This document shows positions 1 to 64,000 of a stretch of DNA of 64,000 nt, piece by piece. Origin of the DNA: an uncultured Chlorobiota bacterium (GTDB lineage Bacteria; Bacteroidota; Ignavibacteria; UBA10030; UBA6906); assembly GCA_900696645.1 (NCBI GenBank), contig CAADGV010000010.1, positions 1-64,000 on the forward strand, in the 5' to 3' direction. The notes beneath the pieces were generated by a model. That model did no database searches. It saw only the letters and a list, made by a program, of their open reading frames with translations, and was not told the origin of the DNA. The stretch's first letter is position 1. Each line of letters starts with the position of its first letter. The position numbers and the translations under genes are program-made.

Positions 1-287
1 ACATGCACAAGAAGACCGAAGGCATGCGCGGCTGGCAGCATAGCCTCGTGGGGCACGCTCGTTCCGCTGGCACGTGTGACGGCAAAGAGCGGGAACCACG
101 AGGGGCCAACGTCGCCGCTTTGCAGGCAACGGCGGCAGTCTGGAACTACAACGTCATGAACATCGTTCACAAATCACGCTACCCCAAAAGTCCATTTTCC
201 GTTGAAGCATTACAATCTCTATTGCCTCTCTTGTTCTTACTCTTTCCCTCGTTGTTGAGCACCGTTGCTGCACAGGTGAGTAGCCAT
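1..287. other. Left-edge segment, no gene assigned
   Basis: A reading frame in phase with the next gene runs through this stretch from position 3. Its translation (around WNYNVMNIVHKS) has no recognisable domain and places a hydrophobic segment ahead of a second, better signal peptide. A good ribosome-binding site and signal peptide start at 288, so I treat 1-287 as upstream sequence. It may carry the end of a gene lying outside the window or the promoter of the next gene. No clear promoter or RNA was seen. Confidence 0.4.
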
Positions 288-1751
288 ATGCAACGACATG
301 TTTTCATCTTTCTCGCAATCGTCTCAGCCCCGTTAGCATTGGCTCAATGGACGCCGCCGCGTGCAATCGATCCTTCGGCAAGCAGAGGACAAGGGGCACC
401 ACTCATTACAGTAAGCAAGAGCGGTGTCATTGGAATAGTCTGTCAAGAAGGTTCGGGTTCTAACGATTCAGGACGACATGTGGTTTACCGTTCGACCGAC
501 AATGGCCTGTCGTTTCAGCGGGGCGCGGTACTAATTCCGCATGCCTTAGACTACATAATGGACCCGCCGTATGCAATTGCATTCGACACCACCGGAGCGT
601 TATGGGTTCTTTGGGGATGGGATTGGCTCCCGGGAGGTTTGCCTGTGGGGAGTTATCTGGAGTTGAGCAAATCGACGAACAATGGGCTATCGTTCATGAC
701 GATGGTGAGGCATTGGAGAGGGTTGATTGTGAAACCTTCCCGTATGATCATCGATGCTCACAACAACATTCATCTGCTACATGATTCGTTGGTCGCTGGA
801 GTTGGGCCAAAAGTTGTATACACACGGTTCGCTGATGCAAACCCTAACAATCGATTCGATGCGCTGGCGCCAATGACAGCACTGGCGGAATGGGGTGGAG
901 ATGCTGATCTTGCTGTGACGCCTCCCTCCTCTATTCACTACACTGCGGTAATACAAACTGAGGTTCCTGGCCCTAATGAGTTTAGGATTAACTATGCAAG
1001 ATCAACAGATGGCGGAGGCACATTCTCAGCCTTGGTTGTAATTGATTCAATAACTCGCCCCGAGCAAATCTCACCCAGAATAATGTCCCGGGAGTCTCTC
1101 GTTGTTCTGGCATACAGGGTAGATAGTTCGATGTCCCACCTTGCAGTTGTGTCTACCAATAACGGGTTGGCGTTTAGTGATCCATTTGGATTTGGGTCTG
1201 ATTATTATGGGCTACCTGGAAAAATCACCAGCGATTCCCAGAATGTGTATTTATTCTATCCAACTTACGAGCATCCTTTTACCGGAAGGGGTCGGACGGT
1301 GTTTAACAGATTTACAGATCCATTTTCACCACCAGAAGAGATTGCGAGGTTTGATAGCTTGTTTGGCGATCTCGCAATCGGTCCAACGGGTGGAAAGTAT
1401 GCCGCGTTTCAGAAGCAAGGGATTCGAAGTGCATTATTCACAGGCAAAGATATTCCAACATCTGTCGAGAACGCCCGAACTCGACTTATTCAAGCGTATT
1501 TGCTCTGCGCTTCACCCAATCCTTTCAATTCATCCACCACGTTGTTCCTCGATTTGCCAATCACATCTGACATTCAGGTCCGGTTGTTCAACATTCTGGG
1601 ACAACAGTTGTACCTTGAGGAAAGAAAGCATGTGCTGCCCGGACGTCACGCGTTCTTTGTGAACTCCTCAAATCTTACCTCAGGCATTTACATTGCCAAC
1701 GTTGTCACACGAGAGCGCTCTCTTTCGCTCAAGTTGCTGCACCTCAAGTAA
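288..1751 (+). CDS. Secreted sialidase-like Asp-box (BNR) protein with type IX sorting domain
   Basis: A predicted exported 487-residue protein of the six-bladed sialidase-like beta-propeller class. Residues 1-20 form a signal peptide (MQRHVFIFLAIVSAPLALAQ). Four Asp-box motifs of the S-T-[DN]-[NG]-G-x-[ST]-F type lie near residues 69-76, 129-136, 239-246 and 289-296. The last ~80 residues are a type IX secretion C-terminal domain (SPNPFNSSTT, then FNILGQQLY and SGIYIANVV), so the protein should cross the outer membrane and be surface-anchored or released. The start at 288 is chosen because AGGTGAG (274-280) sits 7 bases upstream and a signal peptide follows directly; an in-phase ATG at 156 is possible but weaker. 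Asp boxes occur in many non-sialidases and the sialidase catalytic Arg triad was not verified, so enzymatic activity is unproven. The neighbouring heparinase-like gene suggests a role in glycan use. Confidence 0.8.
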   Translation: MQRHVFIFLAIVSAPLALAQWTPPRAIDPSASRGQGAPLITVSKSGVIGIVCQEGSGSNDSGRHVVYRSTDNGLSFQRGAVLIPHALDYIMDPPYAIAFDTTGALWVLWGWDWLPGGLPVGSYLELSKSTNNGLSFMTMVRHWRGLIVKPSRMIIDAHNNIHLLHDSLVAGVGPKVVYTRFADANPNNRFDALAPMTALAEWGGDADLAVTPPSSIHYTAVIQTEVPGPNEFRINYARSTDGGGTFSALVVIDSITRPEQISPRIMSRESLVVLAYRVDSSMSHLAVVSTNNGLAFSDPFGFGSDYYGLPGKITSDSQNVYLFYPTYEHPFTGRGRTVFNRFTDPFSPPEEIARFDSLFGDLAIGPTGGKYAAFQKQGIRSALFTGKDIPTSVENARTRLIQAYLLCASPNPFNSSTTLFLDLPITSDIQVRLFNILGQQLYLEERKHVLPGRHAFFVNSSNLTSGIYIANVVTRERSLSLKLLHLK

Positions 1752-1794
1752 CGTTCTTTTCCACAACCAAATCACAACTAAGCGAGGAACAACT

Positions 1795-4700
1795 ATGCTT
1801 AAGCGCATTGCTGTAACAGTTCTGATTGCCCTTGCTTTCAACAGTGTGAAAGGGCAGTCCCATCCATATCTACTCTTTAGCCAATCTGACCTCGCGGCGA
1901 TTCGCGAGCGTGCTCATACTCAAGGAAATCCCGAATTACCCCCGTGGACGATTTGGAATCGATTGATCCTTGATAAGCAAGCAAACTATTTTCTTACACT
2001 CCAAGGCGGAATAGCGTTGCTGAATCCGGTCAACTGGATTGAAAACAACATTGTATCCCTTGCGCTTGCTTATCACATCGAGCAGAATCCTATCTACCTT
2101 ACAAGGGTACGAACAATTTTGTGGCAAGGGATCCCTCCCTATGTCGGCATGTTGTTTCAAGGCACATGCGATTCCACCAACTATTGGAACAAAGCACATC
2201 AGGTTATCGGTTTGTCGTTAGTTTATGATTTGCTCTACAATGAATTCTCCGACTCAGAGCGGACTGACATCAAGACGGCAATCCGCGCCAAGATATTTGA
2301 CTGCGGGTTGCGCTACTACGACTACTCGCATTGGGCGGATTATGGTAACAACCAGTGGGCGCTCCGGGCCAGCGCAATGGGGCTAGCGACACTTGCGTTG
2401 TACGGAGACGAAATTTACCCTGAAGCAGCCGCCGACCTCAATTATGTGCGAACGAAAATGCTGACTGCACCAAACAGCCTCATGAAAAGGTATTTTCATG
2501 ATGGGGCAGGAGTTGAGGGTATTTATTACGGTTTCGCCACGTTGATGTCTACACTGTCATTCATGCATGCAGTGGGGAGATGGGACGGTATTGATTACTT
2601 TCGCGACCCTGCCATAGAAGCGGCTCTGCGGGCGCTACCTGATGAGTTGGCCTACGAGGTGTCACCTGCTCCACGACTAGGTTGGAATCGGTACTTCAAT
2701 AATTTCAGCGATAGTCATGGCAATTTTATTAATAGCAGTGGATTCTTTGCACCGCTATTGACGCTCATCGGAAAGTACCAAAGCGGGATTGGGCAGTGGG
2801 TTTTCGACAACACTGTTCAGACGATTACAAATATGCTCACCACTTCAGATGTTGAATGGTTCAAGCGAGGAGGCGCCGAAGCTTTCTTCATGTCTTTCCT
2901 GACTTATGATGGCCTCCCCTCTGTTGAACCGAGCTCGGTGCTCCCAAAATCCCGGCATTTCCTTGACAGAGGTCTTGTTTATGTCCGGACATCATCACCG
3001 TGGGCAGACGAGAATGATATTCAGTTCGCGATAGAAGGGCATCAAGTTGTTGTTCCGACGACCGGCTTTTACAATGCTACCGACCACACGCACTCCGACA
3101 AGAACCACTTTACACTTTATGCGTACGGAAAGGACTTCATTGTTGATGAGGGCTACTTCGAGCGCGTCAATTCTTCCGCGCACCATAATTACATTCTCAT
3201 TGATAACCGCGGTCAAGCCAATAACCCAGCATTCAATCCGCCGCGGGGGACAATTTCGGGTCACGTAAGTTCAGGCGGACTCAAGCTTGTTTCCTCTGCG
3301 GCGGTTGATTTCGTTCACGGTGATGCGAAGGAAGCTTTCAATTATTTATACGTGCCAGGACATCTTTGTTCACCGATTCCCCCGCAACAGTACTGCAAGA
3401 AAGATGAAACTGACCCAGTTTATGGGCAGTTTGTCAATACCGTTCAGAATGCAGACAGGTTCGTGCACTTCGTGAAAGTCGGTAATGGGATACCTCCATA
3501 CATAATCATGGCAGACGATATCCAAAGAGACACCAACGCGCGTGACTATACTTGGAGATTTCATAGCAATGAGAATGTCACCAACTGCGGACAGAACCCC
3601 ATTATCATTCAAGGCTATTCCTCACCGAATCATCGGTTGTACATTTATCATGACGACAACCCTCAGCAGTACATCACAACGGGTGCTTGCAGAGAGATTA
3701 CAGCAAGTGACCCACCGGAGGACCCGCTTGCTCTCTCCTTGCCACCCAGCACTTTCACACAGTGTGATATCGTTCGTCAAGATGTTGTGAACCCATATTT
3801 CCATATTGTTTTGTATCCGTACAAGCCCGGCCTCCCGTCTGCACCTGTGTGGTCCAATCTAAGTGCAACAAATGGGAGCATTCTTGAAATAGCTTGGCAG
3901 GGAGGTCTTCCGTACAAAGACTACAGCATCTTCCGCCACACTGGAACAGTAACATCGGCCCTGGCAACTACTGATGCCAGACTGACTTTTGTAAGAAGCT
4001 ATCAAGGTCAGGGTTCTCCTGGAACGCCGGTCGTGTTCTCAATGTCCCACGGAACCAAGTTCTCGTTTGACGGCACATTGCTGGTGAATCTCTACGGCCA
4101 AGAAGGGACTGTGATGAAACAGGGAACAGAGGTTCTTCTTTTCGGAGACATCACCTGCTTCCGCGTCTACGCACCGAACGCGACATCTGTGAAGCTTAAT
4201 GATGATGAAGTTCCCTTCGTTCAAGACGGTGACTATGTCGATGGACTTTTGGCATTTGCGGAAGAAAACAAATCCTGCACAAGCTCGGCAACATGGAGTA
4301 ACAGCAGCCGGCATATTGCGCAACAAAACGGCAGGCTTCACCAGCTCTTTTCAAGCGCGGGCGATATCATCTATCGAAGGCAGGATATTTCAACCGCGCA
4401 GTGGGACATTACAAAGCGAATCTCCAGTCCCTCGATGAACAATCAGCACCATGCCTCCGTAGTTGTTGATCACAACGGTATTGTTCACGCTGTTTGGCAG
4501 CGACAACCGGAACAGGGGGTAAACACCTTCCAGCTTTGGTATGCGCAAGGAGCAGACAACGGAGAAACGTGGAGCGAGCCGGTGATTCTCCCGCACTGCT
4601 CCTCCATTGACGCTTCGTCAACCCAGCTTTCAATTTATCCGGTTATTGCCGAATGCGCTGGTGAGAAACTCGTTGTTGTCTTTTGCAGTAACGATGGCCT

Positions 4701-6219
4701 CATGTACACAATTTCCGAAGATGGCGGTGAGAGTTGGCTTGAGGATACGTTTGGGATCGCGTCTCAATCGAACCCGAACTCCTATGTCTGGTATCCAAGC
4801 CTTGTCTCGATTTCCAACTACTTGATGCTGACATACGACTACCGCTATTACGGGGTATGGTCGCGCATGTTCGACGGTAGCGCATGGAGCGGCGAGGAAA
4901 ATGTCAACGATGCAACCGGAGGAATCTTTGACCGCCATTCTTCAGTAAGCGGTAACGGCTATGGAGGCGCTCTTGCGGCATGGTGTGCGCAACGCATCGT
5001 CGGTGGACAATTGGACCCGGACTATCATATCTACCTGCGCGAGCAGAATCCTGACGGTAAATGGGATTGGTTCACAGAATTCATTTGGGGGGCGCGTGGA
5101 GTGTGGGATATGTACCCGTCGGTGTCGTCGATGTATTGGGGTGAGAATGTGTGGAAGCCAGTTGTGATACATCACAACAACTTCAACCAAATTCTCTACA
5201 AACAATACAATCCCGCGTACGAGGATTGGGACGATTGCTTGATGTCCACTTCAGGACTCTGGGCCAATGTTTCGCACAGCGAGGATGCCGGCGCGCTTCC
5301 CGTTGCGGTGTGGACCAACCAGAGCAGCAATCCGTATCTTCTTGAACTTTATGGTGGCCCCTGCGGAGAAATGAACAAGGTGACTGTTGGCCGCAATACG
5401 GTGCAGAAGAGACGGGTAGTGATTCAAGACAGGCGTAACCGTTCGTCGTTGCTGGTTGAAATGGACCCTATTCTGGTCGTGACACTTACGGGCGACACTG
5501 TGCAACTTCCCTTCAAGTCCCGACAATTCGGGCAGCGTACAGACGTGGATTTGACCACAGTTTGGGATTATCTCGGTTCTGAAACAATAATACTGCCGTC
5601 AAACTCAACAAAACTACTCCTTGGTGTAAGAATCGAAGCTATTGCTTCGCGGGATACTTCAGGTACGGAGGGAACAAACAGCTTCGGCTCTCGGTCGTTT
5701 TCGGTTCACTTGTTGCGCGGAACATCGAGAACACCACTTTGGTCAAACGCCAGCGGCACATCGGCAATGGTGGAGATTGATGTAAGACAATTTGCAGGTC
5801 AATCGGTTGGTATCAAACCGGTCGGAACAATTCCGCCCGGACTGCATCAGTATCTTTCAGTTTCTGCCGGCGACGTTGTGATAGGCAGAAGTACAGAGAA
5901 TCGTCCATCTCTGCAGAAGGCTCAAGGTTCATTGCCTTCACAGTTTAGATTGGGCGAGGTGTATCCGAATCCATTCAATCCTTCGACGACAATCACCTTT
6001 GATCTGCCGGAGCCCTCCAATGTTTCAATCATCATCTATGACATGTTGGGAAGGCGTGTTGCAGAGCTTGTTAATGATTCGCATGCGGCAGGGTATCATT
6101 CAGTTCAATGGAATGGAGTGAATGCCGCGAGCGGCGTCTATTTTGTTCGCTTCATAGCGACGAATGGAAATGGATCTGTTATGTTCTCCAAGATCAACAA
6201 GGCGGTTCTCATGAAGTAG
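1795..6219 (+). CDS. Heparinase II/III-family lyase fused to Asp-box propeller, type IX secreted
   Basis: A 1,474-residue exported protein. The signal peptide (MLKRIAVTVLIALAFNSVKGQ) is followed by an alpha/alpha-toroid-like region to about residue 370. A heparinase II/III-like beta domain follows, with the family's H-S-D-K-N-H motif at residues 433-438 and 'GKDFIVDEGYF' after it. From about residue 850 a second module carries Asp-box motifs (ADNGETW, SEDGGESW) and looks like a sialidase-type propeller. The end is a type IX sorting domain (YPNPFNPSTTITFDLP ... SGVYFVRF). The ATG at 1795 has GCGAGGAA upstream and lies 44 bases after the previous stop, so the two genes are probably co-transcribed. 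The family cleaves uronic-acid-containing polysaccharides (heparin/heparan, alginate) by beta-elimination; the substrate here is unknown. The fusion of lyase and propeller is unusual in length. Confidence 0.82.
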   Translation: MLKRIAVTVLIALAFNSVKGQSHPYLLFSQSDLAAIRERAHTQGNPELPPWTIWNRLILDKQANYFLTLQGGIALLNPVNWIENNIVSLALAYHIEQNPIYLTRVRTILWQGIPPYVGMLFQGTCDSTNYWNKAHQVIGLSLVYDLLYNEFSDSERTDIKTAIRAKIFDCGLRYYDYSHWADYGNNQWALRASAMGLATLALYGDEIYPEAAADLNYVRTKMLTAPNSLMKRYFHDGAGVEGIYYGFATLMSTLSFMHAVGRWDGIDYFRDPAIEAALRALPDELAYEVSPAPRLGWNRYFNNFSDSHGNFINSSGFFAPLLTLIGKYQSGIGQWVFDNTVQTITNMLTTSDVEWFKRGGAEAFFMSFLTYDGLPSVEPSSVLPKSRHFLDRGLVYVRTSSPWADENDIQFAIEGHQVVVPTTGFYNATDHTHSDKNHFTLYAYGKDFIVDEGYFERVNSSAHHNYILIDNRGQANNPAFNPPRGTISGHVSSGGLKLVSSAAVDFVHGDAKEAFNYLYVPGHLCSPIPPQQYCKKDETDPVYGQFVNTVQNADRFVHFVKVGNGIPPYIIMADDIQRDTNARDYTWRFHSNENVTNCGQNPIIIQGYSSPNHRLYIYHDDNPQQYITTGACREITASDPPEDPLALSLPPSTFTQCDIVRQDVVNPYFHIVLYPYKPGLPSAPVWSNLSATNGSILEIAWQGGLPYKDYSIFRHTGTVTSALATTDARLTFVRSYQGQGSPGTPVVFSMSHGTKFSFDGTLLVNLYGQEGTVMKQGTEVLLFGDITCFRVYAPNATSVKLNDDEVPFVQDGDYVDGLLAFAEENKSCTSSATWSNSSRHIAQQNGRLHQLFSSAGDIIYRRQDISTAQWDITKRISSPSMNNQHHASVVVDHNGIVHAVWQRQPEQGVNTFQLWYAQGADNGETWSEPVILPHCSSIDASSTQLSIYPVIAECAGEKLVVVFCSNDGLMYTISEDGGESWLEDTFGIASQSNPNSYVWYPSLVSISNYLMLTYDYRYYGVWSRMFDGSAWSGEENVNDATGGIFDRHSSVSGNGYGGALAAWCAQRIVGGQLDPDYHIYLREQNPDGKWDWFTEFIWGARGVWDMYPSVSSMYWGENVWKPVVIHHNNFNQILYKQYNPAYEDWDDCLMSTSGLWANVSHSEDAGALPVAVWTNQSSNPYLLELYGGPCGEMNKVTVGRNTVQKRRVVIQDRRNRSSLLVEMDPILVVTLTGDTVQLPFKSRQFGQRTDVDLTTVWDYLGSETIILPSNSTKLLLGVRIEAIASRDTSGTEGTNSFGSRSFSVHLLRGTSRTPLWSNASGTSAMVEIDVRQFAGQSVGIKPVGTIPPGLHQYLSVSAGDVVIGRSTENRPSLQKAQGSLPSQFRLGEVYPNPFNPSTTITFDLPEPSNVSIIIYDMLGRRVAELVNDSHAAGYHSVQWNGVNAASGVYFVRFIATNGNGSVMFSKINKAVLMK

Positions 6220-6246
6220 TATGCACGACACCTTGCTCCAATCTCA

Positions 6247-6283
6247 GGGCGGGTCACTTTGTGGCTCGCCCTTTCCGTTTGTT
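6247..6283 (+). terminator. Intrinsic terminator after the glycan-degradation pair
   Basis: An 11-bp stem (6247-6257 with 6261-6271, two G-T pairs) closes a TTT loop and is followed by a T-rich tract (TTTCCGTTTGTTT). It begins 28 bases after the heparinase stop codon and separates that unit from the M16 protease gene. Confidence 0.8.
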
Positions 6284-6337
6284 TGCTTCTCCCGCCTGAT
6301 TTGAATATATTTTTGAAGATTTTTTCATCAATTCATC

Positions 6338-7612
6338 ATGCTCAAGACTTCTCACGCATCACACGCGTCTACCACTGCATCGGCGTACCGCAAAACGGTA
6401 TTGCCGAACGGCATCCGCGTTGTCACCGAAACAATTCCGTACGTCCGCTCTGTGTCGCTCGGTGTGTGGGCGAACGTCGGGTCGCGTGACGAGAACGAGA
6501 AGCAGAACGGCATCACGCATTTCCTCGAACACATGGTGTTCAAGGGAACGAAGAACCGGAGCGTGCGCAACATTGCGCAAAGTCTCGAGTCGTTAGGCGG
6601 CTACCTGAATGCTTTCACAACAAAAGAACAGACCTGCTTCTATGCCCGCGTGCTCGACCTTCATGTCGGCGAAGCGATGGATGTTCTTGCCGATCTTGTT
6701 CAGAATGCGACGTTTAAGAAAGAAGAACTTGAACGCGAGAAACTCGTTGTCATCGAAGAGTTGAAGAATGCCGAAGACGATCCCGAAGATATCATTCATG
6801 ATTACTTCGAGAAAGCGCTGTTTCCGCAGCATTCGCTCGGTTTCCCGATTATCGGAACAGAAGAGAATCTGCGCCGATTCAAGCGCGAGGATTTGTTTTC
6901 GCATGTAAAGAGGCACTATCATGCCTCCCGCATTGTCGTAGCAGCCGCCGGAAACATCAACCACGATCAGCTTGTCCGGCTGGTGGAAACGCATCTCAAA
7001 GGTCTGCCGACGAACGGCTACTCGTACAAGCGGATTCCCGGCCCGACTTCCGTCGAGCATAACACGCATGCGGAGTATCCGCGTCCCATCAAACAAGCGC
7101 ATGTCTGCCTCGGAACAGTCGCGTACAGCATTAGGCATCGTGACCGTTACCCCCTGATGGTCATGAACGCGTTGCTGGGAGAAGGGATGAGTTCGCGCCT
7201 CTATCAAAACATCCGCGAGAAGTACGGATTTGCGTACAGTGTGTATTCGTACACGAATTTGTTGAGCGATACAGGTTTGTTCGGAGCCTACATTGCAACG
7301 GATCAGAAGAATATCAACAACTCCATCGAACTGATTCAGAAAGAACTTGACCGGCTGAAGACGAAGCCCGTGCCGAGGGCGGAGCTTGAACGGACAAAAT
7401 CGCAAATCAAGGGCGTATTGATGTTGGGGTTGGAAAATATGTCGGGAAGAATGATGCGTCTCGGCAGCAGCGAGCTGTATTTCGAATCATTCACCTCTCT
7501 TGATTCGATTCTTAGGAAAGTGGACGCCGTAACCCCCGAAGCAATTCAGCGCGTTGCCGCCGATTTGTTCAAGGAAGAGAAATTCTCCACCGTTATCATT
7601 CGCCCCTCGTAA
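6338..7612 (+). CDS. M16-family zinc metallopeptidase (processing-peptidase type)
   Basis: A 424-residue single-unit M16 peptidase. The inverted zinc motif H-F-L-E-H is at residues 61-65, and the distal glutamate ligand is in 'VVIEELKNAEDDP' (E140/E141). This spacing is normal for the family. The C-terminal half carries the usual R/Y substrate motif region (SSRLYQNIREKYGFAYSVYSY). No signal peptide is seen, so the enzyme is probably cytoplasmic, as in the Bacillus MlpA/PqqL-like bacterial processing peptidases related to mitochondrial MPP-beta. It precedes the aminotransferase gene by 11 bases, which implies co-transcription. Family assignment is secure; the physiological substrate is not known. 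Confidence 0.92.
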   Translation: MLKTSHASHASTTASAYRKTVLPNGIRVVTETIPYVRSVSLGVWANVGSRDENEKQNGITHFLEHMVFKGTKNRSVRNIAQSLESLGGYLNAFTTKEQTCFYARVLDLHVGEAMDVLADLVQNATFKKEELEREKLVVIEELKNAEDDPEDIIHDYFEKALFPQHSLGFPIIGTEENLRRFKREDLFSHVKRHYHASRIVVAAAGNINHDQLVRLVETHLKGLPTNGYSYKRIPGPTSVEHNTHAEYPRPIKQAHVCLGTVAYSIRHRDRYPLMVMNALLGEGMSSRLYQNIREKYGFAYSVYSYTNLLSDTGLFGAYIATDQKNINNSIELIQKELDRLKTKPVPRAELERTKSQIKGVLMLGLENMSGRMMRLGSSELYFESFTSLDSILRKVDAVTPEAIQRVAADLFKEEKFSTVIIRPS

Positions 7613-7623
7613 TTCCCGCCGGT

Positions 7624-9060
7624 ATGATCACACTCGACAATCTGAATCCCAATCTTCTCAAAGCCGAATATGCGGTACGCGGGCCGATTGTTATTCGTGC
7701 TCAGCAGTTGGAAGAGCAGGGAAGGAAGATCATCTACTGCAACATCGGCAACCCGCAAGCATTAAAGCAAAAGCCGCTTTCATATATCAGGCAAGTGTTG
7801 AGTCTGCTCGAATACCCCGAATTGTTGAACAAGCCCGACGTTCTCAAACACTACCCGAAGGATCTTGTCGAGCGGGCGAAGATGATTTTGCAGAAACATC
7901 CGCACGGAACCGGCGCCTACTCGCAAAGTGCGGGAATTCCGTTCATCAGAAAGGCGGTTGCTGAGTTCATTGCGCGGCGCGACGGAATTCCGGCCGATCG
8001 TGATCATGTGATTCTCACGGATGGCGCAAGCAAAGGGGTTCAGGCGGCAATTCTCGCATTGCTGAAGACCCGGAACGACGGATTCATGATTCCGATTCCG
8101 CAGTATCCGTTGTACAGCGCGACGATTGCCCTGTACGGCGGAACACAAATCGGCTACTTCCTCGATGAATCTGCTAACTGGCAACTGAACGAAGCCGCGT
8201 TGGAAGAAAGCATCAGCAAAGCGGAAAGCAAAGGCGTTCATCCTGTTGCCATTGCCGTCATCAATCCGAGCAACCCGACGGGCAGCGTGCTGTCGTTTGA
8301 GAATATTCAGATGGTGATTCGTTTTGCGCAGCGCCATCATCTGTCGATCATGGCCGACGAAGTGTATCAGGAAAATGTGTACGCTCCGGGCTGCAAGTTT
8401 TATTCGTTCGCCAAAGCGATGCACGATATGAACGACACGGAAACAACGCTGTTCAGTTTCCATTCTGTTTCGAAAGGATTTTTGGGAGAATGCGGACATC
8501 GTGGCGGATATGTGGAATTTCGCAACATCCCGAACGATGTGCTTTCGGAGATGGTGAAACAACAAAGCATAAGTCTCTGCGCAAACGTCAGCGGACAAAT
8601 CAACACGTACTTGATGGTTGCTCCGCCGCAGCCCGGCGACGAGAGTTACGAAACGTACATCAACGAGAAGAACGCCGTTCTCTCATCCCTCAAAAAGAAA
8701 TCGGAAATCCTCTTCGAACGCATCAATCAAATCGAGGGCATGTCGATGGACGTGCCGCAAGGGGCAATGTATGCGTTTGTGAGGTTCGAACTTCCGCCGG
8801 AACCCGGCGTTAATGTCAACGCTATGAGTAGCGAAGAACGACGGCTGTACGAACAGAGTCGGGACGAAGCATACTGTATGAAATTGCTGGAGGAGACGGG
8901 GATTTGCGTTGTGCCCGGATCGGGATTCGGCCAGGAAGCGGGAACGTTCCATTTCAGGACGACTTTCCTCCCGCCCCAGGATGAGATTGAAGAGTTGGTG
9001 GAGAAGTTGAAGGCGTTTCATGAGAAGTACACGCGCTCGATGCTCGTGCCACTTACGTAG
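7624..9060 (+). CDS. PLP-dependent alanine-aminotransferase-type enzyme
   Basis: A 478-residue class I/II aminotransferase of the eukaryotic-like alanine aminotransferase group. Seen features are the N-terminal 'VRGPIVIRAQQL ... IIYCNIGNPQ' segment, the 'INPSNPTG' turn, the cofactor Asp in 'IMADEVYQENVY', and the PLP-binding lysine K284 in 'FHSVSKGFLGECGHRGG'. 'FHFRTTFLPP' near the end carries the carboxylate-binding arginine. This sequence pattern is that of the ALT/GPT family, which interconverts alanine and 2-oxoglutarate with pyruvate and glutamate. The start at 7624 follows the M16 stop by 11 bases, and the gene probably shares its transcript. Specificity for alanine is inferred from the family only. 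Confidence 0.88.
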   Translation: MITLDNLNPNLLKAEYAVRGPIVIRAQQLEEQGRKIIYCNIGNPQALKQKPLSYIRQVLSLLEYPELLNKPDVLKHYPKDLVERAKMILQKHPHGTGAYSQSAGIPFIRKAVAEFIARRDGIPADRDHVILTDGASKGVQAAILALLKTRNDGFMIPIPQYPLYSATIALYGGTQIGYFLDESANWQLNEAALEESISKAESKGVHPVAIAVINPSNPTGSVLSFENIQMVIRFAQRHHLSIMADEVYQENVYAPGCKFYSFAKAMHDMNDTETTLFSFHSVSKGFLGECGHRGGYVEFRNIPNDVLSEMVKQQSISLCANVSGQINTYLMVAPPQPGDESYETYINEKNAVLSSLKKKSEILFERINQIEGMSMDVPQGAMYAFVRFELPPEPGVNVNAMSSEERRLYEQSRDEAYCMKLLEETGICVVPGSGFGQEAGTFHFRTTFLPPQDEIEELVEKLKAFHEKYTRSMLVPLT

Positions 9061-9068
9061 GGGCCGAA

Positions 9069-9584
9069 ATGCAAGTGTATAGTGTCGAAGCTATTATTCA
9101 AGCGCTCAGCAACGCGGATGTCCAGTATCTGGTTGTGGGAGGGCTCGCAGTCAATGCACATGGCTACAAACGCCTGACTGACTATGTTGATTTGGTGATC
9201 GGGCTTGAACCAAGCAACATTGTCAACGGGTTAAGGGCGCTCTCCTCCATCGGGTATCAGATGTCCATTCCGGTGACTCCGGAAGATTTCGCGGATGCTG
9301 AAAAACGGGAGGGATGGCGAAGGAACAAGAACATGATCGTGCTGAAACTTTGGAGCGACGCTCATCGCCGGACTCCGATAGATGTTTTTGTGTATGAGCC
9401 ATTTGACTTTCAAGCCGCCTACAAAGCGGCAAGGTGGCTTCCGATGGGTGGGAGATTGCATGCCCCGATTGTAAGTCTGGAGACCCTGCTCGCAATGAAG
9501 GAATCCGCGGGTCGTCCGCAGGACCTTGCCGATATCAGTGAACTTAAGCGCGTTCAAGAGTTGCGTGGAAAGAAAGACCAATGA
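9069..9584 (+). CDS. MNT/AbiEii-type nucleotidyltransferase-fold protein, altered DxD motif
   Basis: A 171-residue protein of the DNA-polymerase-beta-like nucleotidyltransferase superfamily, seen from 'YLVVGGLAVNAHGYKRLT' at the N-terminus and a later 'PIDVFVYEPFDF' strand that would carry the third acidic residue. Relatives normally have R-x-T-x-D-[VIL]-D. Here the sequence is R-L-T-D-Y-V-D, so the first metal-binding Asp position is Tyr, with an Asp one residue earlier. Catalysis may therefore be lost or rearranged. The stop overlaps the start of the next small gene by 4 bases (ATGA), a sign of translational coupling. The arrangement resembles minimal nucleotidyltransferase pairs, some of which are toxin-antitoxin modules, but a toxin role is inference only. 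Confidence 0.7.
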   Translation: MQVYSVEAIIQALSNADVQYLVVGGLAVNAHGYKRLTDYVDLVIGLEPSNIVNGLRALSSIGYQMSIPVTPEDFADAEKREGWRRNKNMIVLKLWSDAHRRTPIDVFVYEPFDFQAAYKAARWLPMGGRLHAPIVSLETLLAMKESAGRPQDLADISELKRVQELRGKKDQ

Positions 9585-9793
9585 CGCAGGAAGAATTCGA
9601 CAATCATCCGGGATGGGAGTTCTGCACGCCGCAAGGAGCACGTGACCAGGTATTGTTGCTGGACATTGAAACAACCTTTCGGGAGAAACTTGAATGGCTT
9701 GAAGAAGCTGAGAACTTCAGTATGCTATTTCGTTTTCAGGATGATGCAGCACTATCACAGGCTGAGACCAAAACAGTGGTGACACAAGGATAG
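9581..9793 (+). CDS. Small helical partner of the nucleotidyltransferase-like protein
   Basis: A 70-residue acidic protein starting at an ATG that overlaps the preceding stop by 4 bases. The central segment 'TFREKLEWLEEAENFSMLF' is predicted to be an amphipathic helix. Short genes with a similar '(K/R)LEWLEEA' helix downstream of such nucleotidyltransferase genes are familiar from other bacterial genomes, to the best of my recollection. No known catalytic motif is present. The 4-base overlap supports it being a real gene that works with its neighbour. It could be a substrate, a regulator or an antitoxin-like partner; none of these is shown by the sequence. Confidence 0.6.
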   Translation: MTQEEFDNHPGWEFCTPQGARDQVLLLDIETTFREKLEWLEEAENFSMLFRFQDDAALSQAETKTVVTQG

Positions 9794-9808
9794 TTTCAGG
9801 AAAACAGA

Positions 9809-11488
9809 ATGTCGAAAATTACCATTGACGGAAAAGTATTAGAAGTAGACCCCAAGCGAACCATCATCGAAGCCGCTCGCGAAAACGGCATCGAGATTCC
9901 GCATTTCTGCTGGCATCCGAAGCTGTCGGTGTCGGGCAATTGCCGCATGTGCTTGGTGGAAGTAGAGAAAATGCCGAAGCTCGCGATTGCATGCGCAACG
10001 CAAGTCATGGACGGCATGGTCGTTCACACAGCAAATCCGAAAGTCGTGAACGCACGTGAAGCGGTGATGGAATTTCTTCTCATCAACCATCCGCTGGATT
10101 GCCCGATTTGCGACGAAGCGGGCGAATGCAAGCTGCAGGATTACGCGTACAAATACAGCGAAGGGGCCAGCCGCTTTGATGAAAGCAAAGTTCACAAGCC
10201 GAAGCGGGTCGAGCTCGGCCCGCACGTCATGCTCGATACCGAGCGTTGCATCATGTGTTCGCGTTGCATTCGTTTTTGCGAGGAGATTGCAAAGAAGCCG
10301 CAACTGACCTTCACCCAGCGCGGCACGCACGTTGAGTTGACGACGTTCCCCGGCGAACAGCTCGACAATCCCTACTCAATGAACACGATCGACATCTGCC
10401 CGGTTGGCGCGTTGACGTCACGCGATTTCCGCTTCAAAGCGCGTGTATGGGAAATGTCGGCAACCGAAACAATCTGCCCCGGATGCTCACGCGGCTGCAA
10501 CATGTACTCGTGGGTTCGCAACAACGAGATTCTGCGTCAAACCCCCAGATACAATCCTGAAGTGAATGACTATTGGATGTGCGACAAGGGGAGATTGGAG
10601 TCCTTCCAACATGTGAACGTTGCCAATCGCATCAAACATCCGATGATGAAGAAAGACGGAGGGTTGGTTGAAGTCGGTTGGGATGAAGCCATCGCCAAAG
10701 CAGCATCGGAACTGAAAACATTCAAGAAATCCGAGATCGCCGTCATCGGCTCTGCGTATGACACGAACGAAGACAACTATCTCCTTCAAAAATTTGCATC
10801 CGAAGTTCTCGGCACGAAGCACATTGCTTTTGTCCGTCATGTTGTTGAGGGAGATGAAGACGCTATTCTTGTCAAGGCGGACAAAACACCGAACTCTCTC
10901 GGCGCCGAACGCGTTGGCGTTCGCTCACGGGAAGGCGGATTGGACTACGCCGGAATTCTCAAAGCGATCAAGGAAGGAAGTATCAAGGCGGTATTCGTTG
11001 TTGATGACAATATTGCGGTTGATTCAGCCGTTGCGGATGCATTGAGCCGGCTTGAATTCCTTGTTGTGAATTTCTCGTTCGAGAATGAGACGACGCGTCT
11101 TGCAGATATTCTCTTCCCCACATCCACCTTTGCGGAAAAGAACGGCACGTTCACAAACTTTGAGGGACGAGTGCAACGGATTCGCCCGTCCGTCTCAACC
11201 CTGGATCAGGACAGGTCGCTCGACGGCTTTGCCATGAGCCGACTTGACAAGTTCGGCTCGCAGTTCGACCGTTGGGCAAAAGGCGCGAAGCGCGATGCCC
11301 GCCCGACGTGGAAGATTATTGCCGGCATTGCATCGCTGATGGGGGCGAAGTACAAGTACAACACCGCGGAAGATGTGTTCAACGAGATCGTCGCGCACGT
11401 TGATGGTTTCAAAGGGATGAGTTACAGAAAGATTGGAACCATGGGGATGATGCTGAGGCAGAAGGAAACAGTTGCAGTTAAAGCATAA
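9809..11488 (+). CDS. nuoG: NADH-quinone oxidoreductase subunit G (short form)
   Basis: A 559-residue iron-sulfur subunit of respiratory complex I in the peripheral arm. The N-terminal 2Fe-2S ferredoxin domain has C34, C45, C48 and C62 (cluster N1b). The His-Cys cluster N5 is H94, C98, C101 and C107. A 4Fe-4S site uses C147, C150 and C153 plus the Cys in 'DICPVGAL' (N4). A further C-x2-C-x3-C ... C set in 'ICPGCSRGC' and 'WMCDKGR' matches cluster N7. The molybdopterin-oxidoreductase-like domain then ends early: the protein is far shorter than the ~780-910 residues of Thermus or E. coli NuoG. The shortening is at the C-terminus, where no catalytic role is known. A 9-base gap leads to nuoH. Confidence 0.93.
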   Translation: MSKITIDGKVLEVDPKRTIIEAARENGIEIPHFCWHPKLSVSGNCRMCLVEVEKMPKLAIACATQVMDGMVVHTANPKVVNAREAVMEFLLINHPLDCPICDEAGECKLQDYAYKYSEGASRFDESKVHKPKRVELGPHVMLDTERCIMCSRCIRFCEEIAKKPQLTFTQRGTHVELTTFPGEQLDNPYSMNTIDICPVGALTSRDFRFKARVWEMSATETICPGCSRGCNMYSWVRNNEILRQTPRYNPEVNDYWMCDKGRLESFQHVNVANRIKHPMMKKDGGLVEVGWDEAIAKAASELKTFKKSEIAVIGSAYDTNEDNYLLQKFASEVLGTKHIAFVRHVVEGDEDAILVKADKTPNSLGAERVGVRSREGGLDYAGILKAIKEGSIKAVFVVDDNIAVDSAVADALSRLEFLVVNFSFENETTRLADILFPTSTFAEKNGTFTNFEGRVQRIRPSVSTLDQDRSLDGFAMSRLDKFGSQFDRWAKGAKRDARPTWKIIAGIASLMGAKYKYNTAEDVFNEIVAHVDGFKGMSYRKIGTMGMMLRQKETVAVKA

Positions 11489-11497
11489 GAGCCGAAC

Positions 11498-12529
11498 ATG
11501 GAATTCGTCATCATTTCAGTTATCAAGATTGTGGTCGTGTTGTTCATCGGCGTACTGCCGCTGGTTGCGAATCTCGTGTACGCCGAGAGGAAAATCAGTG
11601 CAGCCATTCAGAACCGAATCGGCCCGAACCGGGTCGGCCCGTGGGGGTTGTTCCAATCCCCGGCGGATGTTTTGAAACTTTTTATCAAGGAAGATATCGT
11701 TCCCGCGACGGCACACAAGTTCGTGCATACGCTGGCTCCCGTTATCTCCATTTCTGTTGCCCTTGTGACAATAGCTGTTGTACCGTTCGGCGACACGATC
11801 GAGTTGTTCGGTTACCGGATCAAGTTGATGATTGCCGATGTCAATATCGGTATTCTCTACATTCTCGCTCTCACATCGCTCGGCGTGTACGGATTGACGC
11901 TGAGCGGCTGGTCATCGAACAACAAGTACTCGCTGCTCGGCGGACTTCGTTCGTCCGCCCAACTCATCAGTTACGAATTATCGCTCGGCCTTTCCATTAT
12001 CGGCGTGATTATGATTGCCGGAACTCTCGAACTTGACCGGATTGTTGAGTTACAAGAAGGTTGGAGGTGGAATATCTTTCTGACGCCAATCGGGTTCATC
12101 ACATTTCTCGTCGCATCATTCGCGGAAACGAACCGTCTGCCGTTCGATTTGCCCGAGGCGGAACCGGAGCTTGTCGGCGGATATCATACGGAATACAGCG
12201 GCATGAAATTCGGCGCATTCTTCCTTGCCGAGTACGCCAACATGATCACGTCGAGCGCGTTGATCGTGACGCTGTTTCTCGGCGGCTGGCAATTGCCCGG
12301 CGTTCACTCGCTCGGATTTTCGCCGCTGTGGGTGAGCATTCTGCAAATCCTCACGTTCATGGTGAAGGTTGCATTCATGCTCTTCTTCTACATGTGGATC
12401 CGGTGGACGATTCCCCGTTTTCGCTACGACCAGTTGATGAATTTGGGGTGGAAGGTGATGTTACCGCTGGCGTTGCTGAATTTGTTCCTCACCGGCGCGC
12501 TGCATTTTATTGCGCCGGGAATTTGGTGA
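11498..12529 (+). CDS. nuoH: NADH-quinone oxidoreductase subunit H
   Basis: A 343-residue multi-pass membrane subunit of complex I at the quinone-binding junction. Characteristic family segments are 'AERKISAAIQNRIGPNRVGP', 'LLGGLRSSAQLISYE', 'ETNRLPFDLPEAEPELV' and 'GYHTEYSGMKFG'. These include the conserved acidic loop lining the quinone channel. About eight transmembrane helices are visible. The length matches the family. It follows nuoG by 9 bases. The gene is followed by a ~95-bp repeat-like sequence rather than directly by nuoI. Confidence 0.96.
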   Translation: MEFVIISVIKIVVVLFIGVLPLVANLVYAERKISAAIQNRIGPNRVGPWGLFQSPADVLKLFIKEDIVPATAHKFVHTLAPVISISVALVTIAVVPFGDTIELFGYRIKLMIADVNIGILYILALTSLGVYGLTLSGWSSNNKYSLLGGLRSSAQLISYELSLGLSIIGVIMIAGTLELDRIVELQEGWRWNIFLTPIGFITFLVASFAETNRLPFDLPEAEPELVGGYHTEYSGMKFGAFFLAEYANMITSSALIVTLFLGGWQLPGVHSLGFSPLWVSILQILTFMVKVAFMLFFYMWIRWTIPRFRYDQLMNLGWKVMLPLALLNLFLTGALHFIAPGIW

Positions 12530-12549
12530 TCGCAGAATTTGGGTGTTGT

Positions 12550-12644
12550 AACCACAGAGATCGCGGAGATCACAGAGAGTTTAGAGATGTCTCAAGAAGA
12601 CTCTGCGCGTCTTAGGGAACGTAAGGTACTTTGTGGTGTTGGTT
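12550..12644. repeat. CACAGAG-type imperfect inverted repeat between nuoH and nuoI
   Basis: Non-coding sequence with a short-period 'CACAGAG / CGGAGAT / CACAGAG' run at the left (12550-12578) and a partly complementary right half rich in CTCTG and CTTTGTGGT. The ends AACCACAGAG and CTTTGTGGTGTTGGTT are roughly inverted. Sequences of this style recur as dispersed intergenic repeats in many bacterial genomes; I recognise the pattern but cannot name a family. It lies inside an operon, so it would be transcribed and could fold. Confidence 0.55.
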
Positions 12645-12686
12645 AGACTAAGAAGTTTAGCTCATTGAAGAGTTGCAGGAGAAGCG

Positions 12687-13208
12687 ATGTCAATAGAAGT
12701 CCAGAAGACTGTAAAAGAAGCGCAACAAGTTCGCAGGAAGGATCTTTCCTTCATGCAGAAGACTTACATTCCCGAAATCGTAAAGGGGATGGCAGTGACG
12801 TTCAAGTCGATGCTTGCGCCGAAATTCACGCGGCAATATCCCGAAGAACGCTTCAATCCGCAACCTTCGTATCGGGGACGCCCGGTATTGGTCGAGGATA
12901 AGGGGCATGAACGCTGCGTCGCCTGCGGCTTGTGTGCCCGTGTATGCCCCGCACTCGCTATCGAAGTCCAAGCCTCGGAAACCGAGTTGGAAAAAGAACG
13001 TTACCCCGAACGTTTCGAAATCAACATGCTGCGCTGCATCTTCTGCGGCTTCTGTGAAGAAGCGTGTCCCGAAGAAGCCATCGTGATGAGCGACGAGTAT
13101 GAACTCGTCTTCCAGCATCCCGAAGATGCCATCTACGGCAAAGACAAGCTGTTGATGTCGAAAGAACGTCTGCAAACCCGGCTTGATTTTCTGAAGAAGG
13201 CTCGCTGA
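12687..13208 (+). CDS. nuoI: NADH-quinone oxidoreductase subunit I
   Basis: A 173-residue ferredoxin-like subunit of complex I carrying clusters N6a and N6b. Two C-x2-C-x2-C-x3-C motifs are present: '[12 protein letters not shown]' and '[16 protein letters not shown]'. The N-terminal basic amphipathic stretch and '[21 protein letters not shown]' match family members that dock on NuoH. The start ATG has GGAG upstream. Normally nuoJ follows; here the next gene is a secreted carboxypeptidase, so this is a partial nuo block (G-H-I), and the remaining subunits must be elsewhere. Confidence 0.95.
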
Positions 13209-13261
13209 TTCCCGATTGGCCGGGCACAGGCTCCATTCTTCAATACCATCAGGATCAATCG

Positions 13262-15655
13262 ATGAAACAGGTTCTTCTGCTTCTCGTATGCGTTGTTCAC
13301 GCAGCGTCATCTTTCCCTTCCGGCAAAGACAAGTATTCCTCATACTCCAAAGTTAGAATTCTCGCCACAACTCCTGCCGATCTTGAATTGATTCAACGCC
13401 AAGGAGTCGATCTCGACCATTACACCGGAAGATTGGGAGAAGGAATCGAGGTTGTCATCAATCAAGATGCGATTGAAACGTTGCAGAGAATTGCGATGCC
13501 GTACGATGTACTCATTACTGATATGGATGTGTACTACGAGAGTCGTGCAAAAAGCGTTGTGCCGGACCTTGATGAAAGCAGGAACATTCTCCGGCAAAAC
13601 GGCATCAGCGGATTTCGTTACGGTTCGATGGGAGGATTTCTGACCTACGCTGAGATGGTTCTTCAGCTCGACACCATGCGGATGCTGTACCCCAATCTCA
13701 TTACAGCAAAAGAATCTCTCGGCGTTACCGAACAGGGAAGAACCATTTGGGGAGTGGAGATTTCGGACAATCCGGGAGTGCCGGAACCCGGGGAAGCTGT
13801 TGTGCATTACGACGCGTTGCATCATGCACGCGAGCCGCAGGCGATGGCGACGATCATGTACTACATGTATTGGCTTCTCGACAACTACGGAACCGATGCT
13901 GAGGCAACGTATCTCGTGAATAACAGGCGAATGTGTTTCGTTCCTGTGGTCAATCCAGACGGCTACTTCTACAATCAATCAACAAACCCGAACGGCGGAG
14001 GCAACTGGCGGAAGAATCGCCGCAACAACGGAAGCAGCTACGGCGTTGACCTGAACCGCAACTACAACTATCAATGGGGTTACGATAATACAGGCTCAAG
14101 CCCGACTCCCTCTTCCGATACGTATCGCGGCCCTTCGCCGCTTTCCGAGCCTGAAGCAATGGCAATCCGGAACTATACAATGAGCAAGCAGCCGTCGGTT
14201 GCCATGTCCGCACACTCGGTTGCAGGCCGCTATCTCAATCCCTACAGCTTCAAAGACACCGTCGTGGCGTACGAGTACTATGCCCAGTTTGCAAGCGACT
14301 TCACGGCGTACAACAACTATTTGTACGGAACGGTGTTTCAGATGCTCGCCTATAATTCCAACGGCACAACTCGGGATTACATGCATCACGATCTCGGTTG
14401 TTATGCCTGGACTCCCGAAATGGGGGGCAGCGGTTTCTGGCCTCTGCAATCGGAGATTGTGCCGATAGCGCAGGAGAATCTTCTTGCCTGCAAATACACG
14501 TCGTGGATTGCAGGAGGCTTTGCGGATTTCCAATCATTTCAATTTGTCGGTCGTGAGTTCGCAATTCGAGGCGATACACTCCGCCTTGCCGTGACTGTCA
14601 GAAACAAGGGAGTATCGCTTGCTGCTGAAAATGTTGCTGTGAATGTTCAGTCGCTATACCCTCATGCACTCCCGATACACACGACTGCATCGTATCCCTC
14701 CATACCTTCAGGCGGGTACTCGACGAACTCCATCCCCTTTACGTTTCTGATAAGCGCTTCAGCCGCCACGATGGATGAGATGAAATTCGTTGCGGTCACT
14801 TCACAGGACGGAATTGAAACATCACGGGATACGTTCTCCGTGATAGTCGGCCATCCTATTGTTTTATTTTCGGAAGATTGTGAAAGCGGCCTATCAAATT
14901 GGACGCGAAGCGGTAACGGCGTTCAATGGGATACGACGTTCGTGATGGCGTACAGGGGGAGTCGTTCCATTACCGACAGCCGCTACGGAAACGTTGCAAA
15001 CAGCACGAATAATTCTCTGACCCTTAACCTTCCTGTCAACCTTGCTGATGCCGCCAATCCACGACTCGAACTCTACGCACGATGGGCAAACGAGGCCCAA
15101 TTCGACTATGTCCGGTTGCAGATCAGTACCAACAACGGATCTTCATGGATCAATCTCGCGGGCAGACACACAACGCTGATAGGCGGACAGCCTTCATACT
15201 CAGCAAACAAGGGAACATGGGCGTGGGAGAGCATCAGCTTGCAACAGTATATCGGCCAGCAGGTGAAGGTCAGGTTCAATCTTGTGACCGACGCAGGCTT
15301 ACGCGGTGACGGGTTCTACTTCGACAATTTGCGAATTGTTGACTACCGTGACAGTTCCGTAACATCCGTGGAGCATAGGCCTCTTAAGCCGACATCATAT
15401 TTCCTCGGACAGAACTATCCCAATCCGTTCAATCCCAAAACAACCATCAACTATCAACTGCCAACAACCAGCCACGTAACGCTCAAAGTGTTCGATCTTC
15501 TCGGCAGGGAAGTGGCAACTTTGGTTGACGAGCCGACGGAAGCGGGAGAACACGCCGTTCAGTTTGATGGCAGGGAGCTTTCCAGTGGTGTATACTTTTA
15601 CAGAATGCAAGCGGGCGCTTTCACTCAAACGCGCACCCTTGTTTTGGCGAAATGA
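13262..15655 (+). CDS. Secreted M14 zinc carboxypeptidase with type IX sorting domain
   Basis: A 797-residue exported metallocarboxypeptidase. It has a signal peptide (MKQVLLLLVCVVHAASS), a prodomain-like region to about residue 125, and an M14 catalytic domain to about residue 420. Zinc ligands H188 and E191 lie in 'HHAREPQ' and a downstream His in 'AMSAHSVAGRYLNPYS'. Substrate-carboxylate residues are in 'GVDLNRNYNYQWG', and the catalytic Glu is in 'YAWTPEMGGSGF'. Next come a CARDB-like segment ('RLAVTVRNKGVSLAAENV') and a MAM/immune-inhibitor-A-like beta-sandwich ('FSEDCESGLSNWTRSG' to 'GFYFDNLRIVDY'). The type IX C-terminal domain (YPNPFNPKTTINYQLP ... SSGVYFYRM) closes the protein. It probably degrades extracellular peptides. 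Confidence 0.92.
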   Translation: MKQVLLLLVCVVHAASSFPSGKDKYSSYSKVRILATTPADLELIQRQGVDLDHYTGRLGEGIEVVINQDAIETLQRIAMPYDVLITDMDVYYESRAKSVVPDLDESRNILRQNGISGFRYGSMGGFLTYAEMVLQLDTMRMLYPNLITAKESLGVTEQGRTIWGVEISDNPGVPEPGEAVVHYDALHHAREPQAMATIMYYMYWLLDNYGTDAEATYLVNNRRMCFVPVVNPDGYFYNQSTNPNGGGNWRKNRRNNGSSYGVDLNRNYNYQWGYDNTGSSPTPSSDTYRGPSPLSEPEAMAIRNYTMSKQPSVAMSAHSVAGRYLNPYSFKDTVVAYEYYAQFASDFTAYNNYLYGTVFQMLAYNSNGTTRDYMHHDLGCYAWTPEMGGSGFWPLQSEIVPIAQENLLACKYTSWIAGGFADFQSFQFVGREFAIRGDTLRLAVTVRNKGVSLAAENVAVNVQSLYPHALPIHTTASYPSIPSGGYSTNSIPFTFLISASAATMDEMKFVAVTSQDGIETSRDTFSVIVGHPIVLFSEDCESGLSNWTRSGNGVQWDTTFVMAYRGSRSITDSRYGNVANSTNNSLTLNLPVNLADAANPRLELYARWANEAQFDYVRLQISTNNGSSWINLAGRHTTLIGGQPSYSANKGTWAWESISLQQYIGQQVKVRFNLVTDAGLRGDGFYFDNLRIVDYRDSSVTSVEHRPLKPTSYFLGQNYPNPFNPKTTINYQLPTTSHVTLKVFDLLGREVATLVDEPTEAGEHAVQFDGRELSSGVYFYRMQAGAFTQTRTLVLAK

Positions 15656-15778
15656 TTCGCGGATGTTTTGCGGATCAGATGATTTCTCACCCGATTGGCT
15701 AGATTTTGCCCTTTTGGAAATCACCCCTCTTTTTGGTTAATTACTGCCGGTCTCTATCACATCCCCAAAATCCCTGTA

Positions 15779-17137
15779 GTGGATGTACTCTGGCTTGAAA
15801 TCGTCGGCATTCTCATATTGGTGTCGTTCGTAGGGTTTTTCTCTGCGAGCGAGGTGGCCGTACTTGCCACGCGCAAAAGCCGCATGCAGGAGCTTGCCGA
15901 GGAGGGGAACCGCAAGGCCGCCGCAGTTCTCGCCTTTCAAACAAATCCCGAACAGTTTCTTGCGACAATTCACGCCGGGGTGATTTTTTCGATGACACTT
16001 GCCGCCGGTGTCGGCGGCATTATGGGATTCCAGCATCTCGTTCCGGCACTTGCGGAAAGTGAAACACGTTGGATAAGCGAGGGCGCTCACTGGATTTCGC
16101 TCGGCATTATTGCAATCTGCATTTCATTTCTCCTTGTCGTGTTCGGCGAACTTGTGCCGAAATCTCTTGCGCTCCGTTTTCCCGACCAGGTTGCCATGCG
16201 TGTTGCGCGGCCGATTCAACTGGTTGCAACGATCTTCCGCCACCCGATCCGGTTTCTCACGTGGGCAAGCAATCTTGTACTGAAGCCGTTCAAGGACAAG
16301 ACGTCGTTCACCGAATCACGAATCTCCGAAGAGGAATTCAAATTGATGTTGGAAGAAGGAACGAAAACCGGCGTCATCGACAAAACCGAACATGAGTTGA
16401 TCGCCAGCATCTTCGAGTTCACTGATACGTCAGCAAAAGACGTGATGATTCCGAGACCGGATGTTGTGGGTTTGAATATAGACATGGGGCGGGACGAGGC
16501 CGTGCGGAAGGTGTTGGAAGAAGGCTACTCGCGTATGCCCGTGTACAAAGACACCATCGACAACATAGTCGGCATCGTGTACACGAAAGATATTTTGGGG
16601 TTGATGGAGTACAAGAACCTCATTCTCATTCATGACATTTTGCGTCCGGCGTATTTTGTTCCCGAAACGAAAAAGATCAGCCAATTGATGCGCGAACTGC
16701 AGCAGCAGAAGTTGCACATGGCCGTCGTGATAGATGAGTTTGGCGGAACGGCGGGCATTATCACGATGGAGGATATTCTCGAAGAAATCGTCGGCGAAAT
16801 TCACGATGAATACGATGAGGAAGTGAAAGATGTGGAATCGGCCACCGACGGCACGTTTGTCGTCAACGCCCGCATGTCCATTCACGATTTCAATGAACGC
16901 TTCGCAGTGGAGCTGCCGCAAACCGACGAATACGAAACCATGAGCGGGTTCCTACAGAAGCAAACCGGCCGCATTCCCGAGTTAAACGAGGTAATCCATT
17001 ACGAGAATCTCGTGTTTACCATTGTGAAAAAGAGCCAGCGGAGGATTCGGTTGGTGAGAGTGAGAAAGCAGGAACAGTCGATTGATCGGGAAGCAAAAGC
17101 AGGTGCTTCATTGTCCAGTAGCATAACATCATTCTGA
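15779..17137 (+). CDS. CNNM/CorC-type membrane protein (DUF21, CBS pair, CorC_HlyC)
   Basis: A ~452-residue integral inner-membrane protein. An N-terminal DUF21/CNNM domain has about four hydrophobic segments ('LEIVGILILVSFVGFFSASE' onward). A tandem CBS pair follows ('IPRPDVVGLNIDM', 'YSRMPVYKDTIDNIVGIVYT', 'VIDEFGGTAGIITMEDILEE'), and a C-terminal CorC_HlyC domain ends it. Family members are linked to Mg2+/Co2+ efflux or resistance; older names call them hemolysins. The start is uncertain. GTG at 15779 places the first transmembrane helix right after the N-terminus as in relatives, but has no clear Shine-Dalgarno. A TTG at 15695 would add 28 unlikely residues. The stop codon abuts the ATG of the flippase gene. 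Confidence 0.88.
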   Translation: MDVLWLEIVGILILVSFVGFFSASEVAVLATRKSRMQELAEEGNRKAAAVLAFQTNPEQFLATIHAGVIFSMTLAAGVGGIMGFQHLVPALAESETRWISEGAHWISLGIIAICISFLLVVFGELVPKSLALRFPDQVAMRVARPIQLVATIFRHPIRFLTWASNLVLKPFKDKTSFTESRISEEEFKLMLEEGTKTGVIDKTEHELIASIFEFTDTSAKDVMIPRPDVVGLNIDMGRDEAVRKVLEEGYSRMPVYKDTIDNIVGIVYTKDILGLMEYKNLILIHDILRPAYFVPETKKISQLMRELQQQKLHMAVVIDEFGGTAGIITMEDILEEIVGEIHDEYDEEVKDVESATDGTFVVNARMSIHDFNERFAVELPQTDEYETMSGFLQKQTGRIPELNEVIHYENLVFTIVKKSQRRIRLVRVRKQEQSIDREAKAGASLSSSITSF

Positions 17138-18526
17138 ATGTCTCGACGGTTCTTCCTTCGTATTGGCATTCAAGCCAAATTCAAAGAAATCAAATCAATT
17201 CTCCGTCTGCAGGATGCGTCGTTTTCGAACGACAGAATGGCTGAAATTGGCTGGCTTGTAGGAGGCCAAATCATAACGTTGCTGCTCGGCATTGTCTCGA
17301 TCAAATTGACAACATCCATCGGTCCTGAAGAATTTGGATTCTACACGCTAACGTTGAGCATCTCGGGTCTTCTCTCGCTTGCATTCTTTGGTCCACTTGA
17401 ACAAGGCTTCGTAAGGTTTTTCTTTGACTACGCTCAAGAATCCAAGCGGCGTTCAATGTTTGCCACATCGCTGTTGTGTGTATTGCGCAACAGCAGTCTT
17501 GTGTTGATTGTGCTGTGCATTATCTCCGGCGCTGTGCTGTCTGCGTACTTCCAATTTGAGTTGCTGTTTGTGGTTGCGGCGGCACTGATGATTATTGGTT
17601 CGCTGTTAAGCGCTCCGCTGAACGGAATGCTCAATGCCATGCGCTTGCGCAAGGAAGTTGCGATAATACAAGTTGCAGAACGCGTTCTTGTTATCATGTT
17701 CTTGTTCTTTTTTGTTATCAGAGCGTACCCTAATGCAACGATGGTCATGTTTGCGATTGCCGCGGGAACATCCGTATCCCTTTTGGCAAGGCTCCTGATT
17801 TTTCGAAGGCACAGTCATCTCGGCGCGACACAGAGATTTATTGATGCGGATGAACTGCGTACAACGAAGCGTGAAATCTACAAATCTGTGTCAGTGTATA
17901 GTTTTCCATTTCTTCTGTGGGGCGCGATTAGCTGGCTGCAGAGCAACGGTGAGCGTTGGGTGATCAACGGCATGTTGACGAATGCAGATGTGGGACGCTA
18001 TGGATTAGCTGCAACCCTTGTCGCGAATTCAGCAGTCCTGATGTTCAATGTCCTTACGCAATTCATCACACCGATCATTTTCAGCAGTTTCACAAATCCG
18101 ACGGACGCCCGGAACAACCGCGGCTCCGCTCTCATTCGCCTGTATGTTCTTGGAACGATTACGATATTTGCTTGTATAGCTATCGTGTTTCTGGTGTTCG
18201 GTGAATTGATCACCAAGCTTGTAAGTACAAGAGCTTTTGTCGTGGATGGGGTTTTACTTTGTCTGCTGACTGTCGGCGCAGGATTATTTTACCTTGGACA
18301 AACAATGACGACAGTTGGCATGGTTCTCAAGAGGCCTCAAGCGTACATCACGGCAAAAATGGTTACTGCCGTGCTCTCGGTCGGCTTTTACATTGCAGGA
18401 TGTTATTGGGGAGGCATTTCCGGCGTTGCGTGGGCGATTGTGCTTATCAACGCAGTCTATTTCTTCATGATCACACTGACGAACCGTTGGTTGATGCGTC
18501 ACACCTTGCCTGCTCAAGGAATATGA
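17138..18526 (+). CDS. Wzx-like polysaccharide/oligosaccharide flippase
   Basis: A 462-residue protein with about twelve to fourteen hydrophobic helices and the MATE/Wzx-type start 'MAEIGWLVGGQIITLLLGIVSIKLT' and 'SIGPEEFGFYTLTLSISGL'. Such proteins flip lipid-linked glycans across the inner membrane. It begins directly after the stop of the CNNM gene and heads a run of seven tightly spaced glycan genes, which supports the assignment. Which glycan it moves (O-antigen, capsule or a protein glycan) cannot be told from the sequence. No Wzy polymerase or Wzz chain-length protein is seen in the window. Confidence 0.82.
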   Translation: MSRRFFLRIGIQAKFKEIKSILRLQDASFSNDRMAEIGWLVGGQIITLLLGIVSIKLTTSIGPEEFGFYTLTLSISGLLSLAFFGPLEQGFVRFFFDYAQESKRRSMFATSLLCVLRNSSLVLIVLCIISGAVLSAYFQFELLFVVAAALMIIGSLLSAPLNGMLNAMRLRKEVAIIQVAERVLVIMFLFFFVIRAYPNATMVMFAIAAGTSVSLLARLLIFRRHSHLGATQRFIDADELRTTKREIYKSVSVYSFPFLLWGAISWLQSNGERWVINGMLTNADVGRYGLAATLVANSAVLMFNVLTQFITPIIFSSFTNPTDARNNRGSALIRLYVLGTITIFACIAIVFLVFGELITKLVSTRAFVVDGVLLCLLTVGAGLFYLGQTMTTVGMVLKRPQAYITAKMVTAVLSVGFYIAGCYWGGISGVAWAIVLINAVYFFMITLTNRWLMRHTLPAQGI

Positions 18527-18530
18527 ATAG

Positions 18531-19277
18531 ATGAAACGTTTTGTTCAACGGAACATTCTCGACCCGGCGCGCAAGGGGCAACTTCTTCGAACGCTTCGCT
18601 TTCTTCCCGCGGTTTATGCACAATGGAAAAAGTACGTCTCACTCTCCTCGGAGAGAGTTCGTCTTTCCGATTGGTTTGTGCAACTAAACGATGCGACCAA
18701 GACAACACCGTTTGACCCTCACTATTTCTATCAAAGCGCGTGGCTTGCAAGAAAGATAGCGCAACATCCTCCTCGCAAGCATGTAGATGTTGCCTCTCAA
18801 ATTGACATGATTGCTCCTCTTAGTGCATTCGTTGACATCGAATTCGTTGACCTGAGACCACTGGAGGCGACACTCCCACGTCTGAAATGCGTGAAAGGCT
18901 CTATTCTCAATCTTCCGTACGCGGCTATGTCGGTTGGCAGCATCTCATCGCTTCACGTTGTGGAGCATATAGGACTTGGACGCTATGGTGATCCACTTGA
19001 TGTCGATGGGTGCAAGAAAGCATGCGCCGAAATGCAGCGGGTTCTTGCTATCGGAGGGAACTTGTATCTCTCTACACCTATCGGACAAGAACGAGTAGAG
19101 TTTAATGCGCATCGTGTTTATTCTCCTCTGACCATTGGCCGATACTTCAACGCGCTTGATCTGGTGTCGTTCTCCATTGTTGATGATGAAGGCAACTATA
19201 CGGACAATGCAACAATTGCTGCGTACTCGAATCTCTCGTACGGGCTCGGTTTGTTTCATTTTACTCGTTGTGGATGA
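18531..19277 (+). CDS. DUF268 protein, methyltransferase-like
   Basis: A 248-residue protein with the DUF268 signature 'SLHVVEHIGLGRYGDPLD', followed by 'RVLAIGGNLYLSTPIGQERV' and 'FNAHRVYSP'. The order resembles the core of class I SAM-dependent methyltransferases (the 'VEHIGLG' segment after motif III and 'GGNLYLS' as motif V), though the N-terminal glycine-rich SAM loop is weak ('HVDVASQIDMIAPLS'). DUF268 genes regularly sit in surface-polysaccharide clusters, as here, 4 bases after the flippase. A role in glycan modification is therefore likely but unproven. Confidence 0.75.
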   Translation: MKRFVQRNILDPARKGQLLRTLRFLPAVYAQWKKYVSLSSERVRLSDWFVQLNDATKTTPFDPHYFYQSAWLARKIAQHPPRKHVDVASQIDMIAPLSAFVDIEFVDLRPLEATLPRLKCVKGSILNLPYAAMSVGSISSLHVVEHIGLGRYGDPLDVDGCKKACAEMQRVLAIGGNLYLSTPIGQERVEFNAHRVYSPLTIGRYFNALDLVSFSIVDDEGNYTDNATIAAYSNLSYGLGLFHFTRCG

Positions 19278-19280
19278 GCC

Positions 19281-20294
19281 GTGAAGATTCTGTATGTAGC
19301 AATGAAATATGATTATGGAATTCCTGAAAGAGGGTTGAGTTTCGAGCATTACAATTTTTACGAGACCTTAGTGGCAATGGGCCATGAGATTGAGTACTTC
19401 GATTTCTATTCTCACTTCCAATTACATGGTAGAGAGGCCATGACGAAGATGCTGAAGCAGAAAGTTGAGGATTGGAAGCCCGACTTGATGTTTACATTTC
19501 TCTATGGAGATCAGTTCGATTATACAGTTCTGAAATCCATTACAGATGAACACAAAACCGTTACCTTCAATTGGTTTGCAGATGACCATTGGCGGTTTGA
19601 CGATTTTTCCGTTCACTGGGCGCCCTGCTTTCATTTTGTTTCCACTACGGATGTACACGCCATTCCGAAGTATCGCGCTTCGGGCTACCGCAACGCTCTC
19701 CTTACGCAATGGGCTGCAAATCCACGTCTGTACAAAAAGGGAACTGGCACAATGAGCTATGACGTGACGTTTGTTGGTCAATCGTATGGTGATCGTCAAA
19801 AGGTCATTCAAACACTTGTTGACAAAGGCATAGATGTCAGGACGTGGGGAACACATTGGAACGTCAAACAGTGGCACAACTACGCAAGAAAACTCCGTTT
19901 GTTGTCATCTCACCAGTTTGAGAAGCTCGTCAATTCTTCGCGGATTGATCAAGCGGATATGATCAAGATCTTCCAATCAAGCAGAATCAACCTCAACCTT
20001 TCTGTCGCCTCACAGCACCGGAAGAACCAGATCAAAGGACGAAACTTCGAAATTCCGGCTTGCGGCGGTTTCCAATTAAGCGGTTATGCTGAGTGCCTGG
20101 AAGAGTTCTTTGTTATAGACAAAGAAATTGTTTGTTATCAAAGCGCAACCGAATTGGAGGAAAAGGTTCGCTACTATCTAAGCCATGAGTCCGAGCGATT
20201 AACGATTGCGCAAGCGGGATATGACCGCGTGTTGCGTGACCATACATACGAAAAGCGGCTCTCACTACTATTCAGCCAAATGGGGTTTTCATAA
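19281..20294 (+). CDS. CgeB-like glycosyltransferase
   Basis: A 337-residue GT-B-fold protein starting at GTG, 3 bases after the previous stop. The N-terminal half starts 'MKILYVAMKYDYGIPERGLS', and 'TVTFNWFADDHWRFDDF' fits the CgeB/DUF3880 group. The C-terminal Glyco_trans_1_2-like domain contains 'RNFEIPACGGFQLSGY' and 'YEKRLSLLF', the nucleotide-sugar-binding half. Donor and acceptor are unknown. Its stop overlaps the next start by one base, indicating coupled translation. Confidence 0.78.
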   Translation: MKILYVAMKYDYGIPERGLSFEHYNFYETLVAMGHEIEYFDFYSHFQLHGREAMTKMLKQKVEDWKPDLMFTFLYGDQFDYTVLKSITDEHKTVTFNWFADDHWRFDDFSVHWAPCFHFVSTTDVHAIPKYRASGYRNALLTQWAANPRLYKKGTGTMSYDVTFVGQSYGDRQKVIQTLVDKGIDVRTWGTHWNVKQWHNYARKLRLLSSHQFEKLVNSSRIDQADMIKIFQSSRINLNLSVASQHRKNQIKGRNFEIPACGGFQLSGYAECLEEFFVIDKEIVCYQSATELEEKVRYYLSHESERLTIAQAGYDRVLRDHTYEKRLSLLFSQMGFS

Positions 20295-21172
20295 TGAGCC
20301 CGTTGGTGAGTATCATCGTGCCAGCATACAACAGAGCTTCGCTCATTGAGGAAACGCTCGAGAGTATCCGGCTGCAAACGTATCCTGCCATTGAGGTTAT
20401 CGTTGTTGATGACGGTTCTACTGATGAGACCGTCAGTGTGATAAATAAATGGATTGAAGCAAATCGGGAGATCAAAGCGGTTTGTTATGCATTGGGGAAG
20501 AACGCAGGAAAATCATCCGCTGTAAACTATGCGCTTGACCGGTTCTCCGGCGAGTTTGCTATGATTCTCGATTCGGATGATTTATTGCTTCCGGACGGAA
20601 TTGCGTCAGAAGTCCGATACCTCCTCGCGCGTACCGACGTTGGCATGGTTTCCGCTCGACCATACAAGCTCGATGGGAACAGGAAGACGAACATAACATT
20701 TGATGTTTTCAAAGACGAGGCAACATTTGATGACTTGGTGAACAAGCACGGCGACCTGCTTCTTAACGGAAATACGGTAATCTCTTCCACAGTCATGATG
20801 CGACGCGACGTTGTTCAACACACAGGACATTTTCGTCCCGACCTACGGTACACTCATGATTATGACTATTGGATCCGAGTGTCGCGAAGTTATAAAATTA
20901 GCTACTTGGCTCAACCTGTGATTTACTATAGGGTAAATTCAGTCGGCTCGTCGAGCATCAAACGGTTTGGAACGTTCCGGGAAATCTGCGCCTTGCTATT
21001 AGAAGAGCAACCATTGTATCCGATTGCGAGAGTGAGGAATGCTTTGCTTCGTGAAACTCGCGGCAACGCATGGCTTGCGTATCATGATGCAAACTATATT
21101 GATATGATACGCATTGTTCTTCACGGTATTCTCACACTATTCCGAACATTGGTTCAGAGGCCGAAGAAATGA
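20294..21172 (+). CDS. Family 2 glycosyltransferase
   Basis: A 292-residue GT-A-fold transferase. The nucleotide-binding start is 'LVSIIVPAYNRASLIEETL', followed by 'EVIVVDDGSTDET'. The metal-binding D-x-D region is 'MILDSDDLLLPDG', and the acceptor-side segment is 'YTHDYDYWIRVSRSYKISY', where the catalytic base is expected. No signal peptide or long hydrophobic tail is seen, so it is probably membrane-associated on the cytoplasmic side through lipid-linked substrate. It overlaps the previous gene by one base and the next by four. Confidence 0.9.
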   Translation: MSPLVSIIVPAYNRASLIEETLESIRLQTYPAIEVIVVDDGSTDETVSVINKWIEANREIKAVCYALGKNAGKSSAVNYALDRFSGEFAMILDSDDLLLPDGIASEVRYLLARTDVGMVSARPYKLDGNRKTNITFDVFKDEATFDDLVNKHGDLLLNGNTVISSTVMMRRDVVQHTGHFRPDLRYTHDYDYWIRVSRSYKISYLAQPVIYYRVNSVGSSSIKRFGTFREICALLLEEQPLYPIARVRNALLRETRGNAWLAYHDANYIDMIRIVLHGILTLFRTLVQRPKK

Positions 21173-22191
21173 CAGCAGGACTGGTCTCTGTTATTATCCC
21201 CTCATACAACGGAGAAGAATTCCTTGAGGCTGCACTGAAAAGTGTTCAGTGGCAGACATATCAATACTGGGAATGCATTCTTGTTGATGACGGGTCAACC
21301 GATGACACGGCTCTGGTGTTTGCGTCGTTTGCGAAAACAGATTCACGATTCCGATATCACCGTAAAGAAAACGCAGGACCGGCAGCAGCGCGCAATACGG
21401 GAATCGAGTTTGCACAGGGGGAATTTATCCAGTTCCTGGATGACGATGATATTCTTTTGGAGGAAAGACTTGAACGCTGCCTGCATGAGTTTCGTCTGCA
21501 CCCTGAAGCAGAGATAGTCAACAGTGAATATGTTTGCTACAGTAACAGCGAAGGATTCTATCGCTCCCTTCCATCACGCATACCTGACGGCGATACATTC
21601 ATTGCGTTTCTGTGTGACCAGAACAGAACGTTTGCGACGCCTGTGCATTCATTCCTTTTCAAAAAGGAAATTATAGAATCAAACAAATTTGATACATCGC
21701 TCGGATCTCACGCAGAAGATGTTGAATGTTGGGTGCGCATTGCAGAATCGGGTGCTCGATTTCAATCCTTTGATGATGTACAGGTTATTTACCGCTTCAC
21801 GCGAGATTCATTGACACAGGATGAGGCGAAACTTCTTGCAACAAAAGTGACCGTATTGAACCGTTACGTCAATCATCCGAAAGTGATTCTCCATCATGAT
21901 CACTTTCGCGACGCAATGAACTATTTCCAAGAGCATTACGCAATTGGATGCTTCATGAAGAGAGATTTTCGAAACGGATTGAAGGCAATGCGTGAGCAGT
22001 TTCCGGATTCAAGTTGGAAGGGAAGAATAAAGATGATCGGGTGGTTCGTCTCGATGATATTTGTTTCACGTCGGACTGTGGAAGCAACGCGTGCATGGAT
22101 AGTGAGCCATACGCCGTTCAAATGGGGCGGATGGAAATACTACCGGCGTTGGACTCCCCCCGAGTCAGTTCGAAGATTGATGCTGTCGTAA
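21169..22191 (+). CDS. Family 2 glycosyltransferase
   Basis: A 340-residue GT2 enzyme. Motifs are 'LVSVIIPSYNGEEFLEAAL', 'CILVDDGSTDDT', 'GPAAARNTGIEFAQGEF' and the metal site 'FLDDDDILLEERL'. 'SHAEDVECWVRIAESG' corresponds to the catalytic ED-W region. The start ATG overlaps the previous stop (ATGA). The C-terminal ~60 residues are basic and include a hydrophobic stretch ('MIGWFVSMIFV') that may touch the membrane. Sugar specificity cannot be read from the sequence. Confidence 0.9.
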   Translation: MTAGLVSVIIPSYNGEEFLEAALKSVQWQTYQYWECILVDDGSTDDTALVFASFAKTDSRFRYHRKENAGPAAARNTGIEFAQGEFIQFLDDDDILLEERLERCLHEFRLHPEAEIVNSEYVCYSNSEGFYRSLPSRIPDGDTFIAFLCDQNRTFATPVHSFLFKKEIIESNKFDTSLGSHAEDVECWVRIAESGARFQSFDDVQVIYRFTRDSLTQDEAKLLATKVTVLNRYVNHPKVILHHDHFRDAMNYFQEHYAIGCFMKRDFRNGLKAMREQFPDSSWKGRIKMIGWFVSMIFVSRRTVEATRAWIVSHTPFKWGGWKYYRRWTPPESVRRLMLS

Positions 22192-22241
22192 GTAGCTCGC
22201 GCCTGCTCGCCACATTCGATCGAACATACTACAAAAAAAAT

Positions 22242-23075
22242 ATGGTCTCTGTCATTATTGTCCAATTCAATGGCGGTGAGTTGACTCGTGATGCCGTTAC
22301 CACTTTCCGAGCAAGTAACAGAGGCGACTACGAAATTATCTTGATTGACAACAGTTCAACGCGGCGAGAAGAGGTCTCGCTGATACGTGATCTTGGCTGC
22401 ACCATCATTGAAAACGAGGAGAATCTTGGTTTTGGACGCGCATGCAATCAAGGCGCTAATGTTGCTAAAGGCGATTTGCTCTTTTTCTTGAACAACGATA
22501 CCAGAACATTACAAGATGTGATTCATCCGATTGAACTCTACTTCTCAATGCACCCGGAATGTGGTGTCTTGGGCGTTCGGCTCCTCAATGCGGATGGGAC
22601 GGAACAATGTTCCACAGGAGAGTTTCCCTCGATCTTGTCGGAGTTGAAGACGAAATATGCTGCTGGGAGGCTCAATGTTGACAAAGCGGGCCCGGTTGAT
22701 TGGGTAACCGGAGCCGCATTGATTGTTCCGAAAACGCTGTTCGTGCAAATCGGTGGATTTGACGAGCAGCTCTTTATGTATTTTGAGGATGCAGAATTAT
22801 GCAAAAGAGTATGGAACGCAGGCTTCGAGGTCCACGTTACTCCTGAGTGCGAAATTGTTCATCTTGGAGCAGTTGGAAACGCAGACAACAAGCTTCCTCA
22901 CATACAACTTGAGTACCGCAAGTCACAGCTTCGATATTACATGAAGCATACGTCAGTACTTCAGCAGTTGTTATTGCGGTGTTATTTGTTGCTCAAATTC
23001 GGTTGGCGTTGGCTCTTCGGTACGGCTGAGCAACGAGTTGTTGCCAAACTGATACTTCCAATTCTGTTCGTGTAA
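22242..23075 (+). CDS. Family 2 glycosyltransferase, rhamnosyltransferase-like
   Basis: A 277-residue GT2 protein of the WbbL/rhamnosyltransferase type: 'MVSVIIVQFNGGELTRDAV', 'IILIDNSSTR', 'NLGFGRACNQGA', 'LFFLNNDTR' (N-D-D variant of the metal motif) and 'FDEQLFMYFEDAELCKRVWN'. The reading frame extends upstream to 22014 inside the previous gene. The ATG at 22242 is chosen because it begins exactly at the family N-terminus and lies after the previous stop. A clear Shine-Dalgarno is missing; the sequence before it is A-rich. Confidence 0.85.
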   Translation: MVSVIIVQFNGGELTRDAVTTFRASNRGDYEIILIDNSSTRREEVSLIRDLGCTIIENEENLGFGRACNQGANVAKGDLLFFLNNDTRTLQDVIHPIELYFSMHPECGVLGVRLLNADGTEQCSTGEFPSILSELKTKYAAGRLNVDKAGPVDWVTGAALIVPKTLFVQIGGFDEQLFMYFEDAELCKRVWNAGFEVHVTPECEIVHLGAVGNADNKLPHIQLEYRKSQLRYYMKHTSVLQQLLLRCYLLLKFGWRWLFGTAEQRVVAKLILPILFV

Positions 23076-23079
23076 CGAT

Positions 23080-24174
23080 ATGCATATCGGCATGGATGTT
23101 CGCAAATGCTTTGACTATGGCATTGGGACGTACATACAGAATCTACTCAGCCAGCTTGAGCGAAATGATGACTGTCAGCTTACATTATTCGCGGAGCCTG
23201 ATGCGGTGCAACTTCTTCGCAAAGAACACCGTGCAACGGTGATCGCAAATCCATCGCCAAAATACTCAATTCAAGAATTGTTTACTGTATCGGCACAAGC
23301 GAACAAGGCGGAGGTCGAGTTGTTTCATTCACCCCATTACACACTGCCGTACAATTTGAAGTCCAAGAGAGTTGTAACGATCCATGATACCATTCACCTT
23401 TGCTTTCCGCAATATTTTTCGTCGCTTCAGCGAGCATATGCATGGTTCATGATCCGTCACGCTTGTACGAGCTCAGACATGATTATTGTGGACTCTGATT
23501 TTACGAAAGATGAGTTGCTGAAACGATTCCCAACTCCGCCGGGGAAAATTCGGACGATCCATCTTGGTGTGTCGGAAATATTCTTCTCCAAGAGAGAACC
23601 ATTGAAGTTGGAACAGTTTCGTGCGAAGTACAATATTCTCAAGCCATACATACTCTACACAGGAAGTCTGAAGCCGCACAAGAATGTCGGACTGTTGGTT
23701 CGTGCGTTTGCTCGTTTGAAGAATAGAAAAGATCGCCAGCTGATATTTACCGGCGAAAATGTCAAAGATGTTTTTGAGCTAAATTGCCTGATTGACGATG
23801 AGGGGATTCGTAGTTCACTTATTGATCTTGGACGCCTCGCGAATAACGAGCTACTCCTCGCATATCAAGGCGCTCAATGTGTTGTGCTACCTTCGCTTCA
23901 CGAAGGATTTGGATTGTCGCTTGTTGAAGCAATGGCAACCGGTACACCTGTACTTGGTGCCAACGCCACATCAATTCCAGAAGTTCTGGGCGGAGCGGGC
24001 CTCCTTTTCGACCCTTTCTCCGTTGAAGACCTTACCTCAGCGCTTGAAAGAGTCGACAGCGACAGTGCACTTCGTGATTCGCTCATCAAGAGAGGAAAGT
24101 TCCGCTCGCAGGAACTGTCATGGGAGCAGTGTGCCAAGCAAACAATGGAGGTATACAACCACGTTGTGGGTTAG
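23080..24174 (+). CDS. Family 4 glycosyltransferase
   Basis: A 364-residue GT-B retaining glycosyltransferase. The N-terminal domain starts 'MHIGMDVRKCFDYGIGTYI', with 'FHSPHYTLPYNLKSKRVVTI' after it. The donor-binding C-terminal domain has 'YILYTGSLKPHKNVGLLVRA', 'LPSLHEGFGLSLVEAMATG' (the E-x7-E motif) and 'NATSIPEVLGGAGLLFDP'. This matches mannosyl/glucosyl GT4 enzymes of polysaccharide assembly. It starts 4 bases after the GT2 gene and belongs to the same operon. Confidence 0.92.
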   Translation: MHIGMDVRKCFDYGIGTYIQNLLSQLERNDDCQLTLFAEPDAVQLLRKEHRATVIANPSPKYSIQELFTVSAQANKAEVELFHSPHYTLPYNLKSKRVVTIHDTIHLCFPQYFSSLQRAYAWFMIRHACTSSDMIIVDSDFTKDELLKRFPTPPGKIRTIHLGVSEIFFSKREPLKLEQFRAKYNILKPYILYTGSLKPHKNVGLLVRAFARLKNRKDRQLIFTGENVKDVFELNCLIDDEGIRSSLIDLGRLANNELLLAYQGAQCVVLPSLHEGFGLSLVEAMATGTPVLGANATSIPEVLGGAGLLFDPFSVEDLTSALERVDSDSALRDSLIKRGKFRSQELSWEQCAKQTMEVYNHVVG

Positions 24175-24189
24175 TAGGAATGACCTCAG

Positions 24190-24888
24190 GTGAAACGTAG
24201 TGCGATGTCCCTTGCGAGGGATCGCTTCAAAAAAGGATGTAAAGCAATGATTGAAAACCCTATAGATGTTTATCGTGCTGTTCGTGAGAGAATCCAGCAA
24301 TACAAACTCGCTCATGCCTGGCGAAAGTCTGGGAAGGCTGGAGCGCCGCCACCTCATATCATCAAGGAACAGATTATTCGTGAGTACGCGAAGAGATTTT
24401 CGACACCTGTCTTGATCGAAACAGGGACGTATTTCGGCGACACGGTTTACGCGATGAGAAAGAGATTTCGAAGAATCATATCAATCGAGCTGGATGAAGC
24501 TCTCTATCGCCGTGCAAAGACACGATTCAAGAACTTTGCGCATGTGGCCATACTCCACGGTGATAGTGCCGAGTTGTTGCCGACAATTCTACGTGAGGAG
24601 AAGGCGCGATGCTTGTTTTGGCTTGATGGGCATTATTCGGGCGGGCTCACCGCAAAAGGTCAGTATGAGACCCCCGTTCTCGAAGAACTCAAGCACATAA
24701 AATCTGCAGGAGACGATCATATCATTTTGATTGATGATGCGCGACTCTTCCAGGGAAAGAATGACTATCCGACCATCGAATCTCTGGAATCATTCGTCAG
24801 AAGTCAGTGGCCGCGGAACATTTTTGCCGTTTCCGATGATATCATTCGCATTCATCCCCCGTTCGATGAATCATCGGGTGGTGTGTGA
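24190..24888 (+). CDS. Class I SAM-dependent methyltransferase-like protein of the glycan cluster
   Basis: A 232-residue protein starting at GTG. The N-terminal ~60 residues are basic and helical. The Rossmann core shows the SAM loop 'PVLIETGTYFGDTVYAMR', an acidic residue in 'IISIELDEALYRRAKTRF', 'VAILHGDSAELLPTIL' and 'CLFWLDGHYSGG', the pattern of TylF/FkbM-like O-methyltransferases. Its place at the end of the glycosyltransferase run suggests methylation of a sugar or other surface moiety. The stop codon overlaps the nadD start (TGATG), linking the cluster to a housekeeping gene. Confidence 0.72.
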   Translation: MKRSAMSLARDRFKKGCKAMIENPIDVYRAVRERIQQYKLAHAWRKSGKAGAPPPHIIKEQIIREYAKRFSTPVLIETGTYFGDTVYAMRKRFRRIISIELDEALYRRAKTRFKNFAHVAILHGDSAELLPTILREEKARCLFWLDGHYSGGLTAKGQYETPVLEELKHIKSAGDDHIILIDDARLFQGKNDYPTIESLESFVRSQWPRNIFAVSDDIIRIHPPFDESSGGV

Positions 24889-25484
24889 TGAACATCGGCA
24901 TCCTCGGCGGCACGTTCAATCCGCCCCACATCGGACACTTGATTGTTGCCGAACATGTAAGAACAGAGCTGGCGCTTGACCGTATTCTTTTCATACCGGC
25001 AGCGACCCCTCCGCACAAAGTGAATGACGGAATTATTGACGCGCATCATCGGGTTCAGATGCTTCGTCTTGCAACTCAGGGTAATCCCCACGTTGATGTC
25101 GCCGAAATTGAAATCGCCCGCGGCGGCGTTTCCTACACGGCTGATACACTTCAACAGTTGCATGTCGAACATCCCTCCGATCAGTTCTTTCTTCTTATTG
25201 GTATGGATAATCTGTTGGAGTTTCACACGTGGAGGTCACCCGAAGCTATTCTTGAATTGGCAACCGTAGTTGTTATGACGCGTCCCGGCTTTGCGCCGCA
25301 CGATGTGCCTGCGGCAATGCGGGAGAAGGTAGTGATCTGTCCCGTGCCTGAAATTGATATTGCTTCGCGGCAAATTCGCAAACGCGTTGCAGAAGGGAAA
25401 TCCATCAGATACTTGGTACCGGATTCCGTGCGTGAGTACATCACTCGCTTCGAATTGTACCGTGCAGTACCGGATAGGCATTGA
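24888..25484 (+). CDS. nadD: Nicotinate-nucleotide adenylyltransferase
   Basis: A 198-residue enzyme that adenylates nicotinate mononucleotide to deamido-NAD in NAD biosynthesis. The T/HxGH nucleotidyl-transfer motif appears as 'GILGGTFNPPHIGHL'. Other landmarks are 'FIPAATPPHK', 'FLLIGMDNLLEFHTWRSPE', 'VVMTRPGF' and the C-terminal phosphate-binding segment 'IASRQIRKRVAEGKSIRYL'. The ATG at 24888 overlaps the previous stop by one base; a GTG three bases earlier is less likely. The gene ends the glycan operon transcript or is read from an internal promoter. Confidence 0.95.
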   Translation: MNIGILGGTFNPPHIGHLIVAEHVRTELALDRILFIPAATPPHKVNDGIIDAHHRVQMLRLATQGNPHVDVAEIEIARGGVSYTADTLQQLHVEHPSDQFFLLIGMDNLLEFHTWRSPEAILELATVVVMTRPGFAPHDVPAAMREKVVICPVPEIDIASRQIRKRVAEGKSIRYLVPDSVREYITRFELYRAVPDRH

Positions 25485-25512
25485 ATATCGTTCAGCGGTT
25501 GGGTAGATTGTT

Positions 25513-25843
25513 ATCGGAAACTGGACCAGCATAACCGTTTATCGGGAACTTACTGCGCTGCGCGATCCGTTCATCGAGTTGGCGGCGGCGCTGTCTCCTG
25601 CATACGAAGAGCTGAGGCAACGTCGCCGCTGGCGTGATGGGGCGTTATCGAAACTGTACGGCCAGTTAGTTGATGTGAAGGAGCAGTTCATGGAAAGGGA
25701 TTTCATTCCTGACGCGAACAGCACGCTTCGTCTTACGTTCACGATCTATTGCCGTTGACATCAGGTATGTGTTGCGGGTGACGGAGAAATTCGCCGGTGC
25801 ACATCATCTGCTGCATGAAATGGGAGCAAGCGTTTCAAACTAA
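25513..25843 (+). pseudogene. Remnant of an S46-family (DPP7/DPP11-type) serine peptidase gene
   Basis: Two fragments in different frames match what I know of S46 dipeptidyl-peptidases. Frame one (to a TGA at 25756-25758) gives 'ALRDPFIELAAALSPAYEEL' and later 'FIPDANSTLRLTF', the conserved helical and 'DANSTLRLT' segments that precede the catalytic serine. Immediately after, in the +1 frame from 25742, comes 'RSIAVDIRYVLRVTEKFAGA' and 'HHLLHEMGASVSN' to a TAA at 25841, the conserved extreme C-terminus. The stretch between, which should hold the G-N-S-G-S catalytic serine loop, is absent, and the N-terminal ~500 residues are missing. The rest is therefore a decayed gene with an internal deletion. 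No start codon or Shine-Dalgarno is apparent. Recognition rests on memory of the family. Confidence 0.7.
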
Positions 25844-25872
25844 CATATCAAGAACTTTCTGTCTGATTTTAT

Positions 25873-26238
25873 ATGCAGATCTACATAGGAAATCTACCGA
25901 CAAAAGTCGGCGATGCGGAACTCAAAGCAATGTTCGAGCCGTTCGGCAAAGTCACTGCCGCGACGGTTGGCCGGGACAAGAAGACCGAAGAATCACAGGG
26001 ATATGGCTTCGTCGAAATGCCTGTGAAGTCGGAAGCGCGTGCTGCGATTGATGCGTTGAGGGGCAAGGAAATGGAAGGCAAGCCTCTCCGCGTTAAGGCC
26101 CTCAAACCGGGAGATGCGTTCGGTCAGCACGCGCACAACATGCACGACAGCACAAAACCGATGGGAGGCGGGTTTAATGCCGGCAAGCAGCCACGGGGCA
26201 CAGGCGCAATACGAAGAGGCGGACAGAGAGGAAGTTGA
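25873..26238 (+). CDS. RRM-domain RNA-binding protein
   Basis: A 121-residue protein with one RNA-recognition motif at residues 1-80. RNP2 is 'IYIGNL' (residues 3-8) and RNP1 is 'SQGYGFVEM' (about 41-49), both with the aromatic residues that stack on RNA bases. The C-terminal tail is Gly/Arg-rich ('GGGFNAGKQPRGTG', 'RRGGQRGS'). Single-RRM proteins of this size occur in cyanobacteria, Bacteroidota and relatives, where several are cold-responsive or affect RNA stability. The target RNA here is unknown. The next gene starts 3 bases after the stop. Confidence 0.92.
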   Translation: MQIYIGNLPTKVGDAELKAMFEPFGKVTAATVGRDKKTEESQGYGFVEMPVKSEARAAIDALRGKEMEGKPLRVKALKPGDAFGQHAHNMHDSTKPMGGGFNAGKQPRGTGAIRRGGQRGS

Positions 26239-26241
26239 GAA

Positions 26242-26790
26242 ATGCTGTCACGTCGGGTGTTGTTCGCAATTATTCTTTTCGTCGTAGCAGGCTCGAATGT
26301 GTCGCGCTCGCAGGATCACAAGGTTGCCGTGCAGGTGAAACTCTCCCACGACAAAGTTGCTGCCGGATCAGCTATCCACGCAATGGTCATTGTCGGGATT
26401 CATGACGGATGGCATATCAATTCAGCGACGCCTTCCGACGAGAATCAGATTGAATCCGTTGTGAGTATAAAAGCTATCGACGGCATTGGCATTGACACGA
26501 TGCGTTATCCGCCGGGTGTGTTGCGGGATTTCGGGTTTTCGGATGTTCCGCTTGATGTGTATGAGGGGTCTGTGAATATTCTTGTAACGCTGCACGCAGC
26601 CGAACAGACAAAGCCCGGCAAATACTTGATTCCGATGTCGCTGGCTTATCAGGCATGCAACGACAATATCTGTCTCGCTCCGACAAGTGTCACGATTGAT
26701 GTTCCATTGGAGGTTGTTGCAGCAGGCGAAGATGGTATTCCAATCAATCAAGAACTATTCAAGTCTTACCTCGAGGAGAACCATCGTTGA
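26242..26790 (+). CDS. Exported DsbD-alpha-like (DsbC corrector) domain protein
   Basis: A 182-residue protein with a signal peptide ('MLSRRVLFAIILFVVAGSNV') and a single domain resembling the N-terminal periplasmic domain of DsbD: 'IHDGWHINSATPSDE' and 'MSLAYQACNDNICLAPTSV'. C139 and C144 occupy the positions of the redox-active pair. In DsbD this domain passes electrons to periplasmic thiol proteins. The membrane and C-terminal thioredoxin domains of DsbD are absent here. The next gene encodes a thioredoxin-like protein, so the two could form a split relay. Confidence 0.75.
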   Translation: MLSRRVLFAIILFVVAGSNVSRSQDHKVAVQVKLSHDKVAAGSAIHAMVIVGIHDGWHINSATPSDENQIESVVSIKAIDGIGIDTMRYPPGVLRDFGFSDVPLDVYEGSVNILVTLHAAEQTKPGKYLIPMSLAYQACNDNICLAPTSVTIDVPLEVVAAGEDGIPINQELFKSYLEENHR

Positions 26791-26821
26791 TTACTGTCGG
26801 GATCACAAAAAGGAAAACTCG

Positions 26822-28810
26822 ATGAAACGTTTTGTGTGGTTGACTCTGCTATGCGATCTGATGTTGTTTGCCGGTGTGTTCGCGCAACAGGATTCGGCTG
26901 CCTACCGCGCAGCAACAACTATTTCCGATCCGCTTCAAAAAATCAATGCGCTGCAGGATTTCCTGAAACAGTATCCCGACAGCAAACTGCGAACCCGAGC
27001 CTTCGATGGCTTGTTCGACCTGCATGTTGAACGGGGCAATGAACAAGAGGCCCTCGAAGCCGCGGACAACTCTCTCCGGACTCTCACACCCGAAAACCGC
27101 ATGAGTCCGTACAATCGCTTTGCGTACAATCTCGCAAAGAACAACATCGGGCTGGATTCGGCGCTTCTGTACATTGATCGGGCAATCGAAATGGCCGGAA
27201 CGTCGCGCAATCTCTCCGGCTATCAGGATACGAAAGCGTATGTTCTTTACCGCCTCGGCAGATTTGTTGAAGCAGAGGAGTTGCAAAGAATCGCAATCAA
27301 GGGTCATGAAGATGATTACGAGTATCTCAGCAATCTTGCTCTGTACGAAAACGCCAACGGGAAAGTGCAGGATGGATTGCAAACAATGGCGAAGGCTTTG
27401 TACTTCGGGGCCGATCAGGAATCGAAACAGCATTTTCTTGAGTGGATTGACAAAGCGGAAAAAGATCAAGCGAAGCGCCATGCACTGAAACAAACTGTTT
27501 TCATGTCTGCTGTCCGCTCGCTGACCGACACACTCAAAGGTTCTGCACTTATCTCGGCGCGCAGCAACGCAGCGACTGTGATGGCGGATCTCGGTGTTGA
27601 CCTCAATACTGCCCGCCAATGGTCGGAGAATGCGGTGAAATCGCTGAACAAAAAATCCCCGGTCAACGATGTCGTGCAGTTCAGGCAGAGTCTTGCTCTC
27701 GTGCTTTGCGCGCAAGGAGCATACAAGGATGCTCTTGCACATCTTCAGTCAATTGAATCGTTGGTCGATCCGTACGAAAGCAGATGCTGGCTTACGCTGG
27801 GAAAGACGCATGAACAGCTTGGGAATCGCCGTCCTGCTATTATCGCGTACATGAATGGCCTCATTGCAAGAAATGATAAGACCTTACGCTCGGCGTTGGA
27901 AACAGTCTACACAAAAGAATACGGTTCATTGGATGGCATTGAGAAAGAACTCGACTCATTGCGGCAATCAAGCGCAAGTGTTGAACCGGGGCATTACGGA
28001 AAACCATCCACGCCGAACGGCAAGGTTGTTCTTGCCGAATTATTCACCGGCGCGGAATGCGGGCCTTGCGCGAGTTCTGATCTTGCGTTTGACGCCTTGA
28101 CCGAATATTACCCGCGTACAGTGCTGGCGATTCTTGAATATCATGTTCACATACCCGGCCCCGACCCGATGACAATTGATGAATCGTGGGACCGGTACTC
28201 GTGGTACGCGGGACAGGGAACGCCAACGGTTGTGATCGACGGGAGAGAATCAATAATCGGCGGCGGTCCGAAAACTGTCACCCGAAACCGGTTCGGTGTG
28301 TATCAGTTTGCGATTAAGAAGTTTGAGGCCGAGAAGCCGCGTGCACGGCTTTCGTTATCCGTTACGCGAGAGGGAGATGACATTGCCGCGACGATCGGCG
28401 TTGCCGGGACGAATTCAACGGGAAGAGTGGGAAAAAGTGTTGTACATGTTGCGTTGGTGGAACGTTCAGTTGATTACACAGGCGCCAACGGAATTTCGAG
28501 ACATGCTTTTGTTGTTCGCCGGATGATGGATGATGCAAGTGGAACTATCGTCTCACCGCAACAAAAGGAGGCATCGTTCAACAAGCGAGTAAACGTTGCG
28601 GAAGTTGAGCAGAGAATAAAGGAGTATCTCGATAATCCTTCGGCCCAACGTTCGTGGACTTACCGCAGGCCGTTCACAGGGTGGCGGGCCCGTCCGGAAA
28701 TACTCGACCGCTCCAATCTTGCAATCGTGGCCTGGGTACAGGATGTTGAATCGAAGGAGGTATTGCAGGCGGCATATCAGGATGTGCCGGCAATAGTGGG
28801 AACGCATTAA
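26822..28810 (+). CDS. Exported TPR protein with C-terminal thioredoxin-like (Omp28-type) domain
   Basis: A 662-residue protein. The signal peptide is 'MKRFVWLTLLCDLMLFAGVFAQ'. Residues ~25-370 are helical repeats of TPR character ('ALEAADNSLRTLTPENRMSP', 'GRFVEAEELQRIAIKGHEDD', 'GAYKDALAHLQSIESLVDPY'). A thioredoxin-like domain follows with the C-x2-C motif C413-G-P-C416 in 'LAELFTGAECGPCASSD' and the cis-proline strand 'GQGTPTVVIDGRE'. The final part is beta-rich. ATG 26822 is chosen because the signal peptide begins there; the frame extends upstream through the previous gene. It is probably periplasmic and may receive or give electrons to the upstream DsbD-alpha-like protein. Confidence 0.82.
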   Translation: MKRFVWLTLLCDLMLFAGVFAQQDSAAYRAATTISDPLQKINALQDFLKQYPDSKLRTRAFDGLFDLHVERGNEQEALEAADNSLRTLTPENRMSPYNRFAYNLAKNNIGLDSALLYIDRAIEMAGTSRNLSGYQDTKAYVLYRLGRFVEAEELQRIAIKGHEDDYEYLSNLALYENANGKVQDGLQTMAKALYFGADQESKQHFLEWIDKAEKDQAKRHALKQTVFMSAVRSLTDTLKGSALISARSNAATVMADLGVDLNTARQWSENAVKSLNKKSPVNDVVQFRQSLALVLCAQGAYKDALAHLQSIESLVDPYESRCWLTLGKTHEQLGNRRPAIIAYMNGLIARNDKTLRSALETVYTKEYGSLDGIEKELDSLRQSSASVEPGHYGKPSTPNGKVVLAELFTGAECGPCASSDLAFDALTEYYPRTVLAILEYHVHIPGPDPMTIDESWDRYSWYAGQGTPTVVIDGRESIIGGGPKTVTRNRFGVYQFAIKKFEAEKPRARLSLSVTREGDDIAATIGVAGTNSTGRVGKSVVHVALVERSVDYTGANGISRHAFVVRRMMDDASGTIVSPQQKEASFNKRVNVAEVEQRIKEYLDNPSAQRSWTYRRPFTGWRARPEILDRSNLAIVAWVQDVESKEVLQAAYQDVPAIVGTH

Positions 28811-28892
28811 CCGGTCCTGGAAATCTTATTCTGGAACGGACATGCGGTCGCGGGTGTTGCTAATGCCAAGAGGCGGTTGCAACGCAACGAAG

Positions 28893-28910
28893 TATGATTC
28901 ATGAATCATA
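28893..28910. promoter_or_regulatory. Perfect 18-bp palindrome before the aldo/keto reductase gene
   Basis: The sequence TATGATTCATGAATCATA is identical to its reverse complement. It ends 3 bases before the Shine-Dalgarno AAGGAG and 16 bases before the ATG at 28926. The size suits a homodimeric regulator's operator or a small mRNA hairpin that could hide the ribosome-binding site. No regulator gene lies next to it. Confidence 0.45.
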
Positions 28911-28925
28911 TCCAAGGAGTTTCCG

Positions 28926-29891
28926 ATGAAACGAACTGATCTTTCGCGCAGGAACTTTGTTCGCACAGTAATCGGCGGTGCCGCAGCAGCAGGGCTGGCG
29001 GGCACACTGAAACCGCTCGACCTTTTCGGGGGGGATGGAGATGCGAAAGCAATGCCCTTCAGACCGCTTGGGAAGACAGGGCATAGTGTCCGCCTCTTCA
29101 GTCTGGGCGGACAAGCAACGCTTGAAACCGGAGGCAAGGAAGAGGAATCACTTGCAATAATCAACCGGGGGCTTGACCTCGGTGTCAACTACATCGATAC
29201 TGCCGCGGCATACGGCAGGGGAGTGAGCGAGAAGTATATCGGCATGGTGATGAAGTCGCGTCGCAAAGAAGTTTTTCTCGCAACAAAGACACACAACCGA
29301 AGTTACGACGGCTCAATGCGCTTGCTTGAACAATCGCTTGCCAATCTGCAAACCGACCACCTTGATGCGTGGCAGTTGCACAATGTGAGAACGCAGGAAG
29401 ATCTTGACAAAATCTTCGCGAAAGACGGTGCAATCAAGGCGTTGGAGAAGGCCCGCGACGAGAAGATTGTTCGCTTTCTCGGCATCACCGGACACTATGA
29501 TCCATTTGTCCTGAAGAAAGGCATCGAGCAATATCCGTTCGATACGATTCTTATGGCATTGAATGCTGCTGACAAGCACAACAAATCGTTCATCGAACAT
29601 TTGTTGCCGACTGCTGTGGAAAAGAAGATGGGTATTATCGGAATGAAGATTCCTGCACGCGGGAGAATGTTCCGTGAAGGCGGCATCACGAATATGGAAC
29701 CTGCGATGCGGTACGTTCTGTCGCTTCCCGTCAGTACCGTTATCGTCGGCATATCGACTCTTGACGAGCTTGAGGAGAATATTCGCATTGCCCGGGACTT
29801 CAAGCCGATGACGAAGGAGGAGATGGCGAAAACCGAGGAATTGACACGGCCATACTTCTCGGATGCGAGCTGGTTCAAATCGTCGTGGTGA
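28926..29891 (+). CDS. Tat-exported aldo/keto reductase
   Basis: A 321-residue NAD(P)H-dependent oxidoreductase. The N-terminus carries a twin-arginine signal ('LSRRNFVRTVIGGAAAAGLA') and then a spacer 'LFGGDGDAKAMPFRPLGKTG'. The TIM-barrel catalytic residues are present: Asp and Tyr in 'YIDTAAAYGRG', Lys in 'VFLATKTHNRS', His in 'DAWQLHNVR'. Tat-signalled members of this family are common in Bacteroidota, Planctomycetes and relatives, and are folded with cofactor before export. The substrate is unknown. The ATG has a good Shine-Dalgarno (AAGGAG). Confidence 0.92.
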   Translation: MKRTDLSRRNFVRTVIGGAAAAGLAGTLKPLDLFGGDGDAKAMPFRPLGKTGHSVRLFSLGGQATLETGGKEEESLAIINRGLDLGVNYIDTAAAYGRGVSEKYIGMVMKSRRKEVFLATKTHNRSYDGSMRLLEQSLANLQTDHLDAWQLHNVRTQEDLDKIFAKDGAIKALEKARDEKIVRFLGITGHYDPFVLKKGIEQYPFDTILMALNAADKHNKSFIEHLLPTAVEKKMGIIGMKIPARGRMFREGGITNMEPAMRYVLSLPVSTVIVGISTLDELEENIRIARDFKPMTKEEMAKTEELTRPYFSDASWFKSSW

Positions 29892-29941
29892 GCCAGGTTT
29901 CTTTCGTCCTTTGACAACGTGACACACTTCAGAGATTCTTG

Positions 29942-30412
29942 ATGCCGAAAGATTACGATCCGCGGATGCACACGGCAGAACATATTCTCAACCAGACGAT
30001 GGTGAGAATGTTCAACCGGGGACGCTCGTTCAGCAATCATCTTGAACGGAAGAAATCGAAATGTGACTATCATTTCGATCGGGATCTCACCGCCGACGAA
30101 ATTGCGGCGATCGAGAAAGGCGTGAACGAGATTGTTACCCGCGATGCACCCGTGTATGAGGAATTCCTTTCACGAGAACTCGCGCAACAAGACTTTGACT
30201 TGGCGCGGCTTCCCGATCAAACCGGTGACAGGATCAGAATTATCAAAGTTGGCGACTATGACGCGTGTCCGTGCATAGGCCAGCATGTCCGCAGTACACG
30301 TGAAATCGGAACCTTTCGCATCATCTCAACCGGTTACGAGGAAGGAGTGCTTCGGATCCGGTTCAAACTTCTGCCCGGAACAGCCGCAAGTGCCGAAGAT
30401 GCGGAATCTTGA
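29942..30412 (+). CDS. AlaX-like trans-editing protein (threonyl/alanyl tRNA synthetase SAD domain)
   Basis: A 156-residue stand-alone second-additional-domain protein. Its zinc-binding H-x3-H is H10/H14 ('MHTAEHILNQ') and C-x3-H is C111/H115 ('DACPCIGQHV'). These are the metal ligands used by AlaRS/ThrRS editing domains and by AlaX proteins to hydrolyse mischarged tRNA (Ser-tRNA(Ala) or Gly-tRNA(Ala)). No aminoacylation or C-Ala domain is attached. The substrate tRNA is not certain. ATG 29942 is preferred over a TTG three bases upstream. Confidence 0.82.
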   Translation: MPKDYDPRMHTAEHILNQTMVRMFNRGRSFSNHLERKKSKCDYHFDRDLTADEIAAIEKGVNEIVTRDAPVYEEFLSRELAQQDFDLARLPDQTGDRIRIIKVGDYDACPCIGQHVRSTREIGTFRIISTGYEEGVLRIRFKLLPGTAASAEDAES

Positions 30413-30527
30413 TTCTGAATCTCGTTTCCGGTAGTTTATATGATGCAGTCTAACGCTTCAAGGATGTATTGCCGCCGGAACCTGCTTTATTTAACTCAAC
30501 ATCAACCACAATCAAAAAGGTAATAAG

Positions 30528-30800
30528 ATGCCAAACCAGGAACATCTTTCCGTGCTGAGTAAGGGGATTTCGGAATGGAACAAGTGGAGAGCGGCAAACC
30601 CGGGCGTTGTGCCGGAGCTGAGTGATGCAAACCTCAGCGGCAAGGATCTTAGCAAAGGCGATTTCTCCCGCGCTGATTTCCGGAATGCTGATCTTTCCAA
30701 TGCAATCCTTACAGGGGCAAATTTCGAGAAGGCTGATCTTTCAGGAGCTAATTTGGGAGGGGCAATGGGCCTTACTTGGCAAGGATTGGATAACCGTTAG
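30528..30800 (+). CDS. Small pentapeptide-repeat protein
   Basis: A 90-residue protein. Residues 1-30 are helical and Trp-containing ('LSKGISEWNKWRAANPG'). The rest is about nine A(D/N)LXX repeats ('DANLSGKDLSKGDFSRADF', 'RNADLSNAILTGANF', 'EKADLSGANLGGAMG') that would form a right-handed quadrilateral beta-helix. 'SKGISEWNKWRAANP' is a leader often found ahead of pentapeptide domains in longer proteins, so this may be a shortened member. No effector domain is present. A Shine-Dalgarno-like AAAAAGG precedes the ATG. Confidence 0.8.
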   Translation: MPNQEHLSVLSKGISEWNKWRAANPGVVPELSDANLSGKDLSKGDFSRADFRNADLSNAILTGANFEKADLSGANLGGAMGLTWQGLDNR

Positions 30801-30816
30801 CATTCACCGTCGTTCG

Positions 30817-30892
30817 GCCCTCGTAGCTCAGTGGATAGAGCAGCGGTTTCCTAAACCGTTGGCCGGCAGTTCGACTCTGCCCGAGGGCACCA
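30817..30892 (+). tRNA. tRNA-Arg (anticodon CCT)
   Basis: A full cloverleaf can be drawn. The acceptor stem is GCCCTCG (30817-30823) with CGAGGGC. The D arm is GCTC/GAGC. The anticodon stem is GCGGT/ACCGT around loop TTCCTAA, so the anticodon is CCT (decodes AGG). The T arm is GGCAG/CTGCC around TTCGACT. The discriminator is A, and the CCA end (30890-30892) is encoded. The tRNA lies 16 bases after the pentapeptide gene. No integrase or direct-repeat attachment site was noticed next to it. Confidence 0.97.
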
Positions 30893-31289
30893 TTTTTTGC
30901 CTCAATAGGCCGTCATAGACTCCACTACTTTGACTAACGCGGGTTGCTAATCTGAACCCGCATCGATTTCCCCCATCTTCTTCTAAATGAACTAATTAGC
31001 ATTCCCTCCGACACGGAAATTTTGATTCCCGGCTCGTTGACTGATGAATGATTTCTTTGTATGTTGCAGTCACGATATGTACATTTGCCTGTACATAGTC
31101 GGACAATCCTCTGTGGGGCACCAAAAGTTTTCCCCTTTCAAGCTATCTGGTGGCGATTGGCTCAAACGAATTCAGGGGTTTAGAATGCACGCCTCAGAAC
31201 TTCGACGAGAGATGAACCTCGGATTATCTGTACCCTTCATTTCGAAGACAGGAATGATTATGTGTGAAACTATACGTGAAGGTGCAAGT
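30893..31289. other. Leader region between tRNA-Arg and the giant repeat-protein gene
   Basis: A ~400-base stretch with no convincing gene. It holds a 7-bp inverted repeat (GCGGGTT/AACCCGC at 30939-30961, 9-base loop, no T-tract) and a promoter-like pair at 31037-31065. The giant gene's frame is open from 31044, but the translated part has no signal peptide until residue 83. The downstream in-phase ATGs at 31260 and 31290 have better initiation contexts, so the open frame is probably untranslated leader. Confidence 0.5.
31037..31065 (+). promoter_or_regulatory. Candidate promoter for the giant repeat-protein gene
   Basis: TTGACT (31037-31042) and TATGTT (31060-31065) are separated by 17 bases, matching the general bacterial housekeeping pattern (5/6 and 4/6). 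Use of this promoter would give a leader of over 200 bases. Bacteroidota-type sigma factors prefer a different -7/-33 pattern, so this is tentative. Confidence 0.3.
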
Positions 31290-34200
31290 ATGTGCAAGAG
31301 TTGCGTTACACGCCTGTGGCTTATTCTTACTGTTCTTCTTTGCATCGGTTCTGCAGGGGCGTTTGCGCAGGCAACGCAGGTTCGTGTAGAGACGATGCCT
31401 GACGGAACCGGGACAATTGTTCCGGCTCAGAGCTTGGCACTGGGCGAAACCCTCGTAGTATATGCAATCAGTCGAACTGCCGGTGGTGTGTTCGTTGCCA
31501 ATGTTGTGGCGGATGTTTGGGCTCTTGATTCGATTGCTGGGGGAGTGGTTGCGGGAGATCTTGTTCCCCATGCGAACAGAAGAAGCGCAACGTTCCGGGC
31601 GCGCTTGACGGGCTCGGCGAACATCAGAGCGACGTTTGGTTTGCTGACTCCGGTTCGTTCAGGAAAGATTACTGTTGTTCCAGGGCCTGCCAAAAAACTC
31701 GCGTTCATTCAGGGCCCTACGAATGCAAACGCAGGAGCAGCAATTGCACCGCCCATTACCGTTCAGATTCAGGATTCAGTTGGAAACAGTGTGCCAACGC
31801 CGGCGCCCGGCTTGCAAATCAATCTTGCGATTCACACAGGTACAGGAGTTCTTGGTGGGACAGTTGCCCGTTTAACAGACGCAACGGGGCGGGCAACATT
31901 CAATGATGTAAGCGTCAACCTCGTCGGCATAAAGACGCTTAAAGCCACCCGTGCCGGACTGGACAGCGCAGTAAGTGCTTCATTTACGATCAACCCCGGA
32001 GCTGCAAAGAAGCTTGTATTCATTCAGCAACCTACAACAACCTCTGCCGGCACGATTATCACTCCTCCTATTACCGTTCAGGTACAAGATACGTTCGGGA
32101 ATAATGTCAGGACACCTGCGCCGGGACTTGCTATCACCGTGGCTCTCAATTCCGGAACAGGAGTTCTCGGCGGCACGTTAGTGCGTTCGACAGATACGAC
32201 AGGGCTCGCTACATTCAATAATCTGAGTCTGAACATCAGCGGGGCAAAGACGTTGAAGGCTACCCGCACCGGGTTGGATAGTGCCGTGAGTACTGCATTT
32301 ACGATCAACGCAGCAGCCCCGAAGAAGCTTCTGTTTGTTCAACAGCCAACGAATACTCCGGCGGGAACGAGTATCAACCCTCCGATCACTGTGCAAGTTC
32401 AGGACACATTCGGGAATAGTGTCAGAACGCCGGCGCCCGGACTTCTTGTTAACCTCGCTCTCAATTCGGGAACCGGCGTTTTGGGCGGAACGCTGGCCCG
32501 TTCAACAGATACGACGGGGCTGGCGACGTTCAATGATGTGAATGTAAACCTCATCGGCCTGAAAACTGTGAAGGCGACTCGTACCGGATTGGATAGTGCA
32601 ATCAGTACCTCGTTCACTGTCAGTGCGGCACCTGCAAAAAAACTGGTATTCGTCCAGCAACCGACTAACGACACGGCTGGAACAATTATCACACCACCAA
32701 TTACCGTTCAGGTACAGGATACATTCGGGAATAATGTGGCGGGCGTTGTTTCTGTTGTGATGACCATACATTCAGGAACCGGTGTCCTGTCGGGCACGAC
32801 AACGAAATCGACAAGTGCTGCCGGTCTTGCAACATTCGACAATCTCAGCATCAATCTTACCGGGGCAAAACAACTCAAGGCAAACAATCCCGGTCTTGAT
32901 TCGGCTGTCAGCGTGTCCTTTACGATCAATCCGGCAGCAGCGTCGCGGCTTGCGATTCAGGTACAGCCGTCTGCAACAGCAACCGCAGGCGTTGTGTTTG
33001 CTCAACAGCCTGTGGTGAGAATTGAAGATGCTTTTGGAAATCTCGTTACAACGAACAATTCTACATCAGTAACTGCCACTCGCAGTGCCGGAACGGGGAC
33101 GTTGCAAGGAACGACGACGTTGACCGCTTCGGGAGGACTCGTGTCGTTCACGAATCTCAGGCATAATGTTTCGGGCACGATATCAATTCAGTTTACGAGT
33201 CTGCCTGTACTCACGCCTGTTACATCTACAAACATAGTGGTAAGTCCTGCTGCTGCATCGAAACTCGTTTTTACCCAGCAGCCGACGAATACAGTTTCAG
33301 GCTCCGCGATTACACCGGCGCTTACTGTTCAGCTTCAGGACACGTTCAGCAACAATGTTCTTCAATCTGGCCGCCCTGTTCTGATGACGTTGTCGTCAGG
33401 AACAGGTGTACTCAGTGGCACGACAACACAGAACACGAATGCATCCGGAGTTGCAACGTTCAGCAATCTTAACATCAATCTTGTGGGTACGAAAGCCCTG
33501 ACGGCGACCAGTACCGGCCTGGTTTCAGCGATTAGCAGCAGTTTCCAAATTACAGTCGGGCCGCCTGCTACTGTTGTAGCGACTGCAGGTACACCACAGA
33601 GCGCTCTTGTGAATACCGCCTTTTCTACCAATCTGCGGGCATTAGTCCGAGACGCCGCAGGAAACGTTATTTCCGGGGCAACTGTTACGTTCACGGCGCC
33701 AACGACGGGGGCAAGGGGGACATTTGCCGGAGGCCTTTCAACGATAAATGTTGCGACCGATACCAACGGCATTGCCACGGCAACTGTCTTTACGGCCAAC
33801 ATCATTGCGGGATCGTACAACGTCACGGCGTCCGTTGTTGGTGTTCCGACCCCTGCAACGTACGCTTTAACGAACACCGCGGGGCCGCCCCGACAGATTG
33901 CTGCAACCGCAGGAACACCTCAAAGCACACAGATTGCAACGGCGTTTCCTGTGAACTTTCAGGCAACGGTGAGGGATACATTTGGAAACCTCCTGAGCGG
34001 TATCGTTGTGACCTTCACGGCACCCTCAAGCGGCCCGTCGGGCACGTTTGCGGGAGGTGTCAACACATCCACAACAAATGTCAGCGGTGTGGCGACCGCT
34101 GCGGTATTCAGTGCCAATATCATTGCGGGATCGTATCAGTTGACTGCGACTGCGCCGGGCATTACTACTCCGGCTGCGTTTGCACTGACCAACCTGCCGG

Positions 34201-37200
34201 GAACGCCGACTTCCGTTACAGCTACAGCAGGAACTCCGCAGTCTGCACAAGTCGGTACAGCCTTTGCCACAAATCTGACGGCACTTGTTCGGGATGGTGC
34301 CAGCAATCCTGTTCCCGGCATTCTCGTAAGATTCAAGAAACCGGCAACGGGTGCAAGCGGAACATTCGCGGGTGGGATTGATACAGTGAGAACGGATGCA
34401 AACGGTGTTGCCGTTGCACCGGTTTTCACGGCCAACCTTATAGCAGGAAGCTATAACGATAGCGCGGTTGTGACGGGTGTTCCAGCACCGGCAATCTATC
34501 AAATGACAAATACATCCGGGCCGCCCGGAAACATTACCGTTGTCGCGGGAACACCCCAATCTGCAGTCGTCAACACGGCATTTGCAACAAGCCTGCAAGT
34601 CCTCGTCAGGGATGCTGTCGGAAATCCTGTGAACAACGTTACTGTAACATTTACGGCCCCATCGACCGGTCCGAGCGGCAAGTTTGGTGGTCTTCGGGTT
34701 GTGACAGCTCCGACGAATGTCAGCGGAATTGCAACGGCTCCAACGTTCACTGCCGATACACTGGCAGGTTCCTATCAGGTAACGGCCTCTGCTCCTGATG
34801 TTACGACGCCCGCTCTGTTCGCGATGACGAATAATCCGGGAGCCGCATCCCGTATTCTCGCTACAGCGGGAACACCCCAAAGCGCGCAGATAGGGACAGC
34901 ATTCGCGACAAACTTCAGAGTCCGGGTGACGGATGCGTTTGACAATCCCATCGGCGGGAACCTTGTCACGTTTACGCCACCTGCAACCGGTCCGAGCGGA
35001 GCGTTTCAAGGGAATGTGAATACAACCACAACCGATTCAACCGGTGCAGCGACCGCAGTAGTTTTTACGGCTAACTTCATTGCCGGAACATACAATCTGC
35101 CGGCTACTGCTACGGGTGTTGCAACTCCTGCGCAATTTGTTCTCACCAACACAGCCGGAACTCCTCAGACAATCACTCCAACAGCGGGGACTCCGCAAAG
35201 CGCACGCGTGAACACACAGTTTGCTGCAAGTCTCCAAGCGATTGTAAGAGATGGAGCTGGGAATCCTGCTTCGGGCATAACGGTGACGTTCACGGCCCCT
35301 GTTTCCGGAGCAAGTGCCCGGTTCTCAAACGGACAGACGACATTCACAACAACATCATCCGGTGCGGGAATTGCGTCGGCGACGGTGTTCGCAAACACAA
35401 TTGTAGGAAGTTACGCTGTTAATGCCACAGTCTCAGGAGTGGCATCTCCTGCAATCTTCTTGCTGACAAATACCCCGGGAATAGCAGCAAGTGTTTCTGC
35501 AACCGCAGGCACCCCACAAGCCACGACTGTCAATACCGCATTTCCTGTTCAGTTTCAGGCAACGGTGAGAGATTCATTTAACAACGTTGTGCCCGGGGTT
35601 CTCGTAACATTTTCGGGCACAGGCGGATCGTTTGTTGGCGGGGTCGATACTGCTCGAACGAATTCAGGCGGCGTTGCCACGGCAGCAGTTTTTGTTGCGG
35701 GGACAGTCGCAGGCGCGCACACAGTAAACGCAAGCGTGCCCGGTGTAACTGCACCGGCTGCGTATTCACTGACAAATCTTGCCGGTTCTCCTGAAAGTGT
35801 ATTTGCGACGGCAGGAACTCCGCAAAGCACTCAAGTGAATACGGCATTTGCTACCCAACTTGCAGTTGCAGTCCGGGATTCGTTCAATAATCCTGTACCG
35901 AACGTTATTGTGACGTTCACCGTTCCACTTACCGGACCGAGCGGAGTGTTTGCGGGTGGAGTGAATATCGCAACGACAAACAGCGCCGGCGTGGCAACCG
36001 CTCCGGTTCTGACGGCGAACAGCACAGCCGGACAGTACATCGTGACCGCGTCGGTGCCGGGCGTTTCGTCGCCTGCACAGTTCTTCCTCACAAATGTTCC
36101 GGGACAAGCAGCGAGCATCATCCCGACTGCGGGAACTCCCCAAAGTGCTCAGGTCAATACGCCCTTTGCAACAAACTTCAGTGTTCTTGTCCGAGACGCA
36201 TCCGGGAATCCTGTGAGAAATCTGACAGTTACATTCACTGTCCCGTCCTCCGGTCCGGGCGGGATGTTTGCAGCAGGCGGGAACTTCACGACGGACTCGA
36301 ACGGCGTCGTTACAGCGCCGCAATTTACCGCCAATACGACGGCAGGCAGATATACGGTGAATGCAACCGTGGCAGGAGTTCCAACTCCGGCACAATTCCA
36401 ACTAACGAACACACCCGGTGTTGCGAATTCTGTAGTACTTGCCGGTGGCTCAGGACAATCCACAACAGTCGGGACGGTTTTCCCGGTTCCGCTTCAGGCA
36501 TTGGTGAGGGATAACTGGAACAATCCGGTACCCGGAATACTTGTCACGTTCACGTCACCTTCTACGGGCCCGTCATGTAACTTCGCCGGATTTGCAATCG
36601 GTACGGCAACTACTGATACGAACGGCATTGCGAGCATTATCGCCATAGCGAACCAATTGGCCGGATCGTACAATGTTGTCGCAACGGTTTCCGGGATCTC
36701 AACACCTGCAAACTTCTCGCTGTCAAATACCGCTGCAGCGCCAGCAACAATCATTGCAACAGCGGGCACACCGCAAAGCGCCCAAGTAGGGACAGTGTTC
36801 TCCACGCCTCTGCAGGCTCTCGTGCGTGACGGATTCAGCAATCCTGTTCCGAATGCTCTTGTTCAGTTCACTCCTCCGGCAACCGGGCCGAGCGGAACGT
36901 TCCAAAATAACATTGACACCGTGAGAACGAACTCGGGTGGGGTGGCGACAGCCCGCCCGTTCACGGCAAACCTGATTGCTGGAGGTCCGTACTCTGTCAC
37001 CGCGGGTGTCACGGGAGTTACCGAAACAGCGTCGTATCTTTTGACAAACCTCACCGGCCCGCCGGGGAGCATCACAATCTTGCAGGGAACTCCGCAGATC
37101 ACGACCGTGGGAACGGCGTTCCCTGTGCAGTTCAGGGTGCAGGTCAGGGATTCCGCGAACAATCCAGTGGTAAACACGCCGGTCACGTTCTTCCCGCCTC

Positions 37201-40200
37201 AAGGCGGGGTTGGCGGATTCTTCCAGGGAACGGGCGGAGGCCCGATTGATGTTCCGACCAATCAGAGCGGAATCTCCGAAGCTCCGGTTTTCATAGCCAA
37301 TACCATTGCCGGAAGCTATTCTGTTGGTGCATCTGCGCCGAGTGTCTCATCGCCTGCAACGTTCCAGATGACCAACAGACCCGGGGCACCGAAGAGACTC
37401 TACTCGGTTGCCGGAACTCCCCAGTCTGCCCAGATTAGTACCGCATTTGCAACCAACTTCCAGGCTGCTGTTGAAGATTCATTTGCCAATATGGTTCCGA
37501 ATGTTCTGGTGAAATGGACTCAACCTTCGAGCGGGCCGAGCGGTTCATTTTCAGGCGGGAGGGACACTGCCCGAACCCTCGCGAACGGGATTGCCACAGC
37601 CCCGGTGTTTGTTGCGAATATTATTGCCGGAACCTATACTGTACGCGCAACAACAGCAGGCGTTGTCGATACGGCAAACTATTCTTTGAGAAACACACCG
37701 GGCTCTCCCGCGACAATATCGGTGTTTCAAGGTAGCGGGCAATCGACAATCGTCAACACATCATTCGGCAGCACGCTCCAAGCATTTGTTACCGATGGAG
37801 CCGGTAATGGTGTGGGTGGTGTGTTGGTCCAATTTTCCGTTCCTCTGACGGGGCCAAGTTGTGTGTTCCTAAACGGAATCGACACTGTCAGAACGCAGGA
37901 AAACGGTATCGCAAATTCTCAACCGTTCTCGGCAAACTCAGTGGCGGGAACATACCTTGTCTCCGCAAGTGCGCCGGGTGTATCCCAGCCCGCACAGTTT
38001 ACTCTCACGAATCGTCCAACCGTTCCTGCAACAATTGTTGCAACTGCAGGAACGCCTCAATCTGCCCAAGTGAATACGAACTTCGCAACACAATTCAGGG
38101 CAGTCGTTCGTGATTCATTCGCCAATCCAATCTCCGGCTGGCGAGTTACATTCATTGCCCCTTCGTCAGGTCCGGGAGGAAGCTTCCAAGGTGGGGGAAA
38201 TCAATGGATGACAAATGACAGCGGCGTGGTAACGGCAAACACATTCACAGCAAATGGTACTGCCGGGTCATACGTTGTACAGGCATTTGCGGAAAATCTC
38301 AGCGCTACGGCCAGCTACAATCTCACCAACACACCCGGACAAGCCGGCAACGTGACGGTGGTTGCAGGCAACCAACAGTCAGCAGCAGTGAACACACTGT
38401 TTTCTCTGCCGCTTAGTGTAAGAGTCACCGATGGTTCCGGGAATCCGGTGGGTGGTGTTAGCGTTACGTTTACAGCACCGGCAACCGGGCCGAGCGGCAC
38501 GTTCCCGGGAGGTACGCTATCGCGGATTGTGCAAACAGATACGGGCGGAATTGCCCGGGCGGATTCGTTCAGAGCAAACACCGTTGCAGGATCGTACGAC
38601 GTGAATGCAACCGTACAGGGGCTTGCGGGTACGGGAACGTTTACGTTGTCCAACACCGTGGGCCCGCTCAATGCTTTTGTTGTGGAGGCGGCCGGTGGCG
38701 GCAACATCCCCGCACAACTTACCAGAGTTCCATTTTCGGTTCGGATCAGCGCCAAGGATGCGTTCAACAATACGGTCTCTACATTTACCGGAACTGTCAC
38801 GATAACATCCAATGGCAGACTCTTTTCGGGAGGCGGAGTTACTTCGACATTCTCGAACGGACAACTTACGCATCAAATTGTAATGGATAAGGCGGGAAGC
38901 GGCATTACCATTACCGCAACCCGGACGTCGGGGGGAACACAAACAGGGACGAGTAATGCATTCCAGGTCAATAATCCTGTTCCGACACTTACGAGCGTGA
39001 CTCCTGCAATTGTGAGCCTGCTCGAAACCGTGGTGCTGGTAATGCGGGGAACAGGCTTCATCGATACTGTTACCACTGTGAATGTTGGAACGGGAATCAC
39101 AATCAACTCGGTGGTCGTGGATAGCCTGACCCAGTTGCGGGCAAATGTTACGGTTACTTCAAGCGCAACAACGGGTGATCGAAATATCACGGTCAGCAAC
39201 GGGGCACCCGGCGGCGGCACGTCGAATCAAATTGCGCTTACGGTAGATATGCCGGTTCCTCCTGCACCAACACTATCCGGAGGACCGGCTGACTCGAGCA
39301 TGAATGTGGATTCTACCTTGACCCTCTCTTGGTCTCCCGCACCACTAGCGATCACGTATAATTTGCAGGTCTCGACGGTGGCGACGTTTGCAACACCGGT
39401 AATCAATGATGAGACGCTCACCTCTACATCGCGAATCGTTCTCCTTAAAGGTAATACGCTGTATTTTTGGCGTGTGCGTGCAAAGAATTCGAGAGGGTTT
39501 GGACCGTTCTCGGCAGCGAAGTCGTTCACAACACTCCCGGCGTACCCTCAGGCGTACAGTCTTTCCACTACCGTGGTGTATCCTGATCGGCCGACTCAAG
39601 GTGATTATCTTCCAACAGACTATCGCATTGTCGGTTTGCCGGGTGATGGATTGAGGGGGGGGATTACAATTCCGCAACTTCTTCCCGGCACGCAGAACGT
39701 TGATTGGATAGTGTATCGGGATAACGGTGCCGACCAGAACTACTTCGAACCGTATGACGGAAACCCGTCGTTCTCGCTTGCCCCGGGGAGGGCATTCTGG
39801 GTTTTGAAGAAGGGCATCTGGTCTATTACGAGTGTCTCCGTACCTACCGCAACGCTGAATACGCAGAACCAGAGTGTTCAAATAGGGTTGCAGAATGGAT
39901 GGAACCTCATCACCAATCCATATACTCTGACGATTCCGTGGAGCGTTGTGCGTGCGGCAAACGGCAATTTCTCCGATCCTATCTACGGATTTAACGGAGC
40001 CTTCAGCGTGTCCGAGTTCCTCCCGTATGGAGGGTACTACTTCTTCAACAGCGGAAGCCTTAACTCGTTGCGAATTCCGTTTGGCAACTACACGTCTGTG
40101 GGAAAATCCGGTGAAAGCCGAAAGCAAGGCGAATGGCAAATAAGTATGGAATACAGCGCGCAAGGATATACCGACAACACGTTGGTATTCGGCGTACTGT

Positions 40201-40868
40201 CCGACTCGCGGCACGGATTGGATTCACTGGAATACCGGAAGCCGCGTGCATTCGACGGAATACCGACTGTGTACTTCAATCGATCGGAGTGGGATCCGCG
40301 CTACAGCAGTTTTGCAGCGGATTTCCGTCCCGAGGTAGATCGACTGGAAACATGGACCTTTGATGTACGCGCAAAAGTACATGAAAACGTATCGCTCCGG
40401 TTCAAAGGAATCGAAGATGTGCCCGAAGCTCTGAATGTGTATCTGATAGATAGGCAGAGGGCCCGGTATGCCGACCTTCGGAAAGAAGCGGGTTATGCTG
40501 TGCCGCTCCCGACCGGTAGCGCTGAACTGGAAATTGCCGTTGGAACGGAGGAAGCAATACGTGAAGTATTAAGCTCGATCATTCCGAGGGAGTTTGCATT
40601 AGGCAACAATTTCCCGAATCCGTTCAATCCAATCACAACAATTCCCATTGCGATCCCGCATACTGCAGATGTGACGCTGAAGATTTACAATACGCTGGGT
40701 CAGGAAGTCCGGACGGTATTTGCAGGGACGCTGGAAGCTGGCAGGTATTTCTACACTTGGGACGGCAGAAATGAATCCGGCAGCACGGTTGCGAGCGGTA
40801 TCTACTTCGCCCGATTCCGCGCACTGAATGGGCCGACGTTCACAGGCAAAATGATTTTGCTTAAGTAA
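31290..40868 (+). CDS. Giant surface protein with 22 Ig-like repeats and type IX sorting domain
   Basis: A ~3,192-residue exported protein, by far the largest in the window. The signal peptide is in 'CVTRLWLILTVLLCIGSAGA' before FAQ. Residues ~134-755 hold six ~104-residue repeats beginning 'KKLVFIQQPT' and containing 'PPITVQVQDTFGN'. Residues ~760-2450 hold sixteen ~106-residue repeats beginning 'ATAGTPQSAQVNTAFATN' with 'VRDSFNNPVPGVLVTF' and 'GSYNVTASVPGV', which resemble bacterial Ig-like (Big_1/invasin-type) domains. An IPT/TIG-like unit, a fibronectin III-like unit ('LYFWRVRAKNSRGFGPFS') and a beta-rich region follow. The end is a type IX domain ('FPNPFNPITTIPIAIP', 'SGIYFARF'). A stalk-like adhesin is likely. 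ATG 31290 (AAGG upstream) is preferred; ATG 31260 (AGGA upstream) is equally possible. Confidence 0.88.
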   Translation: MCKSCVTRLWLILTVLLCIGSAGAFAQATQVRVETMPDGTGTIVPAQSLALGETLVVYAISRTAGGVFVANVVADVWALDSIAGGVVAGDLVPHANRRSATFRARLTGSANIRATFGLLTPVRSGKITVVPGPAKKLAFIQGPTNANAGAAIAPPITVQIQDSVGNSVPTPAPGLQINLAIHTGTGVLGGTVARLTDATGRATFNDVSVNLVGIKTLKATRAGLDSAVSASFTINPGAAKKLVFIQQPTTTSAGTIITPPITVQVQDTFGNNVRTPAPGLAITVALNSGTGVLGGTLVRSTDTTGLATFNNLSLNISGAKTLKATRTGLDSAVSTAFTINAAAPKKLLFVQQPTNTPAGTSINPPITVQVQDTFGNSVRTPAPGLLVNLALNSGTGVLGGTLARSTDTTGLATFNDVNVNLIGLKTVKATRTGLDSAISTSFTVSAAPAKKLVFVQQPTNDTAGTIITPPITVQVQDTFGNNVAGVVSVVMTIHSGTGVLSGTTTKSTSAAGLATFDNLSINLTGAKQLKANNPGLDSAVSVSFTINPAAASRLAIQVQPSATATAGVVFAQQPVVRIEDAFGNLVTTNNSTSVTATRSAGTGTLQGTTTLTASGGLVSFTNLRHNVSGTISIQFTSLPVLTPVTSTNIVVSPAAASKLVFTQQPTNTVSGSAITPALTVQLQDTFSNNVLQSGRPVLMTLSSGTGVLSGTTTQNTNASGVATFSNLNINLVGTKALTATSTGLVSAISSSFQITVGPPATVVATAGTPQSALVNTAFSTNLRALVRDAAGNVISGATVTFTAPTTGARGTFAGGLSTINVATDTNGIATATVFTANIIAGSYNVTASVVGVPTPATYALTNTAGPPRQIAATAGTPQSTQIATAFPVNFQATVRDTFGNLLSGIVVTFTAPSSGPSGTFAGGVNTSTTNVSGVATAAVFSANIIAGSYQLTATAPGITTPAAFALTNLPGTPTSVTATAGTPQSAQVGTAFATNLTALVRDGASNPVPGILVRFKKPATGASGTFAGGIDTVRTDANGVAVAPVFTANLIAGSYNDSAVVTGVPAPAIYQMTNTSGPPGNITVVAGTPQSAVVNTAFATSLQVLVRDAVGNPVNNVTVTFTAPSTGPSGKFGGLRVVTAPTNVSGIATAPTFTADTLAGSYQVTASAPDVTTPALFAMTNNPGAASRILATAGTPQSAQIGTAFATNFRVRVTDAFDNPIGGNLVTFTPPATGPSGAFQGNVNTTTTDSTGAATAVVFTANFIAGTYNLPATATGVATPAQFVLTNTAGTPQTITPTAGTPQSARVNTQFAASLQAIVRDGAGNPASGITVTFTAPVSGASARFSNGQTTFTTTSSGAGIASATVFANTIVGSYAVNATVSGVASPAIFLLTNTPGIAASVSATAGTPQATTVNTAFPVQFQATVRDSFNNVVPGVLVTFSGTGGSFVGGVDTARTNSGGVATAAVFVAGTVAGAHTVNASVPGVTAPAAYSLTNLAGSPESVFATAGTPQSTQVNTAFATQLAVAVRDSFNNPVPNVIVTFTVPLTGPSGVFAGGVNIATTNSAGVATAPVLTANSTAGQYIVTASVPGVSSPAQFFLTNVPGQAASIIPTAGTPQSAQVNTPFATNFSVLVRDASGNPVRNLTVTFTVPSSGPGGMFAAGGNFTTDSNGVVTAPQFTANTTAGRYTVNATVAGVPTPAQFQLTNTPGVANSVVLAGGSGQSTTVGTVFPVPLQALVRDNWNNPVPGILVTFTSPSTGPSCNFAGFAIGTATTDTNGIASIIAIANQLAGSYNVVATVSGISTPANFSLSNTAAAPATIIATAGTPQSAQVGTVFSTPLQALVRDGFSNPVPNALVQFTPPATGPSGTFQNNIDTVRTNSGGVATARPFTANLIAGGPYSVTAGVTGVTETASYLLTNLTGPPGSITILQGTPQITTVGTAFPVQFRVQVRDSANNPVVNTPVTFFPPQGGVGGFFQGTGGGPIDVPTNQSGISEAPVFIANTIAGSYSVGASAPSVSSPATFQMTNRPGAPKRLYSVAGTPQSAQISTAFATNFQAAVEDSFANMVPNVLVKWTQPSSGPSGSFSGGRDTARTLANGIATAPVFVANIIAGTYTVRATTAGVVDTANYSLRNTPGSPATISVFQGSGQSTIVNTSFGSTLQAFVTDGAGNGVGGVLVQFSVPLTGPSCVFLNGIDTVRTQENGIANSQPFSANSVAGTYLVSASAPGVSQPAQFTLTNRPTVPATIVATAGTPQSAQVNTNFATQFRAVVRDSFANPISGWRVTFIAPSSGPGGSFQGGGNQWMTNDSGVVTANTFTANGTAGSYVVQAFAENLSATASYNLTNTPGQAGNVTVVAGNQQSAAVNTLFSLPLSVRVTDGSGNPVGGVSVTFTAPATGPSGTFPGGTLSRIVQTDTGGIARADSFRANTVAGSYDVNATVQGLAGTGTFTLSNTVGPLNAFVVEAAGGGNIPAQLTRVPFSVRISAKDAFNNTVSTFTGTVTITSNGRLFSGGGVTSTFSNGQLTHQIVMDKAGSGITITATRTSGGTQTGTSNAFQVNNPVPTLTSVTPAIVSLLETVVLVMRGTGFIDTVTTVNVGTGITINSVVVDSLTQLRANVTVTSSATTGDRNITVSNGAPGGGTSNQIALTVDMPVPPAPTLSGGPADSSMNVDSTLTLSWSPAPLAITYNLQVSTVATFATPVINDETLTSTSRIVLLKGNTLYFWRVRAKNSRGFGPFSAAKSFTTLPAYPQAYSLSTTVVYPDRPTQGDYLPTDYRIVGLPGDGLRGGITIPQLLPGTQNVDWIVYRDNGADQNYFEPYDGNPSFSLAPGRAFWVLKKGIWSITSVSVPTATLNTQNQSVQIGLQNGWNLITNPYTLTIPWSVVRAANGNFSDPIYGFNGAFSVSEFLPYGGYYFFNSGSLNSLRIPFGNYTSVGKSGESRKQGEWQISMEYSAQGYTDNTLVFGVLSDSRHGLDSLEYRKPRAFDGIPTVYFNRSEWDPRYSSFAADFRPEVDRLETWTFDVRAKVHENVSLRFKGIEDVPEALNVYLIDRQRARYADLRKEAGYAVPLPTGSAELEIAVGTEEAIREVLSSIIPREFALGNNFPNPFNPITTIPIAIPHTADVTLKIYNTLGQEVRTVFAGTLEAGRYFYTWDGRNESGSTVASGIYFARFRALNGPTFTGKMILLK
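31691..33560 (+). repeat. Six tandem ~313-bp in-frame repeats (type A)
   Basis: Units begin near 31691, 32008, 32323, 32638, 32945 and 33258, each encoding an 'AKKLxFxQQPT' start. Units two to four are close at DNA level (for example the shared GTTCAGGTACAAGATAC-like stretches). Unit five is the most divergent ('ASRLAIQVQPSATATAG'). High identity between units implies recent duplication or gene conversion. Confidence 0.85.
33570..38650 (+). repeat. Sixteen tandem ~318-bp in-frame repeats (type B)
   Basis: Units begin about every 315-325 bases from near 33575 to 38360, each encoding a variant of 'ATAGTPQSAQVNTAFATN'. Units ten, twelve, fourteen and sixteen diverge at the start (GGSGQS, LQGTPQI, FQGSGQS, AGNQQS), giving an alternating pattern late in the array. 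Numbers were counted by eye from the translation. Confidence 0.85.
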
Positions 40869-40883
40869 GAAGAGGAGAGTACG

Positions 40884-41411
40884 ATGGTACATTTTGTTCA
40901 ACATAGAATTCTGCGCAGCATTCTGGCGATACTCGTTCTTATCTACACCGTGCAAATTACGGCGGTAGCTCAGGAGGACGATGGGCCGGTTTCAAATGTT
41001 CGCCCGGAAAAACAAGGCAGAGTGAACGTGTTTATTGAGTACGATCTTGCCGGATCTCCGAGCGATGTGTACACAGTAACACTGACAGTCAGATTGCATT
41101 CCGACACAAGTTTCTCGTACACCCCTATTAATGTCATCGGCGATATCGGGGCGAATATCCGACCGGGAAAGAACAAACGGATCAGTTGGCGGATTTCAGA
41201 TGAATATGTTTCCGCGTATGATGATGTGAATGACATGAAGTTCGTCATCACGGCAATTCCAGCAGAATCCGAGGGAAGTGGCAGTGGTCTCTACATTGCC
41301 GGTGGGGCAGTGGTTGCAGGGTTGACGATTGCTATCATTCTCCTCTCCTCAAAGAAGGACGTCGATGCGGGAAAGACGAATGTCTTTCCACAACCGCCGG
41401 GGCGTCCTTGA
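40884..41411 (+). CDS. Small exported membrane-anchored protein after the giant adhesin
   Basis: A 175-residue protein with a signal peptide or N-terminal anchor ('ILRSILAILVLIYTVQITAV'), then a single beta domain ('YTVTLTVRLHSDTSFSYTP', 'VIGDIGANIRPGKNKRISW'). A C-terminal transmembrane helix follows ('LYIAGGAVVAGLTIAIILLS') with a short basic tail. The beta domain resembles one found beside formylglycine-generating-enzyme-like domains in Bacteroidota. It starts 15 bases after the giant gene with a strong Shine-Dalgarno (GAGGAGAG), so the two are co-transcribed. It may anchor or help present the large protein; that is inference. Confidence 0.7.
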   Translation: MVHFVQHRILRSILAILVLIYTVQITAVAQEDDGPVSNVRPEKQGRVNVFIEYDLAGSPSDVYTVTLTVRLHSDTSFSYTPINVIGDIGANIRPGKNKRISWRISDEYVSAYDDVNDMKFVITAIPAESEGSGSGLYIAGGAVVAGLTIAIILLSSKKDVDAGKTNVFPQPPGRP

Positions 41412-41416
41412 ATCAA

Positions 41417-41450
41417 CGGAGGGGATTTGGTATATTTTTCCAAGCCTCCG
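41417..41450 (+). other. Hairpin between the adhesin companion gene and proS
   Basis: CGGAGG (41417-41422) pairs with CCTCCG (41445-41450), and the internal TTGG (41427-41430) pairs with CCAA (41440-41443), giving an extended bulged stem. It lies 39 bases upstream of the intrinsic terminator. Confidence 0.4.
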
Positions 41451-41488
41451 CTGACATCGAATTGTAAAGACTGCTTCAAAGTCGAAGA

Positions 41489-41521
41489 AGGAGTGCTCTG
41501 ATGAGTGCTCCTTTCTTTTTT
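41489..41521 (+). terminator. Intrinsic terminator upstream of proS
   Basis: AGGAGTGCTC (41489-41498) pairs fully with GAGTGCTCCT (41503-41512), two pairs being G-T. The loop is TGAT, followed by TTCTTTTTT. It ends the adhesin transcript. It lies only 33 bases before the proS start, so proS needs read-through or a start inside this space; an attenuation role is possible. Confidence 0.8.
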
Positions 41522-41554
41522 CTCGTTATATCCACTATCTACAACCGGAACTGT

Positions 41555-43243
41555 ATGCGGCTAAGCAAAGCATTTATACCCACTGTAAAAGAAATTCCGA
41601 ACGACGCCGTTATTCCGAGCCACCAATTGATGATTCGGGCAGGAATGGTTCGTCTGCTCTCCGCCGGCATTTATTCCTGGCTGCCGCTCGGCTATAAAGT
41701 CATGAAGAAAGTCTGCGACATTGTCCGCGAGGAGATGGACGCAATCGGCGGGCAGGAGTTCCATTTGCCGGCGTTGAACCCGATTGAACTGTGGGAAGAA
41801 ACAGGTCGAGTGAAAGCCTTTGGCGACAATCTCTTTCACGTCAAGAACAGACCATTGGTACTTGCCCCGACGCATGAGGAAGTGATTTGCTGGATCGCCA
41901 AGAATCATGTCGAGTCCTACAAAGACATGCCGCAAATCTGGTATCAGATTCAGACGAAATTCCGGAACGAGCCGAGGCCCCGATCTGGTGTCCTTCGCGG
42001 CCGCCAGTTTCTGATGAAAGACAGCTATACGCTCGATGCAACGTGGGAGGGACTCGATAAAGGATACGACCTACACGCCGAGGCATACAAAAAAATCTTC
42101 ACACGCTGCGGACTGAAGTTCTTCATTGTCGGCGCATCGAGCGGCGCAATGGGGGGCAGCGGCTCACAGGAGTTCATGCTCGAATCGGATTCGGGCGAAG
42201 ACACGATTGCGCTCGCCGAGGACAATAGCTACGCTGCGAACCTTGAGATTGCGACGTCTCTCGTCCCGAAAGCCGTCCGCCACACAGAAAGCAAATCGCT
42301 GGAAGAAATTCATACACCAAATGTCAAGACGATTGACGAGCTTGCGGCATTTCTGAAAGTTGACCACAGCGTTCTTGCAAAGTCAGTTGTCTATTGGGCT
42401 GATAAGACCCCCGTGCTTGTCCTTCTGATGGGAAATGATGAGTTGAATGAATCAAAACTGATGTCGGTGATGGGAACCGACGTGCATCCCATTGAGGCAG
42501 AGAGCTTGTTTGGTTTGACAGGCGCCGATGGAGGTTCTATCGGTCCGGTAGGATTGAACGGTTTCAAAATCATTGCCGATAAGCGGCTTGAAGGAGCCAA
42601 CGGACTCATCAGCGGAGCCAATCGGAACGATTATCACCTGAAAAACATCGACCTGCAACGTGACTGCAAGATCGACGGCTACTATGACCTGCGAACCGTA
42701 CAAGCGGGCGAAACCGCTCCGAACGGGGCCGGCAAGCTCCGTATTGTTCGGGGAATCGAGCTGGGGCACATCTTCAAACTCGGAACAAAATACTCCGATT
42801 CACTGAAGGCAACCTATCTGGATGAGAAGGGGGAGGCGAAGCCGATCATCATGGGAAGCTATGGTATCGGCATCGAGCGGATTATTGCGTGCCACATTGA
42901 ACAGAATCACGATGCAAACGGCATCATTTGGGATAAGTCCATAGCGCCTTATCTCGTCCATATCATAGCCGTTAATATGAAAAGCGAGAAGGTTGTTGAG
43001 AAGGCGGAGCATCTCTACAACCAACTCCTCGAAGTAGGGATTGACGTATTGTATGATGACCGGCCGACAACACCCGGGTTCAAATTCAAAGACGCCGACT
43101 TGCTCGGCATGCCGCTTCAGGTTATCGTGGGTGAGAAAAATCTCGCCAACGGCAAGATTGAAGTGAAAATCCGGAAATCGGGGGAGAGAATTCTGGTTGA
43201 CGTCGATCAATCCCTTATGAAAGTGAAAGAGCTCTTGACATAG
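41555..43243 (+). CDS. proS: Prolyl-tRNA synthetase (bacterial type)
   Basis: A 562-residue class II synthetase that charges tRNA-Pro. Motif 2 is seen in 'YQIQTKFRNEPRPRSGVLRG', and motif 3 in 'IIMGSYGIGIERIIACHIEQ'. An editing insertion of the YbaK type lies between (about residues 220-400; 'LAAFLKVDHSVLAKSVVYWA'), which hydrolyses Ala-tRNA(Pro). The anticodon-binding domain is at the end ('PYLVHIIAVNMKSEK', 'DADLLGMPLQVIVGEKNL'). The ATG at 41555 begins 'MRLSKAFIPTVKEIP', the family N-terminus. An in-phase ATG at 41501 lies in the terminator loop and is not used. Confidence 0.96.
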   Translation: MRLSKAFIPTVKEIPNDAVIPSHQLMIRAGMVRLLSAGIYSWLPLGYKVMKKVCDIVREEMDAIGGQEFHLPALNPIELWEETGRVKAFGDNLFHVKNRPLVLAPTHEEVICWIAKNHVESYKDMPQIWYQIQTKFRNEPRPRSGVLRGRQFLMKDSYTLDATWEGLDKGYDLHAEAYKKIFTRCGLKFFIVGASSGAMGGSGSQEFMLESDSGEDTIALAEDNSYAANLEIATSLVPKAVRHTESKSLEEIHTPNVKTIDELAAFLKVDHSVLAKSVVYWADKTPVLVLLMGNDELNESKLMSVMGTDVHPIEAESLFGLTGADGGSIGPVGLNGFKIIADKRLEGANGLISGANRNDYHLKNIDLQRDCKIDGYYDLRTVQAGETAPNGAGKLRIVRGIELGHIFKLGTKYSDSLKATYLDEKGEAKPIIMGSYGIGIERIIACHIEQNHDANGIIWDKSIAPYLVHIIAVNMKSEKVVEKAEHLYNQLLEVGIDVLYDDRPTTPGFKFKDADLLGMPLQVIVGEKNLANGKIEVKIRKSGERILVDVDQSLMKVKELLT

Positions 43244-43413
43244 CGTTCAACATCATGATTTACAAAGGGATACGCCTTTTATCTCAATCAACATCAAGAT
43301 CGGATTCCTCTGCAAAAGTTGTTTATAACTTACTCTTGATTTCTCCATTTCGGTGACTAAATTGAAACTCCCGCGTTCCAGGAAATGTGACTAAAGCAAT
43401 GGGAGTGTTATCT

Positions 43414-46400
43414 ATGCCAGAATACGTCCATCTTCATAATCATACTCACTACAGCCTGCTTGACGGCGCACTGAAAGTGGATGAGCTCGTCAACGCTGCT
43501 GTTGCCAACAAAATGCCGGCGGTTGGGCTTACCGATCACGGTGTGATGTTTGGTGCTTTGGAGTTCTACAAAAAGGCCCAAAAAGCAGGCGTCAAGCCTA
43601 TTATCGGTTGCGAGGTGTACATCGTGACCAAGGGCAGCCGATTCGAGAAGACAACACAAGCCACGGAATCGGGCGGCAAGCGCGGCGCGTATCACCACAT
43701 GATTCTGCTCGCAAAAGACCTCACAGGCTACCGGAATCTGATCAAACTTTGCACAATCGGGCATACGGAGGGGTTCTACTACAAGCCACGGATTGACACT
43801 GAAGTGCTCCGGCAATACAGCGCCGGACTCGTTGCCACATCGGCTTGTGCCGGTGGAGTAGTGGGAGCACAGCTTGCAAATGGCGAAGACAAAGAAGCTT
43901 ATGAGATCGCCGAACTTTTCAAGGACATTTTCGGCGACGATTTCTACATCGAAATCCAGAACCACGGCATCAAGCGCGAAGCGGTGATCAGGGAGAAGGC
44001 CCCGAAGCTTGCCAAGGATTTGGGGCTCAAGCTGATTTGCTCGAATGATGTTCATTACCTCAAGCAGGAACATGCCATCGCCCACAACATCATGTTGCTG
44101 ATTCCGGATTCGAGCAGCACGAACACGCACGATTACACACAGCTTCGCTATCAGACTGATCAGGTCTATTTCAAATCTGCACAAGAAATGATCGAGTTGT
44201 TCAGAGAATATCCTGAAGCTCTGAACTCAACCATGGAAGTAGTGGAGAAGTGCAATCTCGTGCTCGATCTGAAGAGCAATCATATGCCGGTATTTCCGAT
44301 ACCGGCGGATGCCGGAGTTGTTTCGCTCGATGAGTACTTCGAGAAGCTTGCCCGTGAGGGGTTCAATCGCAGGTATCCCGAACCGAACGAAGACCTTTTG
44401 CGAAGACTGGATCACGAGATAGCCGTCATCCGGAAAATGGGCTATGCCGGCTACTTCTTGATTGTTCAGGACTTCATTGCCGCTGCGCGCAAGATGGGTG
44501 TTTCGGTCGGGCCCGGTCGCGGAAGCGCTGCCGGGAGCATCGTGTCGTACGCTCTCGGAATCACGAACGTCGATCCCATTAAATACGATTTGTTGTTCGA
44601 GCGATTCCTCAACCCCGATCGCGTTAACATGCCCGACATCGATATCGACTTTTCAGATACGAAACGTGAGAAAGTGATTGAGTATGTTCGGAAGAAGTAC
44701 GGCGAACATTCCGTCTCTCAAATCATCACGTTCGGCACGCTTTCAACCCGTGCCGTTCTGAAGGATGTCGGACGGGTGCTTGGCGTTCCCCTCAGCACGA
44801 TTGACTCGATTACAAAGCAAATTCCGGTGGAATTGGGCAAAGTCCGACCTCTCGCCCAGGCGCTTGATACCATTCCCGAACTGAAGTGGGTGAAGGAAAG
44901 TACTGATCCCAAGATCAAAACTCTCATCGACGCGTCTCTTGTTCTTGAAGGGATGAACCGGGGAGCAAGCATGCACGCTGCCGGAGTTGTGATAGCGCCC
45001 GGCAACATCAGTGATTACGTTCCGCTGTTCAAGACTCCTCAAACGGAAGTCATGACACAGTATAACATGAAGGATCTTGAGGCAGCCGGGCTTCTCAAGA
45101 TGGATTTTCTTGGACTGCGGACACTTTCGGTTCTGGAGAATGCGCTTGCAATGATCAAGCGTAATCACGGAATTGATATTGACTTAGATGATATTCCTGA
45201 AGACGATCCGAAGACGTTTGAATTGTTCTCGCGAGCCGGAACTATTGCCGTGTTTCAGTTCGAAAGTTCGGGCATGCAGGATTGGCTGCGCAAGCTGAAA
45301 CCCACCAGCATCAGCGACCTTGTTGCGATGAACGCCCTCTATCGACCCGGGCCGATGGAGATGATTGGCGACTTCATCGAACGGAAGCACGGCCGCCAGG
45401 AAATCAGCTACATGCACCCGAAGATGGAATCGATCCTGAAAGAAACGTACGGGATTATCGTCTATCAGGAGCAAGTGATGAAGATTGCGACGGAAATTGC
45501 CGGATTTACATTGGCAAAAGCCGACATCATGCGCCGCGCAATGGGCAAGAAGAACAAAGACGAAATGGCGAAGATGAAAGTCGAGTTCATCGGAGGTGCC
45601 GTTGCGCTTGGGACGCAGAAGAAACTCGCGGGCGACATTTTTGATTTGATTGAGAAGTTTGCCTCGTACGGATTCAACAAATCACACAGCGTTGCGTACT
45701 CGGTTGTTGCATATCAGACGGCGTATCTGAAAGCGAACTATCCCGCCGAATACATGGCGGCGACACTGTCGTCAGAAATCGGTGATACCGAAAAGATCGT
45801 CGGCTTGATTGATGATTGCCGAAAACTGGGCATCGAAGTCCTTCCGCCGGATGTCAATGAATCAGGCATTGATTTTCAGGTTGTGAACGGCGCTATTCGT
45901 TTCGGCTTGTGTGCCATCAAGGGAGTCGGCGAAAGCGCTATTCAATCCGTCATTAAGGCGAGAGAGGAGCAGGGCAAGTTCGAGAACCTCTTTGATTTCT
46001 GCCGCCGGGTTGATCTTCGTCTCGTGAACAAGAAATGCCTCGAAAGTCTCGTGCAGGCCGGTGCATTCGACTCGATGGAAGGACACAGGGCGCAGTATTT
46101 CGAGAACATCGAGCGGGCAGCAAGTTTCGGCAGCGCGTATCAGGAACAGAGTCTCAGCGGCCAATCGAGCCTCTTCGATTCGGGGCCGAAGGAACAGCAG
46201 AAGATCTCCTATCCCGCATTGCCCGCCGTTGCCGCCTGGACTGAACATGACAAACTGATGCGTGAGAAGAATGTTCTCGGTTTCTTCGTCTCGGGCCACC
46301 CGCTGCTGAAGTACGAACAGGAAGTAAACGAGTTTGCGAATGTGCAACTCGGCGACCCGGGCAATTTCAAGAACGGCGCAACGGCACGGGCGTGCGGCAT

Positions 46401-46872
46401 TGTGACGCAAGTTCGTAAACGAGTCGACAAACGCGGCAACACAATGGCGTTTGTGACAATCGAAGACTTCACAGGCCGTGCCGACCTGATTGTGTTCTCG
46501 GATGCGTTTGCGAAGTTCCAGCAGCATCTTCAACCCGACTCGATGATAATGGTGACGGGAAAAGGAGAGGCAAACGGCGATGCACTGAAGATTGTTGTGC
46601 AGGAAGTCTTCCCGATGGAAAAAGTGAGGGAAAAGTTTACGAAAAGCATTGTTCTCGCAATCAATATCAACGATATTAAAGAACATACGATTGTCGAATT
46701 GAGGAAACTAATCGAACGGAACCAGGGGAACTGTACCTGCTACTTTGATGTTTTCACTTCCGACCAACACATGAAATATCACACAAAGAAATATACCATT
46801 GAACCGTCCGATGAATTCTTGACAGAAGTCAAGAAGATTCTCGGGCCGCAAAGTGTCCGATTAGCAAGTTAA
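43414..46872 (+). CDS. dnaE: DNA polymerase III alpha subunit
   Basis: A 1,152-residue replicative polymerase catalytic subunit. The PHP domain starts 'MPEYVHLHNHTHYSLLDGAL'. The palm carries the catalytic aspartates in 'NMPDIDIDFSDTKREKV' plus 'SVGPGRGSAAGSIVSYALG'. Fingers follow ('YRPGPMEMIGDFIERKHG', 'ADIMRRAMGKKNKDEM', 'YGFNKSHSVAYSVVAYQT'), then a helix-hairpin-helix region ('FGLCAIKGVGESAI') and a C-terminal OB-fold ('FVTIEDFTGRADLIVFSD'). The ATG at 43414 has GGGAG upstream with 8-base spacing; GTG 43387 and ATG 43399 are weaker. The 170-base gap before it shows no clear terminator. Confidence 0.97.
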   Translation: MPEYVHLHNHTHYSLLDGALKVDELVNAAVANKMPAVGLTDHGVMFGALEFYKKAQKAGVKPIIGCEVYIVTKGSRFEKTTQATESGGKRGAYHHMILLAKDLTGYRNLIKLCTIGHTEGFYYKPRIDTEVLRQYSAGLVATSACAGGVVGAQLANGEDKEAYEIAELFKDIFGDDFYIEIQNHGIKREAVIREKAPKLAKDLGLKLICSNDVHYLKQEHAIAHNIMLLIPDSSSTNTHDYTQLRYQTDQVYFKSAQEMIELFREYPEALNSTMEVVEKCNLVLDLKSNHMPVFPIPADAGVVSLDEYFEKLAREGFNRRYPEPNEDLLRRLDHEIAVIRKMGYAGYFLIVQDFIAAARKMGVSVGPGRGSAAGSIVSYALGITNVDPIKYDLLFERFLNPDRVNMPDIDIDFSDTKREKVIEYVRKKYGEHSVSQIITFGTLSTRAVLKDVGRVLGVPLSTIDSITKQIPVELGKVRPLAQALDTIPELKWVKESTDPKIKTLIDASLVLEGMNRGASMHAAGVVIAPGNISDYVPLFKTPQTEVMTQYNMKDLEAAGLLKMDFLGLRTLSVLENALAMIKRNHGIDIDLDDIPEDDPKTFELFSRAGTIAVFQFESSGMQDWLRKLKPTSISDLVAMNALYRPGPMEMIGDFIERKHGRQEISYMHPKMESILKETYGIIVYQEQVMKIATEIAGFTLAKADIMRRAMGKKNKDEMAKMKVEFIGGAVALGTQKKLAGDIFDLIEKFASYGFNKSHSVAYSVVAYQTAYLKANYPAEYMAATLSSEIGDTEKIVGLIDDCRKLGIEVLPPDVNESGIDFQVVNGAIRFGLCAIKGVGESAIQSVIKAREEQGKFENLFDFCRRVDLRLVNKKCLESLVQAGAFDSMEGHRAQYFENIERAASFGSAYQEQSLSGQSSLFDSGPKEQQKISYPALPAVAAWTEHDKLMREKNVLGFFVSGHPLLKYEQEVNEFANVQLGDPGNFKNGATARACGIVTQVRKRVDKRGNTMAFVTIEDFTGRADLIVFSDAFAKFQQHLQPDSMIMVTGKGEANGDALKIVVQEVFPMEKVREKFTKSIVLAININDIKEHTIVELRKLIERNQGNCTCYFDVFTSDQHMKYHTKKYTIEPSDEFLTEVKKILGPQSVRLAS

Positions 46873-46908
46873 CCAATCACAATCACCCGAAGGGGGAACA
46901 GGAGACAG

Positions 46909-47238
46909 ATGAAACCGATTGAAATTACCGATGCGAATTTTCAGCAGGAAGTGATCAATTCAGATACACCCGTGCTGATTGATTTCTGGGCAGTATGGTG
47001 CGGGCCGTGCAAAATGGTTGCGCCGGTCGTCGAGGAACTGGCCAAGGAGTACGACGGAAAGCTGAAAGTCGGCAAGGTGGATGTTGACAACAACCCGCAG
47101 GTGTCGATGCAGTTCGGCATCCGCAGCATCCCGACGTTAATGGTGTTCAAAGGCGGAAAGGTGGTGGAGCAAATCATCGGTGCCGTGCCGAAGCGTAACG
47201 TTGTGGAGAAGCTGCTGCCGCATGTAAGCATGAATTAG
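46909..47238 (+). CDS. trxA: Thioredoxin
   Basis: A 109-residue cytoplasmic thiol-disulfide reductant. The active site W-C-G-P-C is at residues 30-34 ('[12 protein letters not shown]'). The buried Asp is in 'PVLIDFWA' and the cis-Pro in '[14 protein letters not shown]'. Length and motif order match canonical TrxA. It sits 36 bases after dnaE with a Shine-Dalgarno-like AGGGGGAACAGGAG and ends at a strong intrinsic terminator. Confidence 0.97.
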
Positions 47239-47267
47239 GCTCGTGCTATTCTTCACAAGAAACCCGG

Positions 47268-47300
47268 ACCCGACTTGAGTCGAAGTCGGGTTTTTTATTT
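47268..47300 (+). terminator. Intrinsic terminator after trxA
   Basis: ACCCGACTT (47268-47276) pairs perfectly with AAGTCGGGT (47283-47291). The loop is GAGTCG, and TTTTTATTTTT follows. Confidence 0.92.
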
Positions 47301-47369
47301 TTCAGATAGCTATATTGTTCAGGCCTTTCGCAAGTTCAACTCATTCCGCCATCATTTCTTGAGGAATCC

Positions 47370-49775
47370 ATGGAAGTTCTCCTCGGACTTTTTGCCCTCG
47401 GAATTTTTCTCGCCCCGCTGATTCTATCCCTCGTTAACTCAGGCAAGGTCAATGCGTTGACGCGCAGGCTGCAGCAGCTTGAATTCTCGCTTCTTCAGAT
47501 GCGTAACGAATTCGAAAGTCTGAGGAAGGGGACACCTCAACAGAAACCGGCGCCGGAAGTCGCGCCCGAGAGGAAACCGGAAGCCGAGCCGGAAATCACA
47601 ATGGAACCCTCTCCGCCTGTTCCTCAACCACCACTTCCTGTTCCGCCTGCACACCCTGCCGGGCAGCTTCCTCCGCAGGTTTCACAGCCCGTCTTTCGAC
47701 CCCCGATCAAAAAGGAAAGCCGGACAAGCAAAGAATGGGAAGCCCTTATCGGCGGCAAAGTTCTCAACCGCATCGGAGCGTTGGCGCTTATCATCGGCGT
47801 TGGATTCTTCCTGAAATATGCATTTGACAACAATTGGATTTCGGAGACTGTTCGTGTTTTGATGGGCGCGATGGCGGGCGGTGGATTGCTGTTCTTTGCG
47901 ACGAAAACTCACAAGAAGGGATTCGAAGTATTTTCACAGGGACTCGTCGGGGCAGGGATATCGATTCTCTATTTGTCGGTGTTTGCTGCGTACAATTTCT
48001 ATCAGCTCGTTCCGCAGCTTGTTGCTTTTGTGTTGATGGCCGTTGTTACGATGATGACGTTGTGGCAATCGCTCAAGTATGATTCGCTTGCCGTGGCGCT
48101 TCTTGGTTGGGCGGGCGGATTCCTGACGCCGTTCATGCTCAGTGCGGGCGCCGCGAATGAAATAGGGTTGTTCACGTACATTGCATTACTCACCGCCGGA
48201 CTGCTGAGTATCGTCATTAGCAAGGAGAAGTGGATCATCGTCGAGCCGTTGACGATGGCGGGAACATACTTCATCTATTTCCTCTGGTTTGACTCTGTAT
48301 TCAAACAGGAATTGCTGACGGCGGCACTGTTCTTCCTGACTCTCTTCTGGATGCTTTTTCTGGGATTCGAGGCTGCTCGAAATCTCAAGAAGAACGAAGC
48401 ATGGTCTACACTGCGCCACATACTCGCCGTCGCCAACGGCGTGCTGTACTACATCGGCACGTACCACCTCCTCGAACCGGACTATCATGTGTGGATGGGA
48501 TTGACGACGTTGCTGATTGCGCTGCCGTATTTCGGACTGTTTTTTGTCTTGAAGAACAAAGGCGGGGCGAAGCAAGGTCTGCTCGATCGCTATATTCTTG
48601 GCGCAATCGTGCTGGTGTTCAGCGCGACAGCAATCCAGTTTTCCGGTTTCACGACCGTTATCCTCTGGTCTCTTGAAGCGCTGATCGTGGCCTACGCAGG
48701 CATAAAATCGGGCATGAAATCGCTTTGGGTGGCCGCAGTGGTTATGTTCTCGGTTACAGTATTCAAGCTCTTCTTGTCTGAGGGTTCGTTCACGTACATT
48801 CCGCTTGAAGAATTCAGACTTCTGCTTACTGTACGGGCGGCAGCGTTTCTTGTGTTGGGTGCATCGTTGTTTGTAGCGACGGAGATATTCAGGAAGCGTG
48901 AAGAAACGACGGCGCGCAAAATTGCTTCAGGATTGAGCTATTCCTGGTGTTTCGTGCTCTTTGTATTTCTTTCTTCCGAAACCATCAACCTGTTCCACCG
49001 GTCGATGCTCTACGTTGAAGGCGCCGCAAGGGATTCGCTTTCATTCAAGGAGGATCTGACACTCGCCGCCGTGTGGACGGCCTACTCGATTACTCTGACG
49101 TGGTTCGGCTTTCGCCGGGATTCGCGTCCGGCGTTGCATGCAGGTATCGGCGTGATGGTGCTGGGATTGGCCGCGGGGTTGATCAGGTCCCTATGGTTCG
49201 AACCGATTGAATGGTTTTCACTTTTGCTCAACATCCGCGTATTCGTATTGTGTTTGCTCATTGCCGGCGCAATCGTCTTGCTTCGACTATGGAAATCCGA
49301 AAGTAAGGAAGGAGGCTGGAGAAGAGTCATGACTGCCATCCTCGGCTTGACGATTGTTGCCCTCGTGCTCGCGCTGCTTACATCCGAAACGAGGGATTTC
49401 TTTCAGAAGGAGATGTACGTTCTGCAACGGCACATGGGCGATAACTGGACGAAGGATTTCGAAGCGCAACTAACCAACCTGCGCAACATGCAATCGCTTT
49501 CACTCTCCGGCGTGTGGCTTGTCTATTCGGTGATTCTGATGGTGGTCGGAATCTGGAAGCGTTACAGAAACCTCCGGCTGGTTGCCATCGGGCTGTTCGG
49601 CGTTGCGATCCTCAAGATTTTCATCTACGACTTGTCGTTCCTGCAAACGCTGTATCGCATCTTCTCGTTCATGGGACTCGGCGTCATTCTGTTAGGCGTA
49701 TCGTATCTGTACCAGAAGTACAAGGGGATTATTTTGGAGGGGGAGGGAGGGATCACGCACCAACAAAAGCAGTAA
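47370..49775 (+). CDS. DUF2339 multi-pass membrane protein
   Basis: An 801-residue inner-membrane protein. After an N-terminal helix ('LLGLFALGIFLAPLILSLVN') come a short coiled coil (about residues 27-55) and a Pro/Glu-rich linker (about 56-120). The signature 'WEALIGGKVLNRIGALALII' and 'GVGFFLKYAFDNNWI' follow, then more than twenty hydrophobic segments to the end. This is the DUF2339 architecture; no function is established. The extreme 3' end overlaps the convergent CPBP gene by 23 bases. A weak GAGGAATCC Shine-Dalgarno precedes the ATG. Confidence 0.85.
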   Translation: MEVLLGLFALGIFLAPLILSLVNSGKVNALTRRLQQLEFSLLQMRNEFESLRKGTPQQKPAPEVAPERKPEAEPEITMEPSPPVPQPPLPVPPAHPAGQLPPQVSQPVFRPPIKKESRTSKEWEALIGGKVLNRIGALALIIGVGFFLKYAFDNNWISETVRVLMGAMAGGGLLFFATKTHKKGFEVFSQGLVGAGISILYLSVFAAYNFYQLVPQLVAFVLMAVVTMMTLWQSLKYDSLAVALLGWAGGFLTPFMLSAGAANEIGLFTYIALLTAGLLSIVISKEKWIIVEPLTMAGTYFIYFLWFDSVFKQELLTAALFFLTLFWMLFLGFEAARNLKKNEAWSTLRHILAVANGVLYYIGTYHLLEPDYHVWMGLTTLLIALPYFGLFFVLKNKGGAKQGLLDRYILGAIVLVFSATAIQFSGFTTVILWSLEALIVAYAGIKSGMKSLWVAAVVMFSVTVFKLFLSEGSFTYIPLEEFRLLLTVRAAAFLVLGASLFVATEIFRKREETTARKIASGLSYSWCFVLFVFLSSETINLFHRSMLYVEGAARDSLSFKEDLTLAAVWTAYSITLTWFGFRRDSRPALHAGIGVMVLGLAAGLIRSLWFEPIEWFSLLLNIRVFVLCLLIAGAIVLLRLWKSESKEGGWRRVMTAILGLTIVALVLALLTSETRDFFQKEMYVLQRHMGDNWTKDFEAQLTNLRNMQSLSLSGVWLVYSVILMVVGIWKRYRNLRLVAIGLFGVAILKIFIYDLSFLQTLYRIFSFMGLGVILLGVSYLYQKYKGIILEGEGGITHQQKQ

Positions 49776-50490
49776 GCTGAAAAGCTAAATTGCCGGCACT
49801 GTGGGCAACGATGGGATAAAGAAGACTCCCGCTATTAAATCTGAGCCAACCGTAGGTGATTCCGCCGATAAGTGTGAAAGAGGCCGGTATCAAGTTAAAT
49901 GAAAAGTTCCCTTGCGTCAGACTGAGTCCGTGCCAAACGCTGAACATCAGGCCCGTTACGAGAATAGCGGGCCATGGGATATTGCCTTCAGGAAACTTGT
50001 GCTTGATGAGCCCCAACATGAGAGCAGGCGCTATCCCCCGATACGCTACTTCTTCAGCGAAACCGGGCATTGTTGCTTGGAAGAGTAACGTTTCAAGATT
50101 TGCCTTCTCAGGACTGAACAAAAATCCAAGTGTTGCGCTGAGAGTTATCAAACACAGCGTTACAAGTACCGATGATGTTTGATTCTTGTACGGAAGAACC
50201 AGCCCGGATGATCTTCTGTTGATCTTTAAGGCTGTGATGAAAACAACGGCTAAGACAAGACTGAAGACTTTGCCGCTCCAATTCCATTCTCCACCGAACA
50301 ATCTGATTGAACTGACTGCGCTTGGAAGTCCGGTTACGAGATCATCAAGCCCGAGATACGCTGCAAAGATGAGGCCCGCGGCCATCCCTAATTTCTTGTC
50401 GAAGGCTTTCGCGATCAAGAACAGGCACAAGGCGATAGCTGAAAATGACAGAGAAAAGAAGAGGGAATCCACGATTTGTCTTTGGCGCAA
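49753..50490 (-). CDS. CPBP-family intramembrane glutamic endopeptidase
   Basis: A 245-residue membrane protein of the CAAX-protease/bacteriocin-processing (Abi) family. The conserved motifs are E146-E147-x3-R151 ('PGFAEEVAYRG'), H187 in 'FSVWHGLS' and H229 in 'IVAHSAGNL'. These form the catalytic site in the membrane. About seven or eight hydrophobic helices are visible. It is read opposite to the DUF2339 gene, their 3' ends overlapping by 23 bases. The substrate is unknown; relatives process peptides or prenylated proteins. Confidence 0.9.
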   Translation of the reverse strand: MRQRQIVDSLFFSLSFSAIALCLFLIAKAFDKKLGMAAGLIFAAYLGLDDLVTGLPSAVSSIRLFGGEWNWSGKVFSLVLAVVFITALKINRRSSGLVLPYKNQTSSVLVTLCLITLSATLGFLFSPEKANLETLLFQATMPGFAEEVAYRGIAPALMLGLIKHKFPEGNIPWPAILVTGLMFSVWHGLSLTQGNFSFNLIPASFTLIGGITYGWLRFNSGSLLYPIVAHSAGNLAFQLTAFVGA

Positions 50491-50596
50491 TAACTATGAA
50501 TGTTCAGTCGTTGGAGATCCTGTACAAGGCCGCGAGCTAATATCCCATCAAGCACTCATAATGTTCGCTGCGCGTGACGATTGTCCTCGTCAAAAC

Positions 50597-51229
50597 TTAT
50601 CCAATCCACCAAGCAATATCAACGCTGGAGACGAGTCGCCCGGCGCGAATAGCCCTGAGCAAGGCTATTTCCTCCACTGTCAACCTCCGCCTTTCTCCGA
50701 CATCGAGCCCATCAATCGTCAGCTCGCCAATCTTCGTCCGCACCAACCTCAATGTCGGGTGCCCGACGGCGGCGGTCATTTTGTGAACCTGTCGGTTTCT
50801 TCCTTCGCGCAGTGTTATTTCAAGCCACGCCGTCGGTACATTCTTGCGGAACCTGATCGGTACACTTCTGGGTGGCAAATCAGGTTCTTCATCAAGCAGG
50901 CGTACTTCGGCGGGTTTGGTTTTTCTTTCTTCTATCACAACTCCTGAGCGCAGTTTCTGCAATGCCTTTTCATCCGGCACTCGCTCAACTTGAACGAGAT
51001 ACGTTCGCGGGTGTCCGAACTTCGGGTCGCTGAGATGGTGTTTAAGTGGGTTATCGTTGGTCAGGAGCAGGAGTCCTTCGCTGTCACGATCAAGCCTTCC
51101 GACGGGGTACACCTCTGGAGGAAAGGGGCCGAAGTCCTCAAGCGACGGGTGCCCGTGCTCTGGTGTGAACTGCGAGAGCACGCCGTACGGCTTGTTGAAC
51201 AGAATGTAGTGGAATTGGCCTGTTTTCAT
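50597..51229 (-). CDS. rluE: RsuA/RluE-family 23S rRNA pseudouridine synthase
   Basis: A 210-residue enzyme that isomerises uridine to pseudouridine in rRNA. The catalytic Asp is D47 in 'YPVGRLDRDSEGLLLLTND'. Other landmarks are 'HYILFNKPYGVLSQF' at the N-terminus and 'LEITLREGRNRQVHKMTAAV' later. There is no N-terminal S4 domain, as in RluE, which modifies U2457 of 23S rRNA in E. coli. The symbol is by similarity of layout; RsuA-like or RluB-like roles remain possible. It is divergent from marR, 100 bases away. Confidence 0.85.
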   Translation of the reverse strand: MKTGQFHYILFNKPYGVLSQFTPEHGHPSLEDFGPFPPEVYPVGRLDRDSEGLLLLTNDNPLKHHLSDPKFGHPRTYLVQVERVPDEKALQKLRSGVVIEERKTKPAEVRLLDEEPDLPPRSVPIRFRKNVPTAWLEITLREGRNRQVHKMTAAVGHPTLRLVRTKIGELTIDGLDVGERRRLTVEEIALLRAIRAGRLVSSVDIAWWIG

Positions 51230-51270
51230 GCTGTTTGAAGGTAGGGAAGGGAGCCGGCATATTCAAGTAT

Positions 51271-51299
51271 TTGACATTTGCCCGCGTTGAATGTATATT
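51271..51299 (+). promoter_or_regulatory. Promoter of marR
   Basis: TTGACA (51271-51276), a 17-base spacer and TATATT (51294-51299) match the general housekeeping consensus at 11 of 12 positions. The MarR-type operator overlaps the -10 end and the expected start of transcription, as expected for autorepression. Confidence 0.7.
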
Positions 51300-51323
51300 G
51301 AATTAGTATATTTTGAATTCAAA
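51298..51323 (+). promoter_or_regulatory. Putative MarR operator, copy 1
   Basis: This 26-base element ends in a perfect 12-bp palindrome (TTTGAATTCAAA, 51312-51323) preceded by a partial half-site (TTGAATTAG). The same 26 bases, with one mismatch, recur inverted at 51808-51833. It overlaps the -10 end of the marR promoter. Confidence 0.75.
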
Positions 51324-51329
51324 CTAAAA

Positions 51330-51788
51330 ATGAAGACAACAAAGCGTTACGGCAAAAAAGCCGATGCAGCCCTGACACTCTGGGTGAAACTCGCGAGGGC
51401 CTTTTCGGTGTTTTCCAAAGCAACAGGCGACGATATTGAAGGGTACGGACTGACTCAAGCACAATTCGGGGTGCTTGAGTGTCTCGGCCACCTCGGCCCG
51501 ATGACAATGGGGGAGTTGTGCCGCAAGAAACTGGTCAGCGGCGGCAACATGACGGTTGTGGTCGATAATCTCGAAAAACTATCGCTTGTCGAGCGCGTAC
51601 ACAGCACAAGAGACAGGCGGGCGATAACGCTTCAACTTACAGCAAAGGGGAAGAAGCTGTTCAAGGAGATCTTTCCGAAGCACGCAAAGTATGTTGCGTC
51701 GCTCGCATCGGCTCTGTCGGCAGAGGAACAGGTACAGTTGGGCACGCTCCTGAAGAAACTTGGGTTGTCGTTAAGGGAACCGAAATAG
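51330..51788 (+). CDS. MarR-family transcriptional regulator
   Basis: A 152-residue winged-helix protein. 'LTQAQFGVLECLGHLGPMTM', 'GELCRKKLVSGGNMTVVVD' (recognition helix) and 'LEKLSLVERVHSTRDRRAIT' (wing) follow the MarR layout. Terminal helices for dimerisation flank it. ATG 51330 is used because it begins the protein just after the operator. There is no obvious Cys sensor. A palindrome in its promoter and an inverted copy before the nitroreductase gene suggest autoregulation and control of the next three genes. Confidence 0.9.
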   Translation: MKTTKRYGKKADAALTLWVKLARAFSVFSKATGDDIEGYGLTQAQFGVLECLGHLGPMTMGELCRKKLVSGGNMTVVVDNLEKLSLVERVHSTRDRRAITLQLTAKGKKLFKEIFPKHAKYVASLASALSAEEQVQLGTLLKKLGLSLREPK

Positions 51789-51807
51789 GTTCTTTGTTGT
51801 TAAATGC

Positions 51808-51833
51808 TTTGAATTCAAAATATCCTAATTCAA
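51808..51833 (-). promoter_or_regulatory. Putative MarR operator, copy 2 (inverted)
   Basis: The reverse complement of this segment matches 51298-51323 at 25 of 26 positions. The 12-bp palindrome TTTGAATTCAAA is at 51808-51819. It lies 7 bases before the nitroreductase ATG at 51841, or 25 bases before an alternative ATG at 51859. Confidence 0.75.
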
Positions 51834-51840
51834 AGCAGGA

Positions 51841-52455
51841 ATGGATTCCGGTCTGGTCATGGTCGATACACACATTCTAGAAAGTACACGCATTCCCCTT
51901 GATGAAGCTATTGGCATGCGGTGGAGTCCGAAAGGTTTTTTGGATATTCCGGTCGAACCTGAGAAGCTCAGAAGTCTTTTTGAAGCGGCACGCTGGTCAC
52001 CGTCAAGCCGCAATGAGCAGCCTTGGCGCTTCATCGTTGAAACGAAGTCTCATCCTGAAGGCTATGAACGCCTTTTCAGCACGTTGACGGAAAGCAACAA
52101 AAGCTGGGCGTGTCAGGCTCCTCTGTTGATTGCCGGGTTTGCCAAGAAACACTTTGATCGCGACAACATGCCGAATCGAACAGCCATGTATGACACAGGC
52201 GGCGCCGTGGCGAACCTTACAGTGCAGGCCGTTTCTCTCGGATTGCAGGTTCATCAGATGGGCGGGTACGACATGCGCCTGCTGAAAGAGCTGTACAACG
52301 TTCCCGAGGAGTTCGAGCCTGCTGCAATTCTGGCCGTAGGATATGCTGACGAAGGGGGGCGATCATCACGTGTTCGACTGCGACGTGAGTTGAATACAAT
52401 GGTGTACGAAGGAGTGTGGGGTCGGGCGTCTGAGCTTCTGCACTCAAAATTGTAG
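51841..52455 (+). CDS. Nitroreductase-family flavoprotein
   Basis: A 204-residue FMN-dependent oxidoreductase. The FMN-phosphate-binding segment is 'AARWSPSSRNEQPWRFIV', and the C-terminal half has 'DTGGAVANLTVQAVSLGLQV' and 'HQMGGYDMRLLKELYNVPEE'. This group reduces nitroaromatics and quinones with NAD(P)H. The start is uncertain: ATG 51841 lies directly against AGGA, so ATG 51859 ('MVDTHILESTRIPLDEAIGM') may be used. Its place behind a MarR-type operator fits induction by electrophiles or quinones. Confidence 0.88.
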   Translation: MDSGLVMVDTHILESTRIPLDEAIGMRWSPKGFLDIPVEPEKLRSLFEAARWSPSSRNEQPWRFIVETKSHPEGYERLFSTLTESNKSWACQAPLLIAGFAKKHFDRDNMPNRTAMYDTGGAVANLTVQAVSLGLQVHQMGGYDMRLLKELYNVPEEFEPAAILAVGYADEGGRSSRVRLRRELNTMVYEGVWGRASELLHSKL

Positions 52456-52499
52456 TCACATACACATCATCAATAACCATTAACTAAGGAGAGAAAACC

Positions 52500-53090
52500 A
52501 TGAAGCATACCATTCTTGCCCTGCTTGTGTTTGCAGCATTCAGCGTACAGGCGCAGACTAAGTGGACTCTCGACAAATCACACAGCAATGTGAATTTTGC
52601 CGTCGGCCACATGGTCTTTTCTGAGGTCACCGGCTTGTTCAGAGAATTTGATGCGACTCTTGTTGCATCAAAGGATGATCTGACGGACGCCAAGATCGAA
52701 GCGACCATCAAGACGGCAAGCATTGACACGCAGAATGAGCGGCGGGACAATCACTTGCGATCGGATGATTTTCTGAATGCCGAGAAGTTTCCAGAGATCA
52801 AGTTCGTGAGCACAAAGGTTGAGAAAACCGGAGAGAAGTCGTATACGATCACCGGCAACCTGACGATACGCGACGTAACAAAGCCCGTGGTGCTTGATAC
52901 TGAGTTTCGCGGAACGGTCAACGATCCTTGGGGAAATATCAAGTACGGTTTCAAGGCCACCACCAAGATCGACAGGTTTGAGTTCGGAACTACATGGAAC
53001 AAAGCTCTTGAGGCCGGCGGCCTCGTTGCAGGACGTGAGATTGAAATAACACTTCTCATGCAGTTCGCAAAAGAAAAGCAGCAAGGATAA
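52500..53090 (+). CDS. yceI: Periplasmic YceI-family lipocalin-like protein
   Basis: A 196-residue exported protein. After a signal peptide (MKHTILALLVFAAFSVQAQ) the YceI barrel follows: 'WTLDKSHSNVNFAVGHMVFS', 'GLFREFDATL', 'IKTASIDTQNERRDNHLRSD', 'FLNAEKFPEIKFVS', 'LTIRDVTKPVVLD' and 'FKATTKIDRFEFGTTW'. Structures of family members bind polyisoprenoid or amphiphilic chains. A strong Shine-Dalgarno (AAGGAGAG) precedes the ATG. It lies 44 bases after the nitroreductase and is probably in the same MarR-controlled operon. Confidence 0.93.
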   Translation: MKHTILALLVFAAFSVQAQTKWTLDKSHSNVNFAVGHMVFSEVTGLFREFDATLVASKDDLTDAKIEATIKTASIDTQNERRDNHLRSDDFLNAEKFPEIKFVSTKVEKTGEKSYTITGNLTIRDVTKPVVLDTEFRGTVNDPWGNIKYGFKATTKIDRFEFGTTWNKALEAGGLVAGREIEITLLMQFAKEKQQG

Positions 53091-53107
53091 TACAGCGGGG
53101 CAGAATC

Positions 53108-53977
53108 ATGAAATCCATCTCTCCTGACGCCGGCATTGCATATATCCGACTTTCTGTGAACGACCTCAAGAAGTCTGAGGCGTTCTACGGTGCGTTGCTG
53201 GGATTTCGTGAAGTTGCGAGAACTGATTCAGAGGTTGCCCTGTCACCGACAGGGCAACTTCCTTTTCATATCCACCTGAAAGAGAATCCCGAAGCTGAAC
53301 GTCCGCTACGTGGTTCTGCCGGATTGTTTCATGTGGCAATCCGTTTTTCTGACAGAAAAGAGCTGGCGAAAGCATTGCTGCGCTTGATCGAAAATCGTTA
53401 TCCGATTCAAGGTGCTTCGGATCATGCCGTGAGTGAAGCCATTTACCTGGCCGACTCGGAAGGTAATGGCGTGGAACTCTATTGCGACCGGCCTCGAAGC
53501 GAATGGCACCGCAGCAACGGCGAGATTCACATGGTTACAGAACCGCTTGACGTTGAAGGATTGCTGCAAGCCGCCGATGGCAAGTGGGATGGCATTCATC
53601 CCCAAACCGATATCGGGCATATTCATCTCAGCGTTACGAGCCTTGCCAAAGCCGAGGAATTCTATGTCAAGAACATTGGCTTTGGTGTAACCACAAGGTC
53701 GTATCCCGGAGCCTTGTTTCTTGCAGCCGGCGATTATCATCATCACATCGGCACAAACGTTTGGGCGGGTCGCAACGGCCCGGCAAGGCAGGAGAATACT
53801 GCCGGCATTCTTGCGTTTGGAGTTTCGCTGCCGAAGCAAGAGTGGGAAGCGATGCGACAACGTCTTTCCGAATCGGGATTCTCGTACCCCGCCACTTCAA
53901 TCTTCGGCATGGAGCCGATACTACGTCTTCACGACTTCGACGGAATCGGCGTCGAGTTCATACCGGCCGCGATGTAA
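53108..53977 (+). CDS. VOC-superfamily protein, catechol-dioxygenase (CatE)-like
   Basis: A 289-residue protein with two vicinal-oxygen-chelate modules, each starting with a metal-binding His-strand or its remnant ('AYIRLSVNDLKKSEAFYGAL' and 'IGHIHLSVTSLAKAEEFYVK'). Metal ligands are likely His in 'GHIHLSV', His in 'DYHHHIGTNVW' and Glu in 'FDGIGVEFIP'. The layout resembles Bacillus CatE/MhqO-type ring-cleavage dioxygenases. It starts 17 bases after yceI. With the MarR protein and nitroreductase it suggests a quinone or catechol detoxification unit; the substrate is unknown. Confidence 0.85.
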   Translation: MKSISPDAGIAYIRLSVNDLKKSEAFYGALLGFREVARTDSEVALSPTGQLPFHIHLKENPEAERPLRGSAGLFHVAIRFSDRKELAKALLRLIENRYPIQGASDHAVSEAIYLADSEGNGVELYCDRPRSEWHRSNGEIHMVTEPLDVEGLLQAADGKWDGIHPQTDIGHIHLSVTSLAKAEEFYVKNIGFGVTTRSYPGALFLAAGDYHHHIGTNVWAGRNGPARQENTAGILAFGVSLPKQEWEAMRQRLSESGFSYPATSIFGMEPILRLHDFDGIGVEFIPAAM

Positions 53978-54091
53978 CACCTTCTTTGCAGTCCCTCCGT
54001 TTCGATTCATTGATAGTCACTCCGTTTTTACCTATCTTGACTTCCAAATGCTGATGCATTTCTCAAGTTTTCCCGAATAATTGGAGTAGTA

Positions 54092-55858
54092 TTGTCCTCG
54101 TTCAAGAAGCGCACGCACACATGCGGTGAGTTGCGCGTATCTGACATTGGCAAAACAGTGACACTGACAGGCTGGGTTGACATCAGGCGAGACCTTGGCG
54201 GAGTGATTTTCATTGACTTGCGTGATCGGTATGGAAAAACTCAAGTCGTCTTCAATCCTCAAACCAACGCAGCAGTACACGAGCTTGCCGGGTCGCTGCG
54301 GAATGAGTTTGTGATTTCGGTGTCAGGTCAAGTTGAACACCGCCCTGATGGCACGAACAATCCGGAGCTTGCGACGGGAGAGATCGACGTGATGGCGACG
54401 GAATTGCAGATTCTCAACAAAGCAGAAACACCTCCGTTCCACATCGAGGATTCAATCGAGACCAACGAAGACTTGCGGTTGAAATTCCGCTACCTTGATT
54501 TGCGACGACCGGTGTTGCAGAACAACATCATCGTCCGCCACAAACTCTACCAGATAGTTCACCGCTATTTTGATGAGAATGATTTTGTGGAAATCGAAAC
54601 GCCGGTGTTGATGAAGAGTACGCCGGAAGGCGCAAGAGATTACCTTGTGCCGAGCCGCGTTCAGCACGGGAAGTTCTATGCGCTTCCGCAGTCTCCTCAA
54701 ACATACAAGCAGATTCTCATGGTGGCAGGATTCGACCGGTATGTCCAAATCACGAAATGTTTTCGTGATGAAGACTTGCGGGCTGATCGCCAACCGGAAT
54801 TTACCCAGATTGATGCTGAGATGTCGTTCGTCGATGAAGAGGATGTTCAGCGTATTGCCGAGGGAATGATAGCGAGGATTTTCAAGGACTTGAAAGGGAT
54901 CGAAATTCAACTTCCGCTTCCTCGTCTCACATATAAACAGGCGATGGAAATGTACGGCAGTGACAAGCCGGACACGCGGTTTGAAATGAAGATTACGACA
55001 CTGAACGGGCTGGTTGAGGGTTCGGGGTTCAAGGTGTTTGCGGATAATGTTGCAAAGGGAGGAACGGTTGCCGGAATTGCCGTACCCGGTGCGGCATCGT
55101 TCACTCGCAATCAAATGGATAACCTTGTCGACTACGCAAAGAGCCTCGGTGTCGGCGGACTTGCATACATGAAGTGGACGGAGAAAGGACTTGAATCGGC
55201 AATCGAGAAATTCTTGGGCAAAGAGTTGATGGAGAAGATTGCCGCCGTGATGGGCGCAAAGCAGGGCGATTTACTTCTATTTGTTTCGGACTCGTGGTTG
55301 AAAACCTACTCGACGCTCGGTGCGCTCCGACTTGAAATGGCAAAGCGTCTGAAACTCATAGACGAAGGGAAGTGGAATTTGTTGTGGATTACCGAGTTTC
55401 CGATGTTCGAATTTAGCGAAGAAGAACAGCGCTACGTTGCCATGCATCATCCGTTCACATCGCCGATTCTCGAAGACATACATCTGCTTGATACCGCTCC
55501 GGAGAAGGCACGATCGAGAGCCTACGATATGGTGTTGAACGGAAATGAGTTGGGCGGAGGAAGCATCCGTATTCATGATTCCGCGCTTCAGTCAAAAGTC
55601 TTTTCGTTGTTAGGAATCGACAAAGAAGATGCTGAGAAGCGATTCGGATTTCTGCTCAACGCGTTCAAATACGGCGCGCCGCCGCATGGCGGCATTGCCT
55701 TCGGCCTGGACCGCATCGTGATGCTGTTGACGGGGAGCAAGTCACTGCGCGATGTTATTGCCTTTCCGAAAACCGCAAGTGCAATGTCGCTGATGGATGA
55801 AGCGCCGAGCGAGGTTGATGAAAAACAGCTTCGTGAACTGCACATTCGCGTTGTGTAG
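54092..55858 (+). CDS. aspS: Aspartyl-tRNA synthetase (bacterial type)
   Basis: A 588-residue class IIb synthetase. The N-terminal OB anticodon-binding domain is 'VTLTGWVDIRRDLGGVIFID'. The catalytic core has motif 2 ('ITKCFRDEDLRADRQPEFTQ'), the GAD-type insertion (residues ~290-420) and motif 3 ('GGIAFGLDRIVMLLTGSKSL'). It charges tRNA-Asp, or tRNA-Asn as well if AsnRS is absent. The start is TTG at 54092 with TTGGAG upstream; the first ATG is far inside the conserved domain. Confidence 0.95.
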   Translation: MSSFKKRTHTCGELRVSDIGKTVTLTGWVDIRRDLGGVIFIDLRDRYGKTQVVFNPQTNAAVHELAGSLRNEFVISVSGQVEHRPDGTNNPELATGEIDVMATELQILNKAETPPFHIEDSIETNEDLRLKFRYLDLRRPVLQNNIIVRHKLYQIVHRYFDENDFVEIETPVLMKSTPEGARDYLVPSRVQHGKFYALPQSPQTYKQILMVAGFDRYVQITKCFRDEDLRADRQPEFTQIDAEMSFVDEEDVQRIAEGMIARIFKDLKGIEIQLPLPRLTYKQAMEMYGSDKPDTRFEMKITTLNGLVEGSGFKVFADNVAKGGTVAGIAVPGAASFTRNQMDNLVDYAKSLGVGGLAYMKWTEKGLESAIEKFLGKELMEKIAAVMGAKQGDLLLFVSDSWLKTYSTLGALRLEMAKRLKLIDEGKWNLLWITEFPMFEFSEEEQRYVAMHHPFTSPILEDIHLLDTAPEKARSRAYDMVLNGNELGGGSIRIHDSALQSKVFSLLGIDKEDAEKRFGFLLNAFKYGAPPHGGIAFGLDRIVMLLTGSKSLRDVIAFPKTASAMSLMDEAPSEVDEKQLRELHIRVV

Positions 55859-55957
55859 ACAGCAGAATTGAGAATTGCCGGCTGCCGCTTTGGCGAGGGC
55901 GATGCAATGCAGCAACAAAACAAATCAACCATTCTCTCACTGTTCTAAGGAGGCTTC

Positions 55958-57004
55958 ATGGTTGGCATAGTTGGATACGGGGCATATCTTCCACGATATC
56001 GCATCAAAGCAGAGACAATAGCAAGACAATGGGGTACAGATCCCGAGGCAATCACACGTGGTCTGCAATTGTATGAAAAGACAGTGCCCGGACAGGATGA
56101 AGACACGATTACTATTTCAGTATCTGCCGCGAGATATGCGCTTCGGCGGGCACAAATCGACCCCCAAGAGATTGGAGCCGTCTACATTGGCTCAGAGTCT
56201 CATCCGTACGCGGTTAAGCCAAGCGGGACAATCTTGATCGATGCGCTGGGGATTGGCCCGAACGTGCACGTCGCAAGCTACGAGTTTGCATGTAAAGCAG
56301 GCAGCGAGGCGATGTACGTGGCGTACAGTCACGTCAAGGCGGGCGAAATGAAATACGCGTTGGGGATCGGGGCTGATACATCACAAGGCGCGCCCGGTGA
56401 TGCACTCGAGTACTCGGCGTCTGCGGGTGGGGCAGCGTTTATCATGGGAAGCGAGCGTGTCGTGGCGGAAATTCTCTTCACACACTCCTACACGTCTGAC
56501 ACCCCCGACTTCTGGAGACGCGAAGGCGAATCCTATCCGCGTCACGGTGGCCGGTTTACCGGCGATCCTGCATACTTCAAGCACATCATGGGAGCCGCGA
56601 CCGCGTTGCTAGAGAAATCCAAAATGTCGCCGGAGGATTTCAAGTACGCAGTCTTTCACATGCCCAACGGAAAATTTCCCAACGAGGTTGGGAAGCGACT
56701 GGGATTCAAAAAGGAACAACTGGAGGCCGGTTGGATTGTTCCGTGGATGGGGAACACCTATTCAGGCTCTTCTCCCACCGGTCTGGCGGCAATTCTTGAT
56801 GTTGCCAAACCCGGCGATTTGATTTTCATGGTTTCGTTCGGTTCAGGTGCCGGGAGCGATGGCTTCATTTATCGAGTGACAGACGAGATCACGAAAGTGC
56901 AAGACCGTGCCCCGAAGTTGCGTGAAATGTTGGACAATCAGAAAACCTATCTCAACTACGGCGAGTATGCGAAGTTCCGCCGGAAAATCAAACTCAACGA
57001 CTAA
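55958..57004 (+). CDS. Archaeal-type hydroxymethylglutaryl-CoA synthase
   Basis: A 348-residue thiolase-fold enzyme of the archaeal HMG-CoA synthase group (former UPF0219). Landmarks are '[20 protein letters not shown]', the catalytic Cys C112 in '[16 protein letters not shown]', the His in '[19 protein letters not shown]' and the C-terminal '[15 protein letters not shown]'. The reaction joins acetyl-CoA and acetoacetyl-CoA to HMG-CoA, the second step of the mevalonate route. A strong Shine-Dalgarno (AAGGAGG) precedes the ATG. The thiolase gene begins 11 bases after the stop. Use in a non-mevalonate, HMG-CoA-like branched-acyl reaction is possible. Confidence 0.88.
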
Positions 57005-57015
57005 AGGAGGCCACG

Positions 57016-58167
57016 ATGAGAGATGTAGTTGTAATCGGGGCTGGCATGACCCAGTTCGGCGAGCTCTGGAACAAGTCGATTAAGGATATCTTTGTAGAAG
57101 CTGCATTGAAGGCAATTGAAGATGCCGGCGTCGACCATATTGATTCGATGTATGTTGGTGCGATGTCTCCCGGACTCTTTGTCGGACAAGAACACCTCGG
57201 CGCAGTCATGGCGGATTACCTTGGCGTTACACCAATACCCGCGACACATGTTGAGTCGGCGTGCGCTTCGGGAGGTGCTTCGTTCCGTCAAGCGTTTCTG
57301 GAAGTTGCTTCCGGAGCGAGTGAAATCGTGTTGGCCGGTGGTGTAGAGAAGATGACAGATGGTGCGGATGTTACCGAGGCGCTTGCAACGGCCGCTGATC
57401 AGGAGTATGAGGTCTATCAGGGTATTACCTTTCCCGGTTTGTATGCGCTGATCGCCCGGGCGCATATGGAACGATACGGAACGACACGTGAGCAATTGGC
57501 AGCCGTAGCGGTCAAGAACCACCGCAACGGTGCGAAGAATCCCAACGCGCAATTTCGTTCTGAGGTCACTGCAGAGCAGGTGATGAAATCAACCATGGTA
57601 GCTGACCCGTTGCGTTTGCTCGACTGCTCGCCTGTAAGCGACGGTGGAGCGGCCGTAATCGTCGCTTCAATGGATGTTGCAAAGAAGTTGAAGAAGAACC
57701 CAATCCGTGTGATTGCCTCCGCGCAATCCTCCGATACCATCGCTTTGCACAGCCGCAAAGACATCACCACCCTGAACTCGGTCGTGAAAGCCGCCGAGAA
57801 AGCGTACAAGATTGCTGATAAGAAGCCTGCCGATATTCACCTTGTCGAAGTCCACGACTGTTTCACGATAGCTGAAATTGTTACGACTGAAGATCTGGGT
57901 TTCTTCGAAAAAGGCAAGGGAGGAGAGGCAGCCGAGAAAGGATGGACATCGATTGAGTGTAAGCGCATTCCGGTAAACACAAGCGGTGGGTTGAAGTCAA
58001 AAGGCCATCCGGTCGGTGCAACGGGTGTTGCTCAAATCATCGAGCTATATGAACAGTTGAACGGTACGGCAGGTTCACGGCAGGTGCAAGGAGCACGCGT
58101 CGGGATGGCCCAGAACATGGGAGGTACGGGTGCAAGTTGTGTCATTCATATCTTGGAGGCATCATGA
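57016..58167 (+). CDS. Archaeal-type acetyl-CoA acetyltransferase (thiolase)
   Basis: A 383-residue thiolase/SCP2-like enzyme. The acyl-accepting Cys is C83 in '[18 protein letters not shown]'. Later catalytic elements are '[19 protein letters not shown]' (His) and '[18 protein letters not shown]' (His). The second Cys of classical biosynthetic thiolases ('CxG' near the C-terminus) is replaced here by '[14 protein letters not shown]'. The sequence belongs to the archaeal group that condenses two acetyl-CoA. Its Shine-Dalgarno is AAGGAGG, and the stop overlaps the DUF35 start by 4 bases. The conserved neighbours strongly support a physical complex. Confidence 0.9.
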
Positions 58168-58553
58168 TCACTGCAAGATATCATCGCGAAATTCCTCAAC
58201 GATACCGGCTTGAAGCTGGCAAATGTCTGGCGTGCGGACACCTGAGTTTTCCGCCGCGCCTCGTCTGCCCGGAATGCAAAGCAAAGAAGTTCGAGACGGT
58301 AACCTTGAGTGACGAAGGGACTCTTGTTACGTTTACTGTCGTCCGTGTTGCGTCGGACAAGTTCTCAAAGGAAACACCGTTTCCCGTCGGTATCGTTGAA
58401 CTGAACGGCGGCGTTCGCGTCACGGCACAGATTGCAGATGCAAACATCGATGAACTGAAGATTGGCCAGAAGTTGCGGATCGTCTTCCGCAGAATACAGG
58501 ACGACGGCAAAGCAGGCATTTTGTGCTACGGATACAAAGCCATCATGGCATAG
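58164..58553 (+). CDS. DUF35 OB-fold/zinc-ribbon scaffold protein
   Basis: A 129-residue protein. The N-terminal zinc ribbon has C21, C24, C35 and C38 ('[20 protein letters not shown]'), and the OB-fold follows ('[17 protein letters not shown]', '[18 protein letters not shown]'). The archaeal homologue bridges thiolase and HMG-CoA synthase and holds a shared CoA-binding site that channels acetoacetyl-CoA. The ATG overlaps the thiolase stop (ATGA), so translation is coupled, fitting a fixed stoichiometry. An upstream in-phase start at 58137 lies inside the thiolase gene and is rejected. Confidence 0.9.
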
Positions 58554-58684
58554 GAAACGAAGTACACTTCAGCTATTAGCAGCCGGATCTCTGCTCGCCG
58601 GGAAGCTTGGGAACGATGCGTAGCAGAATCACGCTGGCACCGAAGGCGGGTTGGGACTCACTCTCTATCACAACAACGTACTGC

Positions 58685-60046
58685 ATGAAAGACAAAATCA
58701 GAATTGCATCCGGACAAGGATTTTGGGGTGACTTGCAGAATGCCCCGTACGATCAAGTTACCAAAGGTCCGATCGACTACATCATGATGGACTTCCTCGC
58801 TGAAGTTACCATGTCCATCCTGCAAAAGCAGAAAAAGCGCAATCCTGAGACCGGGTATGCGAGAGACCTTGTACACATGATTGAGCATATCTTGCCAATC
58901 TGTCTGGAAAAAGGTATACGGATAATCTCCAACGGCGGCGGCGTCAATCCGAAAGGATGCCGGGATGCAATCTTTAGTTGGGCGCACAAAAAGGGAATCA
59001 GGAATCTGAAGATCGGGACGGTGTTTGGCGACGACATACTTGGAAGTCTGGATGAGTTCAGCAAACGCGGGATTAAGCTGAACAACATGGATACCGGAGA
59101 GAGTCTTGATGCAGTGAGAAACAAAGTGATGAGTGCTAACGTGTACTTTGGTGCATGGCCCATCGTTGATGCCCTGAACCAAGGTGCCCAGATTGTCATC
59201 ACCGGTCGGACGACGGATACCGGCCTGACACTTGCGCCGATGGTTCATGAGTTTGGGTGGAAGGAAGATGACTGGGATAGGATTGCGGCAGGCACAGTTG
59301 CCGGCCACATTCTCGAGTGTGGCGGGCAAGCGAGTGGTGGAAATTTCTCCGCTGATTGGAGGAGTGTTCCCGATCTTGCCCGCATTGGTTTTCCCATCGC
59401 TGAAGCGTTTCCAAACGGTGAGGTGATCATTACAAAACACGAAAATACCGGAGGACTTGTCTCACGTCAAACAGTAACAGAACAGTTGATGTACGAGATT
59501 GGCAATCCGGCCAATTACATTACGCCGGATTGTGTCGCGGATTTCACGACCATTCATCTTGAAGATATTGGCCCCAATCGTGTTAGGATGTTTGGCGTAA
59601 GAGGCAAACCGGCAACGGATTCGTACAAAGTGTCGATGTCGTATCTTGATGGCTACACGGCTATCGGCACGCTGACATACGCATGGCCCGATGCATTGGA
59701 AAAGGCAAAAGCCGCGGATGAGATCCTTCGTAGGCGTCTTTCAGATCTCGGATTGAACTTCGATGAGATTCGGTCGGAGTTTATGGGCTACAATTCGTGC
59801 CACGGTCCGCTTTCGGTTATGCCGAATGAGACAAACGAGGTTGTGCTGCGGATCGGGGTTCGTGGTCACGACCATAAAGCGGTTGAGCGCTTTGGGATGG
59901 AACTCGCGCCGCTCATACTTACTGGTCCGCCAGCCGTGACAGGTTTTGCCGGCGGTCGCCCGAAACCGAGCGAGGTAGTTGCCTATTGGCCGGCGCTTAT
60001 TCCCAAGACCGCTGTACAACCGATCGTCGAAGTTGTTGAAGTGTAA
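58685..60046 (+). CDS. AtuA-type (DUF1446) protein, N-terminal part of a split AtuA
   Basis: A 453-residue protein of the acyclic-terpene-utilisation AtuA family (DUF1446): 'IRIASGQGFWGDLQNAPYDQ', 'YIMMDFLAEVTMSILQKQK', 'GIRIISNGGGVNPKGCRDAI', 'IVITGRTTDTGLTLAPMVHE' and 'LECGGQASGGNFSADW'. In Pseudomonas the family is tied to citronellol/geraniol breakdown, but its reaction is not established. The fused ~100-residue C-terminal domain of long AtuA proteins is missing here and encoded separately at 60274. ATG 58685 begins at the family N-terminus; starts at TTG 58607 or ATG 58616 would add ~25 unrelated residues. Confidence 0.82.
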   Translation: MKDKIRIASGQGFWGDLQNAPYDQVTKGPIDYIMMDFLAEVTMSILQKQKKRNPETGYARDLVHMIEHILPICLEKGIRIISNGGGVNPKGCRDAIFSWAHKKGIRNLKIGTVFGDDILGSLDEFSKRGIKLNNMDTGESLDAVRNKVMSANVYFGAWPIVDALNQGAQIVITGRTTDTGLTLAPMVHEFGWKEDDWDRIAAGTVAGHILECGGQASGGNFSADWRSVPDLARIGFPIAEAFPNGEVIITKHENTGGLVSRQTVTEQLMYEIGNPANYITPDCVADFTTIHLEDIGPNRVRMFGVRGKPATDSYKVSMSYLDGYTAIGTLTYAWPDALEKAKAADEILRRRLSDLGLNFDEIRSEFMGYNSCHGPLSVMPNETNEVVLRIGVRGHDHKAVERFGMELAPLILTGPPAVTGFAGGRPKPSEVVAYWPALIPKTAVQPIVEVVEV

Positions 60047-60114
60047 GAATATTCCCAACTTCTCGTTGGGATCATCCACCACAACACTCATACATCAAGA
60101 AAGGAAAAACCGTC

Positions 60115-60270
60115 ATGGCACGAAAACGAACAACTCACAGAAGCGTGTCGGGAACGAAGCTGTATGCGGTGCGGGATTCGAAGGGGAGATTCGTTGATAT
60201 CCAAACGTACAAGCGGGCCCATGCTGCCGATCTACGCAAGACCAGCAAGAGTGAAAAGAAGAAGAAATAA
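60115..60270 (+). CDS. 51-residue basic protein between the two AtuA parts
   Basis: A small protein (M-A-R-K-R-T-T-H-R start) with a conserved-looking core 'YAVRDSKGRFVDIQTYKRA' and a lysine-rich tail ('SKSEKKKK'). It has a good Shine-Dalgarno (AAAGGA, 60100s) and sits 3 bases before the next gene. The core resembles short basic hypothetical proteins I recall from other bacteria of varied phyla, possibly nucleic-acid-binding. It is too short for standard gene finders to favour, but the spacing and codon pattern support it. Confidence 0.65.
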   Translation: MARKRTTHRSVSGTKLYAVRDSKGRFVDIQTYKRAHAADLRKTSKSEKKKK

Positions 60271-60273
60271 TTC

Positions 60274-60597
60274 ATGAAGATCAGATTGATCGATATCGCC
60301 CACGCCCGGTCCGGCGACAAAGGAGATACCGGAAATGTCGGCGTCATTGCACGTAAACAGGAGTACTATCCGTTGTTGGCAAAGTATCTCACTGTTGAAC
60401 GAGTGAAGAAACATTTCAACGGCATTGCGCTCGGGAAGGTTGAGAGATTTGAAATTCCCAATCTGTGGGCGATTAATTTTCTGCTGCATGAAGCACTCGG
60501 AGGCGGTGGCACGAAGTCCCTCAAGAACGATGCACAAGGTAAAACGCTGAGCAGCGCAATGCTGCGCATGGAATTGGATATTGACGAGAAACTGTAA
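60274..60597 (+). CDS. AtuA C-terminal ferredoxin-fold domain as a separate protein
   Basis: A 107-residue protein ('MKIRLIDIAHARSGDKGDTG', then 'NVGVIARKQEYYPLLAKYLT', 'RFEIPNLWAINFLLHEALGG') that matches the C-terminal domain of AtuA-family proteins, where 'ARSGDKGD' is a hallmark. It follows the 51-residue gene by 3 bases. The two AtuA parts are encoded in the same operon and order as the fused form, so they probably act together. Confidence 0.82.
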   Translation: MKIRLIDIAHARSGDKGDTGNVGVIARKQEYYPLLAKYLTVERVKKHFNGIALGKVERFEIPNLWAINFLLHEALGGGGTKSLKNDAQGKTLSSAMLRMELDIDEKL

Positions 60598-60786
60598 GCG
60601 AAAGGGTGCTTCGAAGACGGCGAACAATGGACAATGAAAATGTTAACGAGACGCCGGAATGCCGACCACCATTGAAGTGAGGTCGTTGTTCCGATTAATA
60701 ACAGATAATCCCCTAAAAAGACAGGCTCGATCTCACGTTTCTATCGGAATTACTGCACAAGAAGTAGGAAGTTTACAAAGGAGTAA

Positions 60787-61900
60787 ATGATGTTTGAAGA
60801 ACAAAAAGAGCGTGTTCAGAAACTCAAGAAACAACTGACCGAGCTTCGAGGTTATCTTTGACGTAGATGCAAAAGAACAAGAAGCGGCCGGCTTGCAGTC
60901 AAAAACCGAAGCCCCGAATTTCTGGAATGATAATGTCGCTGCACAGAAGACGATGCAGCAACTCAGTTCGTTGAAGGAATGGGTTGATGGTTGGAAAACC
61001 CTGAAGCGGACGCTCGACGATGCCGGGTCGCTGCTCGAGCTCGCGGAAGAATCCAACGATTCATCACTGGGTTCCGAGATCGACAAGGAACTGGATAAAG
61101 TAGAGAAGGGGATAGGAGACCTGGAATTCCGCAACATGCTCAGCGGTGCCGACGACAAACGTAACTGCATTCTGAACATCAACTCCGGTGCAGGGGGCAC
61201 GGAGTCGCAGGATTGGGCGGAAATGCTGCTTCGCATGTATGTTCGATGGTCTGAACGACAAGGCTACAAAGTCGTGTTGACTGACCGGCTTGATGGTGAT
61301 GGAGCCGGAATCAAGAGCGCATCAATTGAGGTAATAGGCGAGTATGCCTATGGCTACTTGAAGGCGGAAAACGGCGTGCACCGGCTCGTCCGAATCTCCC
61401 CGTTTGATGCAAATGCCCGGCGGCATACATCGTTCGCCTCAGTGTTCGTGTATCCGGAAATGGATGATGATGTTGAGATTGAAATCAATCCGGCGGATAT
61501 CAAGGTCGATACGTTCCGCTCGGGCGGGAAAGGCGGACAAAACGTCAACAAAGTTGAAACCGCAGTCCGCATTACCCATATTCCGACAGGCATTGTGGTT
61601 GCATGCCAGCAGGAACGTTCGCAATTCCAGAATAAGGAGCGTGCACTGAATATGCTGAAATCCCAGTTGTATCAGAAGCGGAAGGAAGAAGAAGAAGCGC
61701 GCCTGAACGCTATCGAAAACACGAAGAAAAAAATCGAATGGGGGAGCCAGATTCGCTCATACGTTTTTCATCCCTACAATATGGTCAAGGATCACAGGAC
61801 AGACGTCGAAACAAGCGACGTACATGGCGTAATGGACGGCGATCTTGACGCCTTCATCAAAGGGTACCTGATGGAATTCAGTTCGAAGGGAACTGCATAG
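60787..61900 (+). CDS. prfB: Peptide chain release factor 2, with programmed +1 frameshift
   Basis: A 370-residue release factor read by joining 24 codons from 60787 (frame ends at TGA 60859-60861) to a second frame starting at GAC 60860. The second frame contains the stop-codon-recognition tripeptide S204-P205-F206, specific to RF2 (UGA and UAA), and the catalytic G249-G250-Q251 ('[13 protein letters not shown]'). These positions are within one residue of E. coli RF2. The Shine-Dalgarno AAGGAG lies just upstream of ATG 60787. RF2 autoregulates by this frameshift: little RF2 means slow termination at TGA and more shifting. Confidence 0.97.
60847..60862 (+). promoter_or_regulatory. Programmed +1 frameshift site of prfB
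   Basis: The core is CTT TGA C (60856-60862), preceded by GAGG (60848-60851), a Shine-Dalgarno-like stimulator. This is the pattern CGAGGTTATCTTTGAC, close to the classic AGGGGGTATCTTTGAC. The ribosome slips from CTT into the +1 frame to read GAC. Confidence 0.97.
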
Positions 61901-61907
61901 TTCCCCT

Positions 61908-63125
61908 ATGTCGTATCCCGCCTTCATAGCCGACCGGTACCTTCAGGCAACCCATCGAAAGGGATTTCTTTCGTTCATCACATTCATTTCAGTGGTTGGT
62001 GTGGCACTGGGAACTGCTGCACTAATCATTGCCGTAACTGTTCTTGGAGGGTTTGAGAAAGAAATCACCGACAAAGTCATCGGCTTCACAAGTCACGTGC
62101 AAATCTCCGGCTATCAAAGTCTGCCGCTTGGCAATTATGGTGAAAATACCTCCCGCATAGAGCAGGCGTCGCCGCTTATTAAATCCGTTCAACCGTTTCT
62201 CTCGCGTGAAGCTCTCGTACGATCGACCGAGTCGATTGATGGTATCTTGCTGAAAGGGATTGAACCGTCGAAAGACCTGTTGACTGTGAGCAAGTACATC
62301 GTTCAAGGGACGTATAACATCAGTCGTGCTCCCGGGGCTCTTCCGAATATTGTTCTCGGAAAGAAACTTGCTGACAGGCTTGCTGTCGGGTTAGGAGATA
62401 AGGTTACGGTGTTCGGCACTGGGCGCTCAGGCGAATTCGGGCAGATGCGCGCAATGCAGTTCAGGTTGTCCGGGATTTATGAAAGCGGTATGGCCGATTA
62501 TGACGATGTGTATGCATTCACATCGTTAAAAGATGCACAAATACTCTTTCAATATGGCGAAGCTGTTTCCGGCTACGACATAATGGTAACGAATATCGAC
62601 AGCGTCGAGTCTGTTGCCGACTTGGTTCAAGCGACGCTCGGCTATCCGCATTATGCTCGCACCGTCTACCAAAGCTACAGAAATCTTTTTAGTTGGATTG
62701 AGTTACAGAAAAAACCCGTCCCGATTATTTTAGGATTAATTATCATTGTGGCAACGGTGAATATCATCGGGACGTTGCTCATGATGGTTCTCGGCAAAAC
62801 AAAGGACATCGGGATCCTCAAATCACTCGGAGCAACAAAGAAAGGGATTGTTAGCATTTTTGTCCGGCAAGGATTGTGGATTGGCATAGCGGGAACAGTG
62901 ATCGGCAATCTGCTGGCATTCACGCTCTGCTATGCCGAAATGAAACTGCGGTTTCTTTCGCTTCCGAGTGACATTTATTTCATGACGTCAGTGCCGATAC
63001 TGCTACGGCCCGAGTTCTTCGTCGTTATTTCAGCGATCAGCATCGGGTTGTGCTTTGTATGCTCGCTATTGCCGGCCTGGCTTGCTTCCCGTATCGATCC
63101 GGTTCGGGCAATACGGTTTGGATAA
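61908..63125 (+). CDS. LolC/LolE-family lipoprotein-release ABC transporter permease
   Basis: A 405-residue inner-membrane permease. The N-terminal helix is in 'GFLSFITFISVVGVALGTAA', followed by a periplasmic MacB-like domain. Three C-terminal helices ('PIILGLIIIVATVNIIGTLL', 'GLWIGIAGTVIGNLLAFTL', 'PEFFVVISAISIGLCFVCSL') and 'GKTKDIGILKSLGATKKGIV' make the ATPase contact. Such proteins pair with an ATPase (LolD) to extract lipoproteins for the outer membrane. It begins 7 bases after prfB. A second similar gene follows without a gap. No LolD gene is in the window. Confidence 0.9.
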   Translation: MSYPAFIADRYLQATHRKGFLSFITFISVVGVALGTAALIIAVTVLGGFEKEITDKVIGFTSHVQISGYQSLPLGNYGENTSRIEQASPLIKSVQPFLSREALVRSTESIDGILLKGIEPSKDLLTVSKYIVQGTYNISRAPGALPNIVLGKKLADRLAVGLGDKVTVFGTGRSGEFGQMRAMQFRLSGIYESGMADYDDVYAFTSLKDAQILFQYGEAVSGYDIMVTNIDSVESVADLVQATLGYPHYARTVYQSYRNLFSWIELQKKPVPIILGLIIIVATVNIIGTLLMMVLGKTKDIGILKSLGATKKGIVSIFVRQGLWIGIAGTVIGNLLAFTLCYAEMKLRFLSLPSDIYFMTSVPILLRPEFFVVISAISIGLCFVCSLLPAWLASRIDPVRAIRFG

Positions 63126-64000
63126 ATGGGCTTTGAACGCTTCATAGCGCGTCGGTATATCCGGTCGAAACAGCAAACGCTGTTTATCAACATCATCATG
63201 CTGGTATCCGTCATAGGCATTACAGTTGGTGTAGCAGCGTTAATTATCGTGCTCTCGGTATTCAACGGATTCAACAAAGTCGTTACCGACGTACTGGTTG
63301 CTTTCGACCCTCATATCAGAGTCCTTCCGGCGAAGGGGAAATCATTCACGCCGTCCGATTCGGTTGCCCGCCTATTGAACGCGGAAATAGATGTCGAAGC
63401 GTGGTCAGTGTATGTTGACAGCAAGGCACTGCTTGTGTCGCGAGGGGTCAACCGTGTAGTCCTCATTCGTGGCGTAGATGAATCCATGATTGGTGAGGTA
63501 TCGGGAGTGAAGAATGCTATTGTTCTCGGTCAGTTCGATCTGGGAACGAAGTCAAAGGAGGCAGGGATTGTTATCGGTCTGAGTCTTGCAGACAAGCTTG
63601 GCGCGACAGTTGGGTCGGAGATCACCATAGTCAGTCCCGTTGGAGTTGATGCCATGATGGTTCAATTCGGGCAACCCGAAATGAAGAAGTTCACGGTTAC
63701 CGGAATCTACGACTCACGCAACAAAGAGTATGACAGCCACTACGCGTTTATCGCAATCGAGAATGCTCAGACCCTGTTTGAGTATCGGGGTTCGGTCAGC
63801 GGTATTGAGGTTCGCTTGCGCAGTATCGATGCGTCGATTGCCACCCAGGCTGTGCTGGCACATAAACTGGGAGAGAGGTTCAAAGTTCTCACGTGGTACG
63901 ATCTGCATCGGGATTTGTACTCTGTGATGCAGATTGAGCGGTGGAGTGCTTATATTATCCTGTGTCTTATTGTTTTCGTGGCCGTATTCAATATGCTCGG
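63126..64000 (+). CDS. Second LolC/LolE-type permease, truncated by window end
   Basis: The ATG at 63126 follows the previous stop directly. 291 residues are visible: 'MGFERFIARRYIRSKQQTLF', an N-terminal helix 'IIMLVSVIGITVGVAALIIV', then the periplasmic domain ('DPHIRVLPAKG', 'IVIGLSLADKLGATVGSE', 'FTVTGIYDSRNKEYDSHYAF'), and the start of the second helix ('AYIILCLIVFVAVFNMLG'). It is a partner or paralogue of the gene before it, as LolC and LolE are. The rest lies beyond position 64000. Confidence 0.9.
   Translation, partial: MGFERFIARRYIRSKQQTLFINIIMLVSVIGITVGVAALIIVLSVFNGFNKVVTDVLVAFDPHIRVLPAKGKSFTPSDSVARLLNAEIDVEAWSVYVDSKALLVSRGVNRVVLIRGVDESMIGEVSGVKNAIVLGQFDLGTKSKEAGIVIGLSLADKLGATVGSEITIVSPVGVDAMMVQFGQPEMKKFTVTGIYDSRNKEYDSHYAFIAIENAQTLFEYRGSVSGIEVRLRSIDASIATQAVLAHKLGERFKVLTWYDLHRDLYSVMQIERWSAYIILCLIVFVAVFNML

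Follow-up and report, generated by a model that had tools for sequence, protein, structure and literature searches.

The window, by which we mean the whole analysed stretch of 64,000 nucleotides, carries three adjoining genes encoding an HMG-CoA synthase (HMGS), an acetoacetyl-CoA thiolase and a DUF35 protein. To our knowledge, the complex of these three proteins has so far been described solely as the entry point to lipid synthesis in archaea, and the locus raises the question of what it would do in a bacterium. The trio consists of the following genes.

55958-57004, + strand: archaeal-type HMGS gene, 348 aa; TIGR00748, 6ESQ chain I
57016-58167, + strand: acetoacetyl-CoA thiolase of the HMGS complex, 383 aa; NF004720, 6ESQ chain A
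58164-58553, + strand: DUF35 bridging protein, zinc ribbon plus OB fold, 129 aa; PF12172, PF01796, 6ESQ chain E

The compact arrangement given in the preliminary description was reproduced, with a gap of 11 bases between the synthase and thiolase genes, an overlap of 4 bases between the thiolase gene and the DUF35 gene (ATG start at 58164), and a GGAGG-type Shine-Dalgarno site ahead of each gene. The synthase scored 520.5 bits with the archaeal HMGS equivalog model TIGR00748 (cut-off 353.35), as opposed to 115 bits with the bacterial model TIGR01835 (cut-off 360). The thiolase exceeded the cut-off of NF004720 (551.8 vs 420 bits), although its top-scoring model, the narrow Methanothermococcus-type NF053570, stayed below threshold (564.4 vs 600 bits); the DUF35 protein matched both PF12172 and PF01796. 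In a PDB search the top chain for each protein was a subunit of 6ESQ/6ET9 (428 bits for the synthase, 399 for the thiolase and 102 for the DUF35 protein). Since the family models agree and the closest solved structure for each of the three proteins belongs to a single complex, the identity of the trio is not a matter of chance, and its earlier assignment to the archaeal module holds. The catalytic and zinc residues, those named at that time among them, are also in place: the HMGS catalytic triad E80, C112 and H234 is present and unchanged across 82 bacterial and 30 archaeal homologues, the thiolase has C83, H280, C282 and H331, with C83 kept in 75 of the 75 bacterial loci checked, and the DUF35 zinc ribbon has all of C21, C24, C35 and C38. 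Judged by sequence, the trio is an archaeal-type thiolase/DUF35/HMGS set, not a bacterial MvaS/PksG. A PhlABC-like acyltransferase or an enzyme resembling benzoylsuccinyl-CoA thiolase would have the same DUF35-thiolase architecture, but the synthase reaches 428 bits with 6ESQ vs 203 with PhlA, the BbsA and BbsB models give 52 and 205 bits (cut-offs 250 and 750), and the HMGS triad is intact. Both identities were rejected on these scores, and we regard a function of this kind as highly improbable.

A full four-cysteine zinc site is lacking in the DUF35 proteins of bacterial trios L037, L038, L040, L058-L060, L069, L071, L084, L085, L088 and L100. In 15 of the 30 thermoplasmatote trios, Cys83 of the thiolase is replaced by Asp, Thr, Glu or Gly (L195, L200, L201, L203, L204, L209, L211, L212, L216-L218 and L220-L223); such a thiolase is possibly inactive and kept as a scaffold.

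The gene unit extends past the trio and is larger than first described, with AtuA, a short ORF and an AtuA ferredoxin-like gene downstream.

54092-55858, + strand: aspS (NF001750, 867 bits), left flank of the cassette, with no part in its function
55883-58685, + strand: cassette without counterpart in congener G247 (colinear blastn matches on both sides, nothing between)
58685-60046, + strand: AtuA (PF07287, 513.8 bits)
60115-60270, + strand: lysine-rich 51-codon ORF between AtuA and the ferredoxin-like gene, conserved in the congener (L227)
60274-60597, + strand: AtuA ferredoxin-like domain as its own gene (PF23544, 105.9 bits)

Both domains of the AtuA family, PF07287 and PF23544, are thus present in the window on separate genes. 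The neighbourhood in the congener is colinear at 82-88% identity, and its aspS and AtuA directly adjoin; the extra block of the window, ~2.8 kb at about 55883-58685, contains exactly the trio. Because the same neighbourhood occurs without exactly that block, the trio can be described as an exchangeable cassette. The aspS-AtuA pair without the trio was also found in several other families of the same order. The position of the trio is aspS-trio-AtuA in the clade of the window and AtuA-AtuAfd-trio-prfB in G113, where AtuA has the trio on its opposite flank and the synthase belongs to a different branch. Extra genes among aspS, trio and AtuA were observed in relatives at L141 (G168, 8815-11700) and L140 (G251, 7436-8200), the latter insert being apparently a nucleotidyltransferase/HEPN-like pair, and the site seems to attract insertions. 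An apparent CTTTGAC +1 frameshift site of the usual type was observed in prfB at window positions 60858-60865; the listed ORF begins only at 60893.

An HMGS tree rooted with PhlA placed all 82 bacterial synthases, the closest-matching subset of a larger collection, in one clade with SH-aLRT 100, the archaeal side being represented by 30 thermoplasmatote sequences and Methanothermococcus. The thiolase tree likewise separates archaea and bacteria (support 99), and pairwise distances among the three trio proteins correlate over 73 loci (r 0.67, 0.60 and 0.67; 0 of 999 permutations as high). The outcome of the phylogenetic check proposed earlier favours that description: the three proteins have a common history, and none is a PksG or fatty-acid enzyme. 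With these trees and a G+C content of 0.531 for the cassette vs 0.508 for the window, a recent gift from archaea is not indicated and recent transfer was rejected. Fitch counts of independent neighbour gains, in which incomplete flanks had been scored as absence, were set aside.

The view of the trio as an archaeal feature out of place in a bacterium was not sustained, as it occurs widely among uncultured bacterial phyla and the sampled bacterial synthases form a clade separate from the archaea sampled. Of the 296 phylum genomes sampled, only 10, that of the window among them, have this synthase at an identity of at least 65%. In a scan of named genomes, the best 80 loci of a longer list comprised 79 further ones whose record titles name bacteria and one from a thermoplasmatote. 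Carriers include Ignavibacteria, Kapabacteria, WOR-3, Cloacimonadota, Zixibacteria, Gemmatimonadota, Aminicenantes, Planctomycetota and others, many of the sampled genomes being incomplete MAGs. The three genes adjoin one another at 74 of the 89 bacterial loci, and the remainder are mostly on short contigs. A literature search confined to papers accessible without subscription found this arrangement nowhere described.

If the trio is at home in bacteria, does it serve isoprenoid synthesis? The window genome (4.2 Mb, 100% complete) has DXP reductoisomerase (DXR) and gave no match for HMG-CoA reductase (PF00368), in line with the original expectation of a host without mevalonate synthesis, and it follows that the trio does not serve mevalonate. 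The absence of reductase rules out such a role in the window genome, barring a non-homologous enzyme. A truncated or cross-fed mevalonate pathway could be argued from the reductase of five bacterial carriers, one of which (L073) has reductase and trio some 1.7 kb apart on a single contig; with the enzyme absent in 54 of the 59 trio-bearing bacterial genomes, we give this explanation a very small chance.

Leucine/isovalerate catabolism as the setting of the trio is, in contrast, well supported by gene context. The β subunit of methylcrotonyl-CoA carboxylase (MCC-beta) was found near the trio in 26 bacterial loci (27 with the incomplete locus L102), usually together with enoyl-CoA hydratase and biotin carboxylase. 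Where at least 5 kb was available on both sides of the trio (37 loci), 19 loci have it at a distance of no more than about 10 kb. By chance, a single-copy gene would be a neighbour in roughly one of 150 genomes, and the proximity is therefore not accidental. For instance, L072 is a compact operon of HMGS-THL-DUF35-MCCbeta-hydratase-BC-BCCP with gaps of 9, 10, 55, 2, 11 and 1. Trio-linked carboxylases score 759 bits with MCC-beta (3u9r), as compared to 470 with geranyl-CoA carboxylase and 288 with propionyl-CoA carboxylase. The window genome encodes an MCC-beta-type carboxylase beside an acyl-CoA dehydrogenase gene (537, 370 and 303 bits with the respective solved carboxylases).

The usual last step of this pathway is often missing. 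Among 49 trio genomes examined, HMG-CoA lyase exceeded the family cut-off in eight and occurred as fragments in two. Of the 30 trio genomes with a close MCC-beta (at least 63%), 20 have neither AtuA nor a lyase, whole or fragmentary; these 20 include three records titled 'chromosome' (G301/L039, G309/L049 and G330/L080). PF01144, the CoA-transferase family of SCOT and AibA/AibB, was found in none of the ten carriers of the window's class, the window genome included, which removes both the usual CoA-transferase activation of acetoacetate and the AIB decarboxylase. Mutual exclusion of trio and lyase was not found within the class, where the window genome and two more of the ten carriers have a gene above the lyase cut-off, as do 4 of the 37 other genomes. 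About 30 genomes of the class have MCC and AtuA with neither trio nor lyase, implying that another outlet exists. The lyase-family gene of the window genome adjoins a family III CoA-transferase gene, and HMG-CoA is a possible but not a certain substrate of its product. A member of the lyase family at L136 (9879-11835) has an unusual GGCPFTKIAGGNTCTED loop and lies near genes for a family III CoA-transferase and 2-oxoacid:ferredoxin oxidoreductase; it may be a citramalyl-CoA-type lyase.

We propose, with a probability of roughly 57%, that an archaeal-type complex running in reverse ends leucine/isovalerate degradation by converting HMG-CoA and two CoA to three acetyl-CoA. Thiolase, DUF35 and HMGS would assemble as in archaea, but for catabolism. 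Leucine or isovalerate would be oxidized via isovaleryl-CoA to 3-methylcrotonyl-CoA, from which methylcrotonyl-CoA carboxylase and a subsequent hydration step would produce HMG-CoA. In place of HMG-CoA lyase, whose products are acetyl-CoA and free acetoacetate, reversed HMGS would yield acetyl-CoA and acetoacetyl-CoA from HMG-CoA and CoA, and the coupled thiolase would split the acetoacetyl-CoA; no thioester would be lost and re-activation of acetoacetate would be unnecessary. HMGS normally runs forward, the favourable direction, but thiolysis of acetoacetyl-CoA is strongly favourable, which makes a coupled reversal plausible: the exergonic step would pull the unfavourable one through the common CoA site. 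Gene adjacency says nothing on reaction direction; reversal is a step that we infer, together with complex formation, substrate and operation in the window genome. The broader proposal, of a CoA-conserving reverse complex that takes over from the lyase as well as from acetoacetate activation and is found widely across phyla of uncultured bacteria as an exchangeable cassette, has in our estimate an even chance.

The same enzymes could also run forward, from three acetyl-CoA to HMG-CoA. The hydratase and a decarboxylation step would then give isovaleryl-CoA, a precursor for iso-branched fatty acids, much as in the myxobacterial AIB route; alternatively, HMG-CoA would lead to a different 3-methylglutaryl product, as it does for caprazamycin. 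This is the known direction of HMGS, the neighbouring enzymes have the same intermediates either way, and an HMGS feeding 3-methylglutaconyl-CoA, Cpz5, is documented (PMC9636800). We nevertheless judge forward use unlikely, given that the AibA/AibB family is absent from all class carriers and that the neighbours form a catabolic set with an ATP-driven carboxylase and acyl-CoA dehydrogenases. The AIB route itself was rejected on the first of these two grounds.

AtuA is the other neighbour to be accounted for. Its AlphaFold model (pLDDT 87.5) has a sole full-length structural match, the ADP/pyruvate-bound citramalate lyase 9evf (9evf_A; Foldseek E 1.3e-25; Z 30.9 over 421 residues; next Z 9.4), a likeness seen in the fold search, a sequence search against PDB having given no match. 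The match suggests a chemistry for this long-uncertain family. Among 47 class genomes, AtuA accompanies the class-type MCC-beta (about 41-53% to the L072 protein) in 41 of 41 cases. Six genomes have no AtuA. Five of these also lack that MCC-beta, and the last, G156, encodes one of another kind (70% to L072) and is the only class carrier of the trio without AtuA. AtuA is thus likely to be another outlet for HMG-type compounds, also in the window genome, and for that reason we make no claim of an essential role for the trio there; with a lyase-family gene also present, it need not be the sole outlet, and redundancy is possible. Adjacency of AtuA and trio in the window and in several other HMGS lineages might instead mean that both act on a branched-chain or acyclic-terpenoid intermediate other than leucine, or that the trio handles the AtuA product. 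This reading, which we rate slightly below forward use, is opposed by the occurrence of AtuA in only 11 of 50 carriers outside the class and by the nearest carboxylases being MCC, not geranyl-CoA carboxylase.

The preliminary description had offered lateral transfer or a non-mevalonate task as alternatives. Its suggestion of a leucine or branched-acyl task is the best supported, but the either/or does not stand: the cassette is patchy at differing sites and another task would explain its retention, so both are compatible. If reverse operation is true, the entrance complex of archaeal lipid synthesis would be a catabolic exit in bacteria, one thioester would be saved in energy-limited anaerobic leucine/isovalerate oxidation, and the lack of HMG-CoA lyase in MAGs of Aminicenantes, Zixibacteria, WOR-3 and other groups would no longer leave a gap. 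It would also caution against annotating a mevalonate pathway from the trio genes. Reverse channelling, with exergonic thiolysis drawing an unfavourable Claisen reversal, is directly testable.

Several known systems bear comparison. Anaerobic isovalerate degradation in Desulfococcus multivorans has been proposed to proceed via HMG-CoA to acetoacetyl-CoA and acetyl-CoA; HMG-CoA lyase was detected there, and the available part of that report mentions no archaeal-type synthase complex (PMC5109826). The myxobacterial AIB route and caprazamycin Cpz5 similarly tie an HMGS to Liu intermediates but run forward, and the AibAB family (PF01144) is absent from the window genome. The Pseudomonas Liu pathway shares the MCC, hydratase and acyl-CoA dehydrogenase genes that surround the trio in relatives, whereas many trio carriers have the trio instead of HMG-CoA lyase (LiuE), and their MCC alpha is often split into two genes. 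The archaeal complex of Methanothermococcus thermolithotrophicus (6ESQ/6ET9) agrees with the trio in all its subunits, the order of their genes, the catalytic residues of HMGS and thiolase, and the zinc ribbon. The bacterial trio differs from it in a DXP-route host without HMG-CoA reductase, a separate clade in the sampled trees and linkage to MCC and/or AtuA. The complex as such is known; its metabolic setting here is the unexpected part.
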